Shown here piece by piece: positions 1 to 64,000 of a DNA stretch of 64,000 nt. The translations under genes were made by a program, and so were the position numbers. The notes under the pieces are model-generated. The model saw only the letters and a program-made list of their open reading frames with translations, searched no databases and had not been told where the DNA came from. Each line of letters opens with the position of its first letter. Position 1 is the stretch's first letter. The stretch comes from Opitutus terrae PB90-1 (lineage in GTDB: Bacteria > Verrucomicrobiota > Verrucomicrobiia > Opitutales > Opitutaceae), in assembly GCF_000019965.1 (NCBI RefSeq), contig NC_010571.1, positions 5,403,001-5,467,000 on the forward strand, in the 5' to 3' direction.

Positions 1-190
1 ATATGCGTTCCTCACTTGATGCGAATTCTCGGCCAGGCCCTCCGACTTACGTCCGCGCACGATCTCTGAATCGCCGCCTAGCGGCCGATCGTGCGTTGTT
101 GGTGCCTGTCCGCCTCCCGTGCCCGGGCTTGGCGTTTTTAGGTCTGTTCCTGTCCGTTCGCCCGTGTTTTAACCTATCTTCCTTCGCACC

Positions 191-1858
191 ATGCAGTCAG
201 CTCCTGTTACCAAATACCGTCCGTTCCCTCCGGTCGATTTGCCGAACCGGCAATGGCCCAATCGCACGATCACCCGCGCCCCGATCTGGTGCAGCGTCGA
301 TCTCCGCGACGGCAACCAGGCGCTCGCCCAACCGATGAGCGTCGAGGAGAAGCTCGAGTATTTCGAAATGCTGGTGAAAATCGGCTTCAAGGAAATCGAG
401 GTCGGTTTCCCCTCCGCGTCGCAAATCGAGTTCGATTTCTGCCGTCGGCTGATCGAGGAGAACCGGATCCCCGCCGACGTTTGGATCCAGATCCTCTGCC
501 AGTGCCGCGAGGACCTGATCACGCGCTCGCTCGAAGCACTGCATGGCGCCAAGCGGGTGATCTTCCATCTCTATAACTCCACCTCGCCCGCCCAACGCCG
601 CTACGTCTTCAACGCCGAGCGGCCCGCCATCCGGGACATCGCCACGCACGCCGTGTCGTTCCTCAAGTCCCGCATGGCCCCGCTCGTCGCCCAGGGGACC
701 CACATCCGGCTGGAGTACTCACCCGAAAGCTTCACCAGCACCGAGCTCGATTTCGCGCTCGAGGTCTGCGAAGCGGTCACCGACATCTGGCAGCCCACCA
801 CGGCGGAGAAGATCATCCTCAACCTGCCCGCGACCGTCGAATACGCCACGCCCAACGTCCACGCCGACCAGATCGAGTGGATGTGCACGCACCTGACGCG
901 CCGCGATCGCACGATCATCTCGCTCCACACGCACAACGACCGTGGCACGGGCGTGGCCGCCACCGAGCTCGGCATGCTGGCCGGCGCCGACCGCGTCGAA
1001 GGCACGCTCTTCGGCAATGGCGAGCGGACCGGCAACCTGGATATCGTCACGGTCGCACTGAACCTCTACACGCACGGCATCCACCCGGACCTGGACTTTT
1101 CGGACATCAACGACATCCGCGAGGTCTACGAGCGCTGCACGCGGCTCGAGGTGCCGGCCCGGCAACCGTATGCCGGCGAACTCGTCTTCACGGCGTTCAG
1201 CGGCTCGCATCAGGACGCGATCAAGAAATCCTGGGACACCCGTAAGTCCACCGAGCCGTGGGATGTGCTCTACATTCCGATCGATCCCGCCGACGTCGGT
1301 CGCAGCTACAAGGCGATCATCCGGATCAACAGCCAGTCGGGCAAGGGCGGCGTCGCCTACGTGCTTGAGCACGAGTTCGGCTACCAGTTGCCGAAGCTCA
1401 TGCACAAGGAGATCGGCCGGCTCATCAACGATCTGGCGGACGCGACCGGCCGCGAGCTCACCGCGCCGGAGATCCACGATGCCTTTCAGCAGGAATACCT
1501 GCAGCGCACCGCGCCCGTCGTCCTCGAGACCTTCAAGACCACTGAGCGCAACAGCACGGTGAAGTGCGACGCGAAGATCAGCATCGACGGCCAGGCCCGG
1601 AAGCTCACCGCCGAAGGTAACGGTCCGATCGATGCCTTTGTGCGTGCGCTCGCGGAAACCGCGCTGCCGAAGTTCGAGGTGTTGAGCTACGCCGAGCACT
1701 CGCTCGGCAAGGGCGCGGAAGCGCGCGCGGTCTCCTATATCCAGGTCAAGACCGAGCGCGGCCACACGCTCTTCGGCGCGGGCGTCGACACCAACATCGA
1801 GCTCGCCTCGATCAAGGCGATCGTCAGCGCGCTCAATCGCACTCTGGCGAAGCGGTAA
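191..1858 (+). CDS. leuA: 2-isopropylmalate synthase (long, yeast/type-2 form)
   Basis: Condenses acetyl-CoA with 2-oxoisovalerate, the committed step of leucine synthesis, in the cytoplasm. The 555-residue protein has the DRE-TIM motif DLRDGNQA at about residues 37-44 and the metal-binding HTHNDRGTG at about 245-253. A C-terminal regulatory (LeuA dimer) domain follows from about residue 430, so leucine feedback is expected. The length fits the long LeuA class, not the 510-residue E. coli type. ATG at 191 is the first start before the conserved KYRPFPPVDLPNRQWP segment. It stands alone: no other leu genes are adjacent. The 190 bases upstream show no clear T-box or leader peptide. Confidence 0.95.
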   Translation: MQSAPVTKYRPFPPVDLPNRQWPNRTITRAPIWCSVDLRDGNQALAQPMSVEEKLEYFEMLVKIGFKEIEVGFPSASQIEFDFCRRLIEENRIPADVWIQILCQCREDLITRSLEALHGAKRVIFHLYNSTSPAQRRYVFNAERPAIRDIATHAVSFLKSRMAPLVAQGTHIRLEYSPESFTSTELDFALEVCEAVTDIWQPTTAEKIILNLPATVEYATPNVHADQIEWMCTHLTRRDRTIISLHTHNDRGTGVAATELGMLAGADRVEGTLFGNGERTGNLDIVTVALNLYTHGIHPDLDFSDINDIREVYERCTRLEVPARQPYAGELVFTAFSGSHQDAIKKSWDTRKSTEPWDVLYIPIDPADVGRSYKAIIRINSQSGKGGVAYVLEHEFGYQLPKLMHKEIGRLINDLADATGRELTAPEIHDAFQQEYLQRTAPVVLETFKTTERNSTVKCDAKISIDGQARKLTAEGNGPIDAFVRALAETALPKFEVLSYAEHSLGKGAEARAVSYIQVKTERGHTLFGAGVDTNIELASIKAIVSALNRTLAKR

Positions 1859-1867
1859 TGATTCGTT

Positions 1868-1899
1868 TGTAGGGCGGGGTCTCCCGGCCCCGCTCTACT
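1868..1899. repeat. Short GTAGGG-type palindrome (half element)
   Basis: TGTAGGGCGGGGTCTCCCGG followed by CCCCGCTCTAC forms an imperfect hairpin between leuA and the next gene. It resembles the GTAGGG palindromes at 9601, 18365, 25031, 34162 and 59345. It may double as a weak transcription end, but there is no T-run. Confidence 0.5.
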
Positions 1900-1982
1900 T
1901 CCCCGGTGTTCTGCTCGCCCGCGCGGATCGGCGTCCGCGGCACGCCCAGGCAAAACGTCGGTCCAAGGCGTTCCCTTCCCCA

Positions 1983-2414
1983 ATGAAAACGCCTTCGTTC
2001 TCCGTCTGGTTCACGAGCTTCGCCAAAATTACCGCCCGCGCCACCGGTCGACCTTCGGCCTTCGTGCTCGCGTTCGCCGTCATCCTCGCCTGGGCCGTCA
2101 CCGGTCCGCTGTTCCACTACAGCGACACGTGGCAGCTCGTGATCAACACCGGCACGACGATCGTCACCTTCCTCATGGTGTTCCTGATCCAGAACACCCA
2201 AAACCGCGACACCCAGGCGATCCAAGTAAAGCTGGACGAACTGATCCGGGCCATGGAGGGGGCGCACAACGCGCTGCTCAATCTCGAGGATTTGACCGAC
2301 GAGGAGCTCGAGCAAATCCGCGCCGATTACGCCAAGCTCGCCACCCAGGCCCGCAAGGACCTGCGCCACGGCCGCTCGGATACGGCGGTCCGCCGTGTGC
2401 AGCACGCCCGCTGA
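1983..2414 (+). CDS. Low-affinity iron permease family membrane protein
   Basis: A 143-residue protein with two hydrophobic segments (about 23-42 and 52-72) followed by a charged C-terminal helix (IQVKLDELIRAMEGAHNALLNLEDLTDEELEQI). This is the layout of the bacterial proteins related to fungal Fet4 (Iron_permease family, PF04120). The bacterial versions are small and their transport activity is not established. The segment FLIQNTQNRDTQAIQVKLDEL is the family's most recognisable stretch. Start is ATG 1983. It converges with the lactonase gene, with only a few bases between the stop codons. Confidence 0.8.
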   Translation: MKTPSFSVWFTSFAKITARATGRPSAFVLAFAVILAWAVTGPLFHYSDTWQLVINTGTTIVTFLMVFLIQNTQNRDTQAIQVKLDELIRAMEGAHNALLNLEDLTDEELEQIRADYAKLATQARKDLRHGRSDTAVRRVQHAR

Positions 2415-2420
2415 GCGCGC

Positions 2421-3419
2421 TTACCAGCCCGCGCCACGCGTGCTGGTTTTCACCCGCAGCAATCGGTTGTTCGCCGTGATGTAGAGCGTGCCGCCATCGT
2501 CGCCCCACGCGCAGTTTGCCGTCGGCACGCCGGTGTTGATCCGGCCGATCAATTTGCCCGCTGGCGTGATTACCAGAATGCCGCCGGGACCAGAGGTCCA
2601 AACGTTCCCATCGCGATCCACCTTCATGCCGTCGCACGAGCCCGGCGTCTCCGGCGTGCTGTGCGGCCGGCCGTCGAAGAACAATCGCTCATTCGCGAGC
2701 GTGCCGTCCGGCTGCACGTCAAACGCCTGGATGTGCGGATTGCGGTCTTCCGTCGAGCCCACGTAGAGCGTCTTCTCGTCCGGCGAGAACGCGATGCCGT
2801 TGGGATACGCGATCGTCTTCGTCAGCAGCGTGACCGTGCCGTCCTTCGCCACGCGATAGACGCCGTGCCACGCCAGCTCCTTCAGCGGCGAATCGTCCAC
2901 CTCCTTGAAGCCATACGGCGGGTCCGTGAAATAGACCTCGCCGCTTCTCCGTACGGCGAGGTCGTTCGGCGTGTTCAGCCGTTTGCCATCGTAGCGATCG
3001 GCGAGTGTCGTGAACCGACCGTTTTCGTAGCGCGCCACGCGCCGCTCGCCGTGCTGGCAAAGCAGGAGCCGGCCTTCGCGATCGACGGCCAGCCCGTTGC
3101 TGCCCGGCTCGCGAAACGCCGGATTCGGCTGCAGCAGTCCACTCGGCTTCAGCAACACTTCCGCCTTCGTCATCCCCTCTGCCCAGCGATACACCACGTT
3201 CTCGGGCACGTCGGAAAACAGGACCGCGCCGTGATACCATACCGGTCCCTCCGACCAGCGGAAGCCTTCCGCGAGCCGTTCTACTTTGGCGTCATTGGCG
3301 ACCAGCTTGTCGAAAGCCGGATCAAAGCGCTCGACGAACTCCTTGGCGCCGTCGGCAGCGGTGGCAACGGAGCTCAACAGCGGCAGGCTTAAGCCGATCA
3401 GCGGCAGCAGGTATTTCAT
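2421..3419 (-). CDS. Secreted SMP-30/gluconolactonase-family protein
   Basis: A six-bladed beta-propeller of the SMP-30/gluconolactonase/LRE family, probably hydrolysing a sugar lactone outside the cytoplasm. The start chosen at 3419 gives a clean signal peptide (MKYLLPLIGLSLPLLSSVATAAD). A longer in-frame extension upstream runs into rlmN and is not credible. Family landmarks are the metal-binding Glu in WSEGPVWY, NGLAVDREG, TPNDLAVRRSGEVYFTDPPYG, YPNGIAFSPDEKTLYV and the metal-binding Asp in CDGMKVDRDGNVW. Mature length is about 310 residues, as usual. The real substrate cannot be read from the sequence. Confidence 0.88.
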   Translation of the reverse strand: MKYLLPLIGLSLPLLSSVATAADGAKEFVERFDPAFDKLVANDAKVERLAEGFRWSEGPVWYHGAVLFSDVPENVVYRWAEGMTKAEVLLKPSGLLQPNPAFREPGSNGLAVDREGRLLLCQHGERRVARYENGRFTTLADRYDGKRLNTPNDLAVRRSGEVYFTDPPYGFKEVDDSPLKELAWHGVYRVAKDGTVTLLTKTIAYPNGIAFSPDEKTLYVGSTEDRNPHIQAFDVQPDGTLANERLFFDGRPHSTPETPGSCDGMKVDRDGNVWTSGPGGILVITPAGKLIGRINTGVPTANCAWGDDGGTLYITANNRLLRVKTSTRGAGW

Positions 3420-3536
3420 AGGGTCTTGGCCGCCCTGACGCATTCGGCCGGGCGACGTTGCGCACGATGACACGCGGAATTGTTTTTGCGACTTCTTGCG
3501 CGTTTTCTGAGCCCCCCTCAACCTGCTCCGCCATTC

Positions 3537-4661
<1,125 letters not shown>

Positions 4662-4689
4662 TCGCTACTGCAGCCATTCAGATGGCCTT

Positions 4690-4717
4690 AGGTTTTTGCG
4701 CCGCAAAAACCTTTTTT
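4690..4717 (+). terminator. Rho-independent terminator after rlmN
   Basis: A perfect 11-bp stem, AGGTTTTTGCG (4690-4700) against CGCAAAAACCT (4702-4712), with a one-base centre and followed by a run of six T. It ends the rlmN transcript and insulates the ABC cassette. Confidence 0.85.
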
Positions 4718-4824
4718 CTTGCACGCCGCAGCCGGCCTTTTTTAACCGCACACTCCCGGCGATACCGGCGGAACTTATTCCGCCGCGCCGGTCACACTGC
4801 CAATTCGTCTACCCGCTTCATCCC

Positions 4825-5547
4825 ATGATTGAAGTCAAAGGCCTGGTCAAAACCTACGGCACCAAGCGCGCGGTCAATGGCGTGAGTTTCTCCGTTCGCC
4901 GCGGCGATATTCTCGGTTTTCTCGGGCCCAATGGCGCCGGCAAATCGACCACGATGAAGCTGATCACCGGCTTCCTGCGGCCCAATGCCGGCACCGCCAT
5001 GGTCGATGGCATCGACGTCACCCTCGATCCCGTCGCGGTGAAATCGAAGCTCGGCTACCTGCCCGAAAGCGCGCCGGCTTATCCGGAAATGACCGTCGAG
5101 GAGTTCCTCGGCTTCATCGCGGAGGTGCGCGGATTTCGAGCGAAGGACGCGCGGCAAGCTGCCGTCGAGCGCGTGATCGCCCTCACCCACCTCGTCAGCG
5201 TCCGGAAGCAGACGATTGAAACGCTCTCGAAAGGCTACAAGCAACGCGTCGGCTTCGCGCAGGCCCTGCTGCACGATCCGCCGGTGCTGGTCCTCGACGA
5301 ACCCACCGATGGTCTCGATCCGAATCAGAAGAACGAGGTCCGCGCGCTGATCAAAAAAATGGCTGCCGAAAAGGCCGTCATCCTCTCGACCCACATTCTC
5401 GAGGAGGTCGACGCCATCTGCAATCGGGTGATCATCATCTCGGAGGGCAGGATCGTCGTCGACGAAACGCCGGCGCAGCTTCGGGCCCGCCAGCCGGGCG
5501 CGCGGCTCGACGAGATCTTCCGCACCCTCACCAGCGTCGACGCCTGA
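4825..5547 (+). CDS. ABC transporter ATP-binding protein (GldA-like)
   Basis: ATPase of a Gld-type (ABC-2) exporter. The 240-residue protein shows Walker [10 protein letters not shown] (about 36-44), signature LSKGYKQRVGF, Walker B VLVLDEPTDGLDP and the switch-region STHILEE. ATG 4825 begins directly at IEVKGLVKTYG, the normal start; longer in-frame starts read through the terminator region. It leads a four-gene plus-strand set with the permease, a GldG-like protein and a DUF4340 protein. The same gene order occurs in many bacteria and, in Bacteroidetes, is tied to gliding. The cargo is unknown here. Confidence 0.9.
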   Translation: MIEVKGLVKTYGTKRAVNGVSFSVRRGDILGFLGPNGAGKSTTMKLITGFLRPNAGTAMVDGIDVTLDPVAVKSKLGYLPESAPAYPEMTVEEFLGFIAEVRGFRAKDARQAAVERVIALTHLVSVRKQTIETLSKGYKQRVGFAQALLHDPPVLVLDEPTDGLDPNQKNEVRALIKKMAAEKAVILSTHILEEVDAICNRVIIISEGRIVVDETPAQLRARQPGARLDEIFRTLTSVDA

Positions 5548-5553
5548 CTTTCC

Positions 5554-5613
5554 TGGGAGCACGGCCGCCCTCGGCCGCCGAATGATGCGACCGAGGGCGG
5601 TCGCGCTCCTACC
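5554..5613. repeat. GGGAGCGCGG-type inverted repeat
   Basis: Arm GGGAGCACGGCCGCCCTCGG is matched by CCGAGGGCGGTCGCGCTCC about 20 bases later. It fills the gap between ATPase and permease genes. Related single or paired arms occur at 10613, 17344, 22134, 22218 and 24068. Confidence 0.7.
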
Positions 5614-5626
5614 CATCCACTTCGCC

Positions 5627-6352
5627 ATGCGCCAGATTACTCCCGTCTTCAAACGCGAATTCCTCGGCTATTTCCGCTCGCCCGTCGCCTACGTGGTGCT
5701 GGTGGCGTTCCTCGTTCTCTCCGTCTCGCTCGCCTTCTCGCGGTTCGGCGGATTTTTCAAGGCCGGCACCGCCGGACTCGAGAGTTACTTCGTCTTTTTC
5801 CCGTGGCTGTTCCTGTTTGTTGTGCCCGCCGTCGGCATGCGGCTCTGGGCCGAGGAGCGTCGTTCGGGCAACGTGGAGCTGCTGTTCACGCTGCCGATTA
5901 CCACGCTCGAAGCGGTGGTGGGAAAGTTTCTTGCCGGCTGGGCATTCCTCACCGTCGCGGTGCTGCTGAGTTTCCCAATGGCGATCACCGTCGCGTATCT
6001 CGGCGACCCCGACTGGGGCGTGATGATCAGCACCTATCTCGGCACGATCCTGATGGCCGGCGGTTACCTCGCCGTGTGCGCGCTGATGTCCTCCCTGACC
6101 AAGAATCAGGTGATCGCGTTCGTGCTCGGGCTGATCGTCTGCGCCGTGCTGCTGTTCCTGGGCTACAGTGGCTTCACCGAGGTGCTCCAGAGCGTGTTCC
6201 CGGTCGCGCTCGCCGATGCGTTCGCGAACTTCAGTTTCATCACCCATTTCGACGCCTTCACCAAGGGCATCGTTGATCCGCGTGACCTGATGTTCTTCGT
6301 CTCGTTGATCGGCTTCACCCTCTTCCTCAACGTGGTCGCACTCGAGCGCTAG
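5627..6352 (+). CDS. ABC-2 type permease (GldF-like)
   Basis: Membrane subunit paired with the preceding ATPase. About six hydrophobic segments are visible in 241 residues, for example AYVVLVAFLVLSVSLAFSRF, FFPWLFLFVVPAVGMRLWAEE, FLTVAVLLSFPMAITVAYLG and VIAFVLGLIVCAVLLFLGY. The motif MRLWAEERRSGNVELLFTLP is typical of the GldF/ABC-2 family. ATG 5627 (MRQITPVFKREFLGYF) is preferred. An upstream ATG at 5582 would start inside the palindromic repeat. Confidence 0.88.
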   Translation: MRQITPVFKREFLGYFRSPVAYVVLVAFLVLSVSLAFSRFGGFFKAGTAGLESYFVFFPWLFLFVVPAVGMRLWAEERRSGNVELLFTLPITTLEAVVGKFLAGWAFLTVAVLLSFPMAITVAYLGDPDWGVMISTYLGTILMAGGYLAVCALMSSLTKNQVIAFVLGLIVCAVLLFLGYSGFTEVLQSVFPVALADAFANFSFITHFDAFTKGIVDPRDLMFFVSLIGFTLFLNVVALER

Positions 6353-6395
6353 CTGACCGGCTCTCAACTCTCATCTCTCAACACTCATCTCAGCG

Positions 6396-8327
6396 ATGAA
6401 ACTCGGCCGCAAAGCCCTCACGATCGCCCTGCTTTTTGTCGGGCTCGTGCTCGTCAACTATCTCGCGTCGTCGATTCCCGCACGGCTCGATCTCACCGCC
6501 GAATCGGTCTACTCGCTCTCGCCCGGCACCAAGGCGATGCTCGGCAAGATCGAGGAGCCGGTCACGCTCGAGCTCTACTTCACGAAGAACGCGTCCGGCC
6601 TCCCGATCGCCTACAAAAACTACGCCACGCGCGTGCAGGAGATGCTCCGGCAATACGTGCGCGCCAGCGGCGGCAAGCTCCGGCTCGATGTCATCAACCC
6701 GCGGCCGGATACGCCCGAGGAGGAGCGCGCGACCGCCGCCGGACTCACGCCGCAGGTCGCGCAGACCGGAGGCGAACAGTTCTTCTTCGGACTCGTGGTG
6801 ATCCAGGCGGATCAGCAGAAGACGATCCCGGCGTTCACGCCGCAGCGCGAACAGTTCCTCGAATACGATCTCTCCAAGCTGATCTACAGCGTGCAGCAGT
6901 TCGACAAGCCCAAGCTTGGCCTGCTCACCAGCCTGCCGCTGCTCGGCACCAGCCCGCAGGAGATGCAAATGATGATGATGATGCGCCGGCAGCCGCAGCC
7001 CGGCCAGTTCATCGCGGAGGAATGGCGCGAATCGTTCGAACTCGTCACCGTCGAGCCGACCGCGACCGAACTGCCCGGCAACCTCGACGCGCTCGCCGTC
7101 ATTCACCCGCAGAATCTCTCGTCCAAGCTGCAGTTCGCGATCGACCAGTTCCTACTCGGCGGCAAGCCGGTGTTCCTCTGCCTTGATCCGTCCTCACAGT
7201 ATTTCAAGCGCCAGAGCAATCCGCAGCAGATGATGATGGGCGGCGGCGCGGCCAACGTATCCAGCGATCTGCCCACCCTGCTCGGCGGCTGGGGACTCAC
7301 CTACAACGCACAGAAAGTCGTCGGCGATCCCGTCAATGCCACGCAGGTTCAGACTCAGGGCGGCGGGCTCGCGCGTTACCCGATCTGGCTGAGCCTGCGG
7401 CAGGAAAACTTCAGCGCCACCTCGATGGCCACCGCGCAGCTCAAGTCGATGCTCTTCATCGAGCCCGGCAGCGTCGCATTGAAGGAAGGCGCCGGCGTGA
7501 CGTTCACGCCGTTGGTGGAGACGTCCACGCAGGCCGGCGAGCTCGACGGAATGATGCTCCAGTTTGCGCAGCCCGACGATCTCGCCCGTCAGCTCACGCC
7601 CAGCGGCAAAAAGACCATCGCCGCGCTCGTCACTGGCAAGTTCAAGAGTGCGTTCCCCAACGGCGCGCCGAAGGACGAGCCCAAGCCGGACGACAAAAAG
7701 GACGCCGCCGCAAAATCTGATGTAGCCGGGGTCGCTGACCCCGGCCCGGGCTCAACGAGCCCGGCTACAACCCTGAAAGAGTCCAAAGGCACGTCGACGC
7801 TGCTCGTCGTCACCGATACCGACTGGCTGTTCGACGACTACAGCGTCCGCAAATTCAACTTCTTCGGCCAGACCGCCGCGGAACCATTCAACGACAATCT
7901 CGCGTTCGGCGCGAACGCTGTCGACTTCCTCGCCGGCTCGCAGGATCTCGTCTCGATTCGCGGCAAGGGTTCGTCAATCCGGCCGTTCACCGTCGTGCGA
8001 CAGATGGAAGTCGAGGCAAACAAGAAGTACCAGGAAAAGCTCACCTCGCTCGAGGCGCAGTTGTCCTCAGTGCAAACCAAGCTCAGCGAACTGCAGGGCA
8101 AGAAGACCGAAGGCAATCGTCTCGTCGCCTCGCCCGAGGTCACGAAGGCAATCGAGGATTTCCAAAAGCAGTCCGCTGCGCTGCGCGGCGAGCGCCGGCA
8201 GATCCGGCGCGCCCTGCGCGAGGATATCGATGCGCTCGAAAACCGGCTGCTTGTGCTCAATCTCGTCGCATCCCCGCTGCTGGTGGTCGCCTTCGGCCTC
8301 TGGTTCTACCGCGCCCGCCGGAAATAA
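6396..8327 (+). CDS. GldG-like ABC-associated transmembrane protein
   Basis: Auxiliary subunit with a large periplasmic part: an N-terminal membrane segment (about 9-30), GldG/IFT52-like domains over roughly 35-430, and a C-terminal membrane segment (LLVLNLVASPLLVVAFGLWF) followed by RARRK. A coiled coil (about 535-605) precedes the last helix. Met-rich patches (EMQMMMMMRRQ; QQMMMGGGAANV) are seen. Residues about 442-459 are encoded by an in-frame palindromic repeat (7721-7769). That peptide sits in a Pro/Lys/Asp-rich linker that already looks disordered, so the protein probably tolerates it. Confidence 0.85.
   Translation: MKLGRKALTIALLFVGLVLVNYLASSIPARLDLTAESVYSLSPGTKAMLGKIEEPVTLELYFTKNASGLPIAYKNYATRVQEMLRQYVRASGGKLRLDVINPRPDTPEEERATAAGLTPQVAQTGGEQFFFGLVVIQADQQKTIPAFTPQREQFLEYDLSKLIYSVQQFDKPKLGLLTSLPLLGTSPQEMQMMMMMRRQPQPGQFIAEEWRESFELVTVEPTATELPGNLDALAVIHPQNLSSKLQFAIDQFLLGGKPVFLCLDPSSQYFKRQSNPQQMMMGGGAANVSSDLPTLLGGWGLTYNAQKVVGDPVNATQVQTQGGGLARYPIWLSLRQENFSATSMATAQLKSMLFIEPGSVALKEGAGVTFTPLVETSTQAGELDGMMLQFAQPDDLARQLTPSGKKTIAALVTGKFKSAFPNGAPKDEPKPDDKKDAAAKSDVAGVADPGPGSTSPATTLKESKGTSTLLVVTDTDWLFDDYSVRKFNFFGQTAAEPFNDNLAFGANAVDFLAGSQDLVSIRGKGSSIRPFTVVRQMEVEANKKYQEKLTSLEAQLSSVQTKLSELQGKKTEGNRLVASPEVTKAIEDFQKQSAALRGERRQIRRALREDIDALENRLLVLNLVASPLLVVAFGLWFYRARRK
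7721..7769. repeat. Palindromic element A, copy 1 (inside GldG-like gene)
   Basis: 49 bp. Outer arms TGTAGCCGGG (7721-7730) and CCCGGCTACA (7760-7769) enclose two hairpins, GGGGTC-GCT-GACCCC and GGGCTC-AAC-GAGCCC. The whole can fold like a small cloverleaf. Read in the gene's frame it gives [16 protein letters not shown]. Confidence 0.9.
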
Positions 8328-8360
8328 ACCTTCCCTCCGCGATCATCAGGATTTCTCGCG

Positions 8361-9593
8361 ATGAAACTCCGCACTTTGTCCATCGTAGTCCTCGTTCTCG
8401 CAGCGCTCGCCGTGCTCGCGTACGTGCTCCAGCGGCCCGCCGCGCCCGCCGCCGCCGACGCGCGCGTCGGCCAGCCCCTCGTCGGCTCCGGTGCGATCGA
8501 GAAGATGGCGACGCTGAAGCTCTCCGATCAGGGCAAATCCGTCAGTCTCGTCCACCAGCCCGATAATTCCTGGAAGGTCGCAAGCTACTACGATCTCCCC
8601 GCCGACTTCTCCAAGCTTTCGCGCTTCATCAGCGATCTCACCGAAGCCAAGGTGCAGCGGCTGGTCACGAGCAAACCGGAGCGGATCGCGCGGCTCGAGT
8701 TCAAGGACACGAAGCTCGAACTCCTCGACGCGGCGAACAAACCGCTCGTCTCCCTCACGCTCGGCAAAAACGCCGACACCGGCGGCCGGTATGTGCGGTA
8801 TGACGACGAGACCAAGGCTTATCTCGCCAACCTGAATGCCTGGCTCGATGCCGAATCGAAGAACTGGGCGAACTCGCAGTTGATCGAGGTGAAACCAGAG
8901 GATTTGGCCAAGGTGGAGCTCACCTTTCCGGACGGCGCGACCGTCGTCGCGTCGCGCGCGAAGAAGGAGGACGCTTGGAAAGCCGAAGCCGCGCCCGAAG
9001 GCCAGCAGCTCAAGGCCGACCGAATCTCCTCGCTGCTCAGCTCGCTCTCAAACCTCCGCTTCTCGGACACGGCCGAGCCCAATGACCCGCGCGCCCAAGA
9101 AGCGAAGGCCCACCAGCGCACGGTCAAATTGACCACGTTTGATCAGAAAACCGTGACCATCGCGCTGGGTCGCAAGCCCGAGGAAAAGAAGCTGAAGCCC
9201 CCGGCGCCAGGTGCAGACGGCAAGAGCGGGCCCGCCGCGCTCGGCTCGGTGAGCGACCTCGCGAAAAAGGAACCCGCGACAGACTCGGCCAAATCCGATG
9301 AGGAAAAATCGCCCACCGAGCCGAAACCGCTCGCACCGGAATACGAAACCGTCCCCGCGGGTCCCGTCTTCGTCTCGGTGTCGAACAGCGATTCCACTGC
9401 GCCAGTCAACGCGCTGATGGCGAAACGCGCGTTTCAGATTTCCGATTATGTCTTCACCGGGCTCCCGCAAAAGCGCGAGGACTTGTTCGAGCCCGTTCCG
9501 CCGCCTGCGGCGACGACTGCTCCTGCAGCCGCGACACCCGACGCCGCGAAACCGCCGGCGCCGTCCTCGCTCCCCGAGCCCACGAAGAAGTAG
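8361..9593 (+). CDS. DUF4340 domain protein, exporter-associated
   Basis: Fourth gene of the Gld-type cassette, 33 bases after the GldG-like gene. The 410-residue protein has an N-terminal membrane anchor (MKLRTLSIVVLVLAALAVLAYVL) and then a periplasmic DUF4340 region (about 45-300), with the recognisable stretch SWKVASYYDLPADFSKLSRFISDL and a second similar module. The C-terminal 100 residues are low-complexity Pro/Ala/Lys. The function is unknown; genomic linkage suggests it works with the transporter outside the inner membrane. Confidence 0.82.
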   Translation: MKLRTLSIVVLVLAALAVLAYVLQRPAAPAAADARVGQPLVGSGAIEKMATLKLSDQGKSVSLVHQPDNSWKVASYYDLPADFSKLSRFISDLTEAKVQRLVTSKPERIARLEFKDTKLELLDAANKPLVSLTLGKNADTGGRYVRYDDETKAYLANLNAWLDAESKNWANSQLIEVKPEDLAKVELTFPDGATVVASRAKKEDAWKAEAAPEGQQLKADRISSLLSSLSNLRFSDTAEPNDPRAQEAKAHQRTVKLTTFDQKTVTIALGRKPEEKKLKPPAPGADGKSGPAALGSVSDLAKKEPATDSAKSDEEKSPTEPKPLAPEYETVPAGPVFVSVSNSDSTAPVNALMAKRAFQISDYVFTGLPQKREDLFEPVPPPAATTAPAAATPDAAKPPAPSSLPEPTKK

Positions 9594-9600
9594 GCTCGTC

Positions 9601-9622
9601 TGTAGGGGGCTCCCGCCCCCGC
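9601..9622. repeat. Short GTAGGG palindrome
   Basis: TGTAGGGGGCTCCCGCCCCC just after the DUF4340 stop. It belongs to the loose GTAGGG family and could serve as a transcript-end hairpin. Confidence 0.4.
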
Positions 9623-9707
9623 CGCCTGCGTTCCCCACCCGATCGCGGGTGTCATCCGCCACTCGCGCCTTTACACGCATCACGTCTTCCGTATGCGTTG
9701 ATGCCTT

Positions 9708-10586
9708 ATGTTGCCCGACCGGCCCATCGCCGAACTCTTCGCCACGCGCCGCCCGGTGCGCTCGCTGGAGTTTTATCCGCCCAAGGACGCGGCCGGCGTT
9801 GAGGCGCTGCGCGCCACCGCGCATGCGCTGCGGCGGATGCTGCCCGATTTTGTCTCGGTGACCTATGGCGCCGGCGGCAGCACCCAGGAGCGGACCGCGC
9901 AGGTGAGCTCAATCCTGCGCAAGGATTGCGGCTTCACCGTCATGCCGCACCTCACGTGCGTCGGACACTCGCAGCTGGAACTCGCCGCGCTTGCCGACGG
10001 TTTCCACGACCACGGTTTCCGGAACATCATGGCCTTGCGTGGCGACCCGCCCAAAGGCTCGGCGCAATTCACACCGCAGCCAGACGGACTCCGCTATGCC
10101 GCCGATCTGGTCACGCTGCTGAAATCGCGGCACACTGATTTTTGTCTCGGTGTCGCCGGCTATCCGGAAAAACATCCCGAAGCCGCTTCGCTCGACGTGG
10201 ATCTCACCAACCTGAAACGCAAGGTCGATGCCGGGGCCGATTTCATCACCACGCAGCTCTTCTTTGACAACACGGTCTACTACCGCTTCGTCGAAAAATG
10301 TCGCGCCGTGGGGATCACAGTTCCGATCGTGCCCGGGATCATGCCCGTACTCTCCCTGCACCAGATCCAACGGTTCACGGCGATGTGCGGTGCCACGCTG
10401 CCGAAACAGCTCATCACCCGGCTCGAAGTCGCGGCGGAGAACACCGATGTGGTCGAGACGATCGGCATCGACTGGGCGTTGACACAGATCCGCGGTCTGC
10501 TCGCGAACGGTGCGCCGGGTTATCACCTCTACGTGCTGAACCGCGCGAAAGCCGCGCTCGCCCTCACCGCCGGGCTCGCCGCATAG
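9708..10586 (+). CDS. metF: 5,10-methylenetetrahydrofolate reductase
   Basis: Reduces methylene-THF to methyl-THF for methionine synthesis, FAD-dependent. The 292-residue protein is standard length. Landmarks are SLEFYPPKD (with the catalytic Glu), VSVTYGAGGSTQERT, MPHLTCVGHSQLEL, NIMALRGDPPKG, AGYPEKHPEA, and GADFITTQLFFDN near residue 180. ATG 9708 begins MLPDRPIAELFATRRPVRSLEF, as expected. It is a monocistronic plus-strand gene bounded by palindromic repeats. Confidence 0.95.
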   Translation: MLPDRPIAELFATRRPVRSLEFYPPKDAAGVEALRATAHALRRMLPDFVSVTYGAGGSTQERTAQVSSILRKDCGFTVMPHLTCVGHSQLELAALADGFHDHGFRNIMALRGDPPKGSAQFTPQPDGLRYAADLVTLLKSRHTDFCLGVAGYPEKHPEAASLDVDLTNLKRKVDAGADFITTQLFFDNTVYYRFVEKCRAVGITVPIVPGIMPVLSLHQIQRFTAMCGATLPKQLITRLEVAAENTDVVETIGIDWALTQIRGLLANGAPGYHLYVLNRAKAALALTAGLAA

Positions 10587-10612
10587 GGTTCTCACCGTAC
10601 GCCAACGCTTGT

Positions 10613-10695
10613 GTGGGAGCGCGGCCAGTTTACCCCGACGCGTCGGGGTCCCCGGCCGCCTCCCGCCCCGTTGCGGGCGAGACGCCCGCATCCCA
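10613..10695. repeat. GGGAGCGCGG-type repeat with TTACCCCGACGCGTCGGGG core
   Basis: Sits between metF and the convergent SUI1-like gene. TGGGAGCGCGGCCAGTTTAC, then a CCCCGACGCGTCGGGG self-palindrome, then a GCGGGCGAGACGCCCGC hairpin. The first part is nearly identical to 22134-22170. Confidence 0.65.
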
Positions 10696-10698
10696 GCA

Positions 10699-11124
10699 CT
10701 ATCCGCCCGCAAACACGGGCCGGAAACCGGCCTCGCTCAGGATCCGCGCCACGGTCTCGCGCTGATCGCCTTGGATTTCGATCTGGCCATCTTTCACCGT
10801 TCCCCCGCAGCCGCATGCCGCGCGCATCTTTTTCGCGAGTTGCTCTTTCTCGGGCAGGCCGATGCCTACAAATCCGCTGACGACGGTCACCGTCTTTCCG
10901 CCCCGCCCACCGGTCTCGCGCTTGATGTCGACGCGCCCGCGGTTTTTTGCCGGCTCAGCCGATTTTGTTGCAGCCGGGCTCGCTGAGCCCGGTCCGGGGC
11001 CAGCGGCCCCGGCTACAAGCCGGGCTGGATTCGCTGGCGCTAATCCAGCGCTGCTGAGCGCGGCGAACGGATTTTGGCCGAGCGCGCCGCCGCCATCGGT
11101 TGGAACTTTGTCCTTGGCCGCCAT
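10699..11124 (-). CDS. SUI1/eIF1-like translation factor (YciH family)
   Basis: A SUI1-fold protein related to bacterial YciH and eIF1, thought to tune start-codon choice at the ribosome. ATG 11124 (MAAKDKVPTDGG) is chosen because GAGGAG lies 7 bases upstream. The conserved SUI1 segment GRGGKTVTVVSGF...EKEQLAKKMRAACGCGGTVKDGQIEIQGDQRETVARIL covers about residues 70-135. Residues 36-52, in the disordered N-terminal tail, are encoded by the palindromic element at 10969-11017. It follows directly, by 2 bases, the small gene at 11127-11369, so the two are probably co-transcribed. Confidence 0.88.
   Translation of the reverse strand: MAAKDKVPTDGGGALGQNPFAALSSAGLAPANPARLVAGAAGPGPGSASPAATKSAEPAKNRGRVDIKRETGGRGGKTVTVVSGFVGIGLPEKEQLAKKMRAACGCGGTVKDGQIEIQGDQRETVARILSEAGFRPVFAGG
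10969..11017. repeat. Palindromic element A, copy 2 (inside SUI1-like gene)
   Basis: 49 bp with the same structure. In the sense of the minus-strand gene it starts TGTAGCCGGGGCC and ends GCCCGGCTGCA, encoding VAGAAGPGPGSASPAA. Orientation and frame relative to the host gene match the copies in sucB, lpd and the GldG-like gene. Confidence 0.88.
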
Positions 11125-11126
11125 GG

Positions 11127-11369
11127 TCAGCTCCTCGCGGCCCGACCGCCGCATGCGCCGACGGGAATGTCACTCGCGCCACCGAGGAACATCAGCGCTT
11201 TCGCATAGCTCCGGTTTTGCAGAAAATGCACGAGTTGCGGATGCAAGCTGGCCCGCCCGCGCGCGAGGAGATCGTCCACTCGCTCCATCGCGACGGCGAT
11301 CCGCGTTCCATCCCGCGCCTCGATGGCGTCGAGCAGTTGCTGCACCGAATTCTTGATGTCCCTTTCCAT
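11127..11369 (-). CDS. Small conserved-looking helical protein, unknown
   Basis: An 80-residue protein (MERDIKNSVQQLLDAIEARD...) predicted to be mostly alpha-helical, with no signal peptide or membrane segment. It lies upstream of, and almost touches, the SUI1-like gene on the same strand, suggesting one transcript. I do not recognise the family. Codon usage and the tight spacing support it being real. The last 15 residues (PVGACGGRAARS) are Gly/Ala-rich. Confidence 0.6.
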   Translation of the reverse strand: MERDIKNSVQQLLDAIEARDGTRIAVAMERVDDLLARGRASLHPQLVHFLQNRSYAKALMFLGGASDIPVGACGGRAARS

Positions 11370-11551
11370 GGCTATGACGTGCGAAATCTAATTCCGCAGT
11401 TACTCTCGTTAAGCGCGATTGCAATCCCGACCTCTGTCGCCCCCAAGCTTGTGTCCCCGTAAATCTGATGTTGTTTTGTCCGACCTTCTTACAGTGATGC
11501 CTCGCACCTCCGTCCCCCGTCATTTGCACCACGGCCGCGAGTCTTCCCGCC

Positions 11552-14314
11552 ATGAAACCGCTTAATGTCTCCGCCAACGCCAATACCGCTGTGATCGAAG
11601 CGGCGTATGAGGCATGGCTCAAGCAACCCGACTCCGTCGATCCGACGTGGCGCGCCTTTTTCCAAGGCTTCACGCTCGGCACGAGCGGCGGATCGCTCGG
11701 CACGGAGGGCGCGAATCTTCGGATCATCGACAGCTACAAGCAGGCGCAGGTCGGCCGGTTCATCAACGCGCACCGCGCCCACGGCCATCTCCAGGCGCAC
11801 CTCGACCCCTTGGGCGAGCCACCGCCCGCGGACCCGAAACTGACGCTGTCGTATTTCGGGCTCGACGAAAACGACCTGGGCGAGTCCTTCACGCTCACCA
11901 ACTTCAAGGGCGGCGGCCAGATGAAGCTGCGGGACATCGTCGACGCGTTGCGGCAGACCTACTGCGGCCACATCGGGGTCGAGTACATGCACGTGCAGGA
12001 ACACGCCGCGCGCGAGTGGCTGCAGGTGCGGATGGAGCAGACGAACAACCAGCCGCGCTTCTCCCGCGCCGAGAAGATCCGGATCCTCCGCCGGCTCCAC
12101 AAGGCCGAGCTGTTCGAAAAGTTTCTCCACACGAAATACGTCGGCCAGAAGCGCTTCTCGGGCGAAGGCGCGGAGACCTTCATCGCCGCGATCGATGCGA
12201 TGCTCGAGAAATGCCCCGAGCTCGGCGTCGAGGAGATCGTCATGGGCATGGCGCACCGCGGCCGGCTCAACGTCCTCACCTCGATCATGCGCAAGCCCTT
12301 CGAGGTGCTGTTCGAGCAGTTTTCGGAAAACTACCTCCCCGAGTCCGTGGCCGGCGACGGCGACGTGAAATACCATCTCGGCTACGAGGCGATTCTCGAC
12401 ACGTCCTCGGGACAAAAGGTCGAGATCCGGCTCGCGGCCAATCCCTCGCACCTCGAGATCGTCGATCCTGTGGTCGAGGGCAAGGCCCGCGCCCGCCAGC
12501 GCGTGCGCCATGCCACCTCCGAGCGCCAGCGCGTCCTGCCGTTCCTCATCCACGGCGACGCCGCGTTCGCCGGCCAGGGGATCGTCGCCGAAACGCTCAA
12601 CTTCTCGCAGCTGCCCGGCTACACCACCGGCGGCACCGTTCACCTCGTCATCAACAACCAGATCGGCTTCACCACGCTGCCGCACGAAGCGCGCTCGACG
12701 CGCTACTGCACCGACGTCGCGAAGATGGTCGAGGCGCCGATCTTCCATGTGAACGGTGACGATGCCGAAGCCGTGTGCCTGGTCGCGCAGCTCGCGCTCG
12801 AGTTCCGCGTGCGGTTCCAGCGCGACGTCGTCATCGACATGGTCTGCTACCGCAAGCACGGCCACAACGAGGCCGACGAGCCCGCGTTCACGCAGCCCGT
12901 GCTCTACCGCCAGATCGCCGCGCATCCGCTCGTCTCGTCCATTCTCACCGAGAAGCTCGTGCGCGAGGGCACGATCACGCCGGACGAAGCCGAAGCGATC
13001 AAGGCCGAGTATACCGCCGCGCTCGAGGCGAATTTCGAACGCGCCAAAGCCCGCGAAAAGGAAAAGGAAGGCGCGCGGAGCGTGCAGCAATCCCAGGCGA
13101 TCGAACGCGAGAAGTTCAAGGGCTCCACCGCGTTCTTCCAACCCGCCTATCGCCACTCCACGATCGACACCGGCGCGGAGCCGGCGCTGATCAACCGCGT
13201 GGTCGCGGGGCTCACGACGATTCCGGGCAGCTTCAAGCTCAACCCGAAGATCCGCCGGTTCCTCGACAACCGCATCCGCGCGCATCGCGAAGGCGGGCCC
13301 ATCGACTGGGGTTTCGGCGAAGCGCTGGCGTTCGGCACGCTGCTGCTCGACGGCACGCCGATCCGGCTGAGCGGCCAGGACTGCGAGCGCGGCACGTTCA
13401 GTCACCGCCACGCCGTGCTCTACGACGTCGACACGCGTGAGCAATACGTCCCGCTGAAAAACCTCGATCCGCAGCAGCCCGCGTTCTGCGTCTACAATTC
13501 GCTGCTCTCCGAAGCCGGCGTGCTCGGGTTCGACTACGGCTACTCGATGGACTACCCCCAGATGCTCTGCATCTGGGAGGCGCAGTTCGGCGATTTCGTC
13601 AACGGCGCGCAGGTCGTGATCGATCAGTTTATCGCGAGCAGCGAATCGAAGTGGCAGCGAGCCAGCGGCATCGTGCTGCTGCTGCCGCACGGCTACGAGG
13701 GCCAGGGGCCGGAGCATTCCTCCGCGCGGCTCGAGCGTTTCCTCGGGCTGTGCGCCGAGGACAACATCCAGGTGACCAACATCACCACCCCGGCCAACTT
13801 CTTCCACCTGCTCCGGCGACAGATGAAACGCGACTTCCGCAAGCCGCTCGTCGTCATGTCGCCCAAATCGCTGCTCCGGCACCCGGCGTGCGTTTCGCGA
13901 CTCGACGAATTCACCTCCGGCCGGTTCCAGGAGGTGCTGGACGATCCGAAGCCGCCCGCCAAGGTCGAGCGGGTGATCTACTGCAGCGGCAAGGTGTATT
14001 ACGATCTCTGTGACTTCCGCGATCGCCACCACCTCAACGACGTCGCGATCGTCCGGATCGAGCAGCTTTATCCGCTCCACCGCGACCGGCTCGCCGCGGT
14101 CGCCGACCGCTACAACGGCGCGCGCATCGTGTGGTGCCAGGAAGAGCCGCAGAACATGGGCGCGTGGACGTTCATCGCGCCGCGCCTCGCGGAGATCTAC
14201 GGCTTTCCGCCAAAATACGCCGGCCGCGACGCCGCCGCCTCACCCGCGGTCGGGGCCCTCGCGCTGCACAAATTCGAACTCAACGCGCTGCTCCAGGACG
14301 CGTTCAATATCTAG
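11552..14314 (+). CDS. sucA: 2-oxoglutarate dehydrogenase E1 component
   Basis: Thiamine-dependent decarboxylase of the TCA-cycle 2-oxoglutarate dehydrogenase complex. 920 residues, the usual length. The N-terminus SANANTAVIEAAYEAWLKQPDSVDPTWRAFF is the E2-binding helix typical of SucA. Further landmarks are VIMGMAHRGRLNVL-type (IVMGMAHRGRLNVL), AANPSHLEIVDPVVEGKARA, HGDAAFAGQGIVAETLN, the TPP motif VNGDDAEAV...MVCYRKHGHNEADEPAFTQP and ERGTFSHRHAVL. ATG 11552 is the first start before the conserved N-terminus. It heads the operon sucA-sucB-lpd. The matching succinyl-CoA synthetase genes are 41 kb away. Confidence 0.96.
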   Translation: MKPLNVSANANTAVIEAAYEAWLKQPDSVDPTWRAFFQGFTLGTSGGSLGTEGANLRIIDSYKQAQVGRFINAHRAHGHLQAHLDPLGEPPPADPKLTLSYFGLDENDLGESFTLTNFKGGGQMKLRDIVDALRQTYCGHIGVEYMHVQEHAAREWLQVRMEQTNNQPRFSRAEKIRILRRLHKAELFEKFLHTKYVGQKRFSGEGAETFIAAIDAMLEKCPELGVEEIVMGMAHRGRLNVLTSIMRKPFEVLFEQFSENYLPESVAGDGDVKYHLGYEAILDTSSGQKVEIRLAANPSHLEIVDPVVEGKARARQRVRHATSERQRVLPFLIHGDAAFAGQGIVAETLNFSQLPGYTTGGTVHLVINNQIGFTTLPHEARSTRYCTDVAKMVEAPIFHVNGDDAEAVCLVAQLALEFRVRFQRDVVIDMVCYRKHGHNEADEPAFTQPVLYRQIAAHPLVSSILTEKLVREGTITPDEAEAIKAEYTAALEANFERAKAREKEKEGARSVQQSQAIEREKFKGSTAFFQPAYRHSTIDTGAEPALINRVVAGLTTIPGSFKLNPKIRRFLDNRIRAHREGGPIDWGFGEALAFGTLLLDGTPIRLSGQDCERGTFSHRHAVLYDVDTREQYVPLKNLDPQQPAFCVYNSLLSEAGVLGFDYGYSMDYPQMLCIWEAQFGDFVNGAQVVIDQFIASSESKWQRASGIVLLLPHGYEGQGPEHSSARLERFLGLCAEDNIQVTNITTPANFFHLLRRQMKRDFRKPLVVMSPKSLLRHPACVSRLDEFTSGRFQEVLDDPKPPAKVERVIYCSGKVYYDLCDFRDRHHLNDVAIVRIEQLYPLHRDRLAAVADRYNGARIVWCQEEPQNMGAWTFIAPRLAEIYGFPPKYAGRDAAASPAVGALALHKFELNALLQDAFNI

Positions 14315-14321
14315 CCGCCAT

Positions 14322-14402
14322 CGTTCTCGTTCTTCATTCTCTTTCTCGTTCTCTCGCTACACACGCTCGTAAGAGAATGATTACGATTACGAGAAAGCGG
14401 AC
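14322..14402. repeat. Inverted repeat with short tandem-repeat arms (TTCTCGTTCT type)
   Basis: Between sucA and sucB: a left arm of repeated TCTCGTTCTT/TTCTCGTTCTC words faces a right arm AAGAGAATGATTACGATTACGAGAAAG. Both are imperfect copies of a short tandem unit. AT content is well above the surrounding genes. Confidence 0.6.
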
Positions 14403-14420
14403 GATTCATCTCCCCCTCCC

Positions 14421-15752
14421 ATGCCCAACCTCGAAGTCAAAATCCCCCCGATGGGCGAATCGATCATCTCCGGCGTGCTCGCCAAGTGGCACGTGAACAA
14501 CGGCGACGTCGTGCAGAAGGATCAACCGCTGTTCGAGCTCGAGACCGACAAGATCACGTCCGAAGGCACCGCCGAGGCGGCCGGCCGGATCACGCTCTCG
14601 GTCGAGGCCGGGGCCGAGGTGAAGATCGGCCAGGTCGTCGCGACGATCGACACCGCCGCTGCTGGTGCCGCGACGCCCTCGTCGCGGCCGGCGCCGGGCG
14701 CGACTGCCACCGGCCAGGACGGCACGCCCACCTCCGCCCTGCCGAATCCCTACGCCCCGCCGGGCACCGCCCAAGCGGCGAGTGCCATTGCGAAATCGCC
14801 GGGTGCCGGCGCAGGTCAGCCAACCCCCGCGCCGAAATCGCTCGGCACGGAATCACCCGCCGTCCGGCGGCTCGCCGCGGAAACCGGCGTGGATCCCGCG
14901 AAGGTCTCCGGCACCGGCAAGGCCGGCCGCGTCACCAAGGGCGACATGCTCGCTGCTGCTGAGTCCAAATCAGCGGCCCCAACCATTGTAGCCGGGGTCG
15001 CCGACCCCGGACCGGGCTCACCGAGCCCGGCTACAACCGCTTCCTCGCGGGCCCAACGCCAGACCCGCCGCAAGATGTCGCCGCTCCGTCAGAAGATCGC
15101 GCAGCGACTCGTTGCCGCGCAGCAGGAGGCGGCCATGCTCACCACGTTCAACGAGGTCGACATGTCGCACGTCATGGTGCTGCGCGCGAAATATCAGGAC
15201 GACTTCGTGAAACGCCACGGGATCAAGCTCGGGTTCATGTCGTTCTTCCTGAAAGCCGCCGTGCACGCGCTGCGCGAAGTGCCCGCGGTCAACGCCCAGA
15301 TCGACGGCGACAGCATCGTCGAAAACCATTTCTACGACATCGGCGTTGCCGTCTCGACGGATCGCGGCCTGATGGTGCCGGTCATCCGCGACTGCGACAC
15401 GATCGGCATGGCGGACATGGAAAAACAAATCGCGACCGCCGCGACCAAAGCCCGCGACGGCAAGATCACGCTCGCCGATCTCGAGGGCGGCGTGTTCACC
15501 ATCACCAACGGCGGCATCTTCGGCTCGATGCTTTCGACGCCGATCATCAATCCGCCGCAGAGCGCCATCCTCGGCATGCACGCGATCAACGAGCGGCCGG
15601 TCGCGGTGAACGGTCAGGTCGTGATCCGGCCGATGATGTATCTCGCGCTCAGCTACGATCACCGGTTGGTCGACGGCAAACAGGCCGTCACCTTCCTCGT
15701 GAGAGTGAAACAAGCCATCGAGGATCCCACCCGGCTGGTCCTCGGCATCTGA
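14421..15752 (+). CDS. sucB: Dihydrolipoyl succinyltransferase (E2 of 2-oxoglutarate dehydrogenase)
   Basis: Transfers the succinyl group from E1 to CoA. 443 residues with one lipoyl domain (about 1-77, lipoyl-lysine in ETDKITSE), an Ala/Pro linker, the E3/E1-binding domain ([33 protein letters not shown], about 142-178), and the catalytic domain (about 215-443) ending in the active-site [12 protein letters not shown]. Residues 189-205 come from the palindromic element at 14987-15035, placed exactly in the flexible linker between the binding and catalytic domains. It lies 106 bases after sucA and 73 before lpd. Confidence 0.95.
14987..15035. repeat. Palindromic element A, copy 3 (inside sucB)
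   Basis: 49 bp: TGTAGCCGGGGTCGCCGACC... to ...GAGCCCGGCTACA. It encodes [16 protein letters not shown] in frame with sucB. Confidence 0.9.
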
Positions 15753-15756
15753 TCCT

Positions 15757-15822
15757 AACAGAAGCTAACGAAGGGAACGAAGAACCTCTCTCCTCCCTTC
15801 GTTTCCTCCGTTTCCTTCTGTA
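15757..15822. repeat. Inverted repeat with GAACGAAG/CTTCGTTT arms
   Basis: ACAGAAGCTAACGAAGGGAA faces CCCTTCGTTTCCTCCGTTTC...CTTCTGT, filling the sucB-lpd gap. It folds into a long imperfect hairpin. It may act on mRNA stability between the two genes. Confidence 0.6.
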
Positions 15823-15825
15823 AAA

Positions 15826-17271
15826 ATGTCTTCTGCATCCTTCGATCTCATCGTCATCGGCGCCGGCCCCGGCGGTTACGTGTGCGCGTTTCGCGCGGCG
15901 CAGCTCGGGATGAAAGTCGCGCTCGTCGACAAACGTCCGACGCTCGGCGGCACGTGCCTCAATGTCGGCTGCATTCCGTCCAAGGCGCTGTTGCATTCGA
16001 GCGAACACGTCACCTGGGCGCAGCACCACGCCGCCGAGCACGGGATCAAGCTCGGCCAGGTCGAGCTTGATCTCGAAGCGTTCATGAAGCGGAAGGACGA
16101 AGTGGTGGCCAAGCTCGTCGGTGGCGTCGCCCAGCTCGCGAAAGCCCGCAAGATCACCGTGGTCCACGGCGCCGCGTCTTTTCTCGACCGCAACACCGTC
16201 GCTGTAGCCGGGGTCGCCGACCCCGGCCAGCCGGGCTCAACGAGCCCGGCTACATCGCGTCAGACCCTCACGGCGCCGAACATCGTCATCGCCACCGGCT
16301 CCGCGCCGGTCGAGCTGCCGTTCCTCAAGTTCGACGGGAAAACGATCGTCTCGAGCGATCACGCGATCGCCTTCGCCTCCGTTCCGAAGAAGCTCGTCGT
16401 TGTGGGCGGCGGCGCGATCGGGCTCGAACTCGGCTCCGTCTGGTCCCGGCTTGGCAGCGATGTCACCGTCGTGGAATTCCTCCCCAAGATCGTCGCCAAC
16501 TACGACGACGACATCGTGCGCAATTTCAGCCGGATCCTGACCAAGCAAGGCCTGAAGATCGAAACCGGCGCCAAGGTCACAGGTTTCCGCCCCTCGACGG
16601 CCGGCGCAACCGGCATCCTCACGGCTGAGCGTGACGGCAAGAAGCTCGAGTTCGAAGCGGACAAAGTTCTGGTCTCGGTCGGCCGCCATCCGTTCACCGA
16701 CGGACTAGCGTTGGAGAAAGCCGGCGTGCAACTCGATGAAAAGAAACGCATCAAGGTCGACGATCACCTGCGCACGACGGCGCCCGGCATCTGGGCGATC
16801 GGCGACGTGATCGCCGGACCGATGCTCGCCCACAAGGCCGAGGAGGACGGCGTCGCCGTCGCCGAATGGATCGCGGGCAAAGCGGGCCACGTGAATTGGG
16901 ATCTCGTTCCCGCCATCGTCTACACCTCTCCCGAAGTTGCGGCCGTCGGACTCGGCGAAGACGGCGCGAAGGCCAAAGGCCTCGCCGTCAAAGTGGGTAA
17001 GTTCAACCTCGCCGCGAACGGTCGCGCGATCGCCGCCAACGCAACCGACGGCTACGTAAAGATCATCGCCGACGCAAAGACGGATCGGATTCTCGGCTGC
17101 CAGATTCTGGGCAACAACGCCGGCGAGCTGATCAGCGAAGTCGTCACGCACATGGAATACGGTGGCAGTGCCGAGGACCTCGGCCGCACGATCCACGCGC
17201 ATCCGACGATGAGCGAAGCCGTGAAGGAAGCCGGCCTCGCCGTGAGCAAGAGCGCGATCCACGCGCTGTGA
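15826..17271 (+). CDS. lpdA: Dihydrolipoyl dehydrogenase (E3)
   Basis: FAD/NAD flavoprotein that reoxidises the lipoyl groups of SucB and other E2 enzymes. 481 residues: FAD motif [17 protein letters not shown] near residue 10, redox disulfide [15 protein letters not shown] (Cys about 45 and 50), NAD-domain [34 protein letters not shown] and the C-terminal catalytic [10 protein letters not shown]. Residues about 126-143 ([17 protein letters not shown]) come from a palindromic element. In other E3 proteins this place is the short turn just before NIVIATGS, so the insertion lengthens a surface beta-turn of the FAD domain. Third gene of the operon. Confidence 0.95.
16203..16254. repeat. Palindromic element A, copy 4 (inside lpdA)
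   Basis: 52 bp, exactly one codon longer than the 49-bp copies: the centre is CCCCGGCCAGCCGGGCTC, where copy 1 has CCCCGGCCCGGGCTC. Frame is preserved and the peptide becomes [17 protein letters not shown]. Confidence 0.9.
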
Positions 17272-17343
17272 TCGGCAAGGACGGCTCTCCGGGCCGTCCC
17301 GCGTCGCGTCCGCCGGAGCGCGCCGTGCTGCGTCCACGCTTGC

Positions 17344-17372
17344 GTGGGAGCGCGGTCGCCCTCGGCCGCCTG
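17344..17372. repeat. GGGAGCGCGG-type short repeat
   Basis: GTGGGAGCGCGGTCGCCCTC followed by GGCCGCC in the lpdA-exporter gap. The matching arm at 24068 differs by one base in the first 20. Confidence 0.5.
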
Positions 17373-17470
17373 CGAGCACGCGACACCACTTCGCCGTTTC
17401 CGCGCACCGCTGATCGCTCCCGCGCTCCGCCGGCATTGACGCGTCGCCCGCGTTCCGCCGCGCTGGTGGC

Positions 17471-18328
17471 GTGCCGGAATCCTCCCACCACGCACGCGGC
17501 GTCATGCTGATGCTGCTCTCGACCGTTTGCTTCACCGCGAACGTCCTGCTCATCCGCGCCCTCGGCGAATTCGCCACCGTCAACGTCTGGCTGATCAGCT
17601 GCACGCGCTTCGTCGTGGGCCTCGTGATGATCCTCGCCCTCTACCGACAGGAATTCCAGCCGCGCCACCTTTACCAGAATCGTCAGCTCATCAGTCGCGG
17701 ACTCGCCGGCGGCATCGGCGTCTACGCCTATTACCTGACGGTGATCCACATCGGGCCCGGTCGGGCAACGTTCATCAACAATACCTACGTGATCTTCGGC
17801 GCCTTGCTCGCCGTCTGGATGCTGGGCGAACGCTTCACCGCTGCTCGCGCCACCGGCAGCACGATGGCACTCGGCGGACTTGCGCTGCTCACGAACCCCT
17901 TCGCCGCCGGCGCGGTTACCAGCATCTACGACCTGCTCGCGATTGGCGGCGCGTTCCTGTCGGCCTACATCGTCGTGACGATCCGTCAGCTTCACGCATC
18001 CGAGCACACTTCGACCATCTTCGCCGCCCAATGCGTTTACGGGCTCCTCGTGTGCTCGGTGCCCGCCGCGCTCCACCCGGAGCCGATCGCGCCGCTGGCA
18101 TGGGCGGTGATGCTTGGCGCCGGGATCTGCGCCGGCGCGGGTCAGCTCGCGATGACCCGTGCGTTCCGCGAGTTGCCCGTCGCCGAAGGTTCGTTGCTGC
18201 AAATGATCGTGCCCGTCGGCATCGCCCTTGGCGGCTTCGCCTTGTTCGGCGAACATTTCACGCGGCACGAACTGCTGGGCGCCGCGCTGATCCTCGGCGG
18301 CACCACCTACACCTCACTGCGGCGGTGA
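17471..18328 (+). CDS. EamA/DMT-superfamily exporter
   Basis: An inner-membrane protein of about 10 helices and 285 residues, with two EamA repeats (about 10-140 and 150-285). Examples are GVMLMLLSTVCFTANVLLIRAL at the first helix and TFINNTYVIFGALLAVWMLGERFTAARATGSTMALGGLALL, the classic end-of-repeat helix pair with ERFT. The second repeat ends FALFGEHFTRHELLGAALILGGTTY. It probably exports small metabolites; the substrate is not predictable. The start is uncertain: GTG 17471 or ATG 17504. It stands alone between two repeat-filled gaps. Confidence 0.85.
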   Translation: MPESSHHARGVMLMLLSTVCFTANVLLIRALGEFATVNVWLISCTRFVVGLVMILALYRQEFQPRHLYQNRQLISRGLAGGIGVYAYYLTVIHIGPGRATFINNTYVIFGALLAVWMLGERFTAARATGSTMALGGLALLTNPFAAGAVTSIYDLLAIGGAFLSAYIVVTIRQLHASEHTSTIFAAQCVYGLLVCSVPAALHPEPIAPLAWAVMLGAGICAGAGQLAMTRAFRELPVAEGSLLQMIVPVGIALGGFALFGEHFTRHELLGAALILGGTTYTSLRR

Positions 18329-18364
18329 CACGGCACCCCGAACTTCGCTGATCTGCCCAGCACA

Positions 18365-18455
18365 GGTAGGGCGAAGCGTCCCCGCCGAGCCGTTTCGAAA
18401 AGCCGGTCTGCGGCTGTATGGAGAGCCGCGGCTCACCGGGACGGTTCGCCCTACC
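18365..18455. repeat. GGTAGGGCGAA-type inverted repeat
   Basis: GGTAGGGCGAAGCGTCCC near 18365 and GGGACGGTTCGCCCTACC ending at 18455 are near-perfect complements, with a smaller GCCGAGCCG/CGCGGCTC pair inside. It lies between the convergent exporter and lipoprotein genes. Relatives are at 34162 and 59345. Confidence 0.75.
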
Positions 18456-18489
18456 AGGATGGTGAAAAGGTTACGGTCAGCTAAAACGC

Positions 18490-18912
18490 CTACCGCTCCT
18501 GCTCGACCGAGACGACCTTGCCATCGCGGAAGACCACCTCGTCGTGCGAGCGCTCCCGGCGACCCGGCACCGTCAGGTAGTAGGGATAAAACGGGCTACC
18601 CCAACCGCGATGATACCAGCCGCGATAAAGCAGCATGCCGTCGTTGCTCTCGTAAGTGATGTAAGACCAGACCTCGCTGCGGCCGCTGGCGTCGATCCGC
18701 TCCCGGATGCGATCCGGATCTCCCAGCGCGAGTTTCACCATCTCCTGGTCGAATCCAAGTCCGACGCGACCTTCGCGAATGAGTTGTTGCTGCTCTGGCG
18801 TCAGTCGGTTGAAGAGCTCGGGCTGCTTCGCGATCCGCGTCTCCGGAGTCGAGCATCCGGCCAGCACCATCAGGCCGCCGACCAGGGCAAAAAGAGTGAA
18901 CAAGGTTTTCAT
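18490..18912 (-). CDS. Lipoprotein, paralogue of the one at 21141
   Basis: A 140-residue protein with a lipobox signal peptide (MKTLFTLFALVGGLMVLAGCS), so lipid-anchored at Cys19 or so. The mature part reads VGLGFDQEMVKLALGDPDRIRERIDASGRSEVWSY, a pattern like the SmpA/BamE fold (initiating helix plus LGxPD turn). It then has an aromatic Tyr/Trp-rich strand region (LLYRGWYHRGWGSPFYPYYL). About a third of its residues match the lipoprotein at 21141-21560, with the same order of motifs. ATG 18912 is chosen for the signal peptide. Function unknown. Confidence 0.8.
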   Translation of the reverse strand: MKTLFTLFALVGGLMVLAGCSTPETRIAKQPELFNRLTPEQQQLIREGRVGLGFDQEMVKLALGDPDRIRERIDASGRSEVWSYITYESNDGMLLYRGWYHRGWGSPFYPYYLTVPGRRERSHDEVVFRDGKVVSVEQER

Positions 18913-19019
18913 GAATCGAGAGTCTTGTGGTGGAAAAGTAGCGCCGCCGTCGCTTCCGGCAACTGCCGAAGAGGCTTGCCCGCGCACGTGACGCCGGACG
19001 TTCATAGCGGTTACGCGCG

Positions 19020-19724
19020 ATGAAGACTCTCCTGCTCTGGGATATTGACGGCACGCTCATTCTCTCTGGCGGCGCCGGCGAACGCGCGCTCGTCCTCGCG
19101 CTCGAACGCGAGTTCGGCATCCTCGGCACGCTTGAGGACATCGAGGTCGCCGGCCGCACCGATCCGTGGATCGCGCGCCGCGTGCTGGCGAAATTCGCCG
19201 TGCCCGACACGCCGGAAAACGTGAGCCGTTATCTCGACGGCTACTTGCGCGCGCTGCCGCGGGAGCTCGCGAACCCTCACGCGCACACGCTGCCCGGCGT
19301 CCGCGAACTGCTCGGCGCACTCGCCTTGCGCAAGGACATCGCCCAAGGCCTGCTCACCGGCAACCTGCGGCGCGGCGCCGAGATCAAGCTATCGCATCAC
19401 AAACTCTGGGGCCACTTCGCCTTCGGCGCCTTCGGCGACGACGGCGAAAACCGCGACGAACTCGGGCCGCACGCGCTGCGCCGCGCCTGCGCGCACCACT
19501 CGGTTGAGTTCACCGCGGAGCGCGTGTTCGTGATCGGCGACACGCCCCATGACATCACCTGCGGCAAGGCCTTCGGCGCGCGAACGATCGGCGTCGCGAC
19601 GGGTCGCTACACGGTCGAGCAACTTCGCGCCTTCTCGCCCACCGCCGTGTTCCCCACCTTGGCCGACACCGCCGCGGTGCTCGCGGTCATCGATGGCGTC
19701 CCCGCCGGCGCACGCTCCACCTGA
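19020..19724 (+). CDS. HAD-family phosphatase (phosphoglycolate phosphatase-like)
   Basis: A 234-residue haloacid dehalogenase hydrolase. Motif I is LLWDIDGTLILSGGAGE (nucleophile and acid Asp at residues 7 and 9), motif II is LLTGNLRRGAEIKL, and motif III/IV is VFVIGDTPHDITCGKAFGARTIGVATGRYTVEQL. The cap domain (about 20-90) is helical. It resembles the group of bacterial HAD proteins annotated as phosphoglycolate phosphatase-like; the exact substrate is open. ATG 19020 is close to the conserved N-terminus. The next gene starts 13 bases after its stop. Confidence 0.85.
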   Translation: MKTLLLWDIDGTLILSGGAGERALVLALEREFGILGTLEDIEVAGRTDPWIARRVLAKFAVPDTPENVSRYLDGYLRALPRELANPHAHTLPGVRELLGALALRKDIAQGLLTGNLRRGAEIKLSHHKLWGHFAFGAFGDDGENRDELGPHALRRACAHHSVEFTAERVFVIGDTPHDITCGKAFGARTIGVATGRYTVEQLRAFSPTAVFPTLADTAAVLAVIDGVPAGARST

Positions 19725-19737
19725 CCGGCATTTCACG

Positions 19738-20904
19738 ATGCGACGCTGCGCCATCGCTTTGTTCGCACTGGGTTTTAGTTGCGCGGTTCAGCTCCGCGCC
19801 GCTGATGAGTCGCCCTACGCCGTGGCCGCGGATCTTTTCGCGCCGAACTCCGCCGACCTGGGCCTGCAACCGATCCCCGGGGCGCGCACGTTCACCGTCT
19901 TCCGCCCGGACGAGAATACGGATCACTACAGCAACGGCGCGGTGCTGATCGCATTCAAGGAACGACTCTACGTGCAGTGGCAGAGTTCACGGCAGGACGA
20001 GGATTCGCCCGACACGTGGGTCGCCTACAGCTCCAGCACGGACGGCGAGCGCTGGACCGCGCCGCGTCCGCTCAGCCCGCCGAACTCCGGCGTGACGATG
20101 CACTCGAGCGGCGGCTGGTGGACGGACGGCACCACGCTCGTCGCATTCGTCAACGTATGGCCCACGGGCTTCCAGTCGCGTACCGGGGGCCACGCCGTTT
20201 ACCGACTCTCCACCGACGGCGAAACGTGGAGCGCCCCGCACCGCCTGCTCGCGCACGACGGTCAACCGCTCGAAGGCATCATCGAACAAGACCCGCACGC
20301 CTACGACGGCCGGCTTCACACCGCTTTCCACGTCGCACCGGGTCTGACCGCGCAGCCGCACTACACCGACGATCCACTCGGCCTCCGCAGCTGGGTGCGC
20401 GGTTCGATGCCGCACCTGCCGCGCGATGGCGCGACGAGCCGCGAGCTCGAGCCGAGCCTTTTTCAACGCGGCGCCGAGCTCGTGATGGTTTTCCGCGACC
20501 AAGCGTCGACTTTTCGGCAACTCGCCTCGGTAAGCCGCGATCGCGGCGAAACGTGGTCACTTCCCGCCGTCACCAACATGCCCGACTCCCGTGCCAAACA
20601 GAGCGCTGGCAATCTTCCCGACGGCACCGTTTTTCTCGTCAATGCGCCGCACGCCGGCCGCGAGCGCATTCCGCTCGCCGCCACGGTGAGCCACGATGGC
20701 CGGCTCTTTGACCGCAGCTTCCTGCTCCGCAGCGCGCGCGACCTCCAGCCGTTGCGCTATCCGGGGAAATTCAAACGGCCCGGCTACCACTATCCCAAAA
20801 GCTTCGTCGCGAATGGCTACCTTTACGTCGTCTACACGACGAACAAGGAGGACGTGGAGCTGACGCGCGCTCCCCTCGCCGCGCTCGAAAATAGCCCGCG
20901 TTGA
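19738..20904 (+). CDS. Secreted sialidase-family (BNR/Asp-box) protein
   Basis: A 388-residue protein with a signal peptide (MRRCAIALFALGFSCAVQLRA) and several Asp-box repeats of a six-bladed propeller: SSSTDGERWTAPRPL, LSTDGETWSAPHRL, SRDRGETWSLPAV and SHDGRLFDRSF. ATG 19738 is taken because it gives the signal peptide; the longer in-frame opening overlaps the HAD gene. Sialidase-like folds also occur in other polysaccharide-active or binding proteins, so true sialidase activity is not implied. It is probably co-transcribed with the HAD gene. Confidence 0.8.
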   Translation: MRRCAIALFALGFSCAVQLRAADESPYAVAADLFAPNSADLGLQPIPGARTFTVFRPDENTDHYSNGAVLIAFKERLYVQWQSSRQDEDSPDTWVAYSSSTDGERWTAPRPLSPPNSGVTMHSSGGWWTDGTTLVAFVNVWPTGFQSRTGGHAVYRLSTDGETWSAPHRLLAHDGQPLEGIIEQDPHAYDGRLHTAFHVAPGLTAQPHYTDDPLGLRSWVRGSMPHLPRDGATSRELEPSLFQRGAELVMVFRDQASTFRQLASVSRDRGETWSLPAVTNMPDSRAKQSAGNLPDGTVFLVNAPHAGRERIPLAATVSHDGRLFDRSFLLRSARDLQPLRYPGKFKRPGYHYPKSFVANGYLYVVYTTNKEDVELTRAPLAALENSPR

Positions 20905-20915
20905 AGCGCCGTCAT

Positions 20916-20966
20916 TGTAGCCGGGGTCGCTGACCCCGGCCGCCGGGCTCACCGAGCCCGGCTACA
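20916..20966. repeat. Palindromic element A, copy 5 (intergenic)
   Basis: 51 bp, TGTAGCCGGGGTCGCTGACC to GAGCCCGGCTACA, 12 bases after the sialidase-like gene. It is the only copy in this window outside a coding region and shows the family's free form. Confidence 0.9.
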
Positions 20967-21140
20967 TCGAACCCGTCTCTCTCGCGCCCTCGTTCCGCTT
21001 CTGCCGCCGCGTGTGATCCCACATTTTTCCCAGGCCGCACAATCACACGAAGGACCGGCCGGCCGAGAGCAACACGTCTCCCATCTGAGGGCGCTGCGCG
21101 GCCACGTCCTCGCCTTAAGCTTCAACTTTCAACTTCAACT

Positions 21141-21560
21141 CTATTTGCTCTTCCGCGTCTCGATCGCGCTGACCTTGCCGCCTTCGAAGATCACCCGCAG
21201 CACTTCCTCGTCGCGCCAGTCGTCGCCGAGCGTCACGCCCCCGGCGTATGCGCTCGAGCCACGCATCGTGCCCATCCCGAGCCCGAAGGAAAACTTTGGC
21301 CCCTTGTCCATGTAGACCCAGCCCTCCGCCTGTCCGCGGTCGGTCGTGCGCGACATGACGCGGTCCGGTTCGCCGAGCGCGACCCGCACCATGTCGGGCG
21401 TGAACCCGACGTCGACCTTGCCCGCGCGGACCTTCTGCTGCACGTCGGCGGGCCAGCTGTCGAAGGCCGCCTGTTGCTTCTGGATCCGCGAATCGGGTGT
21501 CGCGCAACCGGCGCCGAACAACAGCAAGGACGCGAGGAAGAGCCAACCGAAGTTTTTCAT
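21141..21560 (-). CDS. Lipoprotein, paralogue of the one at 18490
   Basis: A 139-residue lipoprotein (MKNFGWLFLASLLLFGAGCAT, lipobox Cys about 19). The mature region has VDVGFTPDMVRVALGEPDRVMSRTTDRGQAEGWVYMD, again the SmpA/BamE-like helix and LGEPD turn, and ends FEGGKVSAIETRKSK. It differs from the 18490 protein in the middle (KFSFGLGMGTMRGSSAYAGGVTL). Start ATG 21560 gives the signal peptide. Together the two suggest an expanded periplasmic family of unknown role. Confidence 0.8.
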   Translation of the reverse strand: MKNFGWLFLASLLLFGAGCATPDSRIQKQQAAFDSWPADVQQKVRAGKVDVGFTPDMVRVALGEPDRVMSRTTDRGQAEGWVYMDKGPKFSFGLGMGTMRGSSAYAGGVTLGDDWRDEEVLRVIFEGGKVSAIETRKSK

Positions 21561-21658
21561 GAGAGGAATTTTGTTTGCTGGCGACAGCCGCGGCGCAAAT
21601 AAGGACACCTTTCCCGACGGCCGGTTCACCCGGCCGAGGGGTCAACTCGTTCTGTCGC

Positions 21659-22096
21659 ATGAAAACTTTCACGATCGCCATCGGCTCGGATCACGCCGGC
21701 TTCGCCTACAAGGAAGCCCTCAGAGCGGCTTTGACCGCGGACGGACACAAGGTCCGCGACTTCGGCACGTATTCGGATGCCGCGTGCGACTATCCGGATT
21801 TCATCCGGCCCGTCGCGGAGGCGGTGGCGCGCGGCGAGTTCGAGCGCGGCATCGTGCTCGGCGGCTCGGGCAACGGCGAGGCGATCGTCGCCAACCGCGT
21901 TCGCGGCGTGCGCTGCGGGCTCTGCTGGAACGAGCAGGTCGCGAAATGGAACCGCTCGCACAACGACGGGAACGTCCTCTCCATCGGCCAGCGCACGATC
22001 AGCGAGGCCGAGGCGATTCAAATCGCCCGCGTCTGGTTGGCGACCGAGTTCGAAGGCGGCCGTCACGCCGCGCGGATCGCGAAGATCGACCGGTAG
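21659..22096 (+). CDS. rpiB: Ribose-5-phosphate isomerase B (GSGNGE type)
   Basis: Interconverts ribose 5-phosphate and ribulose 5-phosphate in the pentose-phosphate pathway. 145 residues. GSDHAGFAYKEAL opens the protein and YSDAACDYPDF is the sugar-binding part. The catalytic loop reads GIVLGGSGNGEAIVANRVRGVRC, with Glu after GSGNG. That is the actinobacterial-type loop (as in Mycobacterium), where Glu replaces the Cys base of E. coli RpiB. ATG 21659 is the only sensible start. Confidence 0.9.
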   Translation: MKTFTIAIGSDHAGFAYKEALRAALTADGHKVRDFGTYSDAACDYPDFIRPVAEAVARGEFERGIVLGGSGNGEAIVANRVRGVRCGLCWNEQVAKWNRSHNDGNVLSIGQRTISEAEAIQIARVWLATEFEGGRHAARIAKIDR

Positions 22097-22133
22097 CGGA
22101 ACGCTTCCGCGTTTCGTCAAACCGCGCCGCCGC

Positions 22134-22184
22134 CTGGGAGCGCGGCCAGTTTACCCCGACGCGTCGGGGCCCTCGGCCCCAAGC
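22134..22184. repeat. GGGAGCGCGG-type repeat
   Basis: CTGGGAGCGCGGCCAGTTTA then the CCCCGACGCGTCGGGG palindrome and CCTCGGCCCC. The first 35 bases match 10615-10650 almost exactly. A shorter second copy, GTGGGAGCGCGGACGCCCCG, lies at 22218-22247. Confidence 0.7.
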
Positions 22185-22217
22185 TTCCGCCCCATTTCTC
22201 CGCGTCGTCGACGCGTG

Positions 22218-22247
22218 CGTGGGAGCGCGGACGCCCCGCCCGCTCCG
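22218..22247. repeat. GGGAGCGCGG-type short repeat
   Basis: GCGTGGGAGCGCGGACGCCC ahead of the esterase gene; the second of two such units in the same gap. Confidence 0.45.
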
Positions 22248-22317
22248 TCCTTTTTTGGCTGCAGCAATCGTCGTTCCGGCCCGCTTGCGGCGAGCGCCGC
22301 TTCGCCCATGTTCGCGC

Positions 22318-22956
22318 ATGCCCCTTTCCTTCAAGCACGTCTTCGAGCCCGGCCAGAATCCGTCCGCGCCGCCGTTGCTCCTGCTGCATGCCACTGGCGG
22401 GACCGAGCGTGATTTGCTCTCGCTCGGCCACGTGCTCTCGCCGGGGTCCGCACTGCTGGCGCCCCGCGGCCAGGTGAGCGAACGCGGCGCGGCGCGCTTT
22501 TTCGCTCGGCTCGCCGAGGGCGTGTTCGATTCCGAAGAGGTGGCCCGGCGCACGCACGAGCTGGCTGACTTCCTCGCCGCCGCGGCGCGCGAGTATCACT
22601 TCGATCCTGCGCGGCTGGTCGCGGTCGGCTACTCCAACGGCGCAAATGTCGCCGCGACGCTGCTGCAACTGCGCCCCGTCGTGCTCGGCGCCGCCGTGCT
22701 GTTCCGCCCCATGGTCGTGCTCGACGTGCCGGCGGCGCCCGGATCGCTCGACGGCAAATCGGTTTTCATCGCCAGCGGCACTGACGATCCGCTCGTGCCC
22801 AATGACCACCCGCTGCGGCTCGCCGCGCACCTTCGCGCCGGCGGCGCGGATGTCACGCTGCACTCCCAGCCAGCCGATCACGGGCTCACCCCAGCCGACG
22901 TCAGTGCCGCCCACGGCTGGTTTGTTCGCAACCTCGCGCCCGCCGGCACAACTTAA
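22318..22956 (+). CDS. Phospholipase/carboxylesterase-type alpha/beta hydrolase
   Basis: A 212-residue cytoplasmic serine hydrolase. LLLLHATGGTERDLL supplies the oxyanion-hole region, GYSNGANVAATLL carries the nucleophile Ser (about 107), SGTDDPLVP the Asp, and QPADHGLTPADV the His. It matches the small carboxylesterase/YpfH group and has no signal peptide. ATG 22318 begins MPLSFKHVFEPGQ. The natural substrate is unknown. The aldo/keto reductase follows after 76 bases of repeat DNA. Confidence 0.85.
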   Translation: MPLSFKHVFEPGQNPSAPPLLLLHATGGTERDLLSLGHVLSPGSALLAPRGQVSERGAARFFARLAEGVFDSEEVARRTHELADFLAAAAREYHFDPARLVAVGYSNGANVAATLLQLRPVVLGAAVLFRPMVVLDVPAAPGSLDGKSVFIASGTDDPLVPNDHPLRLAAHLRAGGADVTLHSQPADHGLTPADVSAAHGWFVRNLAPAGTT

Positions 22957-22965
22957 TCTCTTAGC

Positions 22966-23028
22966 TCTAGACTCTCAGCTCTGGACTCTGCGCTCTCAGC
23001 TCTGGACTCTCAGCTCTCAGCTCCTCTT
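22966..23028. repeat. Tandem CTCAGCTCTGGACT words
   Basis: Repeated words CTCTAGACTCTCAGCTCTGG, CTCTGCGCTCTCAGCTCTGG and CTCTCAGCTCTCAGCTCC fill the gap right up to the next start codon. It belongs to the CTCTCAACTC class but has only one arm. Confidence 0.6.
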
Positions 23029-23032
23029 CCCC

Positions 23033-24016
23033 ATGCACTATCGGCAACTCGGCCCTTCCGGCCTCAAAATCTCCGCGCTGTCCTTCGGCGCGTGGGTCAC
23101 CTTCGGCAAGCAGATCGGCGACGCCGTCGCCACCAAGCTACTTCATACCGCCTACGATGCCGGCGTGAACTTTTTCGACAACGCCGAAGCCTACGCCGAC
23201 GGCCAGGCCGAACTCGTCATGGGCACGATCCTCAAGAAGAGCGGCTGGCGACGCAGCAGCTATCTCGTTTCCAGCAAGGTGTACTTCGGTTGGGAGGACG
23301 ACAAACCCAACCAATCCGGACTGTCGCGTAAGCACGTCGTCGACGCGTGTCACGACGCGCTGCGCCGGCTGCAGGTCGACTACCTCGATCTTTATTACTG
23401 TCACCGCCCGGACCCAAGCGTGCCGATCTACGAAACGGCGCGGGCGATGCACGATCTGATCGTGCAGGGCAAAGTCCTTTACTGGGGCACGAGTGAATGG
23501 AGCGCCACCGAGCTCCGCGAAGCGCACCGCGTCTGCGCCGCGCACGACCTGCACGCGCCGGTCGTCGAGCAGCCGCAATACAACCTGTTTCACCGCGCCC
23601 GCGTGGAAAAGGAATACGGCCCGCTCTATAAATCGCCCGGACTCGGCACCACGATCTGGTCGCCGCTCGCCTCCGGCATTCTCACGGGCAAGTACACTTC
23701 CGGTGTCCCCAAGAACAGCCGGCTCGATGCGCCTGGCATGGAGTGGTTGCGTGACATGATCCTCAACGATCCCGCCGCGAAAGCAAAGATCGCCGCCGTG
23801 CCGCGGCTCGCCGCGATCGCCGACGGCCTCGGCACCTCGCTGCCGAAGCTCGCCATTGCGTGGTGCCTCAAGAATCCGCACGTGAGCTCGGTCATCCTGG
23901 GCGCCTCGCGGGTCGAACAACTGCAGGAAAACCTCGGGGCGCTCGCCGTCGTCGACCAGCTCACGCCCGCGGTGATGCGCCAGCTCAACGCAATCGCGAA
24001 ACCCGTCGCGACCTGA
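23033..24016 (+). CDS. Aldo/keto reductase (K+-channel beta-subunit-like)
   Basis: A 327-residue NADPH-dependent TIM-barrel oxidoreductase. The catalytic tetrad is visible: Asp and Tyr in FFDNAEAYADG, Lys in LVSSKVYFGW and His in LYYCHRPDPS. The NADPH-binding C-terminus is SSVILGASRVEQLQENLGAL. The QPQYNLFHRARVEKEYGPLY region matches the AKR6/YghZ/Kv-beta type. ATG 23033 starts MHYRQLGPSGLKISALSFG, the standard N-terminus. Physiological aldehyde substrate unknown. Confidence 0.92.
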   Translation: MHYRQLGPSGLKISALSFGAWVTFGKQIGDAVATKLLHTAYDAGVNFFDNAEAYADGQAELVMGTILKKSGWRRSSYLVSSKVYFGWEDDKPNQSGLSRKHVVDACHDALRRLQVDYLDLYYCHRPDPSVPIYETARAMHDLIVQGKVLYWGTSEWSATELREAHRVCAAHDLHAPVVEQPQYNLFHRARVEKEYGPLYKSPGLGTTIWSPLASGILTGKYTSGVPKNSRLDAPGMEWLRDMILNDPAAKAKIAAVPRLAAIADGLGTSLPKLAIAWCLKNPHVSSVILGASRVEQLQENLGALAVVDQLTPAVMRQLNAIAKPVAT

Positions 24017-24067
24017 TCGTAGCGGAACGCGCGCGAGCGTTTCGGTTCGCGTGCCGCCTGCGCTTGC

Positions 24068-24095
24068 GTGGGAGCGCGGCCGCCCTCGGCCGCAC
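24068..24095. repeat. GGGAGCGCGGCCGCCCTCGG repeat
   Basis: Single arm of the GGGAGCGCGG family between the reductase and metallo-hydrolase genes. Confidence 0.5.
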
Positions 24096-24185
24096 CGTGT
24101 CCCGATCTCCGCCCTCCCCTTCCCCGCTTGAGCCTGCGCCGTTTCCGGCTTAGGGCCTCAAGGCAACCGCTTTCGCTTCCGCGCC

Positions 24186-24869
24186 ATGCGCCTGACCTAT
24201 TTCGGACACTCGGCTTTTCTGCTCGAACTCGCCCGCACCCGGCTGCTGTTCGATCCTTACCTGCGCGAAAATCCACACGGTTCCGTCGACCCAAAATCCG
24301 TGCCGTGCGATCTGGTTTTTTGCTCGCACGCTCACTCCGACCACGTTGGCGACGCGCTGGAGCTGGCGCGGCTGCATCACGCCAAGATCGTCGCGCCCTA
24401 CGAACTCGCCGAGCACTTCGCGGCGCAAGGCGCCGAAACCATCGATCTGATGCCCGGCGGCGGCGTCACGCTTCCGTGGGGACGGATCGACATGACGCCC
24501 GCGATCCACGGCTCCGCGCTCGAACTCGGCGACGGGAAAACCCTCTCGATGGGCCCGCCGAGCGGCTTCGTGGTCCGCGCCGACGGCCAGTCGCTGTACC
24601 ACGCGGGCGACACCGCGCTCTTCGGCGACATGCGGCTGATCGGCCGTCACGGGATCGACGTCGCACTCCTGCCGATCGGCGATTTCTACACGATGGGCCC
24701 GGCCGACGCCGTCGAAGCGCTGCACCTGCTCCGGCCGCGGCTCGCGATTCCAATGCATTTCAACAGCAACCCAAAGATCCGCGTCGATCCGCACCGGTTC
24801 GCCGCCGAGGCCCGCCGCACGGGTCATCCGGTCCGCGTGATGTCCCCCGGCGAAACGATCGAGGTGTGA
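24186..24869 (+). CDS. UPF0173 metal-dependent hydrolase
   Basis: A 227-residue metallo-beta-lactamase-fold protein. MRLTYFGHSAFLLE opens the fold and SHAHSDHVGDA is the two-metal HxHxDH motif at about residues 43-53. The later metal ligands are in YHAGDTALFGDM and IPMHFNSNP. It matches the UPF0173 (YtkL/UlaG-related) group found in most bacteria; the reaction is unknown. ATG 24186 sits at the conserved N-terminus. It is monocistronic. Confidence 0.9.
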   Translation: MRLTYFGHSAFLLELARTRLLFDPYLRENPHGSVDPKSVPCDLVFCSHAHSDHVGDALELARLHHAKIVAPYELAEHFAAQGAETIDLMPGGGVTLPWGRIDMTPAIHGSALELGDGKTLSMGPPSGFVVRADGQSLYHAGDTALFGDMRLIGRHGIDVALLPIGDFYTMGPADAVEALHLLRPRLAIPMHFNSNPKIRVDPHRFAAEARRTGHPVRVMSPGETIEV

Positions 24870-25030
24870 CAGCCGGCTGAAAAAGGTTGCGCCCGACCGC
24901 CACGCGGGCCGTTAGGCTGAGCGAGCATCCAAGGAAATCTCGGCCGGCCCCGTCCGACTCCACCTTCCGAGCGTTTCTTGCTAACCAAGCCGCTGGTGGG
25001 GCGCGTTGTCCTCAACGCGCTCGGCTGATT

Positions 25031-25057
25031 TGTAGGGCGCAGGCTTGCTGCGCCCAA
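25031..25057. repeat. GTAGGG-type hairpin upstream of the sigma factor
   Basis: TGTAGGGCGCAGGCTTGCTG followed by CGCCCAA folds as a GGGCGCA/TGCGCCC hairpin. A second hairpin, GGCGCGTTGTCCTCAACGCGC, lies just before it near 24999. The rest of 24870-25147 holds nothing recognisable. Confidence 0.5.
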
Positions 25058-25147
25058 GCATCTGTCTCGCCGTAGTCGCGCGCTCGCCCACCTCCGCAAT
25101 TTCGTCGCCGTCAGATTCTTTGTCCGCTTTCTGATTCGGCGGCAGCC

Positions 25148-26371
25148 ATGGAGACGAAACCCACCATGAACGACGACGACGCCCTGCTTCGCTCCCACGT
25201 CGAACATCGGTCCGAACAGGCCTTCACGGAACTCGTCCAGCGCCACATCGGACTCGTCTACGCCACCGCGCTGCGCCAGCTCGGCCAGGACACGCATCTG
25301 GCCGAGGACGTCACGCAAAGCGTGTTCACCGATCTCGCCCGCAAAGCCGCCGGATTGTGCGGCCACGCCACGGTCGCCGGTTGGCTCTACGTCAGCACGC
25401 GCAAAGCTGCCGCCGCGGTCGTCCGGCGCGAGCAGCGGCGCAAGCGTCGCGAACAGGTCGCCCACTCCATGCACCTCACCGATTCGCCCGATGCGCCCAA
25501 CGCCGATTTCGCCCGGCTCCGCTCGGTGCTCGACGATGCGCTCGTCGAACTGAAGCCCGATGAGCAGGAAGCGATCGTCCTGCGCTTCTTCGAAAAACAC
25601 ACGCTCGCCGAGGTCGGCGCCGTCCTGCGCGTCACCGAGGAAGCCGCCCGCAAGCGCGTGGACCGCGCTCTGGAAAAACTGCACGGTGTGCTGACGCGCC
25701 GCGGCATCACGTCCACCAGCGTTGCCCTCGGCGCTGCGCTGTCGCAAGCCGGTGCCGCCAGCGTGCCCGCCGGGCTCGCCGCCAAGGTCGCCGGCGTCGC
25801 CGTGGCGCAGGTCGGCGCCGCCAGCGCCTTCAGCTTCGCCTCGCTCGCCGCGACCTTGATCCCTCCCACCGCTGCCGCGCTGGTGGGCGCGCTCGGGCTG
25901 ATTCCGCAGCACCGGACCAATCACGCAGCGGCCGCCGAACTCGCCGAGCTCACCGCCGCGAATTCGGCTCTGCCCGCGCTGCGCACGGAGGTCACACAAC
26001 TCGCCCGCACGCTCGCCGACGCCCGTGAACTCGAGCGGGCAGCCGCCGAGCTGCCCGACCTGCGCGCCACTCTGGCGGCCTTGCCTCCGCCGCCGCCGCT
26101 CGTCACGACGAGCAACGCCGTCACGATCACGCCGCAGGGCACGATCTCCTGGGAGGGCGAACACATCACGCTCGACCACTTCGAGTCCAATCTCACCGCG
26201 CTTCATCTCGCCGCGAGCAACGGTGAATCCAAGCTGCTGATCCACGCGCGCGGAGTGCAATATCCCCAGATGATCTACGCCCTCGACGAGGCCCGGAAGG
26301 CCGGCGTCCGGCACATCGTGGTCGACAGCGACGCGATGCCCGACCCGAAATTCCCCTTCAGCTGGTTCTAG
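25148..26371 (+). CDS. Membrane-anchored ECF-type sigma factor with ExbD/TolR-like C-terminal domain
   Basis: 407 residues. Sigma region 2 is at about 12-95 (HRSEQAFTELVQRHIGLVYATALRQLG, LAEDVTQSVFTDLARK, GWLYVSTRKAAA). Sigma region 4 is at 125-180 (LKPDEQEAIVLRFFEKHTLAEVGAVL, EEAARKRVDRALEKL). An Ala-rich stretch with a likely membrane segment spans about 195-252, then a coiled coil (258-312) and a Pro run. The last 80 residues (VTITPQGTISWEGEHITLDH, LLIHARGVQYPQMIYALDEA, VRHIVVDS) resemble the periplasmic ExbD/TolR fold. Alternative start MNDDD at 25166. No classical anti-sigma gene is adjacent; the next gene starts 10 bases later. The ExbD comparison is my reading by eye. Confidence 0.8.
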   Translation: METKPTMNDDDALLRSHVEHRSEQAFTELVQRHIGLVYATALRQLGQDTHLAEDVTQSVFTDLARKAAGLCGHATVAGWLYVSTRKAAAAVVRREQRRKRREQVAHSMHLTDSPDAPNADFARLRSVLDDALVELKPDEQEAIVLRFFEKHTLAEVGAVLRVTEEAARKRVDRALEKLHGVLTRRGITSTSVALGAALSQAGAASVPAGLAAKVAGVAVAQVGAASAFSFASLAATLIPPTAAALVGALGLIPQHRTNHAAAAELAELTAANSALPALRTEVTQLARTLADARELERAAAELPDLRATLAALPPPPPLVTTSNAVTITPQGTISWEGEHITLDHFESNLTALHLAASNGESKLLIHARGVQYPQMIYALDEARKAGVRHIVVDSDAMPDPKFPFSWF

Positions 26372-26381
26372 ACGAGACCCC

Positions 26382-27170
26382 ATGCGCACCAGCATTCTTC
26401 TTTCCCTCGTGATCGTTCTCGGCGCCGCGACCGGCCAGGTCCTGTTGCGCGCCCGCGCCATGCGCTTGGACGCCGAACTCGCATTGGCGCGTTCTGACCA
26501 ACGCGAACACTCACGTTTGGCGGCCGAGCGGAATCGGCTTCGCGCCGCGCAACTCCCGCCCGCCCGCTATAACGAACTCCAACGCCTGCTGGCGGAACAT
26601 ACGCAGCTGAGCGGCGAGATCGCCGCCCGGAAGCAGCCCGCGCTACCCGCCCCGCTGTCCCCAGGCGAATGGACGCCGTGCAGCGCCTGGGCCAACCGTG
26701 GCCGGGCCACTCCGCACGCAGCGGTGGAGACCGCGTTGTGGGCGGCCGCGGGCGGCGACCTCGCGACATTCGAAGCCACGCTCGAACTCGATGAATCCGC
26801 CCGCGCGCCAGCCCAGGATCTTCTGGCGCGATTGCCCGCTTCGGTCCGCAGCACCTATCCCACGCCCGAAGCCCTCGTCGCCAGCGTCACGATGAAGAAC
26901 ATCCCGCTGGCCGAGGCTCAGATCGTGTGGTCTCACGAACCGGACAGCGATCGAGCGGCCATCGGCGTGTTGCTCCACCATCCCGAAGGTGCGCAGGCCA
27001 AGCCGGATCCGAACGTCTCGGGCAGCAGCCCACCACCCGCCCTGGCCGACAATCCTCGGCTGAGCCTGGCGACGCTCATGCTGCACCGCTCCGCCTCCGG
27101 CTGGCGATTGGTTGTCCCTGCGAGCGCAATCGAACGCATGGCGCGCGAGTTGACCGCTCCGCCTCCCTAG
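26382..27170 (+). CDS. Membrane-anchored coiled-coil protein, partner of the sigma factor
   Basis: 262 residues, 10 bases after the sigma factor gene, surely co-transcribed. There is an N-terminal membrane anchor (MRTSILLSLVIVLGAATGQVLL), then a coiled coil (about 25-75, LRARAMRLDAELALARSDQRE, NELQRLLAEHTQLSGEIAAR). A globular region with a TPHAAVETALWAAAGGDLATFEATLELDE motif follows from about 110, and a final strand-rich part (LATLMLHRSASGWRLVVPAS). I do not recognise a named family. Position and anchoring suggest it works with the membrane sigma factor, perhaps as its periplasmic sensor. Confidence 0.7.
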   Translation: MRTSILLSLVIVLGAATGQVLLRARAMRLDAELALARSDQREHSRLAAERNRLRAAQLPPARYNELQRLLAEHTQLSGEIAARKQPALPAPLSPGEWTPCSAWANRGRATPHAAVETALWAAAGGDLATFEATLELDESARAPAQDLLARLPASVRSTYPTPEALVASVTMKNIPLAEAQIVWSHEPDSDRAAIGVLLHHPEGAQAKPDPNVSGSSPPPALADNPRLSLATLMLHRSASGWRLVVPASAIERMARELTAPPP

Positions 27171-27268
27171 TTCGACGGCCGCGTCGCCCGCCCCGGCGAT
27201 GCGCCCGACCGGCCCGAAATCTCTCGCTTGCCCGGGCCGGACCGGTTGCTCAGCGTCTCGGCTTGGAC

Positions 27269-29377
27269 ATGGCATTTCCCAACCCTCCCCCGATGCTCGC
27301 GGCCCGCGATCTTCGCGCCGTAGAACTCGAGTCCCCTTCCTCTGAAACCCTGCTGCAAATCTACGCCTGGATGCAGCTCGCGCGCACCGGCGACAACCGC
27401 ATCCTCGATCTCTTCCGCCAGGGCTTGATCAAGGGCACCGTCACCGGCGGCCAGGGCAACGAGGGTCTGATCGTCCCGCTCGCGCTGCTGGCCGACAAGG
27501 CGATCGACGTCACCTGTTTCACGCACCGCGATCTCGGCGGACACCTGATCTGGAGCGGACACCTCTGCCAGCATCTCAACCAATACTTCGCCAACGCCGG
27601 CAGTCCGACCAAGGCTCGCGAGGGGAACGTGCACCGCGGCGATCCGAAGAACCGCTCGCTGCCGATGATCAGCCACCTCGGCGCGATGCTCGGCCCGGTG
27701 CTCGGGATGACCGATTCGCAACGCCGGCGCGGTCATCGCGCGGTCGGTTTCGCGTTTTTCGGCGACGGCTCCTCCAGCACCGGCGACGTCCACGAATCGC
27801 TCAACCTCGCCTCGCTGCTGAACCTCCCGATCCTGTTCGTGATCGAGAACAACTGCTACGCCTACTCGACGCCCATGTCGGAGCAGTTCTGCGAGGGCAC
27901 CGCTCTTTGGCGACGCGCCGCGGGCTACGGGATTGAAGGTCTCGCGCTCGACGCAACCACGGACGTGGCCGCCACGGCCCGCACGCTCGCCGCTGCGATC
28001 GAAAAGGTTCGCTCCACCTCGCGACCGATGCTCATCGAGGCCCAGACGCTGCGGCTCCGCGGTCACGCGGCCTACGACACGTGCGACTACCTGAAGCCCG
28101 GCGAAAGCGAGGGCTTCTTTGCGCGCGATCCGCTGCCAAAATTCCGTCAGCAGCTCGCCGCCGCCGGCCACGGCGCGCGGCTCGACGCCATCGACGCGGA
28201 ACTGTCTGCTTTCATCGAAGCGTGCATCAAGGTTTCGCTCGCCGTCGAGCGGCCTGCGGTTGATGTCGCCGCCCTGCAGGCCGACGTGTTCGCTCCTGGC
28301 GCCGCTCCGCTGCCGTGGAAACCGGCCGTGCCGCCGCTGCCGACGCTGCACGTCATCGCGCCTTCCGCGCCCTCGCAGCCGCCCGTGGCGCACGTCGAGT
28401 CCGGCACCACGCTCACGTTCGCCCAAGCCATCACCGCCGCGCTGCGGAAAATTCTCGCCGAGCAGCCCGATGCGTTCGTGCTCGGCCAGGACATCGGTAC
28501 CTACGGCGGTGCGTTCAAGGTCACGGAAGGCTTGCTCAAGGAATTCGGCCGCAGCCGCGTGTTCAACACGCCGCTCGCGGAGAGCGCGTGCACCGGCTAC
28601 GCGGTCGGGATGGCGCTGAACGGCCATCGGCCAGTCGAGGAATTTCAGTTCGCCGACTTCGCCACCGAGGCGATCACGCAGATCACGCTCAACGCTGCCA
28701 CGCTGCATTTCCGTTCCGGCGCCGCCTGCCCGCTCGTGCTGCGGCTGCCCTGCGGCGGCGGCGTGACCCTCGGCTCGTTCCACTCGCAGGAGCTCGAGTC
28801 GTTCCTCCTCGCGATGCCCGGACTCAAGGCGCTCTACCCAAGCAATCCGCAGGACGCCTTCGACGCGATGCTCGCGGCCTACGAGGATCCCAATCCCGTG
28901 CTGTTCTTCGAGCACAAGGGCCTCTACCGCCGGCTCAAGCAAGCGGTCGTCTGGAACCCCAACTACCGCGATGTCTGGCAGCCGAAACAGCTCCGCACCG
29001 GCGACTACGCCACGGTCGTGAGCTACGGCGAGATGGTGCACCTCGCGACCGAGGTGTGCGATTACCTCGCCGCGGAATACGAGCACACGCTCGATCTGTT
29101 CGATCTGCGCTGTCTCTCGCCGTTGCGGCTCGATGCGATCCACGCCTCCGTCGCGCGCACCGGCCGGCTGGTCGTGCTGCACGAGGGCCGGCGGACGCAC
29201 GGCTTCGGCGCTGAGCTCGTCGCCCGGCTCACCGAGCAAAACTTCGCCACGCTCAAAGCCGCCCCGCTCCGGATCGGCTCGCTCGATATCCCGGTGCCGT
29301 TCGCGCCGGAACTCGAACAGCGCTTCCGCCCAACGCTCGACTCGGTCATTGAGCAGGTGACCGCCTGGATGGGGTGA
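27269..29377 (+). CDS. Fused alpha/beta 2-oxoacid dehydrogenase E1 (branched-chain/acetoin type)
   Basis: 702 residues combining E1-alpha (about 1-345) and E1-beta (about 370-702) in one chain. The alpha part has the TPP motif FGDGSSSTGDVHESLNLASLLNLPILFVIENN and RGHAAYDTCDYL. The beta part has VLGQDIGTYGGAFKVTEGL, NTPLAESACTGYAVGMALNG, HSQELESFLL and a C-terminal transketolase-like domain (LVVLHEGRRTHGFGAELVARL). ATG 27269 is chosen; the upstream opening overlaps the preceding gene in another frame. No E2 gene is adjacent, so it must pair with an E2 elsewhere. Substrate is probably branched-chain 2-oxoacids, but not certain. Confidence 0.88.
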   Translation: MAFPNPPPMLAARDLRAVELESPSSETLLQIYAWMQLARTGDNRILDLFRQGLIKGTVTGGQGNEGLIVPLALLADKAIDVTCFTHRDLGGHLIWSGHLCQHLNQYFANAGSPTKAREGNVHRGDPKNRSLPMISHLGAMLGPVLGMTDSQRRRGHRAVGFAFFGDGSSSTGDVHESLNLASLLNLPILFVIENNCYAYSTPMSEQFCEGTALWRRAAGYGIEGLALDATTDVAATARTLAAAIEKVRSTSRPMLIEAQTLRLRGHAAYDTCDYLKPGESEGFFARDPLPKFRQQLAAAGHGARLDAIDAELSAFIEACIKVSLAVERPAVDVAALQADVFAPGAAPLPWKPAVPPLPTLHVIAPSAPSQPPVAHVESGTTLTFAQAITAALRKILAEQPDAFVLGQDIGTYGGAFKVTEGLLKEFGRSRVFNTPLAESACTGYAVGMALNGHRPVEEFQFADFATEAITQITLNAATLHFRSGAACPLVLRLPCGGGVTLGSFHSQELESFLLAMPGLKALYPSNPQDAFDAMLAAYEDPNPVLFFEHKGLYRRLKQAVVWNPNYRDVWQPKQLRTGDYATVVSYGEMVHLATEVCDYLAAEYEHTLDLFDLRCLSPLRLDAIHASVARTGRLVVLHEGRRTHGFGAELVARLTEQNFATLKAAPLRIGSLDIPVPFAPELEQRFRPTLDSVIEQVTAWMG

Positions 29378-29379
29378 GA

Positions 29380-29490
29380 AATTTTGGATTTTGGATTTTC
29401 GAATCTAGATTTCCGGCCCAATCCATTCCCAGCCCCATCGCGCATGGCCCAATCGAAAATCAAAATTCGGAAATCGAAAATTCCCCGCGC
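29380..29490. repeat. AT-rich inverted repeat, GATTTTCGATTTT type, overlapping kdsC start
   Basis: The left arm TTTTGGATTTTGGATTTTCG (about 29384-29403) faces AATCGAAAATCAAAATTCGG and AAATCGAAAATTCC (about 29451-29487). It is a strikingly AT-rich island in GC-rich DNA. The right arm is translated as SKIKIRKSKIP in kdsC. A second copy lies between ureA and ureB (46389-46528). Confidence 0.75.
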
Positions 29491-29965
29491 CGCTTGGCGC
29501 GCCGTCCGCCTTTTCGCCATGGACGTCGACGGCGTGCTGACCGATGGCACGGTGCAGATCTCGTCCGACGGCAGTGAGGCGAAATCGTTTTCGATCCTCG
29601 ATGGCATGGGCCTGCGCCGGCTCGACCAGGCCGGCGTGCTCACCGCGTGGATCAGCGGTCGCGCCTCGGCCGCCACGTCGGTGCGCGCGGCCGAGTTGAA
29701 AATCCCGCACGTCGTCCAGGGCCGCACCGACAAGCTCCGGGCGCTGCAGGAACTCGCCGCGAAGCTCGGCCTGCAACCGGGCCAATGCGTCTACATGGGC
29801 GATGATCACATCGACGCTCCCGCCATGAGCTGGGCCGGCATCGGCGTCAGCGTGCCCGCCGCGATGCCCGCCGCGCTGACCGCGGCCGACTACGTCACAA
29901 CGCGTCCCGCCGGCCTGGGCGCCGTGCGTGAAGTGTGCGAGTTGATCCTCACCGCGCGCCGATGA
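29444..29965 (+). CDS. kdsC: 3-deoxy-D-manno-octulosonate 8-phosphate phosphatase
   Basis: Removes phosphate from Kdo-8-P to make Kdo for the LPS inner core. A 173-residue capless HAD protein: FAMDVDGVLTDGTVQIS (Asp nucleophile), SILDGMGLRRL, TAWISGRASAATSVRAAEL, GRTDKLRAL and YMGDDHIDAPAM, all in the KdsC order. The first 14 residues (MAQSKIKIRKSKIP) are encoded by an AT-rich repeat arm, so this N-terminus is atypical. A start further in is possible but no ATG precedes the HAD motif. The stop overlaps the next start (ATGA). Confidence 0.9.
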   Translation: MAQSKIKIRKSKIPRAAWRAVRLFAMDVDGVLTDGTVQISSDGSEAKSFSILDGMGLRRLDQAGVLTAWISGRASAATSVRAAELKIPHVVQGRTDKLRALQELAAKLGLQPGQCVYMGDDHIDAPAMSWAGIGVSVPAAMPAALTAADYVTTRPAGLGAVREVCELILTARR

Positions 29966-30474
29966 AACGGTTTGCCATCAACCGTGCGGATCCCGGTAGC
30001 CGGGGGCGCCGACCCCGGTCCGGCCTCACCGAGGCCGGCTACATAAGAAAGCTGGTTGGAATCATCGCGCTCGGCGTTTTCGCGCTTCTGGCGCTGCCGG
30101 CCTTCGCCCAGATCAACGCCCCCGCGAAAAACTGGGCGCTGCCGCTCTTCACGCCGGAAGGTTACCGCTCAGTCACCGCGCGCGGCAGCGAAGCGCGCGC
30201 GCTCAGCGAGCGGCAATTCGAGGTCGCCGATCTCAACCTCACCTTCTTCAGCGGCGACGCCACGACTCGCGTCGACGCGGTGATTCTCAGCCCGCTCGCC
30301 GCCTTCCAGCCGGACGAACAGATCGCGCACGGCGAAAAACGCGTCCGCTACATCCGCGACGACGTCGAAGCCGCCGGCATCCGCTGGACCTATTGGCATG
30401 CCGACAAAAAGATCTCGTTGGACGGCGACGTTCGCGTAGTCTTCCGCGCCGAAATCAAAGACCTGCTCCGATGA
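29962..30474 (+). CDS. lptC: LptC-like periplasmic LPS-export protein
   Basis: A 170-residue protein translationally coupled to kdsC and lptA by ATGA overlaps. A membrane anchor (KLVGIIALGVFALLALPAFA) spans residues 30-49. A small beta-rich domain follows (LSERQFEVADLNLTFFSGDATTRVDAVILSPLA), consistent with the OstA/LptC beta-jellyroll. Sequence similarity to proteobacterial LptC is weak; the call rests on operon position between kdsC and lptA and on architecture. Residues 12-28 come from a palindromic element that lengthens the cytoplasmic n-region before the anchor. Confidence 0.65.
   Translation: MKRFAINRADPGSRGRRPRSGLTEAGYIRKLVGIIALGVFALLALPAFAQINAPAKNWALPLFTPEGYRSVTARGSEARALSERQFEVADLNLTFFSGDATTRVDAVILSPLAAFQPDEQIAHGEKRVRYIRDDVEAAGIRWTYWHADKKISLDGDVRVVFRAEIKDLLR
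29995..30043. repeat. Palindromic element A, copy 6 (inside lptC-like gene, other frame)
   Basis: 49 bp: GGTAGCCGGGGGCGCCGACC to GAGGCCGGCTACA. Here it is read in a different frame from the other coding copies and gives GSRGRRPRSGLTEAGYI, a basic stretch. The central CGCCGA (not CGCTGA) keeps this frame free of a stop codon. Confidence 0.85.
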
Positions 30475-31031
30475 GACCCCGCTTCCTCCTCCTGCTCCTC
30501 TGCCTCGCGACCGCGGGCCCCTTGGCCCGCGCGGCGCTCGAGCCGCAGGAAACCACGCTCACCTGCGACCACATGGACATGTGGAGCGAGGGCGAGGAAA
30601 CCAAGGCCATCTGCACGGGCAAGGTCACCGTCACCGGCACCAACCTCCGTATCCTCTGCGACCGGCTCGAACTGACCGCCTCGCGCTTGACCGGCGGCGA
30701 CAAAGCGTCCGTGCCGACGCTGGAAAAATTCCGCTACCTGCTCGCCACCGGCAACGTTTCCATCACGCAAGGTTCGCGCACCGCCACCTGCGGCCGTGCG
30801 GAGGTCCTGCCACGCGAGGAAAAGCTGATCCTCACCGACCAGCCTGTGGTGATCGACCGCGCCACCAACTTCGTCAGCGCCGGTGAGAAGATCACGATGC
30901 TCCGTGGCCAGGAACGCGTCGAGGTGGAGAAGCCGCGGCTCACCGGCCCGCCCATTCGGGATCTCGGTTTCGATCGCAACAGCACGCCGCCCGCCACCGG
31001 CCACGAGCCGGCGCCCACGCCCAAGCCATGA
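30471..31031 (+). CDS. lptA: LptA/OstA-family LPS-transport protein
   Basis: Periplasmic bridge protein that carries LPS between the inner-membrane LptBFGC complex and outer-membrane LptD. 186 residues: signal peptide (MRPRFLLLLLCLATAGPLARA), then an OstA domain of repeated short strands (DHMDMWSEGEETKAICTGKVTVTGTNLRILCDRLELT; LATGNVSITQGSRTATCGRAEVLP; ITMLRGQERVEVEKP). The Pro-rich tail is variable. Start ATG 30471 overlaps the lptC stop and its own stop overlaps the lptB start. Confidence 0.85.
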   Translation: MRPRFLLLLLCLATAGPLARAALEPQETTLTCDHMDMWSEGEETKAICTGKVTVTGTNLRILCDRLELTASRLTGGDKASVPTLEKFRYLLATGNVSITQGSRTATCGRAEVLPREEKLILTDQPVVIDRATNFVSAGEKITMLRGQERVEVEKPRLTGPPIRDLGFDRNSTPPATGHEPAPTPKP

Positions 31032-31807
31032 GCGATTCTCCTGCTGCCGTCACCGCAGCCGCGCCCGCGCCCTCTGCCTTCAGCGGATCCGAGATCCGCA
31101 CCGAGGCGCTCGTCAAGGTCTACGGCGAGCGCCGGGTCGTGGACGGCGTGAACATGCGCTTCTGCGGCGGCGAGGTCGTCGGCCTGCTCGGTCCCAACGG
31201 TGCCGGCAAGACCACGACCTTCTACATGATCGTCGGGCTCATCGCCGCGACCGATGGCCGCGTCTGTCTCGACGGCGCCGACCTCACCAAAATGCGGATG
31301 CACCAGCGCGCCCGCCACGGGATCGGCTATCTGCCGCAGGAGCCTTCTGTTTTTCGCAAGCTCACCGTCGAGCAAAACATCCTGGCGATCCTCGAATCGA
31401 TCGGCGTGCCGCGACGCGAGCGCGCTGCGCGCGTCAAGGCCCACATCGAGGAGCTCCACCTCACGCACGTCGCGAAACAGAAAGCCTACACGCTCTCCGG
31501 CGGCGAGCGGCGCCGCCTCGAAATCGCCCGCGCCCTCGTGACGCGCCCGAAATTCCTGCTGATGGACGAGCCGTTCGCCGCGATCGATCCCATCTCCGTC
31601 GCCGAGGTCCAGCGCATCGTGCTGCAGCTGAAATCGCGCGGCATCGGCATCGTCATCACCGACCACAACGTCCGCGAGACGCTGCGTGTCGTCGATCGTG
31701 CCTACCTGATCCACAAGGGCCGCGTGCTCGCCGAGGGCACCGGCGAGTTCCTGATCCAGGACGAACAGGCGCGGAAATTCTACCTCGGCGAGGATTTCGA
31801 TCTGTGA
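31028..31807 (+). CDS. lptB: LPS export ABC transporter ATPase
   Basis: Energises LPS extraction from the inner membrane with LptF/LptG, which are not in this window. 259 residues. Walker A is GPNGAGKTTTFYMIVGL, signature LSGGERRRLEIARAL, Walker B FLLMDEPFAAIDPISV, plus the LptB-typical VFRKLTVEQNILAILE and ITDHNVRETL. An extra N-terminal tail of about 23 residues (SDSPAAVTAAAPAPSAFSG) precedes the usual start; an internal start is possible. The ATGA overlap with lptA favours 31028. Confidence 0.95.
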   Translation: MSDSPAAVTAAAPAPSAFSGSEIRTEALVKVYGERRVVDGVNMRFCGGEVVGLLGPNGAGKTTTFYMIVGLIAATDGRVCLDGADLTKMRMHQRARHGIGYLPQEPSVFRKLTVEQNILAILESIGVPRRERAARVKAHIEELHLTHVAKQKAYTLSGGERRRLEIARALVTRPKFLLMDEPFAAIDPISVAEVQRIVLQLKSRGIGIVITDHNVRETLRVVDRAYLIHKGRVLAEGTGEFLIQDEQARKFYLGEDFDL

Positions 31808-31811
31808 GCAC

Positions 31812-31922
31812 GTGCGTTGAGAGTTGAGGGCTGCGAGTTGGGAGACAGCATCTCTTTCACGGTCGCCGTTCTCACTGGCTCGGTTTCGCCCCTCTCAACT
31901 CTCAGCCCTCAACTCTCAACCG
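31812..31922. repeat. CTCAACTCTCAA inverted repeat between lptB and hprK
   Basis: GTTGAGAGTTGAGGGCTGCG (31815-31834) is mirrored by CTCTCAACTCTCAGCCCTCA then ACTCTCAACC (31894-31922), separated by about 55 bases. It is the same class as 46827-46971 and 57018-57112. Confidence 0.75.
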
Positions 31923-31931
31923 TTCCGGCCC

Positions 31932-32951
31932 ATGCAAAAAGCGATCCACGGCATCACCGTCGCCCACTTCTTCGATACCTACCGCACGAAGCTGAAGATG
32001 GAGCTCATCACGGGCGAAGCCGGGCTGCACCGGCTCATCCGCGAGGGCAGCATCAACCGTCCGTCGCTGGCGCTCACCGGTTTCTTCCGCTACTTCGCGA
32101 ACAAGCGCATCCAGGTGCTCGGCGCGGCCGAGATGACCTTCCTGCGCACGCTGACGCCGGAGAAGCAGATCGAGATTTTCCGCGGGATGGTGAAGCAGCA
32201 CATCCCCTGCATCATCCTCACGCGCAATTTCCATCCGTTTCCCACCATGCTGAAGGTGGCGACGGAGATGAAACTTCCGCTGATCCGCACGCCGATGATC
32301 ACGATGAACTTCGTGAACCTGGCGACGCTGTGCATCGACAACGAGTTCGCGCCCGGCTGCACCGAGCACGCCACCACGCTCGATGTGCGCGGCATCGGCG
32401 TGATGCTGCGCGGCAGCAGCGGCGTCGGCAAAAGCGAATGCGCGCTCGCGCTGATCGAACGCGGACACTCGCTCGTCGCGGACGATCTCACCGTCATCAA
32501 GCTGCTCGACGAGCGCGAGCTCATCGCCTCGTCGCGACCGCTCAACCGCGGCTACATGGAGTGTCGCGGCATCGGCATCATCAACATCGCCGAAATGTTC
32601 GGCGTGAAATCCATCCGGCTCGACAAGCGCATCGACCTCGTGATCTCGCTGCAGGAGTGGACGCCGGCGGCGGTCGAGGAGCGCACCGGGCTGGAGGAAA
32701 ATTATTACGAAATCCTCGGCCAGCGCGTGCCGCACATCGAGCTCTTCGTCCGCCCCGGCCGCGACATGGCACGGCTGGTCGAAGTCGCCGCGCTCACGCA
32801 GGCGCTGAAGAAAATGGGCCACGATCCCGCGAAGGATTTCAACGACCGGCTGATCGCGTTCATGGCCACCGAGCGCAACTACGAATCGACCATGATCCGA
32901 CCCGTCGCGGCGAAAAAACGCGCCGAGTCCAAGCCCGAGTCCGACGCCTGA
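31932..32951 (+). CDS. hprK: HPr kinase/phosphorylase
   Basis: Phosphorylates or dephosphorylates the Ser of HPr-type proteins and links carbon supply to regulation. 339 residues. An N-terminal receiver-like domain spans about 1-135 (IHGITVAHFFDTYRTKLKMELITGEAGLHRLI). The catalytic domain has the P-loop RGSSGVGKSECALALIERGH (about 155-175) followed by LVADDL, and the HprK signature MECRGIGIINIAEMFGV. ATG 31932 gives the normal start; the longer opening reads through the repeat. Placement after lptB parallels gene order in Gram-negatives that have hprK near the lpt genes. Confidence 0.93.
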   Translation: MQKAIHGITVAHFFDTYRTKLKMELITGEAGLHRLIREGSINRPSLALTGFFRYFANKRIQVLGAAEMTFLRTLTPEKQIEIFRGMVKQHIPCIILTRNFHPFPTMLKVATEMKLPLIRTPMITMNFVNLATLCIDNEFAPGCTEHATTLDVRGIGVMLRGSSGVGKSECALALIERGHSLVADDLTVIKLLDERELIASSRPLNRGYMECRGIGIINIAEMFGVKSIRLDKRIDLVISLQEWTPAAVEERTGLEENYYEILGQRVPHIELFVRPGRDMARLVEVAALTQALKKMGHDPAKDFNDRLIAFMATERNYESTMIRPVAAKKRAESKPESDA

Positions 32952-32961
32952 GCAGCGGACG

Positions 32962-33024
32962 TGGCACGGGCGTCCCGCCCGTGTCGCCCATCTCCCCACC
33001 TCACGGGCGAGACGCCCGTGCCAC
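32962..33024. repeat. Near-perfect 22-bp inverted repeat between hprK and rph
   Basis: TGGCACGGGCGTCCCGCCCG (from 32962) is complemented by CGGGCGAGACGCCCGTGCCA (to 33024) with one mismatch and a loop of about 20 bases. Each arm also has its own small CACGGGCG/CGCCCGTG hairpin. It can fold into a strong cruciform. Confidence 0.85.
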
Positions 33025-33086
33025 CGCCGGACTATCGCGCGATTTTCGGGATGGCCCTCGCCCGTGTCGCCGCTACGGTCGGCCCC

Positions 33087-33833
33087 ATGCCTTCCCCGCG
33101 CTCCGACGGTCGCCATCCCGATCAGCTTCGCCCCATCACGTTCGAAGCGAACATCGCGCCCTACGCCACCGGCTCGGTGCTGGTGTCCTTCGGCTCCACG
33201 CGCGTGATCTGCGCCGCAATGATCGAGCCCAAGGTCCCGCTGTGGATGCGTCAGCAGGGCGTCCGGGGCGGCTGGCTCACCGCCGAGTATTCGATGCTCC
33301 CGTACTCGACCCTCGACCGCAAACCGCGCGACATCAGCAAGGGCAAGCTCGACGGGCGCACCGTCGAAATCCAGCGGCTCATCGGTCGTTCGCTGCGCGC
33401 CGTGGTCGATCTGATGAAGCTCGGCGAAAACACGCTGTGGATCGACTGCGACGTGCTGCAGGCCGACGGCGGCACGCGCACCGCTTCCATCACCGGCGCC
33501 TACCTCGCCACCCGGCTCGCGGTCCAGCGGCTCGTCGACGCCGGCAAGCTCGCGGAAAATCCCGTGCTCGATTCCGTCGCCGCCGTTTCTGCCGGGGTCT
33601 GCGGCGGACAGGAGCTGCTCGATTTGAACTACGTCGAGGACAAGGACGCGGAGGTCGACGCTAACATCGTGATGACCGGCCGCGGTCAGTTTGTGGAGAT
33701 GCAGAGCTCGGGCGAGGAAGCGACGTTCACCCACGAGCAGCTGCTCAGCCTCACTGCGCTCGCCCAAAAAGGCCTGAAGGAAATCGCCGCGCTGCAGACC
33801 GCGTTCCTGACCAAGTGCCTGCTCGCGCGGTAG
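33087..33833 (+). CDS. rph: Ribonuclease PH
   Basis: Phosphorolytic 3'-5' exonuclease that trims tRNA 3' ends. 248 residues: RSDGRHPDQLRPITFE, GSVLVSFGSTRVICAAMIE, GWLTAEYSMLPYSTLDRKPRDISKGKLDGRTVEIQRLIGRSLRAVVD, and IDCDVLQADGGTRTASITGAYLA, all family signatures. ATG 33087 (MPSPRSDGR) matches the normal start; the upstream opening reads through the inverted repeat. The length is typical. Confidence 0.95.
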   Translation: MPSPRSDGRHPDQLRPITFEANIAPYATGSVLVSFGSTRVICAAMIEPKVPLWMRQQGVRGGWLTAEYSMLPYSTLDRKPRDISKGKLDGRTVEIQRLIGRSLRAVVDLMKLGENTLWIDCDVLQADGGTRTASITGAYLATRLAVQRLVDAGKLAENPVLDSVAAVSAGVCGGQELLDLNYVEDKDAEVDANIVMTGRGQFVEMQSSGEEATFTHEQLLSLTALAQKGLKEIAALQTAFLTKCLLAR

Positions 33834-33893
33834 CCCGCGGTCGCGCACTCTGCGGCGCCTCACGCTGGCCCGGGACCTGCTGAAACTCGGCGC

Positions 33894-34130
33894 ATGCACT
33901 CATCCCTGCGCCCGTTCGTCGGCGGCGTGCTCCTCGCCGCGCTGCCTGCCCTCGCCCACGCTCATCCCGGCCACGACGATCCCGAGATCACCTGGGATTT
34001 CTCGCATCTCGTCGCACACCCGCTCGCCACGATCGGCTGCCTGTTGGTCATCGCCGGCGGGATTTGGCTGGCTTGGCATTTCGCCCGCCGTTCCGCCAAG
34101 CCTCCGCGGCCGCGGACCGATTCGCGCTAG
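33894..34130 (+). CDS. Mini HupE/UreJ-like membrane protein
   Basis: A 78-residue protein: signal-like helix MHSSLRPFVGGVLLAALPALAHA, then HPGHDDPEITWDFSHLVAHP, then one membrane helix LATIGCLLVIAGGIWLAWHF and a basic tail. The AHAHPGH start and HLVAHP before a helix resemble the beginning of HupE/UreJ nickel-permease-like proteins, which are about 190 residues long. Adjacency to the urease accessory genes, though convergent, fits a metal-related role. This is a suggestion, not an established family hit. Confidence 0.55.
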   Translation: MHSSLRPFVGGVLLAALPALAHAHPGHDDPEITWDFSHLVAHPLATIGCLLVIAGGIWLAWHFARRSAKPPRPRTDSR

Positions 34131-34161
34131 GGCGGATTCCGCTGAACTGTAGCCGCCGAAA

Positions 34162-34217
34162 GGTAGGGCGAACCGTCCTCGGTGAGCCGGGGCTCGGCGG
34201 GGACGCCTCGACCTACC
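34162..34217. repeat. GGTAGGGCGAA-type inverted repeat
   Basis: GGTAGGGCGAACCGTCC (34162-34178) faces GGGGACGCCTCGACCTACC (34199-34217), with GAGCCGGGGCTC inside. It lies between the convergent mini-HupE and ureD genes. Compare 18365-18455. Confidence 0.7.
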
Positions 34218-34263
34218 AGGTGCCGGGTTTCCGGACAGCCTCTAGCCATCGCGGGCGTCCGGT

Positions 34264-35082
34264 TCAAAGCCTCCGCGGATCGCATCGCATCCGCGGAAAC
34301 GCCTCCGCCAGCACGGCGCGGATCGCTCGCAACGTCTCACGCAAGTACGCGCCATCGGGCGCGATGACTTTGATGCTCCAGCCGGCTTCGCGCAGCGCGC
34401 TGACTCCGACCCAGGCCCCGTCGCGGTGCAGCCCCTCCACCGCCGCGCGCCAGTCCTCGTCGGCCTCCGCACCCGGGATCAGAATGGCGTTCGCGAAGCA
34501 CGCCGCTGCTCCGCTGCCGGCCAGCTCCGCGAGCGCGCGCAATTCCTCGCCGCTCTGGTCAACCCGTTCGCGCACCAGCAGCCGTCCGTCGAGCCGGCAC
34601 TCGAACTCGAGGCAGAGCCGCCGCCACGCCCACGCCTCGCCATGCGCCGCACGGCCGGGCATCAGTTGATCGACAAAAAATCCGCCCGCGCCCCGCGTGA
34701 GCTCCACGATCGTGCTCTGCCGGTAATCGGATCCTCGATGCGGCACCAACGGCCCCGGCATGACCTCCAGCCACGCGCCCGCCGCCACCGTGAAATGCTG
34801 CCGGCAGGTCGCGACGCCGGCGTCCATCCGAAAGACCCGGCTCGCACTGGGCGTGGTGATGAGCAGCGCGGCTCCGGCGTCCACCGTGATCTCGGATTCG
34901 ATCCGGTCGCCCGCGAGGATGCCGGCGGTTGGATTCACCACCTGTACCAGCAGCACGCGGCTGTCGTAGTCCCAATATGGTTTGCTCAGGTGAAACGGCG
35001 CGCGAAACGACTGCAAGGTCAGCGCCGTGTGCCCGAACGCGCGCGGCGCCGCGCGCAGATGAAGATGGCCGGCGAAGTCCAT
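34264..35082 (-). CDS. ureD: Urease accessory protein UreD
   Basis: Scaffold that binds apo-urease and recruits UreF-UreG for nickel insertion. 272 residues: FAGHLHLRAAPRAFGHTALTLQSFRAPFHLSKPYWD at the start, VVNPTAGILAGDRIESEITV (the conserved PTAG.L.GD motif), ITTPSASRVFRMD and PLVPHRGSDYRQSTIVEL. It is the last gene of the minus-strand run ureE-ureF-ureG-ureD, starting 10 bases after ureG. The order with ureD last is unusual compared with ureDABCEFG but the set is complete. Confidence 0.9.
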   Translation of the reverse strand: MDFAGHLHLRAAPRAFGHTALTLQSFRAPFHLSKPYWDYDSRVLLVQVVNPTAGILAGDRIESEITVDAGAALLITTPSASRVFRMDAGVATCRQHFTVAAGAWLEVMPGPLVPHRGSDYRQSTIVELTRGAGGFFVDQLMPGRAAHGEAWAWRRLCLEFECRLDGRLLVRERVDQSGEELRALAELAGSGAAACFANAILIPGAEADEDWRAAVEGLHRDGAWVGVSALREAGWSIKVIAPDGAYLRETLRAIRAVLAEAFPRMRCDPRRL

Positions 35083-35092
35083 GCGCCAGAAC

Positions 35093-35740
35093 TCAGCCCA
35101 CGGGCGCCGCCGTGCGCGCGAACAGCACCTCGCGCTCGAGCCAGCCGATCACCGCGTCGAGATTGTGCTCCCGCTTGAGGTCGCAGAGGAGAAATGGCCG
35201 CCCGCCGCGCTGCGCCGTGGCATCGCGCGCCATCACCTCGAGATCCGCGCCGACCAGCGGCGCCAGGTCGACTTTGTTGATGATCAGCAGATCGCTGAAC
35301 CGGATTGCCGGCCCGCCTTTGCGCGGAATTTTGTCCCCTTCCGCCACGTCGATCACGTAGATGAACGCATCGACCAGCTCCGGCGAAAACGTCGCCGTGA
35401 GATTGTCCCCGCCGCTCTCCACCAGCAGCAGGTCGAGTTCGGGAAACGTCGCCTCGAGCGCGCGACACGCCTGCTCGTTCATCGTGGTGTCGTCGCGAAT
35501 CGCCGTGTGCGGGCAGCCGCCCGTCTCCACGCCGGCGATGCGCGCGGCGGGCAGCGCGCTCTGCCGGATCAGGAACTGCGCATCCTCGGAGCAATAGATG
35601 TCGTTCGTCACGACCGCCATCGAGAGCCGCTCGCGCAGCCGCTGGCAAAGCTTCAGGCAGAGCATCGTTTTGCCCGATCCCACCGGGCCGCCGATGCCCA
35701 CCCGCGGCGCGCGCCTCGTTGTTGTTCTCATGGGTCCCAT
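35093..35740 (-). CDS. ureG: Urease accessory GTPase UreG
   Basis: Nickel-binding GTPase driving metal delivery to urease. 215 residues from the ATG at 35740: P-loop [52 protein letters not shown] (with the nickel-site CPH), [27 protein letters not shown] and the base-specificity motif [11 protein letters not shown]. Alternative starts are GTG 35749 and ATG 35731; the sequence does not decide. Tightly packed between ureF and ureD. Confidence 0.95.
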
Positions 35741-35758
35741 AGATCTCACTCGTTCCGT

Positions 35759-36502
35759 TCAGCTGATGAACATCCGCGTCTCCGCCCGCTCGTGCCGCGC
35801 CGCCGCGACATCGAGCCATGGGTTGAACCAGCCGATCTCGCCGAGCGGAATCCGGCGCGCCGCCGCCACACGCACCGGCGCCTCGCGCAGCATGTCCGTG
35901 AGCAGCGTCTGGCAGCCATTCTGGCCGAGCCGGAGCAGCTTCATCGCCGCCGACAGCACCGCGGCCAGCGCCGAATAGACGAGGCCGATCAGCATCGCCT
36001 CACAGGGCGCGCCCAACACGCGCGCCTCGAGCGCCGCCGTGATCGCCGGCGAACATGGCCATCGTGCCGCGGCTGCTCGCGCCAGATACTCGCGCGCCAG
36101 CGGCGCAGCGTGCAACGCGACCAGCAACTCCGCGCGTTGCCGGCCGATCGCCTCGGCCGCCGTTCTCGCTTCGCGTGCCGTCTTCAGCGCAGACGACAAC
36201 TCGGAAAGTTGTGCGACGCGCTCCCAATTCTCCGCGCCCAATGCGTCCCACGCATGGGCGGCCAGGGGCAACTCGGACCGATGCAACGCCGGCCACACCG
36301 CGTGAAGAAGAAACGCGCGCAGCGTCGCCCGGTCTTTGACGACGCCCGCCAGCACCAGGCCTTCGAGTCCGAACGAGTGCGCATAGCTGCCCGTCGGATA
36401 AAACGAATCGCCCGTTTGCAGCAGCGCGCCCAGCCAGCCAAGCGGGGCCGCCGCGTAATCGCTCGCCGGCGGCTCAGTGTCGATGGCTGGGACCGAGCTC
36501 AT
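35759..36502 (-). CDS. ureF: Urease accessory protein UreF
   Basis: Forms the UreD-UreF-UreG complex and gates the GTPase. 247 residues: LLQTGDSFYPTGSYAHSFGLEGLV is the signature N-terminal segment, followed by an all-helical domain and the end IGWFNPWLDVAAARHERAETRMFIS. The start chosen at 36502 (MSSVPAIDTEPP) overlaps the end of ureE by 29 bases; a start at 36550 is also open. Its stop lies 18 bases before the ureG ATG at 35740, so the genes are co-translated in one operon. Confidence 0.92.
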   Translation of the reverse strand: MSSVPAIDTEPPASDYAAAPLGWLGALLQTGDSFYPTGSYAHSFGLEGLVLAGVVKDRATLRAFLLHAVWPALHRSELPLAAHAWDALGAENWERVAQLSELSSALKTAREARTAAEAIGRQRAELLVALHAAPLAREYLARAAAARWPCSPAITAALEARVLGAPCEAMLIGLVYSALAAVLSAAMKLLRLGQNGCQTLLTDMLREAPVRVAAARRIPLGEIGWFNPWLDVAAARHERAETRMFIS

Positions 36503-36938
36503 GGGGGGATTGGTGGCCACGCGCAAAGCGCCCTGGCCGAAACACGGCACACGTCGCGCGAAACGGAACTCGCAGGCGCTCCAGCAGTGCTCGCGTTGCC
36601 GGTTCGTCAGCGGTGAGGAGGCGCTCCGGCTCGGCCGCGAGGCTCAGATGCAAATTGCCGATCGCCCATCCCACGCCGGCCGCGGCCGAGGGCGGCAGGT
36701 CGAGCGGGATTTCCAGCACGGGCTCGGGATCCTGGCGCAAGACATACCGCGCGGTTGCCGACTGGAACACCGTCGCGCCGTCCGCGAGCGGCGCGGCCAG
36801 CTCAAAGCCAAACTCCGCTCCGTCCTCCGCGCGACCGCGCCAGATTCGTTTGACGACCGCGCCGCGCTCCGCGCGCAAGGCAATCTCGGGCAGCGTCTCG
36901 TCGGGCGCGGCCACAGGACCGTGGATCAGGGTGAGCAT
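36474..36938 (-). CDS. ureE: Urease accessory protein UreE
   Basis: Nickel metallochaperone, first gene of the ureEFGD run. 154 residues: N-terminal peptide-binding domain (MLTLIHGPVAAPDETLPEIALRAERGAVVKRIWRG) and a C-terminal metal-binding domain (YAIGNLH-type WAIGNLHLSLAAEPERLL). The tail ends HQSPHELGPSHRH, a modest His cluster able to hold nickel but shorter than the His-rich tails of some UreE. It overlaps ureF. Confidence 0.85.
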   Translation of the reverse strand: MLTLIHGPVAAPDETLPEIALRAERGAVVKRIWRGRAEDGAEFGFELAAPLADGATVFQSATARYVLRQDPEPVLEIPLDLPPSAAAGVGWAIGNLHLSLAAEPERLLTADEPATRALLERLRVPFRATCAVFRPGRFARGHQSPHELGPSHRH

Positions 36939-37245
36939 CGGCCTCCCAACGGCCCGCCGCAGCCAGTCCGTTCGTGCCCGAATCCGGCGTGTCTCCGAAA
37001 GGGAATGTCCCCTGGAGCGAATCTCCCCACGAAGTAACGGAAAGATGCCTCGATGGTAACGCGCGACCGCCGGTCGCGCCGATCGGCAAGCGGCGGGCCG
37101 ACCGGTCCCGCTTGAGTCGACGCGGCGTCACTGCTTCGGGCAAGTCTCCGCGAGAGATGACATCCGCCGTCGCCAAGTTTCGTTGAGAGCATGACGGCAT
37201 GCCTTAGCAGCCGGCATGCCTGATCCGCTCATCCGTGCGCGCCGG
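36939..37245. other. Intergenic stretch upstream of ureE
   Basis: About 307 bases between ureE and the SEC-C protein gene, both on the minus strand. It should hold the ureEFGD promoter, but I see no clear -35/-10 or sigma-54 box. Small ORFs on both strands look like chance. Near 37194-37217 GGCATGCC occurs twice around TTAGCAGCC, forming a small hairpin. Confidence 0.5.
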
Positions 37246-37734
37246 TCACGCGGCGCCGCAGCACTTCTTGTATTTCTTGCCACTGCCGCAGGGACACGGG
37301 TCGTTGCGACCGATCTTCGGCGTTTCCCGCCGCACCGTGTGGCCGACTTCCGGCTGCTGGCCGGTATAAACCCAGTTGCCGCCCTCCCGGCTGAAGAGCG
37401 CCGTCTCGAGATGCTCGTGCTCCTGGCCGTCGGACTTGAACCGCGCCGAGAACCGGACCAGCCCCTCGGTGTCCGCCGGCCCGCCTTTCTCGGTGTGCAG
37501 GATGCTCAGGCCCAACCACTCCGATTGCTCCGACCAGCGTTTCGCATCGTCGGCGGAATAGTCTTTCCGCTGCGCAGCGGACAGCGACCGCTCCAGGTGT
37601 TCGAACGCGTGCCGCGCGTAAGCGGTATAACGCGAGCGCATCAACGCTTCCGCCGTCGGGGCCGGCGCGCCCGCGATGATCGGGCCGCAACACGCTTCGA
37701 AACTCAGACCGGAGCCACAAGGACAGTCACTCAT
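37246..37734 (-). CDS. YchJ-like protein with two SEC-C zinc motifs
   Basis: 162 residues. SEC-C motifs at both ends, [14 protein letters not shown] (N-terminus) and [18 protein letters not shown] (C-terminus), flank the YchJ middle domain ([60 protein letters not shown]). This is the UPF0225/YchJ family, a zinc-binding protein of unknown role. ATG 37734 begins MSDCPCGSG, so the gene has the usual start. It diverges from murI across a gap holding twin palindromes. Confidence 0.92.
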
Positions 37735-37860
37735 GCCGCTGCTTATCGAAGGACAGCCCCCACTCTGCAACACCGGAAGCGCCCAGCTCTTCTTCCCCTC
37801 CCCCCCGCTTCCTCTCTCCCTTGCTCAACCCGCCCGCGCCCCCCTGTTCACGCTCCATCG

Positions 37861-37887
37861 CTAATTTCACGTATTACGTGAAATTAG
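37861..37887. promoter_or_regulatory. Perfect palindromic operator candidate 1
   Basis: Thirteen-bp perfect arms around one central base; the core reads TTTCACGTATTACGTGAAA. Its centre (37874) is exactly 90 bp from the centre of the second site. It looks like a binding site for a dimeric helix-turn-helix repressor (LacI-like by symmetry). The regulator is not in this window. Confidence 0.65.
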
Positions 37888-37952
37888 CCGGATCCTGATC
37901 CATCCCGGTGGTCACCGTCGTCCTTAGGCTGTCGCCGGCCACGCCCGATGCA

Positions 37953-37975
37953 ATTTTCACGTAATACGTGAAAAT
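37953..37975. promoter_or_regulatory. Perfect palindromic operator candidate 2
   Basis: Eleven-bp perfect arms around one central base; the core TTTCACGTAATACGTGAAA differs from site 1 only at the central position. It lies 104 bases before the murI start. Confidence 0.65.
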
Positions 37976-38078
37976 GGTTCCCCCTTGGCGCGGACGGGGG
38001 CACGAGTTCATGCCGGGGGATCCAGGGACGCGCTGCGCCGGCTTGCGTCCGCGACGGCGGCGCGTTCCCCTCGGGGCG

Positions 38079-38936
38079 ATGATCGGCGTGTTCGATTCCG
38101 GTTTCGGCGGCCTGACGGTACTCGCGTCCTTGCTGAAGACGCTGCCGCGCTACGACTATCTGTTTCTCGCCGACAGCGCCCGCGCGCCCTATGGAGCGCG
38201 CAGCGCCGACGTGATCAACGAGTTCACCCTCGAAGCAGTGGAATGGCTGTTCGACCAAGGCTGCCCGCTGGTCGTGCTGGCCTGCAACACGGCCTCCGCG
38301 CGCGCACTCCGCAACCTCCAGCAACTCCACCTGCCAGCGCATCGCCCGGACCGCCGCGTCCTGGGCGTGGTCCGTCCCTCGGTCGAGGCGCTCGCCGGAT
38401 TGCCGCCAGGCGCCATTCCCGGCGAAACCGCGCCGTCCCTCGCCACAGGCACCGTGGCAGTTCTCGGCACCGCCAGCACGATCGCCTCCGACTCCTACGC
38501 GATCGAGCTGCAGAAACTCGCCCCCGGGCTCACCTTGATCCAACAGCCCTGTCCGATGTGGGTACCGCTGGTGGAAGCCGGAGAATTGGACGGTCCCGGC
38601 GCCGAGTATTTCCTCCGGCGTTCTCTCGAACCCGTGCTGAACCGCGCGCCGCTTCCGCAGCGATTGCTCCTCGGCTGCACGCACTATCCCCTGCTGCTGC
38701 CGGCGATCCGCCGGCTGGTTCCCGCTTCGGTCGAAATTCTCGACCAAGGGGAAATCGTCGCCACGCGGCTCGCCGACTGGCTGCAGCGCCATCGTGATCA
38801 CGAGGCGCGGTTGACGCGGAATGGCACCCGGCGGTTTGTGACGACCGATGATCCCGCCTGGTTCGCCCAGCGCGGCGAAAAACTGCTCGGTCGCCCGCTG
38901 CACGCCGAGCGCGTACACCTGCGCGCGCGCGGATGA
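38079..38936 (+). CDS. murI: Glutamate racemase
   Basis: Makes D-glutamate for peptidoglycan. 285 residues: IGVFDSGFGGLTVL (catalytic Asp), FLADSARAPYGARS, VVLACNTASARAL (Cys 1) and LLGCTHYPLLLPAIRRL (Cys 2), the two-base mechanism residues. ATG 38079 gives the standard N-terminus; longer in-frame starts read back through the palindromic sites. It sits between the two halves of the urease accessory/structural genes on the opposite strand. Confidence 0.94.
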   Translation: MIGVFDSGFGGLTVLASLLKTLPRYDYLFLADSARAPYGARSADVINEFTLEAVEWLFDQGCPLVVLACNTASARALRNLQQLHLPAHRPDRRVLGVVRPSVEALAGLPPGAIPGETAPSLATGTVAVLGTASTIASDSYAIELQKLAPGLTLIQQPCPMWVPLVEAGELDGPGAEYFLRRSLEPVLNRAPLPQRLLLGCTHYPLLLPAIRRLVPASVEILDQGEIVATRLADWLQRHRDHEARLTRNGTRRFVTTDDPAWFAQRGEKLLGRPLHAERVHLRARG

Positions 38937-39257
38937 GGTGCCCGCGGTCGACACGGAACACGTTTTCGCGTCCCGCAGTGGCGAAGCCCCAGGCCTTGGT
39001 TATGCTCGACGGGCCGGCCGTTTCTCCCCGTTTGTTTCCTTCCCGACGCTCCGTCATGGCCCTCCCTCCGCTGCAGACTGTAACGGCCACCTCCGAGGCG
39101 TGCGGACGCCGCGATGTTCGGAAAGTGCTCCCCGTGTTCCCTCCCGAAATCGAAACCGTGCAGTCGACGGAGCTCCCGCGGAGCGACCAACGCACTATGC
39201 TCCCGGCGAAACCGGCGACGCACCACGTGCCGGCGTGAGACTCATCCTGCCCGCGCC
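38937..39257. other. Intergenic stretch upstream of the phosphorylase gene
   Basis: 321 bases. Open frames on both strands overlap here but none has a recognisable domain or clear codon signal. Nothing else recognisable is seen. Confidence 0.4.
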
Positions 39258-42200
39258 ATGCCGCCGCTCGCAGCTCAGCGCCCGGACCGTTTCGCCACTG
39301 CGGCTGCCAGCGGATTCGGATTGGTCGAGCTGCGCACCCACTCGCCGCTGATCGCGCAGGTGTTGCCGAGCGGGGCGCTCTTCGCGTTCCGCCACGACAC
39401 GCTGCTGCTGAATCAACTGCTGCCCGGACCCGCGGAGGACGGACTGGCTCGGCTCCTCCTGCGGTGGCGCGCCGCAGGTGACGAAACCGGCAGCGCGCGG
39501 AGCGACGGCGCGGCGCGCCAACCCGCCTGCTGGGCTCCTTTGATCGGAAGCGGCGTGAGTTTCGCACGACTCGATGACACCACGGCCGTGTGGCAGACCG
39601 AACCGCTGCCGGGCCTCGCCTGTGAGACGCGGCTGACGCTGCATCCATCGCTGCCCGCCTGGGCCTGGCGGATCCGCCTGCGCAATCAGACGCCGCACGC
39701 GCTGCGCTTGGACGCACTTCACGCGCAGGATCTCGGGCTCGCCGACGAGGCTGCGGTCCGCAACAACGAAGCTTACACCTCGCAGTATATCGACCTCCTG
39801 CCGATCGCCGACGAACAACTGGGGTGGGTGGTTCTCGCCCGGCAAAATCAGCCGGCATCGGGCGGGCGTCAGCCCTGGTTGGCTTTGGGCTGCCTGCAGG
39901 GTGGAAGCGCGTTCTGCACCGATGGATGGCAGTTCTTTGGCGCGGACCACCGCTTGACGGGTGAACCGGCCGCGCTCCGCATGGCCCAGCTGCCGTCACG
40001 CCGGCTCCAATACGAGGGCGCGCTCGCCGGCCTGCAAAGCCGGGGCGAGGTCGTGCCGGCCGGAGCGACCCAGGAGATCGTCTTTGTGGCCCGCTTCGTC
40101 GCGGATCACCCGGCCGCCTCCACCGCCGCAGACGTGACGTTGCTGCGTGAAGCGCTGCCCGGATTCGCCGATCGGCCCACGGCGGCAGGTCCGCGGGAAG
40201 TGTCCCGCCCCGTGCCCACGCTTTTCTGCACGGCCCCGTGGTGGCACGGCGATGAGCCGGGCCGCTCCGAGCTGGCGAAGTGGTTTCCCGAATCGCATCG
40301 CCACGTCGAGAGGGACCAGGACGGGCGCATCCTGTCGTTTTTTTCCGGCGAACACACCCACGTCGTGACGCGCACGAAGGAAGCGGGTGTGCTACGCCCG
40401 CACGGCCATGTGCTGCGGTCCGGTGATCCGTCATGGAACGACGAGCAGCAGTTTGGCGTCACCGCCTACGCCGCGGGGATTTTCGCCGCCCAGACCTACC
40501 TCGGAAACTCAAGCCTAACGCGATTGCTGCCCGTCGTCCGCAACGCCTTGGGACTCGTGCGCGGATCCGGCCAGCGCGTTTTTGTGCGTCACGCCGACGG
40601 ATGGCGGCAACTCGGGCTCCCGTCGGTTTTCGCCCTGACGCCGCAAGAGGTGCGGTGGATCTACCAATTCGGGTCGGACCGCATCGAAGCGCGGCTGTGG
40701 TGCTCGCGCGAATCGCCGGCCGTGTTCCTCGAACTGCAGGTGCACGAGGGCCGTCCGCGCGAGTTTCTCGTCACGCACCAACTCGCGCTCGGCGCGAACG
40801 AATTCGAGCACCCGGGAGACGTCGTGTTGCATCGCGCCGGGAGCTGGATCCAATGCCGCCCGTCAAGCGCAAGCCTGGCGTACCAGCAGGTCCCCGGCAC
40901 CTGCTTCGCCATCGCCGCCGCGGAGCCAGCGAGCGGCATCGTGCTCGGCGGCGACGAGCTGATCTGGGCCGATGCGACGCCGCGCAACAGCCCCTATGTG
41001 GCGCTGCGCACGCCGGCGGTGAGCCGCTGCGGAATCATCCAAGCGGGCACGACGCAGGGCAGCCTCGCGCTGCCCGCGCTCGTGGCCAGTGTTCGCGCGG
41101 AATTCGCGCGACGACGCGATCATTCGGACGACTACGCTTTCGGCCTCAAACTCAGCCACGGCGGCGACGTCCGCGTGGCGCGAATGAACGAGGTGCTGCC
41201 CTGGTTCGACCAGAACGCGTCGATCCATTTTTCCGCGCCGCGCGGGTTGGAGCAATACGGCGGCGCCGCCTGGGGCGTGCGCGACGTCTGCCAGGGTTCG
41301 ATCGAATGGCTCCTCGCCAGCGGCCGGCTCGCGATCGCGCGACGCACGCTGATCACGGTGTTTGGCCAACAGTATTTCGGCGCCGGTGCCGAGGCGGATC
41401 TCACCGGGACGTGGCCGCAGTGGTTCATGTTTCCTCCGTTCCAGTTCATCCAGCACGCGCACAGCCACGGCGACGTCTGTTTCTGGCCGGTCAAGGCGCT
41501 GTGCGACTACGTCGAGGCGAGCAACGATCTCGCGGTGCTCAACGAGCACGCCGATTACACGAGCCCGAAGGATTTCGCGCCCGCCGATCGTCCCGAAACG
41601 ATCTGGGCTCACTGCGATCGCGTCATCGCGCACGCGGAGTCGCGCTTCGTCGCGGGCACGGCGCTCGTCAACTATGGCGATGGCGATTGGGACGATACCC
41701 TGCAGCCGGCTGATCCGGCGATGCGGTCGCGAATGATCAGCGCGTGGACCGTGGCGCTATCCTACCAGACGTGGCTTCAGCTTCACCGCGTCGCCGTGCG
41801 GGTGGGCGACGCCGCACGCGCGTCCCGACTCGCGGCCCTGCTCGAGCGAATCAGGGCCGACTTTTCCCGGTATCTCATGCCCGCCGGTATCGTCGCCGGG
41901 TTTCTCGTCACCGACTCCGAGGTGGGAGCCCGCGGGCGACCGCTGTTGCATCCGGAGGACCAGCGCACGGGCATCCGTTACCGGCTCCTGCCGATGACGC
42001 GCTCGATCCTGGCCGAGCTCTTCACGCCCGCGGAAGCAGCGCAACACCTGAGCCTCATCGAAAAGGAGCTTCGCTATCCCGACGGCGTGCGACTGATGAG
42101 TGAACCGGCCACCTACCACGGCGGACGCGAGACGCTGTTCAAGCGCGCCGACACGGCGGCCAATGTCGGCCGCGAAATCGGACTCCAGTATGTGCACGCT

Positions 42201-42767
42201 CATCTCCGCTACGCCGAGGCGCTCGCCAAACTCGGCGAAGCCGAGCGGTTCTGGTGGGCCTTGCAGGTGGTGAATCCGGTCGCGCTCGCCGCGTCGGTTC
42301 CCCATGCCGCGCCGCGGCAGAGCAATGTCTATTTCTCCAGCTCCGACGCCGATTTCGCCGACCGCTATGAGGCGGCCGCGCGCTGGACGGAGTTGCGCGA
42401 GGGACGCGTCGCGGTGCGCGGCGGCTGGCGCCTCTACTCCAGCGGGCCGGGCTTGTTTCTCCACAAGGTGCGCACGTGCCTGCTCGGGCTCCGCGAATCC
42501 TTCGACACGTTCCTGTTCGATCCGGTGCTGCCGCGCGAACTCGATGGTCTTGTGGCACACGCGCGCGTGCTGGACCGGCCGGCGGAGTTGCACTACCGCG
42601 TCCGAGCCCGCGGCTTCGGGCCGAAACGAATTTCCCTCAACGGCGACGCGCTCCCGAGTCTCGGGCGGGAGACGAACCGTTACCGTGACGGCGGTCTGCG
42701 CGTCGACCGTGCCTTGCTGTTGGCGCGGCTCACCGCTCCGCTGAATCGAGTCGAAATCGAACTCTAG
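39258..42767 (+). CDS. Large GH94-like glycoside phosphorylase
   Basis: 1169 residues. An N-terminal beta-sandwich region (about 1-320) resembles glycoside-phosphorylase super-sandwich domains. The (alpha/alpha)6 catalytic region shows GLEQYGGAAWGVRDVCQGSIEWLL and TGTWPQWFMFPPF. YGDGDWDDTLQPA carries the catalytic Asp at about 810 (compare GDWNDGL of cellobiose phosphorylase), and ATYHGGRETLFKRADTAANVGREIGLQYVHAHLRYAEAL follows. Much longer than cellobiose phosphorylase (about 800), so it may belong to a related large family (GH149/GH161-type beta-glucan phosphorylases) rather than GH94 proper. No signal peptide, so cytoplasmic. The next gene, 29 bases away, is a sugar symporter. Confidence 0.8.
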   Translation: MPPLAAQRPDRFATAAASGFGLVELRTHSPLIAQVLPSGALFAFRHDTLLLNQLLPGPAEDGLARLLLRWRAAGDETGSARSDGAARQPACWAPLIGSGVSFARLDDTTAVWQTEPLPGLACETRLTLHPSLPAWAWRIRLRNQTPHALRLDALHAQDLGLADEAAVRNNEAYTSQYIDLLPIADEQLGWVVLARQNQPASGGRQPWLALGCLQGGSAFCTDGWQFFGADHRLTGEPAALRMAQLPSRRLQYEGALAGLQSRGEVVPAGATQEIVFVARFVADHPAASTAADVTLLREALPGFADRPTAAGPREVSRPVPTLFCTAPWWHGDEPGRSELAKWFPESHRHVERDQDGRILSFFSGEHTHVVTRTKEAGVLRPHGHVLRSGDPSWNDEQQFGVTAYAAGIFAAQTYLGNSSLTRLLPVVRNALGLVRGSGQRVFVRHADGWRQLGLPSVFALTPQEVRWIYQFGSDRIEARLWCSRESPAVFLELQVHEGRPREFLVTHQLALGANEFEHPGDVVLHRAGSWIQCRPSSASLAYQQVPGTCFAIAAAEPASGIVLGGDELIWADATPRNSPYVALRTPAVSRCGIIQAGTTQGSLALPALVASVRAEFARRRDHSDDYAFGLKLSHGGDVRVARMNEVLPWFDQNASIHFSAPRGLEQYGGAAWGVRDVCQGSIEWLLASGRLAIARRTLITVFGQQYFGAGAEADLTGTWPQWFMFPPFQFIQHAHSHGDVCFWPVKALCDYVEASNDLAVLNEHADYTSPKDFAPADRPETIWAHCDRVIAHAESRFVAGTALVNYGDGDWDDTLQPADPAMRSRMISAWTVALSYQTWLQLHRVAVRVGDAARASRLAALLERIRADFSRYLMPAGIVAGFLVTDSEVGARGRPLLHPEDQRTGIRYRLLPMTRSILAELFTPAEAAQHLSLIEKELRYPDGVRLMSEPATYHGGRETLFKRADTAANVGREIGLQYVHAHLRYAEALAKLGEAERFWWALQVVNPVALAASVPHAAPRQSNVYFSSSDADFADRYEAAARWTELREGRVAVRGGWRLYSSGPGLFLHKVRTCLLGLRESFDTFLFDPVLPRELDGLVAHARVLDRPAELHYRVRARGFGPKRISLNGDALPSLGRETNRYRDGGLRVDRALLLARLTAPLNRVEIEL

Positions 42768-42796
42768 TCGCGACCGCTCTCCCCGTCCCCACGCTC

Positions 42797-44215
42797 ATGA
42801 TCGCGCCACCCCGCCATACGACCGCGCCCGCCGATCGGGTCCCCGTCCAGCAGAAGATCGCCTACGGGCTGGGCGCGATCGTCACGATCGTCGCGGTCAA
42901 CTCCGTCGTTCAACTCACCAGCCTGGTTTATGTGGTGGGCTTGGGCATCAGCGCCATCTGGATCGGCTATGCGCAGGCGTTCCCGCGCTTGTGGGACGCC
43001 TTGGTGGATCCGTTTCTGGGCAACCTCTCCGACAACTCCCGCTCGCGCTTTGGCCGGCGCATCCCGTTCCTCGTCGTCGGCGGCGTGTTGATCGGCGTCG
43101 CGTTCTGGCTGCTGTGGACGGTGCCGCGCGATTGGAGCAAGCCCGCGATGTTCACCTATTTCGTCGTCGCGTCCTTGTTCTTCTACACGGTCGTCCCGAT
43201 CTATGCGATTCCGCACGGCGCGCTCGGGATGGAGATGACCGACGACTACCACGAGAAGACGAGCATCTTCGCCTACGCCAGTTTCATCGGCAACGTCGGC
43301 GCCATCGCACTCCCGTGGATCTATTTCCTCGCCAATCGCCCCGTCTTCGGCGGCGACACGGTGAACGGCATCAAATGGGTCTGCATGGGCATGAGCGTGA
43401 TCCTCACCATCGCCGCGATGGTGTGCGCCTTCGTCTGCAAGGAGCGGAAGTTTCAACAGGCGAGCACGCAACAACGCGTGCCCATCATCGAGAGCTTCAA
43501 GACAACCTACCGCAACGGAACGTTCGTCCGGCTCGTGACCGCGTTCGTGCTGCTCATCGTGGCCTTCCAGCTGGTGATGGGCTTCAACAACTACATCACG
43601 ATTTTCTACCTCTACGGCGGCAACACCGACGCGGCGTCGCGGCTCATGGCGCACAACGGCACCTTGTGGGCGGCGATCGGCATCGCGGGCGTTTTTCCGA
43701 TGACGTGGATCGCGAAACGTTTCGGCAAGCGCCACGCGGTCCTTTTCGCGCTGGCCCTGATCATCGGCGGCAACCTCGTCAAAATCGTCTGCTACAACCG
43801 CGACTATCCGTATCTCACGATGATCCCGACGATGTGCCTCTCGCTCGGTATGGTCATCGCGTTCTCGCTCGTGAACGCGATGATCGCCGACATCTGCGAC
43901 GAGGACGAACTTGCCTCCGGCCTGCGCCGCGAAGGCATCTACTTCGCGGTCTACAACTGGTGGTGGAAGGTGGCGGTCTCGATCGCCACCGTACTCAGCG
44001 GTTATCTGCAGCGCCTGACGGGCTTCGTCGAAGGCGCGCCGACGCAGACCGAGGCCACGCTGTTTTCGCTGCGCGCCTGGGAAATCGGCCTGCCGCCGGC
44101 GCTTTGCCTCCTCAGCGTCTGGCTGCTGCTCAAGTATCCTCTCACGGAAGCGCGCGCCTACGAGATCAAGGCGATCCTCGAGCAGCGGAAGGCGACCGAC
44201 CCCGCCGGCGCGTAG
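42797..44215 (+). CDS. GPH-family sugar:cation symporter (MFS)
   Basis: 472 residues, about 12 membrane helices, of the glycoside-pentoside-hexuronide family. Signatures are DNSRSRFGRRIPFLVVGG (the D-x(3)-GRRRP-like loop 2-3 motif), IYAIPHGALGMEMTDDYHEKT and ADICDEDELASGLRREGIYFAVYNWWWKVAVSIATVL. It starts 29 bases after the phosphorylase stop, so the pair likely imports and phosphorolyses the same oligosaccharide. ATG 42797 precedes a short hydrophilic tail. Confidence 0.92.
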   Translation: MIAPPRHTTAPADRVPVQQKIAYGLGAIVTIVAVNSVVQLTSLVYVVGLGISAIWIGYAQAFPRLWDALVDPFLGNLSDNSRSRFGRRIPFLVVGGVLIGVAFWLLWTVPRDWSKPAMFTYFVVASLFFYTVVPIYAIPHGALGMEMTDDYHEKTSIFAYASFIGNVGAIALPWIYFLANRPVFGGDTVNGIKWVCMGMSVILTIAAMVCAFVCKERKFQQASTQQRVPIIESFKTTYRNGTFVRLVTAFVLLIVAFQLVMGFNNYITIFYLYGGNTDAASRLMAHNGTLWAAIGIAGVFPMTWIAKRFGKRHAVLFALALIIGGNLVKIVCYNRDYPYLTMIPTMCLSLGMVIAFSLVNAMIADICDEDELASGLRREGIYFAVYNWWWKVAVSIATVLSGYLQRLTGFVEGAPTQTEATLFSLRAWEIGLPPALCLLSVWLLLKYPLTEARAYEIKAILEQRKATDPAGA

Positions 44216-44281
44216 GCGGACCGGCATGAGCCGCGGAGCCACCCGATCTGGGCGGCGATCGAATCGCGTGGCGCTGGCGCG

Positions 44282-46048
44282 TCAGAAAAGGAAATACCGC
44301 TGCGCCATCGGCAGTTCGCGCGCCGGCTCACAGGTGAGCACGCGTCCGTCGGCTTTCACGGTGTACGTTTCCGGGTCCACCTCGATGTGCGGCAGCGCGT
44401 CGTTGAGCACCATGTCACGCTTGCCGATCCGCCGGCAGTGTTTCACCGGCTCGAGCCTGCGCGCCAGTCCCGCATCGCGAAAGGTGCCGTGATCCAGCGC
44501 CGCCTGGCTCACGAAGGTCAGGCTCGTGCTCGTGAGCGCACGGCCGGCGGCGCCGAACTGCGGCCGGTAAAAGGTCGGCTGCGGCGTGGGAATCGACGCG
44601 TTCGGGTCGCCCATGTTCGCCCAGGCGATGAATCCGCCCTTCAACACGAGCTCGGGTTTCACGCCGAACAGCGCCGGCTTGAAGAGCACCAGATCGGCGA
44701 GCTTGCCGACCTCGAGCGAGCCGACTACGTGCGCGATGCCCTGCGCGATCGCGGGATTGATCGTGTATTTCGCGAGATAACGCAGCGCGCGGAAATTGTC
44801 GGCCGCCGGATGTGCGCCGCCGGCCAGCGCACCGAATTGCTGCTTCATCTTGTGCGCGGTCTGCCACGTCCGGATGATCACCTCGCCCACCCGGCCCATC
44901 GCCTGCGAATCCGACGACATGATCGAAATCGCGCCGAGATCGTGCAGGCAGTCCTCCGCCGCGATGGTTTCCGGTCGGATCCGCGACTCGGCGAATGCCA
45001 CGTCCTCCGGGATTTTTGTGTCGAGGTGGTGACACACCATCAGCATGTCGAGGTGCTCGTCGATGGTGTTGACGGTGAATGGACGGGTCGGATTCGTCGA
45101 CGAGGGCAGTACGTTCGGTTCGCCGCAAACGCGGATGATGTCCGGCGCGTGCCCGCCGCCGGCGCCTTCGGAGTGGAACGTGTGAATCGTCCGGCCCTTG
45201 AACGCGCGGATCGTCGCCTCGACGAAACCCGCTTCGTTCAGCGTGTCGGTGTGAATCGCCACCTGCACGTCGAACTCGTCCGCCACGCCGAGGCAAACAT
45301 CGATCGCCGCGGGGGTCGTCCCCCAATCCTCGTGCAGCTTCAGCCCGATGGCGCCGGCCAGCACCTGTTCGCGCAGCGGCGCCGGCGTGCCGCAGTTGCC
45401 CTTGGCGAGAAAGCCGAGGTTCATCGGATACGCCTCCGCCGCCTCGATCATCCGGCGCAGATTCCAGGCGCCCGGCGTGCACGTGGTCGCAAACGTGCCC
45501 GTCGCCGGCCCGGTGCCGCCCCCGAGCATCGTGGTGATGCCCGACGAAATCGCCTCCTCGATCTGCTGCGGACAAATGAAATGAATGTGGGTGTCGATCC
45601 CCCCGGCGGTCACGATGCAGCCCTCGCCGGCGATCACCTCGGTCGCCGCGCCCACGATCATCGGGTTCTTTTTTCCGGTGCGCGGATCCACGAACGTCGA
45701 ACCGAGCCCGCTCTGAATGCCGGGGTTTCCGCCGTGGCCGATCCCGACGATCAGTCCGTGCTTGATGCCGAGGTCCGCCTTGATCACGCCCAGCCGTGAA
45801 TCGAGGATGAGCGCGTTGGTGATGATGAGGTCGAGTGAATCGGCATCGCGCGCCGTGGGCGACTGGCCCATGCCATCGCGAATCACCTTCCCGCCGCCGA
45901 ATTTGATCTCGTTCCCGTAACCCCCGCCCTCGGCGATGAGATCGCGCTCCACCTCGACCAACAGATCCGTGTCCGCCAGTCGGACGCGATCACCGACGGT
46001 CGGACCGAACATCTCCGCGTATTGGCGGCGGGTGAGTTTCAGGGGCAT
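44282..46048 (-). CDS. ureC: Urease alpha (catalytic) subunit
   Basis: Hydrolyses urea to ammonia and carbamate at a binuclear nickel site. 588 residues: [14 protein letters not shown] (nickel His pair), [17 protein letters not shown] (carbamylated Lys, about 234), [40 protein letters not shown] (flap Cys/His) and [14 protein letters not shown] stretch of about 12 extra residues ([19 protein letters not shown]) lies just before VGAATEVI, where typical UreC has a shorter loop; this explains most of the difference from the usual 570. Structural genes run ureA-ureB-ureC on the minus strand. Confidence 0.97.
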
Positions 46049-46085
46049 GGGAAAGATCAGCCGCGAAGTCTGAACAAGGTATGGA

Positions 46086-46394
46086 TCAGAGCTTTCCGTT
46101 CACCCGGGCGTTGAGTCCGTAAACCTCGCGGGCGCCGGCGAGCGCGACGAGTTCCACGCGCTTCGTGTCGCCGGCTTCGAACCGCACGGCCGTGCCGGCC
46201 GGAATGTTGAGCCGGAATCCGCGCGTCGCGTCGCGATCGAACTCCAGCGCCTCGTTGGTCTCGAAGAAGTGATAGTGCGACCCGACCTGGATCGGGCGGT
46301 CGCCCGTGTTTGCCACGGTCAGCACCTTGGTCTCCAGGCCGGTGTTCGCGTCGAGCGGCAAGCCGGCGGCGGGAATGATTTCTCCAGGAATCAT
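46086..46394 (-). CDS. ureB: Urease beta subunit
   Basis: Structural subunit of urease. 102 residues: [77 protein letters not shown], the family in full. ATG 46394 is the normal start. An upstream in-frame start at 46514 would translate the AT-rich inverted repeat and is rejected. Confidence 0.95.
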
Positions 46395-46528
46395 GGGACT
46401 TTCGATTTTGGATTTTCGATTTTCGATTGGCCGATCAGCGGCACGGGAGCAGGTGCGGCGGTTTTTGCCCGCCAAGGTTCCAACCGGATCGGCAATCGGA
46501 AATCGAAAGTCCAAAATCGAAATTCATC
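46389..46528. repeat. AT-rich inverted repeat, GATTTTCGATTTT type, between ureA and ureB
   Basis: GACTTTCGATTTTGGATTTT then CGATTTTCGATTGG (46398-46431) faces AATCGGAAATCGAAAGTCCA then AAATCGAAATTC (46496-46527). The arms are built from a repeated GATTTTCG/GATTTTGG word. It separates two genes whose products are made in equal amounts. Confidence 0.8.
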
Positions 46529-46826
46529 GGATCGGATGGTGCACCGTCACGAGCTTGGTGCCGTCGGGAAACGTGGCCTCGACCTGCACCTCGGGGATCA
46601 TTTCGGCCACGCCGGCCATCACCTGTTCGCGTTGCAGGATCGTCGTGCCGTAGCTCATCAGTTCCGCCACGGACCGCCCGTCGCGCGCGCCTTCGATGAT
46701 CTCGTAGGTGATGATCGCGACCGCCTCGGGATAGTTCAGCTTCAGTCCGCGCGCCTGCCGGCGCCGCGCGAGGTCCGCCGCCGTCACGATCAAAAGTTTT
46801 TCGCGTTCGCGCGGAGTCAGGTGCAT
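46524..46826 (-). CDS. ureA: Urease gamma subunit
   Basis: 100 residues: [60 protein letters not shown] and [20 protein letters not shown], the complete UreA pattern. First urease structural gene after urtE on the minus strand. Confidence 0.97.
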
Positions 46827-46971
46827 GAGGGTGAGGGTTGAGAGCTGAGAGTTGAGGGATGAGAGCCGGAAAACCCCAGTCGATGCGTTTCGGTCGAATG
46901 CGCGGGAGCCATCCGCGTCGATCCGAAGGCTCGGGCTCTCAACTCTGAACCCTCAACTCTCAACTCCCCTT
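46827..46971. repeat. CTCAACTCTCAA inverted repeat between urtE and ureA
   Basis: GAGGGTTGAGAGCTGAGAGT plus TGAGGG (about 46833-46858) faces CTCTCAACTCTGAACCCTCA plus ACTCTCAACTCC (46938-46969), with about 80 bases between. The repeat occupies almost the whole gap. Confidence 0.75.
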
Positions 46972-47745
46972 TCATACCTGCAGATGCTGCTTCACCACAG
47001 CGTCGCTCAGCGCGGCAATCGGACCGCGCGCCACCACCGCGCCGCGATCCATCGCGTAGAAACGGTCCGCGACGTCCCGGCAGAAATCGACGTATTGCTC
47101 GACGAGCAGGATCGCGAGCGAGCCCTCCCGCTTGAGTTCCTTGATCGCATGCTGGATCTCCGCGACCGGATTTTCGTGCAGCCCCTCCGTCTTGAGTTTC
47201 TTCAGCGTGTCCCCGATGTGATCGATCACGGACGGTTGGATTCCTTCAGTCGGCTCGTCGAGCATCAACAGCCGCGGATTCGTCAATAGCGCCCGCCCGA
47301 TCGCGAGCTGCTGCTGCTGACCGCCGGACAGCACCCCGCCCTTTCGGCCCAGCATTTCCTTCAATACCGGAAACAGGTTGAACACGCGCTCGCGCGCCGC
47401 CGCAGCGGCCGCGCGGCTGCGCGGATGCACGACCAGACCGATCTCCAAATTTTCGGCGACCGTGAGGTGCGGGAAAATATCGCGCCCCTGGGGCACGTAG
47501 GCCACGCCCATCCGCGCCCGGACGTCCGGCGGCGTTTTGTGCAGGGCGCGGCCGTCGAACACGATCGTCCCGCTGCGCACCGGCAGCAGGCCGGCGATCC
47601 CCCGCAGCGTCGTGGTCTTGCCCACGCCGTTGCGACCCATCAATGCGACGACCTCGCCCGTGTTCACGTTAAGCTCCACCCCCCGCAGGATCCGCGAGCC
47701 GGCGATGTCGGCTTCGACCGAAGAGAGTTGAAGCAGCGAACTCAT
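46972..47745 (-). CDS. urtE: Urea ABC transporter ATPase UrtE
   Basis: Second ATPase of the high-affinity urea importer. 257 residues: Walker A GRNGVGKTTTLRGIAGL, VAYVPQGRDIFPHLTVAENL, signature LSGGQQQQLAIGRALL, Walker B LLMLDEPTEGIQPSV and the UrtE-typical CRDVADRFYAMDRGAVVARG. The LivF-like 'PQGRDIF' loop distinguishes it from UrtD. Last of the urtABCDE block, directly ahead of ureABC. Confidence 0.93.
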   Translation of the reverse strand: MSSLLQLSSVEADIAGSRILRGVELNVNTGEVVALMGRNGVGKTTTLRGIAGLLPVRSGTIVFDGRALHKTPPDVRARMGVAYVPQGRDIFPHLTVAENLEIGLVVHPRSRAAAAAARERVFNLFPVLKEMLGRKGGVLSGGQQQQLAIGRALLTNPRLLMLDEPTEGIQPSVIDHIGDTLKKLKTEGLHENPVAEIQHAIKELKREGSLAILLVEQYVDFCRDVADRFYAMDRGAVVARGPIAALSDAVVKQHLQV

Positions 47746-47838
47746 TTTTGAACCGCCTGGATCGCGCCGGACGTGGAAACATCCACGCCTCCGCGTTCTC
47801 CGCGCCCTTCGCGTTTCAACACAACGTTGCCGTCCATT

Positions 47839-48612
47839 TCAGTGTTTTCCCCGCCCGAGGTAAACCTCGCGCACGCGTTCGTCGGCCTGCACCTCGTCGA
47901 ACCGGCCTTCGCACAGCACGGTGCCCTGATGCAGCACGGTGACCTTGCCGTCGCGGGCAATCTGCCGCACGAAGGTCATGTCGTGCTCGACGACGATGAT
48001 GCTGTGCTTCTCCGCGAGGCTGATCAGCAGGTCGCCGGTGCGCGCCGTTTCATCATCGGTCATCCCCGCGGCCGGTTCGTCCACCAGCAGCAATTGCGGA
48101 TCCTGCGCCAGCAGCATGCCGAGCTCGAGCCACTGCTTCTCGCCGTGCGCCAGCCGGCCCGCCGGTACCGCGCGCTTCGCCTCGAGCCGGACCGTACGCA
48201 GCAGCGCGTCGATCCGGTCGCGCTCGGTCGACGTGGGGCGATGCCACAGCGTCGCGAACACGCCGCGCGGACCCTGCAGCGACAGCAGCAGGTTCTCGAA
48301 CACGGTGTGCTCGGCGTACACCGAGGGCGTTTGAAACTTCCGCCCGATCCCGAGCCGGTTGATCTGATACTCGTTCATCCCGGTGAGATCGGTGTTCCAG
48401 CCAAACTCAATCCGACCAGTATCCGGCTTCGCCCGGCCGGTGATCAGATCGAAGAACGTCGACTTGCCCGCGCCGTTGGGGCCGATGACCGTCCGTAGTT
48501 CGCCCCGGTCGAGGTAGAAGGTCAGGTTCGAGATGGCCTTGAACCCATCGAACGTCTTGCTCACGTCCTCGACGAGCAGCAGGAGATTCGTTTTTTCGGC
48601 GGCAAGCTTCAT
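47839..48612 (-). CDS. urtD: Urea ABC transporter ATPase UrtD
   Basis: 257 residues, LivG-like ATPase: Walker [35 protein letters not shown], signature [15 protein letters not shown] (the UrtD form with HGEKQWLE), Walker [20 protein letters not shown] 48612 overlaps the urtC stop (ATGA), showing translational coupling; longer starts inside urtC are rejected. Confidence 0.93.
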
Positions 48613-49865
48613 GACGACGACACGGCCGGAGTTTCGACGCGCGGGAGCGCTGCGGCCGGGCCGCGGCGCCGCTGCCGCCACCATGTCCGGATTCGCCCCG
48701 GCACGCTCACGATCCCGCCGGGGAGAAACAGCACGACGAGGATGAACATCGCGCCGAGCAGCAGCAGCCAGAGATCCGGATACGCGCGCGTGGCCCAGCT
48801 CTTGAGCGCGTTGATGGTGATCGCGCCCACCACGGGACCGACCAGCGTGCCACGGCCGCCCACCGCGACCCACACCACGGCCTCGAGCGACTTGTCGGGC
48901 GTCATTTCCGATGGATTGATGATCCCCACCTGCGGCACGTAGAGCGCGCCGCCGACGGCGGCGATCAGCGCGGCCACCACGAAGACGAAGAGCTTGAAAT
49001 GTCCGGCCGCATAACCGCTGAACAGCACGCGGTTCTCGCCGTCGCGAATGGCGCGCTGCACCAGCCCGAATTTCGTCCGGCTCAGCCAGCGGCAGCCGAG
49101 GAACACGAGCACCAGCGCGACGGCCGTCGCGACGTAAAGCGCCCGCTGCGTGGCGGCGCTGCGCAGGTCGTGCCCGAGGATGAACTTGTAGTCGGTGAAT
49201 CCATTGTTGCCGCCCATCAGCAGGTCGTTGCGAAAAAGCACCAGCGACGCGCCATAGGTCAGCGCCTGCGTGAGAATCGAGAAATACACGCCCTTGATCC
49301 GCGCGCGAAACGCCAGAAAGCCGAATCCCAGCGCGACCACGCCCGGCAGCAGCAACACCATCGCCGCGGCAAACGGGAATTGGTCGAACGGCTTCCAGAA
49401 CGAGGGCAGCTCGGTCCAGCCGAGAAAAACCAAAAAATCCGGGATCGGCTTTCGATACTGCCCGAGGTCCCCGATCATCCGCATCAGATACATGCCCATC
49501 ATGTAGCCACCGAGGCTAAAGAAGAGCGCCTGACCGAGGCTGAGCAGGCCGGTGTAGCCCCAGAGCAGATCCACCGAAATCGCGAGCAGCGCGTAGCACA
49601 GATACTTCGCCCAGAGGTTCAGCGTGAAATCGCTGATGAGCCCCTGCGCGTTGAGCAGCGGAAAAACGACGATCAGCAACAGCGCGACAAGGGCGATCGC
49701 GCCCAGTTCAGCCCGGCGGACGCGATCGGGCGGCGAGGGCTGAACATCGACCGTCGAAGTCCGAGCGCCCCGCGCAGCAACATCTGGCGGTTCGTCGCCC
49801 AAGACTCCGCTTGCGGATTGCGAGGTTCGATGTTCGACCTTCGGCGTTCGCTGTTCGACGTTCAT
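48609..49865 (-). CDS. urtC: Urea ABC transporter permease UrtC
   Basis: 418 residues, about 10 membrane helices, LivM-like: [58 protein letters not shown], and [30 protein letters not shown]. The first 50 residues are hydrophilic. The first 17 ([17 protein letters not shown]) are encoded by a repeat of TTCGACGTTCG-like words (49805-49864), so the true N-terminus may be short. The stop overlaps the urtD start. Confidence 0.92.
49800..49864. repeat. TTCGA-word repeat at the urtC start
   Basis: GGTTCGATGTTCGACCTTCG then GCGTTCGCTGTTCGACGTTC (49823-49862): about 10-base units of the form TTCGAnGTTCGA. Single-armed, abutting the urtC start codon. Part of the short-tandem-word class. Confidence 0.55.
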
Positions 49866-49866
49866 T

Positions 49867-51576
49867 TCAACCCTCCAGGCTGCGGCTGCGCGTGACGAAG
49901 ATTCCCGCCGGCCGCCACTGCAAAAACAGGATGATCGCGATCAGCACGGTAATTTTTCCCAGCACCGGATTTAGCAGCAGCTGCTGGAGCGTCTGGTCGG
50001 ACATCCCGATGCCCAGCGCGGCGAGGACGGTGCCCGCGAGGTTGCCGACTCCGCCGACGACCACGGTCATGAAGCTGTCGACGATGTAACTCTGGCCGAG
50101 CGACGGCCCGACGTTGCCGATCTGGCTGAGGAACGCTCCCGCCAGCCCCGCGAGTCCGCTGCCGAGCGCAAAGGTCGCCATGTTCACCCGCTCGGTCCGC
50201 ACGCCGAGGCAGGCCGCCATCGCGCGGTTCTGCATCACCGCGCGAATCAGCAGCCCGAGCGACGTGCGCGTGAGCACCAGCCACACGCCCAGCACGATCA
50301 CGCCGGCGAACCCGATCACGAAGACGCGATTCCAGCCGAAGATGATGTCGTTGAACGTCCAGTTGCCGCTCAGGAACGCGGGACTGCTCACCTGCACGTT
50401 GTTGGAGCCGAAGACCCGCCGGAACAGCTGCTGCAGTACGAGCGACACGCCCCACGTGGCGAGCAGGCTCTCGAGCGGGCGGCGATAAAGAAACCGGATC
50501 ACGCCGCGCTCGAGCAACAGGCCCATCGCCGCCGCGGCGAGAAAGCTCAGCGGCAGCGCGAGCAGGAAATAACCTTCGTATCTCCAGCCCTGCGCGTTGA
50601 GTCCGGGCAGGCTGATCGACCAGCCGAACGGCGACAGGGCCAGCCCGGCGCCAAATAGATTTTGCACGACGTACGTCGTGTAGGCGCCCACCGCGATCAT
50701 CTCGCCATGCGCCATGTTGATCACGCCCATCAGGCCGAACGTGATCGCCAACCCCAGCGCAACCACGAGCAGAATGCTGCCGAGGCTCAGCCCGCGAAAC
50801 AGCGTTCCGAAAAAATTCACCGCGGTGACGTGTTCGTCGATCGCGCGCAACGCCGAGCGTGCGGCGGCGGCGAGCGCCGGATCGCCCGCGATCTCGGGGG
50901 ACTTCGCCGCGAGCTTGATCGCATCCGCGCTGCCGATCGTGTGCAGCGCCTGGAGTTCCCGCAGGGCCGCGAGCCGGCCGTCGCGCGGCGCATGCTTGAG
51001 CTGGATCAGCGCGATGGCCTCGCGCAGCGCCAGCTGCACGCCCGCGGTCTGCTCGATCCGCTGCCGGGCCTCCAAGGCGAATAGCTTGTCGAGCTGCTGA
51101 CCGTAGCCGAACGTCCGGATAGCGCGAATGCGCCGCGCCGCCTCCGGATGCGCGAGATCAGCGACATCGAGCACGGTTTTCATCACGCGCCGCAGTGCCG
51201 CCGTGTGCTCCACCGGTACGAGCGAGCCCGGCGCCAGCCGCGCCGGCCCGTCACTGGCGTCCAGCAGCAGTTCGCCCGTGTCGACGCGCCGGGCGCGCCG
51301 GCGGCCGTTGGCCTCCGGTTCCCCCTCGAGCGTGACCGGCACGCGTTCCCCCGCGGCCGTCGTGGCGACGAAGAGCGCGTCCTCGCGCCACGCCGCGAGC
51401 AGCGGCCCGATCGCCGCATCAGCCTCGCCGGCCAGCGCGCGGATCAGTTCCATCCGCTGCGCCGGCGCCTCGGCGAGGATCGCCCGCGCGATCGTCTGCC
51501 GCGCCGATTCCTGCGCGGCCATCACGACCGCAGGCCACAATCCGAGACAGAACAGGATTCGAATCACAGAAACCAC
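49867..51576 (-). CDS. urtB: Urea ABC transporter permease UrtB
   Basis: About 569 residues. A signal-like segment ([19 protein letters not shown]) and a soluble N-terminal domain of about 240 residues ([23 protein letters not shown], typical UrtB) precede a LivH-like permease of about 8 helices: [96 protein letters not shown]. The start is a GTG at 51576 or 51567; no ATG fits. The stop is 2 bases before the urtC start at 49865. Confidence 0.88.
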
Positions 51577-51784
51577 GGGGAAGGGAAATGGGAAGGTGAT
51601 GGGAACGGAACCGGAACCGCCGCGGGCCACCGCCGCCGGTAGCAGGGAGCGAGCCAGTTCACCTACGCGGCGAACGAACGAGGCGGCGGATCGTCCCGCC
51701 GCCACGCCAGTCGAACATCGTCGACTCCGGTCGTTTTCTCGGGACGTGGCGGGGACGATCGGCTCCGTCGAACGGACAGGGAGC

Positions 51785-53065
51785 CTACTGGGCCGTCGCG
51801 ACGGCCGCGGCCTTGAACTTGCCCTTGAGCCACGGCTCGCCGACGACGTTGTCGAACGACTTCACGATCTTGAACTGGCCGTCGGCGCGCGTCTCGCCGA
51901 TGTAGACGTTTTTCGTGAGGTGCATGTTGGGCTGCGTCGTCACGCGGCCGCCCGGCCCGTCGAACGACACGCCGCTCTTCCACGCGGCGCGCACCGCGTC
52001 GACGTCGAAGGTTCCCGCCTTTTCGACGCAGGCCTTCCAGAGATGCACGCCGGCGTAGCTCAGCACCATCGGCGAGCAGGTCACGCGGCCCTCCTTCACG
52101 ATGCCCGGCACCTTCGTCGTGCCCAGCCACTTTTGGAATGCGCCGACGAACTGCTTGTTGGCCGGCGTATCGAGCGACTGGAAATACGTCCAGCAGCCCA
52201 GCTGACCGACGAGCTGCTTCGCCGGCAGGCCGCGAAATTCATCCTCCGAAATCGAGAACGACACCACCGGGCAGGTGTCGGACGTCAGCCCCGCCGCGGC
52301 GTACTCCTTGAAGAACGGAACGTTCGTGTCGCCGTTCAGCGTGCTGATGACGCAGGCGTCGCCGGAGGCGGCGAACTGTTTGATCTCGGCGACGATCTGC
52401 TGGTAGTCGGTGTGGCCGAACGGCGTGTATTTGCCGGCGGAGATGATTCGGCCCGACTCGTCGCGCTTGAAGCCACCGCCGATGTTCTCGAGCGGCACGC
52501 CCTTGCTCAGCAGATATTCGAGCAGCACGAGATTGGTGGTCTGCGGATAAACGTAATCCGAACCGAGCAGGTAGAACTTCGTCTTGCCCTCGGCGAGATA
52601 GTAGTCGACCGCCGGCGTCGCCTGCTGGTTCACCGCTTCGGCGGTGTAGGCGACGTTCTGGCTTTCCTCCTCGCCCTCGTATTGGACGGGGTAGAACAGC
52701 AGCCCGTTGTTTTTCTCGAACACCGGCAGCACGGACTTGCGGCTTACGGACGTCCAGCAGCCGAACACGACGGCGACCTGGTCCTGCTCCAGCAGCTGCT
52801 TCGCCTTTTCGGCGAACAGCGGCCAGTTGGATGCGCCGTCGACGACGACCGGCTCGATCTGCCGGCCCAGCACGCCGCCTTGCGCGTTGATCTCGTCGAA
52901 GGCGAACAGCAGCACATCGCGCAGCGAGGTTTCGCTGATCGCCATGGTGCCGCTGAGCGAATGCAGCACGCCGACCTTGACGGTCTCAGCCGCGGCGAGG
53001 GAGCCGGCCAAAGCGCTCAGGGCAAACACCCCGGCGCCGAGTAGGGAAACGAGTTTTTTGGTCAT
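51785..53065 (-). CDS. urtA: Urea ABC transporter substrate-binding protein UrtA
   Basis: Periplasmic urea receptor. 426 residues: signal peptide [144 protein letters not shown] and [15 protein letters not shown], all diagnostic of UrtA/AmiC-like receptors. No lipobox Cys follows the signal. It is preceded by the porin gene on the same strand, 136 bases upstream. Confidence 0.96.
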
Positions 53066-53201
53066 GACTGTTGGGGGAGGAATGGCGGTGGCCAGACACA
53101 CGCGTGGCGGGCCACCCTGGTTGTGGAGCGGAAAACGTGAGGGGAGCGCCGCGCCGCCGCCGGGCGGGCGCGGCCAAGGTGCGGCCGAGGGCCGCCACCA
53201 C

Positions 53202-54173
53202 CTAGAATTTGAATACGGCCTGCACGCCGTAGAACGTGTAGTCGCCCGTGTCGCCCTCGCCCACGGAGACCTCCGCGCGCAGCGCGAGATTCGCATTGAT
53301 CGTGTAGGTCGGCGCGATCGTGTACTTCGTATCACTGCCCCCGCCGTCCCACTCGACGCCGCTGACTCGGAATGCGGTCGAGAACTGGTCGTTGAACTTG
53401 TAGCTCAGGAAGGCGAGCCAGCCGTCCATGACGTCGTTCTGCGTGTCGTATTCGGCGGCAATCGTCACCTTGTCGGTCAGCGCATAGCTCGCCCACAGGT
53501 CGAAGATGAACAGGTCGTCGGCGGCGCCGTCGGTGTCCTCCAGCGCCACGCCGGCAAACACCGTGAGCTTGTCGATGCCGGTGTAGGTGACCATCGCCTC
53601 CCAACCGATATCGTCGCTGTATTCGCGATCTCCCTCGAAGAAACCCCGCGGGCCCGAGAACACCGAATCCACCACGGCCAGCCCGGCCGAGAAACCGGCG
53701 CCGGTGTAATCGAGCTTCGCGCCGGTGTGGTAGGCCGGAATGGCGAAGATCGTCGAACCGTAGGTGAGCTGCGCCATGTTGACCGGATCGAACGCCTCGT
53801 AGCCCAGGTAACTCAGGAATTTTCCGCCGGTGATCTTCAAGCCCGCGCCGGTGTCGTAGGTCGCATACGCGTCGAGCAGGCCGGCCTCATTGGCCGCGCC
53901 CGGCAGGTAGAGCACGCTCCCATAGGCGCTGAACTGTCCCGCGCTGCCGAGCAGGCCCAGCTTGATGGCATCGGCGTTGACCACCGCGGGAGAGCCCTTG
54001 CTCTCGAAATACGTGTCGATGTTGTCCCCGCCGTCGACGTCTGTGTTGGTGGCGGCGCCGATGGCGTAGCCATTCACACTGAAGTGCTCATTCACCTTCA
54101 CGTCGGCCTGGGCTGCGACAACCGCCGCCAGGGTGAGCACCGCGCTCGTCAGCTTGGAGATAGGCTTGATCAT
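53202..54173 (-). CDS. Outer-membrane porin linked to urea uptake
   Basis: 323 residues: signal peptide [23 protein letters not shown], then many alternating strands with Tyr-rich girdles ([78 protein letters not shown]). The end is [12 protein letters not shown], with a terminal Phe as expected for BAM-inserted barrels. It is probably an outer-membrane channel. Position directly upstream of urtABCDE suggests urea entry; that is an inference from context. Confidence 0.8.
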
Positions 54174-54241
54174 AGTAGGTAGGATGTGTTGTAGGCCATC
54201 GCGCCCGCTGATTGGGTCGGTCGCGAGTTTGCGGAGACCTT

Positions 54242-54257
54242 AGCAGATCGCTTGCCA
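54242..54257 (-). promoter_or_regulatory. Candidate sigma-54 promoter for the porin-urt operon
   Basis: On the minus strand TGGCAAGCGATCTGCT has GG and GC separated by exactly 10 bases (-24/-12 layout; consensus TGGCACG-N4-TTGCW). It lies about 70 bases before the porin start. A nitrogen-regulated promoter would suit a urea operon, but one match by eye is weak evidence. Confidence 0.35.
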
Positions 54258-54335
54258 GCCTCGCGGCGGCCTGTCTGCGTCGTGTCATATCCGACCGCCG
54301 TCTGGCGGTTTCCTCCTCTGCCACACCTCACTGCT

Positions 54336-55139
54336 GTGAAACGCCTTCTTTCCTCTCTCCTGCTCCTCGCTGGTAGCACGCTGTCGCCGCTCGCGGCCGC
54401 CGAAACCGCGCCCGCGGTCGCGCCCCTACCGGAAATGACGTGGACCGTCACGCCCGCCGTGACCTCCCAGTATTTGTTTCGTGGAGTCCGGCTCGCGGGC
54501 GCCTCCTTGCAGCCGGCCGTCGATTTCGCTTATGGCCCGCTCGCGCTGGGCCTGTGGAGCAGCGTGGCGCTCGAGGATCACGCGTCCGGCGATGGCGATC
54601 CCGAAATCGATTTCTACGGCTCCTACACGATCCCCCTGCTGCGCTGGTCCCGGGTCGAAGCGGAGCTCGTTCCCGGCTTCCAGCTCTACACGTATCCGGA
54701 TGCCGAACGCAGCCGCGGCTATTATCGCGCGACGTTAGAGCCGAGCGTCGGGGCCAATCTCATCATAGCCGGCGTGAAGCTCACGCCCAAGGCCTACTAC
54801 GATTTCATGCTCAAGGGCGCCACCTTCGAGTGCGCCGCCGCCGTGGCGGTGCCGCTTCCGGCGCTGGGCACGGAGCTCGAACTCTCGGCGAGCATCGGCA
54901 CGTTCCGGTGGAAGGACATCGCCGCCGACGTCGATCCCGCCGTGAAAAACTGGGGCGACTACTGGACGGTAGGCGCCGCGGTGCCCTATCAGGTGACGGC
55001 GAACAGCAGCGTAAAGCTCACCGTCCTCTATTCCGAAGGCCGTAACAATTTCTTCAAGCAGGGCACGTCGCCCCGCGAAGAGAACGAGTCCGCCGTCGGC
55101 CGCGCCGCGGTGACGCTCAGCTACGCGATCGACCTCTGA
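54336..55139 (+). CDS. TorF-family putative porin
   Basis: 267 residues: signal peptide VKRLLSSLLLLAGSTLSPLAAAE (GTG start at 54336), then the TorF/Gcw_chp pattern TWTVTPAVTSQYLFRGVRLAGASLQPAVDFAYGPLALGLWSSVAL, EIDFYGSYTIPLLRWSRVEAELVPGFQLYTYP, and a beta-barrel ending VTLSYAIDL. Divergent from the urea porin across 162 bases, so the two may share control. Role in outer-membrane transport is inferred. Confidence 0.78.
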   Translation: MKRLLSSLLLLAGSTLSPLAAAETAPAVAPLPEMTWTVTPAVTSQYLFRGVRLAGASLQPAVDFAYGPLALGLWSSVALEDHASGDGDPEIDFYGSYTIPLLRWSRVEAELVPGFQLYTYPDAERSRGYYRATLEPSVGANLIIAGVKLTPKAYYDFMLKGATFECAAAVAVPLPALGTELELSASIGTFRWKDIAADVDPAVKNWGDYWTVGAAVPYQVTANSSVKLTVLYSEGRNNFFKQGTSPREENESAVGRAAVTLSYAIDL

Positions 55140-55160
55140 GCGCCGCGGCGCGAGCCGCGG

Positions 55161-55625
55161 TCATTTCTTCTCCGGCTCGGCCGTGGCGCGGAACGTACCG
55201 CTCTCAGCGGCACGCACGAAGCCTTCCGTCACGCTTTTCAGCTCTTCCCACCGCGCGCGGATCTTCTTCGCTTCGTCCTTGGTGATCGCGTCGTCGGCCG
55301 CGGACATTGCGATCGTGGCGAGCATGTCGGCGAACTCCTGCACGATGTCGTTGGTCACCGGGATGAGCGCGCCGCCCGGCGGGAAATTGTGCGGATTGCG
55401 GATATAGAAGCCGCCCGCCTGCTCACAGACCCACTGCGCGATGTGCGCGTCCTTCGTGATGCGGACCAACTGGCCCACGCGATCGAGGGGGCTGCTGGCG
55501 CCGCTTTCCCCTTCGGGCGGCTCGGCCCATTTGTAGATCAGCGACAGCGACAGACCCATGTCGGCCGCGATTTGTTTGGCACTTGTGCGCTTGAGTACCT
55601 CGCGCATCAGCTCGTGGGCATCCAT
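55161..55625 (-). CDS. Phage CII-like regulatory protein
   Basis: 154 residues starting [37 protein letters not shown], a helix-turn-helix of the phage regulatory CII (Phage_CP76) type. [37 protein letters not shown] and EEFADML-like helices follow. ATG 55625 is taken because it starts right at the DNA-binding domain. There are no phage structural genes nearby, so this is a domesticated or chromosomal regulator. Its targets are unknown. Confidence 0.75.
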
Positions 55626-55830
55626 CGGCGGCGAGCGTGCGGGCGCACCTCGAAAAGGCAATCCTGCGCTGCCACGGGCGCACGCGCCGGGGCCGCGGCG
55701 GCGGACCGGTGAAATGCCGACGACCGGCTCATGCGGCAGTCTGATCCCTCGTTGGCGGACGATCAGAATAACTTCGCACATTTTTTCGCGTGCTAACCCT
55801 GGCCTCCTGCGGCTGACTGGAGACCATCCA

Positions 55831-57012
55831 ATGAACATTCACGAGTATCAGGCGAAAGCGCTTTTCGAAAAATTCGGGGTTCTGGTCCCGAAGGGAGCGC
55901 CAGCCAAGACGCCGGAAGAATTTGTCACTGCGCTCGCCCAACTCCCCGAGGGCATGATCGTGGTCAAATCGCAGATCCACGCCGGCGGGCGTGGCAAGGG
56001 CACGTTTACCGACGGCTTCAAGGGCGGCGTCAAGGTCTGCAAGTCCAAGGCCGAAGCCCGCGAGGCCGCCGGCAAAATGCTGGGCAACACGCTCGTCACC
56101 GCGCAAACCGGCCCCGCCGGACGCAAGGTCCAGACGATCTACTTCAATGTCGGCAGCCAGATCAAAAAGGAATACTACCTCGCGATCCTGCTCGACCGCG
56201 CGACCTCGCGCCCGGTGATCGTCGCCTCGACGGAAGGCGGCATGGAAATCGAGAAGGTGGCGCATGACACGCCCGATCGGATTTTCAAGGTCCACGTCGA
56301 TCCGGCCTACGGCCTGGCCGACTTCCAGGTGCGCGAGCTGGTCTTCAAGCTCGGGTTCACGGCCGCGGAAGGGAAGAACGCGAGCAAGCTGATTCGCGCC
56401 CTGTATCGGTGCTTCTGGGAAAACGATGCGTCGATGGTCGAGGTCAACCCGCTCATCACCACGCCCGACGGCCAGGTCGAGGCGCTCGATGCGAAGGTCG
56501 CCTTCGACGACAACGCGCTCTTCCGGCATCCCGAACTCGTGGAACTCCGTGATCTCAACGAGGAGGACCCGAAGGAAATCGAGGCCTCGAAACACGAGCT
56601 CAACTACATCGCGCTCGACGGCAACATCGCCTGCCTGGTCAACGGCGCGGGCCTGGCCATGAGCACGATGGACATCATCAAGCATTTCGGCGGCACGCCC
56701 GCGAACTTCCTCGACGTCGGCGGCGGCGCCTCGCGCGAACAGGTCGTCGCTGCGTTCAAGATCATTCTCGGCGACAAAAACGTCCGGGGCATCCTCGTAA
56801 ACATCTTCGGCGGAATCATGGACTGCAACGTGATCGCGCAGGGCATCGTCGATGCCGTGAAGGAAGTCGGCCTCGAACTGCCGCTGGTCGTGCGGCTCGA
56901 GGGGAACAACGTGGCGGCGGGCAAGGCCACCCTGGCCACGTCCGGCCTGAAGCTCGTCTCCGGCGACTCGATGGCCGACGCCGCACAGAAAATCGTGAAG
57001 CTGGTCGCCTAG
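55831..57012 (+). CDS. sucC: Succinyl-CoA synthetase beta subunit
   Basis: ATP-grasp subunit that makes succinate and ATP/GTP from succinyl-CoA. 393 residues: [106 protein letters not shown] and [21 protein letters not shown] 55831 is the standard start. It is followed by sucD; together they act on the product of the sucAB-lpd complex. Confidence 0.96.
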
Positions 57013-57017
57013 GGGAC

Positions 57018-57112
57018 CTGAGTTGAGAGTTGAGGGATGAGTGTTGAGGGCCCCAAACCCGACGCTCCGCTCTCCGAACCGCTCTCAACTCTCAACCCTC
57101 ATCTCTCAACTC
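57018..57112. repeat. CTCAACTCTCAA inverted repeat between sucC and sucD
   Basis: TGAGTTGAGAGTTGAGGGAT then GAGTGTTGAGGG (57018-57050) faces CTCTCAACTCTCAACCCTCA then TCTCTCAACTCC (57081-57112), with about 30 bases between. The entire intercistronic gap is this element. Confidence 0.8.
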
Positions 57113-57120
57113 CTTCTTCC

Positions 57121-58044
57121 ATGTCCATTCTCGTCACTCCTGAAACGAAGATCCTCATTCAAGGCATCACCGGCGAATTCGGTGCGCGCCACACAAAACT
57201 GTCGCTCGACTACGGCACCCAGGTCGTCGCCGGCGTCACGCCCGGCAAGGGCGGCCAGTTCTTCGAACACAACGGCGCGAAGGTGCCGATCTTCAACTCC
57301 GTCAAGGACGCGGCCGCCGCCACCGGCGCCACCGTATCCGCCATCTTCGTGCCGCCGCCGTTTGCGGCCGACGCCGTCCTCGAGTGCGTCGATGCGGAGC
57401 TCGCGCTCGCCGTCGCCATCACCGAGGGCATTCCCGTCCGCGACATGGTGCGCGTAAAGCGCGTCATGCAGGGCCGCAAGACCCGCGTGGTCGGCCCGAA
57501 CTGCCCCGGCATCGTCACGCCCGGCACGGGCAAGGATTCCTCCGGCGGATGCCGCATCGGGATCGCGCCCGGTTACATTCACAAAAAGGGTCACGTGGGC
57601 GTGGTGTCCCGCTCGGGCACGCTTACCTACGAGGCTGTTTATCAGCTCACCACTCGTGGCATCGGCCAGACCACGTCCGTCGGTATCGGCGGCGACCCAG
57701 TCAACGGCTCGTCGCATCTCGACGTGATCAAGATGTTCAACGACGACCCCGAGACGTACGGCATCATCATGATCGGCGAAATCGGCGGCAACGCCGAGGC
57801 CGAGGCCGCGCGCTGGATCAAGGCGAACTGCAAGAAACCGGTCGCCGGCTTCATCGCGGGCGCCACGGCTCCCGCCGGCCGCCGCATGGGCCACGCCGGC
57901 GCGGTGATCGGCGGCAAGGAGGACACCGCTGCCGCGAAGATCGCGATCTTCAAGGAATGCGGCATCGAGGTCGCCGTCACGCCGAGCGACATGGCCGACG
58001 CGCTGATCCGCGCCGCCCAGGCTCGCGGCGTGAAGCTGTCGTAG
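57121..58044 (+). CDS. sucD: Succinyl-CoA synthetase alpha subunit
   Basis: CoA-binding subunit with the phospho-His. 307 residues, slightly longer than the E. coli 289: [95 protein letters not shown] and [13 protein letters not shown] (catalytic His). ATG 57121 is standard. An extra stretch [17 protein letters not shown] agrees with the family. Confidence 0.96.
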
Positions 58045-58080
58045 CTTCGCCCGCAGCTCGCCGCGCTTCTCTCCCCCGCC

Positions 58081-58104
58081 ACCCCGCGCTCTTCGGCGCG
58101 GGGT
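58081..58104 (+). terminator. GC hairpin after sucD
   Basis: ACCCCGCGC (58081-58089) pairs with GCGCGGGGT (58096-58104), loop TCTTCG. It is followed by GTTGCTT, a weak U-tract. Likely ends the sucCD transcript. Confidence 0.6.
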
Positions 58105-58109
58105 GTTGC

Positions 58110-58625
58110 TTATGGAGCCGCGGCGGCGCGTCGCCGATCGAGCTGACCATGCCGTAGCCCGAGGGGGCGATGCTGTGGAGCCCGTAGCGCACGCGCTCCC
58201 GGGAAAATTTGTCCACTCACCCGGTGGTCGAGGATATGATCGATCGCGTAGCCGATCCGAATGAAGAGCCCCTCGACCTCATATTCGCCGTTTTCCTCGA
58301 TCTTACTGCGCTCGGTCCGCACGTGATCGATGAGCCGTCTCTTCCGCCAAATCAGTTTGCTCAGGTCGAAGCGGAGTGAGGAGACATTTTTGGTAATGTC
58401 ACCGGCGGATTCGGCGAACGTCACGAGCACGCCAGGCTCGCCTAATGGCGTCGTGCCACGCACCAAAAACTCGATCGCCATCAGTGATTTGCCGCATCCG
58501 GCGGCACAGCACACCAACTTCGGGCCGCCGCGAGGCCCACCGCCTCGGGTGATATCATCAAACCCGGCGATGCCCGTGGGCGCTTTTACGAACTGGGGAG
58601 GCTCGGTCGGAGTCTGATCCGCCAT
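58110..58625 (-). pseudogene. Decayed KaiC-like ATPase, 5' fragment
   Basis: On the minus strand the first 120 residues still follow the KaiC N-terminus: PTGIAGFDDITRGG, the P-loop CAAGCGKSLMAIEFLVRG, GVLVTFAESAGDITKNVSSL and LIDHVRTERSKIEE...EVEGLFIRIGYAID. After that the similarity stops at DHILDHRVSGQIFPG and the frame runs into unrelated sequence. Normal KaiC-family proteins are 450-550 residues, with two ATPase domains. Several conserved spots look altered (GGGPRGGPKLVCCAAG). It is most likely a remnant; a small remodelled protein is less likely. Confidence 0.7.
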
Positions 58626-58743
58626 GACGAACGACCAGGGGAAGCAGGCGCATTTGGGGGGAGGAAAATGCGGACTGTTCCAGACCGAAGTCCCGCCTCA
58701 CGTTCCGATTCGAGCCGATTTTGGCGGCGCGAAAAAAATGCTG

Positions 58744-58937
58744 GACAGCTGGTTGGCCCGTCGCATGGTCACGCCTGCATCAGGAACGAGCCAGCCTTCA
58801 ACTGCAGGCTCCGCCAACCGGGCCAGGAGCGGCCACGGTGGATCGGGGGAGACCCCGGATGTGCGCCTCTCGCGAGAGCGGCGAACCAGTAACGCTCCGA
58901 GGATGAGACCGACCTGATGCCAAGGTCGGTTTTTTTA
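58744..58937 (+). ncRNA. Candidate structured RNA ending in a terminator
   Basis: Successive stems: GGTTGG (58751) with CCAACC (58814) enclosing GCCTGCA (58773) with TGCAGGC (58803). Then CGGGG-GAGA-CCCCG (58844-58857), closed by a GNRA loop, the palindrome CTCTCGCGAGAG (58867-58878), GAGCG (58876) with CGCTC (58893), and the terminator hairpin. It matches none of the classical RNAs I checked by eye (6S, tmRNA, SRP, RNase P). It could be a free small RNA or a leader for the small gene 49 bases later. Confidence 0.35.
58908..58936 (+). terminator. Rho-independent terminator
   Basis: Perfect 8-bp stem ACCGACCT (58908-58915) / AGGTCGGT (58923-58930), 7-base loop, then seven T. It ends whatever is transcribed through 58744-58907, since no gene precedes it on this strand after sucD. 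Confidence 0.85.
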
Positions 58938-58985
58938 TTCTCCTCCTGGTGCGAGGCACAGAGTCACACACAGATCCACCCACCC

Positions 58986-59243
58986 ATGAGTACGCTAGCC
59001 AACCTGCCCGGCCTCCGCGTGGACGCCGAGAACCCGAACCATCACCTGTGGGACAACCACGGCACCTGGTTCCTCCACTACACGATCCACCCCACTCCCT
59101 TCACCAAGGAGCGCATTCGCCGCTCGCTTGGCACCAAGGACGTCCGGGTGGCCCGTGAACGGCGCGATCACTTCTTTGCGACGCTGGCGAGCAACGCCGC
59201 GGCCAAAGCAGTGGCCACCACGCGCAAGGAAGTCGCCGCCTAA
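58986..59243 (+). CDS. Small protein resembling a phage-integrase N-terminal segment
   Basis: 85 residues: MSTLANLPGLRVDAENPNHH, LWDNHGTWFLHYTIHPTPFT, KERIRRSLGTKDVRVARERR, DHFFATLASNA. The pattern W-hhhxh...hRxSLGTxDxxxAxxxR is like the arm-binding N-terminal part of tyrosine recombinases, but no catalytic domain follows. It may be a free-standing DNA-binding protein or an integrase relic. Start ATG 58986. The terminator just upstream means it needs its own promoter or read-through. Confidence 0.6.
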   Translation: MSTLANLPGLRVDAENPNHHLWDNHGTWFLHYTIHPTPFTKERIRRSLGTKDVRVARERRDHFFATLASNAAAKAVATTRKEVAA

Positions 59244-59344
59244 ACCCACGGCGGATCCAATCCAGCTCCGGATTCACCCTCCGGAGTGCCGGCCTCGTCG
59301 CCGGTCCCGCATCCCGGGCAGCCCCACCCGGATGCGTTTCTTGC

Positions 59345-59398
59345 GGTAGGGACTGGAGCTTTTCCGGTCCGCGGACGCCTTCGTGAGGCGTCCCTACC
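59345..59398. repeat. GGTAGGGAC-type inverted repeat
   Basis: GGTAGGGACTGGAGCTTTTC at 59345 and GAGGCGTCCCTACC ending at 59398 give complementary GGTAGGGAC/GTCCCTACC ends with an inner GGACGCC/GGCGTCC region. It lies between convergent genes. Confidence 0.7.
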
Positions 59399-59475
59399 GT
59401 GGTGTGGTGCTTGTCTCCATGCGGACCGCTCCTACGTGTCATCCGCTCCGCCGGCCCGGATTTTCGCGGAAGTGA

Positions 59476-62400
59476 TCAGGGAATCCGCAGCCGCTGGCCC
59501 GGTCGCAGCGAATTCTCGCCGCGCAGGAGTTCGCGATTCGCGTCGTAGATATCCTGCCAGCGGCTCGCCGTCCCGTAGTAGCGCACGCTGATGCGCGAGA
59601 GTGAATCGCCTTCGACCACCGTGTGCACGCGCGGCGCGGGCGCCACCACCGGGTCCGTCGTCGCTGCACTCGGCGCGCGGCCCGCGGGCGTGGCGCCCGC
59701 GGCGGCCACGGCACCCGCCGCGTTGATGACCCGTGCCGCCGCCGCGATCTGATCAAGCGTGCTCTGCGCCTGTCGCAGCCGCGCCGTGATCGCGGCGTTT
59801 TCCTGCTGCAACTGGGCAATGCGCCCGCCCCGTTCGCGCTCGATCGCCTGAATGTTCTCGCTCAGCCGGGCGTTCTCCGCCCGCAAGCTCGCAATGTCGC
59901 GCTGCGCGCTCGTCAGCTGATTGGCCGCGGCGGCCAGATTCGCCGCGCGCTGCTCCGCGAGTTCCCGCGCCTGCTGCGCCTGCGCGAGTTGCTCGCTGGC
60001 CGTGCGCCACGAGCTGGCTTGCACCGTGAGCACGTCCAGCTGCTTTTGCAGCGTTTCCTTTTCCGCCGTGACCCGTTCGATCGCCGCCGCCAGTTCAGCC
60101 CGGCTGCTGCTGGCTTCGCCGCTCGCGCGGTTGAGCCGGTCGTTGTCCGCGCGGAGCGCCGCCATTTGCCGCGTCAAGTCCTGCACCTGCGCCTGCAGCG
60201 CGTCATTGTTGCGGTTGAGTTCCTCGAGGCTGCGCGTGCTTTCCTCCGCCACGCGGTCGTTCGCCGCCAGCCGCGCGCGGAGATCCGCGGCATCGGCGCG
60301 CGCCCGCTCGGTGGCCTGCGCCGCCTGGGCGAGCCGCGTCTGCAAATCATTCCGCTCGGTCGTCAACCGCTCGTTCAGGCCCGTGAGCTCCGCCACCGTC
60401 GCGCCATGCTGGTCGGCGCCTTTTTCCGCCTCGGCCAGCCGCGTCTGCAACGCGGCGAGCTCGGTCTGCGCCTTCTGCGCGTCGGCCGCTGCCGCTTCCG
60501 CGGCGGCGCGCGTGGCCTCGCCGTTCTGCCGCAACTGCGTCGCGCGCCGATCGGCGTCGGCGAGCTTGTTGAACATGTCCTCGAGCTGCGCCGTCAGCGT
60601 GGCGCGTTCCTTCGCCCACTCGGCCGGCGGCGCGGGGGCGCGCCGGGCGGCGGCCAGCGCCTCCTCCGCCTGGTTCTTTTCCTCGGTCAGCTGCGCATTC
60701 GCGCGCGTAAGCTGCGCCTGCGTTTCCTCCAATCGCTGGTTTGTGCCCGTCAACGTCCGCACCTGCTCGGTGAGCTGACTGATCTGCGCCTTGGTACCCG
60801 CCTCGTCAGCTTGCCGCGAACCGAGCAGCGCGCGATTGGCGTCGGCCAGCGCACGATTGGTTTCCCGTGCGCGCTGCAGCTGCTCGGCGATGGAGGTCAC
60901 TTCCTGCGCCGACGCCGTGCGCTCGTCCTCCGCCTGCCGCTCCAAGGTGCGGACCTGGTTTCGCAGCGTCTGCATCTCCAACCGGGTCGCCTCCACATCG
61001 GGCGCCGCCTTGGCCGCGACCGCCTGCGCCGCCAAGGCGGCGGCCGCACTCTGCTTCGCGACTTCGAGATCCTTCACCAGTTCCTCGTTGCGGTCGCGCA
61101 GCTCCGCCACCTGCCGACCCGCGCCGTCGAGTTGCTCGGTCAGCTTAGCCAGCGCTTCGTGATCCTCGGATTGCGCGCGCTGCGCCGCTTCGAGCTCCGC
61201 CTTGGCCCGCTTCAGCTCCTCTTCCCGCGCGTTCGGCCCCGGCAGGGCCGCCAGCCGGTTGTTCTCGGCCTCGAGCCGTGCCACTTCGGCGGTCAGTCCG
61301 GCATTCGTGCGCCGGAGGTTCTCCGCCTCGTCGTTGGCCTGCGCGAGCTGCCGCTGCGCCGCCTTGGCCGACTCCGTGCCTCCGCTCTCCAGCTTGCTCA
61401 CCTGTGCCGCCAGCTGCTGGTTATCCGCGCTCAACCGGGCGTTCACCTGCTCGAGTCGGGTGTTGAATTCCTTCTGGTCGGCGAGGGCCTTCTCCACCGT
61501 GGCCAGTTCGTCGCGCAATGCCTGCATCGTGGCCCGTTCCGCTTCGCCCGCCTCGTCCGCCTTTTTCGCGTCGGCCAGCTGCGCGCGGAGTCCGGTAATT
61601 TGTCGCTCCATCGCCGTGCGCTCGTTGGCGAAGTCGGCCACCGCTTTCTGCGCGGCCGCGAGCTGCGTGTTCACCGCCTCGACCTCCGCCGCCTGCTGCT
61701 TGGCGGCCGCGAGATCGCGTTGCGCGAGCTGCAGCTGCTCCTGCAGCTGATCCGCCGCGTATTTCGCGGCGTCGCGCTCGCGGCGCGCCGTCTCGACTTC
61801 GGCCGTCCGCGCCGCGGCGACGTTGCCGATGCGCTTCGCTTCGTCGAGCGCAGTCTGCAGCTCGGTGATCTTCGCCTCCGCGCGCGACGCCGCCGCGCGG
61901 GCTTCCGCCAGCTGACCGGCCATGACCTGCCCCGCGGTGCTGGAGCCGCGCGAGCGGGTCTCCGCCTCGTCCGCGCTCGCCTTGGCCGCCGCGAGTTCGC
62001 GCCGCAAGGGTTCCAGCTGCTGGGCCGCTTCCGCCGCCGCCTGCAACGCCGCCTGCTGCTGCTCGAATTTCAGCCGGGCTTCGCTCGCGGCCTCCGCCGC
62101 CGCTTTCTGGGTCGTCGCCAGCGCCGTCTGCGCCGTGGCCAATTCCTGGTTGAGCCGCTCCACGTCGGCCGCCGCGCGTGCCTGGGCGGCTAGGTTGCGC
62201 TTCGTGGTTTCGAGCTCCTGCGTCAGCTGCTCCGCGGCATACTTCGCCGCGTCGCGTTCACGACGGGCCGTCTCGAGCGCCGCCGTCTGCTCGGTGTTGC
62301 CCGCTCCGGCGCGGCGCGCTTCGTCCAGCGCCGTCTGCAATTCGGCCACGCGCGCCTCGGCCCGGCTCGTCGCCTCGTGCGCTTCGTTCAGCTGCGCCGT

Positions 62401-64000
62401 CAATGCTTGCCGGCTGGTCTTCGGATCCCGGCCCTCACGTTCGGCCTGACCCGCGGCGCGCTCCGCCGCCGCGAGGTCCCGCTGCAGGGTCTCGATCTGC
62501 GCATTCGCCGCCGCGAGATCCGTGGCTTTTTCGCGATAATCCTGCCGCGCGAGCGTCAGCTGCATCTGCACCGAGGCCAGTTCGCCAGTGAGCCGCTCGA
62601 CGTCGCCGCCTTGCTTGGCCTCGGCGGTCAGTTTCTCACGCAAACTTTCGAGATCCTTGGTCGCCTGCTCGGCGGCCAACCGCGCCAGGTCGCGTTCGCG
62701 TCGGACGGTCTCGAGCGCCGCGGTCTGTTCCGCGCCGGCGGCGCCGGCCCGCTGCGCCGCCTCGAGCTCCTTCTGCAATTCCGCCGTGCGCGCTTCCGCG
62801 CGGGTGACGGCGTCCCGCGCCTCGCTGAGCTGCTGCGCCATCGCCTGACTCGCTGCACCCGCGCCGCGACTGCGCGTCTCGATGTCATCCCGTGCGGCCT
62901 TTGCCGCCGCGAGCTCGCGCTGTAAGGTGTCGACTTGCGCCGCGGCCGTGGTCGCGGCCTCAGCTGATTTCCACGCGTCCGCCAGCTCGCCGGAGAGCTT
63001 CTTCACATCCGCCGTCAGCTCTTCGTTCTTCTGCGTCAGGGTCGCGAGCTGCGCCTGCGCGGCCTGCAATTGCGCGCCCAGATCAGGCTTCGCCGCGGCC
63101 TGGGCGGCCGCCGCGTGAGCCTGCTCCAACTCCGCGGTCAATTTCGCGTGCTGCACCCGCGCCGACGCCTGCGCACTCTCCACCTGCACGCGCAGTTCCT
63201 CGGCCTCGCGTCGCGCCGCCACGAGTTGCTGCTGCACTTCCGCGCGCTCGCGTTGCGCGCGCTCCAGCTCCTCCTTCGCCGCCGTCACGGCCTGCACCTT
63301 TTGCTCGGCCGCGGCCAAAGCTGCACGCAGTCGCGTCGCCTCGGCCGTGCGGCTCTCCAGTTCGTCGGCTGCCGCCGATTGGGCGCCGATCGCCCGTTCG
63401 AGCCGGTCACGATCCGCCCGCAACGTCTCGAGCTCGCGCGTCGCCGCCGCCAATTGTGCGGTCAGCTGCGTGGTGTCGGCGCCCGGTGCCTGCGCCGCCT
63501 CGGTCAGCCGCTGGTTCTCGGCCGTCAACCGGGCATTGAGCCCGCGCTGTTCCTGCAATTCCTGCGCGAGCTGCGCCAGTGCCGGATCGGACTCCGCCGT
63601 GGTGACCGACGTGGGAATCTTCTCCCCCAGCTCGGTCAACCGCTTCTGCGCGAGCCGCAGCTGCCGGAAAAGGCTGCTGAGCTCCGCCGTCGAACGCTTC
63701 ACCTCGTCGTTCAACCGACGGTTGTCCTCGAGCAGCGTGCGCACGCGCATCGCATCGGGTCCGTCGGTGGGCGAAGCCGCCACGGTGGCCGCGAGCCGGG
63801 CCGTGGCGTCCGACTGACGCGCCGCCTTGTCCGCGGCCTTGACCTGGGTGGAAAGCGCCGTGTTCTCCTGGGCGAGCCGCTCGTTTTCCGCGCGCAGCGC
63901 CGCCAGTTGTTCCGCATCGGCCGCCGAGCGGGAAGCAGGCGCCGCCGGCCGGTTGGCCGCCGCGCGGGCGTCGTTCAGCGCCGCCTGCAGCTCGGCCGTC
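59476..64000 (-). CDS. Giant coiled-coil protein with C-terminal LysM domain (partial)
   Basis: At least 1507 residues; the minus-strand frame is still open at the right edge of the window (TAELQAALNDARAAANRP at 64000), so the N-terminus is missing. Nearly all of it is Ala/Glu/Gln/Arg-rich heptad coiled coil. Three imperfect units of about 140-150 residues recur over 61590-62940, each with ETRSRG or a variant, QMAxQLxEAR, ELQxxL and ALETxRRERDxAxxAAEQ. The last 50 residues are a LysM domain (VHTVVEGDSLSRISVRYYGTASRWQDIYDANRE...LRPGQRLRIP) that binds peptidoglycan. It probably ties a long envelope fibre or structural element to the cell wall. Confidence 0.85.
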   Translation of the reverse strand, partial: TAELQAALNDARAAANRPAAPASRSAADAEQLAALRAENERLAQENTALSTQVKAADKAARQSDATARLAATVAASPTDGPDAMRVRTLLEDNRRLNDEVKRSTAELSSLFRQLRLAQKRLTELGEKIPTSVTTAESDPALAQLAQELQEQRGLNARLTAENQRLTEAAQAPGADTTQLTAQLAAATRELETLRADRDRLERAIGAQSAAADELESRTAEATRLRAALAAAEQKVQAVTAAKEELERAQRERAEVQQQLVAARREAEELRVQVESAQASARVQHAKLTAELEQAHAAAAQAAAKPDLGAQLQAAQAQLATLTQKNEELTADVKKLSGELADAWKSAEAATTAAAQVDTLQRELAAAKAARDDIETRSRGAGAASQAMAQQLSEARDAVTRAEARTAELQKELEAAQRAGAAGAEQTAALETVRRERDLARLAAEQATKDLESLREKLTAEAKQGGDVERLTGELASVQMQLTLARQDYREKATDLAAANAQIETLQRDLAAAERAAGQAEREGRDPKTSRQALTAQLNEAHEATSRAEARVAELQTALDEARRAGAGNTEQTAALETARRERDAAKYAAEQLTQELETTKRNLAAQARAAADVERLNQELATAQTALATTQKAAAEAASEARLKFEQQQAALQAAAEAAQQLEPLRRELAAAKASADEAETRSRGSSTAGQVMAGQLAEARAAASRAEAKITELQTALDEAKRIGNVAAARTAEVETARRERDAAKYAADQLQEQLQLAQRDLAAAKQQAAEVEAVNTQLAAAQKAVADFANERTAMERQITGLRAQLADAKKADEAGEAERATMQALRDELATVEKALADQKEFNTRLEQVNARLSADNQQLAAQVSKLESGGTESAKAAQRQLAQANDEAENLRRTNAGLTAEVARLEAENNRLAALPGPNAREEELKRAKAELEAAQRAQSEDHEALAKLTEQLDGAGRQVAELRDRNEELVKDLEVAKQSAAAALAAQAVAAKAAPDVEATRLEMQTLRNQVRTLERQAEDERTASAQEVTSIAEQLQRARETNRALADANRALLGSRQADEAGTKAQISQLTEQVRTLTGTNQRLEETQAQLTRANAQLTEEKNQAEEALAAARRAPAPPAEWAKERATLTAQLEDMFNKLADADRRATQLRQNGEATRAAAEAAAADAQKAQTELAALQTRLAEAEKGADQHGATVAELTGLNERLTTERNDLQTRLAQAAQATERARADAADLRARLAANDRVAEESTRSLEELNRNNDALQAQVQDLTRQMAALRADNDRLNRASGEASSSRAELAAAIERVTAEKETLQKQLDVLTVQASSWRTASEQLAQAQQARELAEQRAANLAAAANQLTSAQRDIASLRAENARLSENIQAIERERGGRIAQLQQENAAITARLRQAQSTLDQIAAAARVINAAGAVAAAGATPAGRAPSAATTDPVVAPAPRVHTVVEGDSLSRISVRYYGTASRWQDIYDANRELLRGENSLRPGQRLRIP

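Follow-up and report, generated by a model that had tools for sequence, protein, structure and literature searches.

The DNA considered in this study, called the window below, comprises 64,000 nucleotides (bases 5,403,001-5,467,000) of the genome of Opitutus terrae PB90-1, a single contig of 5,957,605 bases. Two open reading frames are present in it, separated by 10 bases: one of 407 codons for a sigma factor (25148-26371) and one of 262 codons for a partner protein (26382-27170), the second lying just where the original prediction had it. The features of the locus are collected in Table 1. The true start of the sigma gene is probably not 25148 but 25166 (M7), since a methionine is kept at the place of M7 in eight of the nine other ExbD-type orthologues and a promoter-like box runs with its 3' end into the ATG at 25148. 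The ATG of orthologue L119 lies two codons earlier than the place of M7.

Table 1. Features of the sigma-partner locus. Positions are those of the window.
Feature	Position	Strand	Basis
Promoter-like box, TTTGTCCGCTTT-N7-GGCGGCAGCCAT	25119..25149	+	No mismatch to the ExbD-type pattern
Probable coding sequence of the membrane ECF sigma factor, ExbD tail included	25166..26371	+	ORF as listed from 25148
Sigma-70 region 2 (residues 29-98 of the 407-residue ORF)	25232..25441	+	PF04542
Sigma-70 region 4 (residues 131-178)	25538..25681	+	PF04545, E 5.9e-13
Hydrophobic segment, probable membrane helix (residues 234-252)	25847..25903	+	Kyte-Doolittle 1.78
Long helix, probable coiled coil (residues 258-311)	25919..26080	+	Model helix 251-311, low-confidence end
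ExbD/TolR-type domain (residues 320-395)	26105..26332	+	Orthologue Pfam, profile, fold, own-genome homology
C-terminal Trp-Phe of the sigma factor	26363..26368	+	Family comparison
Partner with a membrane helix at its N-terminus, a coiled coil and an NTF2-like domain	26382..27170	+	Sequence, model, fold
Partner NTF2-like domain (residues 109-246)	26706..27119	+	Predicted fold

The N-terminal part of the first protein is that of an ECF sigma factor, with regions 2 and 4 only: PF04542, PF04545 and PF08281 all lie above their Pfam cut-offs, no further sigma region is matched, and TIGR02937 scores 79.9 bits against a cut-off of 42.9. Both DNA-binding regions fall within the first 180 residues, as had been claimed from the sequence.

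Beyond region 4, a crossing of the membrane is likely, judging from hydropathy. The best 19-residue segment reaches the Kyte-Doolittle value given in Table 1, and the highest value between residues 186 and 330 ranges from 1.45 to 2.43 over 66 rows of the family, at about the same place in most of them and in the preceding Ala-rich stretch in some (e.g., L008 and L127). The Ala-rich stretch ahead of the segment is likewise hydrophobic in the window protein, and the segment itself has two prolines, an unfavourable crude insertion sum of 3.93 and low-confidence helices (pLDDT below 50) in the AlphaFold model. Several orthologues have clearer hydrophobic segments at the same place. The model as a whole has a mean pLDDT of 65, with the tail mostly at 69-85. 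Site-2 proteases of the M50 family are found in the window genome and also in 14 of 14 control genomes; their presence says little as evidence for regulated proteolysis of the sigma factor.

The resemblance of the C-terminal domain to ExbD and TolR, the central claim of the original prediction, is supported by Pfam matches of the orthologues, by a profile against the PDB, by homology within the genome and by predicted structure. PF02472 run on the window sigma alone matches residues 324-392 at 16.5 bits (E 0.0092), below the cut-off of 25.4, and as a verdict on the tail this single-protein result was overruled by the orthologues and the structure. The same family matches ten of ten orthologues, the window's included, at E up to 0.1 (best 2.9e-10), which makes the assignment firm. 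A profile of the ten tails, searched against PDB sequences, has ExbD chains at the top (8pek at 9e-4, 7ajq at 2.2e-3). The original prediction was to fall if the tail had no structural match to ExbD/TolR, but the model matches both ExbD (8p9r: Z 9.5 over 73 residues, 2.1 Å, model residues 320-394) and TolR (5by4: Z 10.2 over 85 residues, 3.2 Å, in a range, 76-396, that includes some residues outside the tail), and a Foldseek search run on the tail is counted as further evidence for an ExbD/TolR-type domain. By sequence and predicted fold, residues 320-395 are an ExbD/TolR periplasmic domain.

The window sigma is nonetheless not classed as a member of the ExbD family. Its match to PF02472 starts at position 56 of the 128 of the profile; the two ExbD proteins of the Ton operon described below are matched from position 3-4 and have the PLID motif. 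The conserved aspartate of ExbD and TolR has its role in their N-terminal transmembrane helix, and this part is missing from the sigma factor, whose own hydrophobic segment contains no Asp. Nor does the gene adjoin exbB or tolQ: its pair has as direct neighbours a gene for a metallo-beta-lactamase-fold protein and one for an E1 dehydrogenase, and no Ton gene was found adjoining it.

In E. coli, the periplasmic domains of ExbD are reported to form a pair enclosing a single TonB strand (the D-box), which ExbD L132Q loses (PMC10907165). In alignments read by eye, the position of Leu132, required for D-box binding, is V, I or L in nine of the ten sigma tails, and V392 occupies it in the window sigma. 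ExbD in its closed state is described as having its groove occupied by an N-terminal segment, NIBS (PMC10771500). The sigma tail begins, according to the alignment, past the place where NIBS is expected in ExbD proteins, and the groove would therefore be left free.

The second protein had been described as a membrane coiled-coil protein, and the helix and coiled coil stand, but there is more to it than that. In its model (pLDDT 84), an NTF2-like domain comes after a long helix at the N-terminus. Foldseek gives 3k7c as the sole match below 0.001 (E 4.6e-4). In a second structural comparison this entry has a Z score of 8.6 over 100 residues at 3.3 Å, near the middling level of that tool; below it come many NTF2-like and related entries, NTF2-like domains of wall enzymes (PBP5) among them. 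On its predicted fold, the partner belongs to the NTF2-like superfamily. No Pfam family exceeded its cut-off and no NCBIfam model matched at E up to 1, and FecR is absent among the weak matches of ten partners. The first 98 columns of the partner profile match the membrane and coiled-coil part of the TonB-tailed sigma factors introduced below (probability 96.8, E 2e-10, a score that coiled-coil composition may inflate), which suggests that the two proteins have the same orientation and perhaps form a joint coiled coil.

To place the pair among its relatives, genomes of the family Opitutaceae and a sample of the phylum were searched. At least 10 of 252 family genomes encode a full-length ExbD-tailed sigma, meaning one whose match extends as far as query residue 390 or further; among the 387 genomes of the phylum sample, at E up to 1e-50, the tail was covered by the window's match only. 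The partner or its domain was found by profile search in at least 75 of the 252 family genomes and in at least 11 of the 387 of the phylum sample, all of these from the same family. These counts are lower bounds, because few candidates were scored per genome (in the family, 10 for the partner and 7 for the ExbD-sigma; in the phylum, 6 for the partner and 4 for the sigma). The 39 partner loci L070-L108, which include some places more than once, comprise 30 with a frame of the sigma family. No frame matched the sigma profile at L086, L087, L089, L094, L095, L098, L099, L102 and L107, in some cases because the contig ends; at L087 there is a partial frame whose TonB-like tail ends in WF.

The ExbD fusion is one variant of a larger sigma system. 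Eighty-one distinct sigma C-termini were obtained, of which 66 were used for tail typing, the tree, operon matching and independent pairs; the 15 left out are four proteins of fewer than 300 residues (one of them, L085, ends in WF) and 11 frames that have no stop codon within the stretch. The most common tail among the 66 is a TonB C-terminal domain (36, 34 of them with a partner), which occupies the same slot as the ExbD domain of the window. Ten have ExbD, and seven have the partner domain fused to the sigma. Other tails make up the rest: two of these proteins have a partner, one of the two matching TPR weakly, and 11 lack one. The samples were drawn unlike, rows without a partner coming mostly from sigma searches and rows with one from partner searches. 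A Pfam scan of ten relatives found TonB_C in four, at E values from 4.7e-16 to 1.1e-18. In a tree of the sigma part, nine of the ten ExbD-type proteins fall in one supported branch, and all ten as a single clade are unrejected (p-AU 0.815). Tail type calls for 17 label changes on the best tree, only a few of them forced by supported branches, and tails appear to have been exchanged on one sigma chassis. On one family contig, six sigma genes of the family lie within 17 kb and are separated by partner-type stretches (L188, G160:C102:38000-55000).

The nearest source of both common tails was sought within the window genome. The tail of the window sigma has its best match in an ExbB-ExbD-ExbD-TonB operon, in which two ExbD genes stand in tandem (L060:4584-6921, minus strand, at about 3,035,6xx-3,037,9xx of the genome); the first of the two has 35% identity to the tail, at E 5e-14. 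The second ExbD of the operon follows at 8e-5, and the other four ExbD places of the genome gave no match to the tail at E up to 1; one of these four matches at 0.14 in a smaller database. That smaller database has 6 ExbD and 14 TonB_C entries, with the sigma excluded (two of the 14 are views of one repeat region, and a TonB_C ORF near 3,393,2xx is not included). In it, all ten ExbD tails best match this same first ExbD, and 31 of the 36 TonB_C tails best match the TonB of the operon, the other five, with two ties, being closest to another TonB_C protein. Residues 41-49 of the operon TonB read like a D-box flanked by prolines. The TonB-tailed sigma of the window genome itself has 62% identity to the operon TonB over 100 residues (E 7e-41) and at most 43% to the other TonB_C proteins. 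That both tails match one Ton operon is the strongest hint, taken from sequence comparison, that the family reads the Ton system. In the same genome, three neighbouring ORFs at about 1,242,000-1,247,800 of G000:C1 (L219, L224 and L231; 579, 542 and 563 amino acids) have three, four and one matches to PF03544 TonB_C, respectively, and are odd TonB_C-repeat proteins.

A second regularity of the family is a C-terminal Trp-Phe. It ends 36 of the 46 sigma factors that have a separate partner and no fused partner domain, and none of the 20 others (p 7e-10), of which 13 have no partner match and seven a fused partner domain. Five of those seven have a separate partner as well, yet no -WF. Counted by the presence of any separate partner, the figures are 36/51 against 0/15 (p 6e-7); independent pairs number only three, with the same direction in 2.4 of 3 on average and never the opposite. 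By tail, the exact ending is found in 29/34 TonB_C, 5/10 ExbD and 2/2 other proteins; tails that lack a Pfam domain or match TPR weakly also end in this way. In the ExbD-type sigma of L100 the WF stands three residues short of the C-terminus, and four of the ten ExbD-type members have no WF among their six final residues. No -WF ending occurs in the stand-alone ExbDs and TonB of the operon. The ending may mark the C-terminus for recognition by the partner or by a protease. Another family genome encodes a protein with a PDZ match below cut-off and a partner-type domain (L064:5066-6082, minus strand), whose PDZ could bind C-terminal -WF ends.

Upstream of the sigma genes lies a promoter-like box. 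In the ExbD type it reads TGTCCG[C/G]TTT-N8-GCGGCAGCC, with small departures in some, and was counted in 10/10 by eye and 9/10 by regular expression; the box at 25119 is the only such place in the window at up to 3 mismatches. For 57 of 64 sigma genes, a generic family box, TTTGT[G/T/C]CGnTTT-N6-CGGCGG, is found with its first part no more than 75 bases upstream, compared with a mean of 3.2 and a maximum of 8 in 200 Markov-resampled sets, and its distance to the start of the profile match is 38-48 bases in 55 of the 57. The simplest reading of its occurrence before so many of the family's sigma genes is that each sigma probably drives its own gene or operon. In the window genome the sole place without mismatch to the generic pattern is again 25119.

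A regulon beyond the sigma genes did not stand out: at up to 2 mismatches, the box was found at 29 places in ten genomes, compared with 39 for a control pattern. Exact matches to the ExbD-type pattern in the ten genomes number six, five at the sigma gene and one in G287 (L265, G287:C61:46929). The latter is the second exact copy in its genome, and 342 bases downstream of it stands an ORF of 270 amino acids that has no Pfam match. In G160, a place with one mismatch precedes another family sigma. The generic box occurs at 14 places in the window genome, compared with 8 for the control, and five of the 14 are at family sigma genes. One upstream box, like those of TonB-tailed sigma genes with two mismatches, precedes the gene of a secreted-looking protein of 134 amino acids that has little beyond a TonB_C domain (L274:1564-1965, at about 1,355,2xx of the genome); it is possible that this protein is a target and an inhibitor of Ton. 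Neither the box place at 1,355,1xx nor the suggestive one at 5,323,2xx, upstream of a gene that I take for hflX, is claimed as a target. A scan for sigma-70 promoters and terminators found no promoter and one terminator-like site, on the opposite strand and within chance, and PADLOC gave no match.

The surrounding genes were compared with ten queries, of which those for an alpha/beta-hydrolase and for the E1 protein were uninformative. Locus L100 has four further neighbour genes of the window in the same order and L181 has two; no further ones were found at the other ExbD-type loci fetched. The neighbourhood was dropped as a guide to function, since only these two loci kept other neighbours. 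RpiB, AKR and KdsC, as names of neighbour genes, are my own presumptive labels.

Sigma factors tethered to the membrane are already known. IutY of Pseudomonas putida (ECF243) is described as a sigma factor fused to a membrane anti-sigma domain, the tail of which is processed by Prc and RseP, leading to activation (PMC5411451, PMC8999054). Like IutY, the window protein joins an ECF sigma factor and a tail, cytoplasmic and periplasmic in IutY, in one chain (PMC5411451, PMC8999054); unlike it, it has an ExbD tail after a long helix and an NTF2-like partner. Neither a FecR-like nor a zinc anti-sigma domain was found in the window sigma by Pfam at E up to 10, or among the matches listed (25 of 89 for NCBIfam), and an anti-sigma of another type in the tail is possible. 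Actinobacterial ECF48, ECF52 and ECF53 are reported to have C-terminal extensions with membrane helices, for which proteolytic activation is expected (PMC8999054), and the window sigma shares with them a C-terminal extension with a probable membrane helix (PMC8999054). It differs in that no zinc-finger anti-sigma was found, in its phylum and in its presumed Ton-derived head. Because it shares the apparent one-protein tethered plan with IutY but no anti-sigma domain was recognised, I class the protein as a membrane-tethered ECF variant and not in the IutY group.

The partner brings to mind other control units, as the SnoaL_2 domain is NTF2-like. ECF56 sigma factors are reported to carry a SnoaL_2 domain (PMC7730460). 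The window system resembles ECF41 and ECF56 in having an NTF2-like domain in the control unit, but here a separate membrane-anchored protein bears the domain, with 7 of the 66 relatives having it fused behind the hydrophobic segment of the sigma. FecI-FecR-FecA, reported to couple Ton-dependent uptake to an ECF sigma, shares with the window system a link of an ECF sigma to Ton, presumed in the latter (PMC9249621); unlike FecR, the partner has no FecR-like match and its predicted fold is NTF2-like, and the window sigma itself bears what appears to be part of the Ton motor. The tail is like the ExbD/TolR periplasmic domain (PDB 8p9r, 8vgd, 5by4) in fold and sequence and unlike it in standing on a sigma factor without the transmembrane part of ExbD. 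Among the matches listed in a search of the titles and abstract openings of open-access literature, none describes a sigma factor whose head is taken from the Ton motor.

The best explanation I can offer, held tentatively and somewhat short of an even bet, is that the ECF sigma factor is tethered in the membrane, activates itself and bears a head, probably in the periplasm, that was captured as an ExbD domain from the family's own Ton motor. The topology, docking, gating and release would be as follows. The coiled coil would pair two sigma factors, or a sigma with a partner, and the paired ExbD heads would form the groove that in E. coli takes the D-box strand of TonB. The head would tether the sigma at the membrane through TonB or peptidoglycan, and the partner would gate the tethering, probably by contact with the C-terminal -WF. 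A change in Ton engagement or in the state of the envelope would then free the sigma part, by cutting as in IutY or by a change of shape, and the freed sigma would switch on its own operon and other genes. A further proposal, which I consider unlikely, is of a class of motor-reading sigma factors: paired sigmas with copies of the ExbD or TonB of their own Ton system would clasp the TonB D-box or the targets of TonB in the periplasm, engagement or force would lead directly to release of a self-amplifying sigma, and the partner would read the C-terminal Trp-Phe.

Several other readings compete with these. The head, whether ExbD or TonB, might be an anchor on peptidoglycan, so that the sigma would report stress of the envelope or cell wall and not Ton activity. 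TonB domains also bind peptidoglycan, and the partner's fold matches include the NTF2-like domains of PBP5. The peptidoglycan layer is, besides, reported to have an anchoring role in the mechanism of ExbD (PMC10771500). I find this account rather doubtful in the face of the best matches of both tails, which are to a Ton operon and not to a Tol or wall protein. The same matches weigh against the idea that the domain is a generic module for pairing or partner binding that makes no contact with Ton, the partner and -WF being the real sensor: the apparent swapping of tails on one chassis (17 changes, few of them forced) and the -WF endings of tails with no Pfam domain or a weak TPR match speak for it, but it is hard to see why a neutral module should have as its two common forms parts of one machine that best match one operon, and I think it unlikely.

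The weak hydrophobic segment of the window, with its two prolines and a preceding Ala-rich stretch that is hydrophobic too, would fit a chain that does not cross the membrane, or crosses it twice, leaving the tail as a cytoplasmic regulatory domain as in ECF41. This is improbable, given the clearer segments of several orthologues at the same place, the match of the partner's N-terminal helix and coiled coil to this part of the TonB-tailed sigmas, and the periplasmic location of ExbD and TonB domains in known proteins. More improbable still is that the sigma takes the place of an ExbD subunit, with ExbB as its route to sensing the proton-motive force. The tail is indeed an ExbD domain by all appearances, but profile positions 1-55, the transmembrane part of ExbD, are missing and the sigma's segment is without Asp; the earlier suggestion of direct proton-motive sensing in the manner of ExbD is accordingly unsupported, and is disfavoured because that transmembrane part is absent. 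The companion suggestion, that the sigma senses the envelope or the Ton system, is plausible from the sequence comparisons, and is strengthened because related sigma factors carry a TonB domain and both kinds of tail best match one operon.

Under the preferred reading, that of a tethered sigma factor with a head captured from the Ton motor, the family may be seen as a set of switches, and the presence of a different piece of that motor in related proteins suggests that the motor is what the switches listen to. That a single sigma family has, at one and the same slot, two different pieces of one Ton operon is a strong hint at the signal that is heard. If the proposal of a motor-reading class were true, transcription would read the state of the Ton motor without the usual chain of receptor and anti-sigma. 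The promoter-like box is a ready reporter for the activity of the sigma, and the Ton-tailed sigma factors make the sensing of nutrient uptake or of the envelope in these Verrucomicrobia directly testable.
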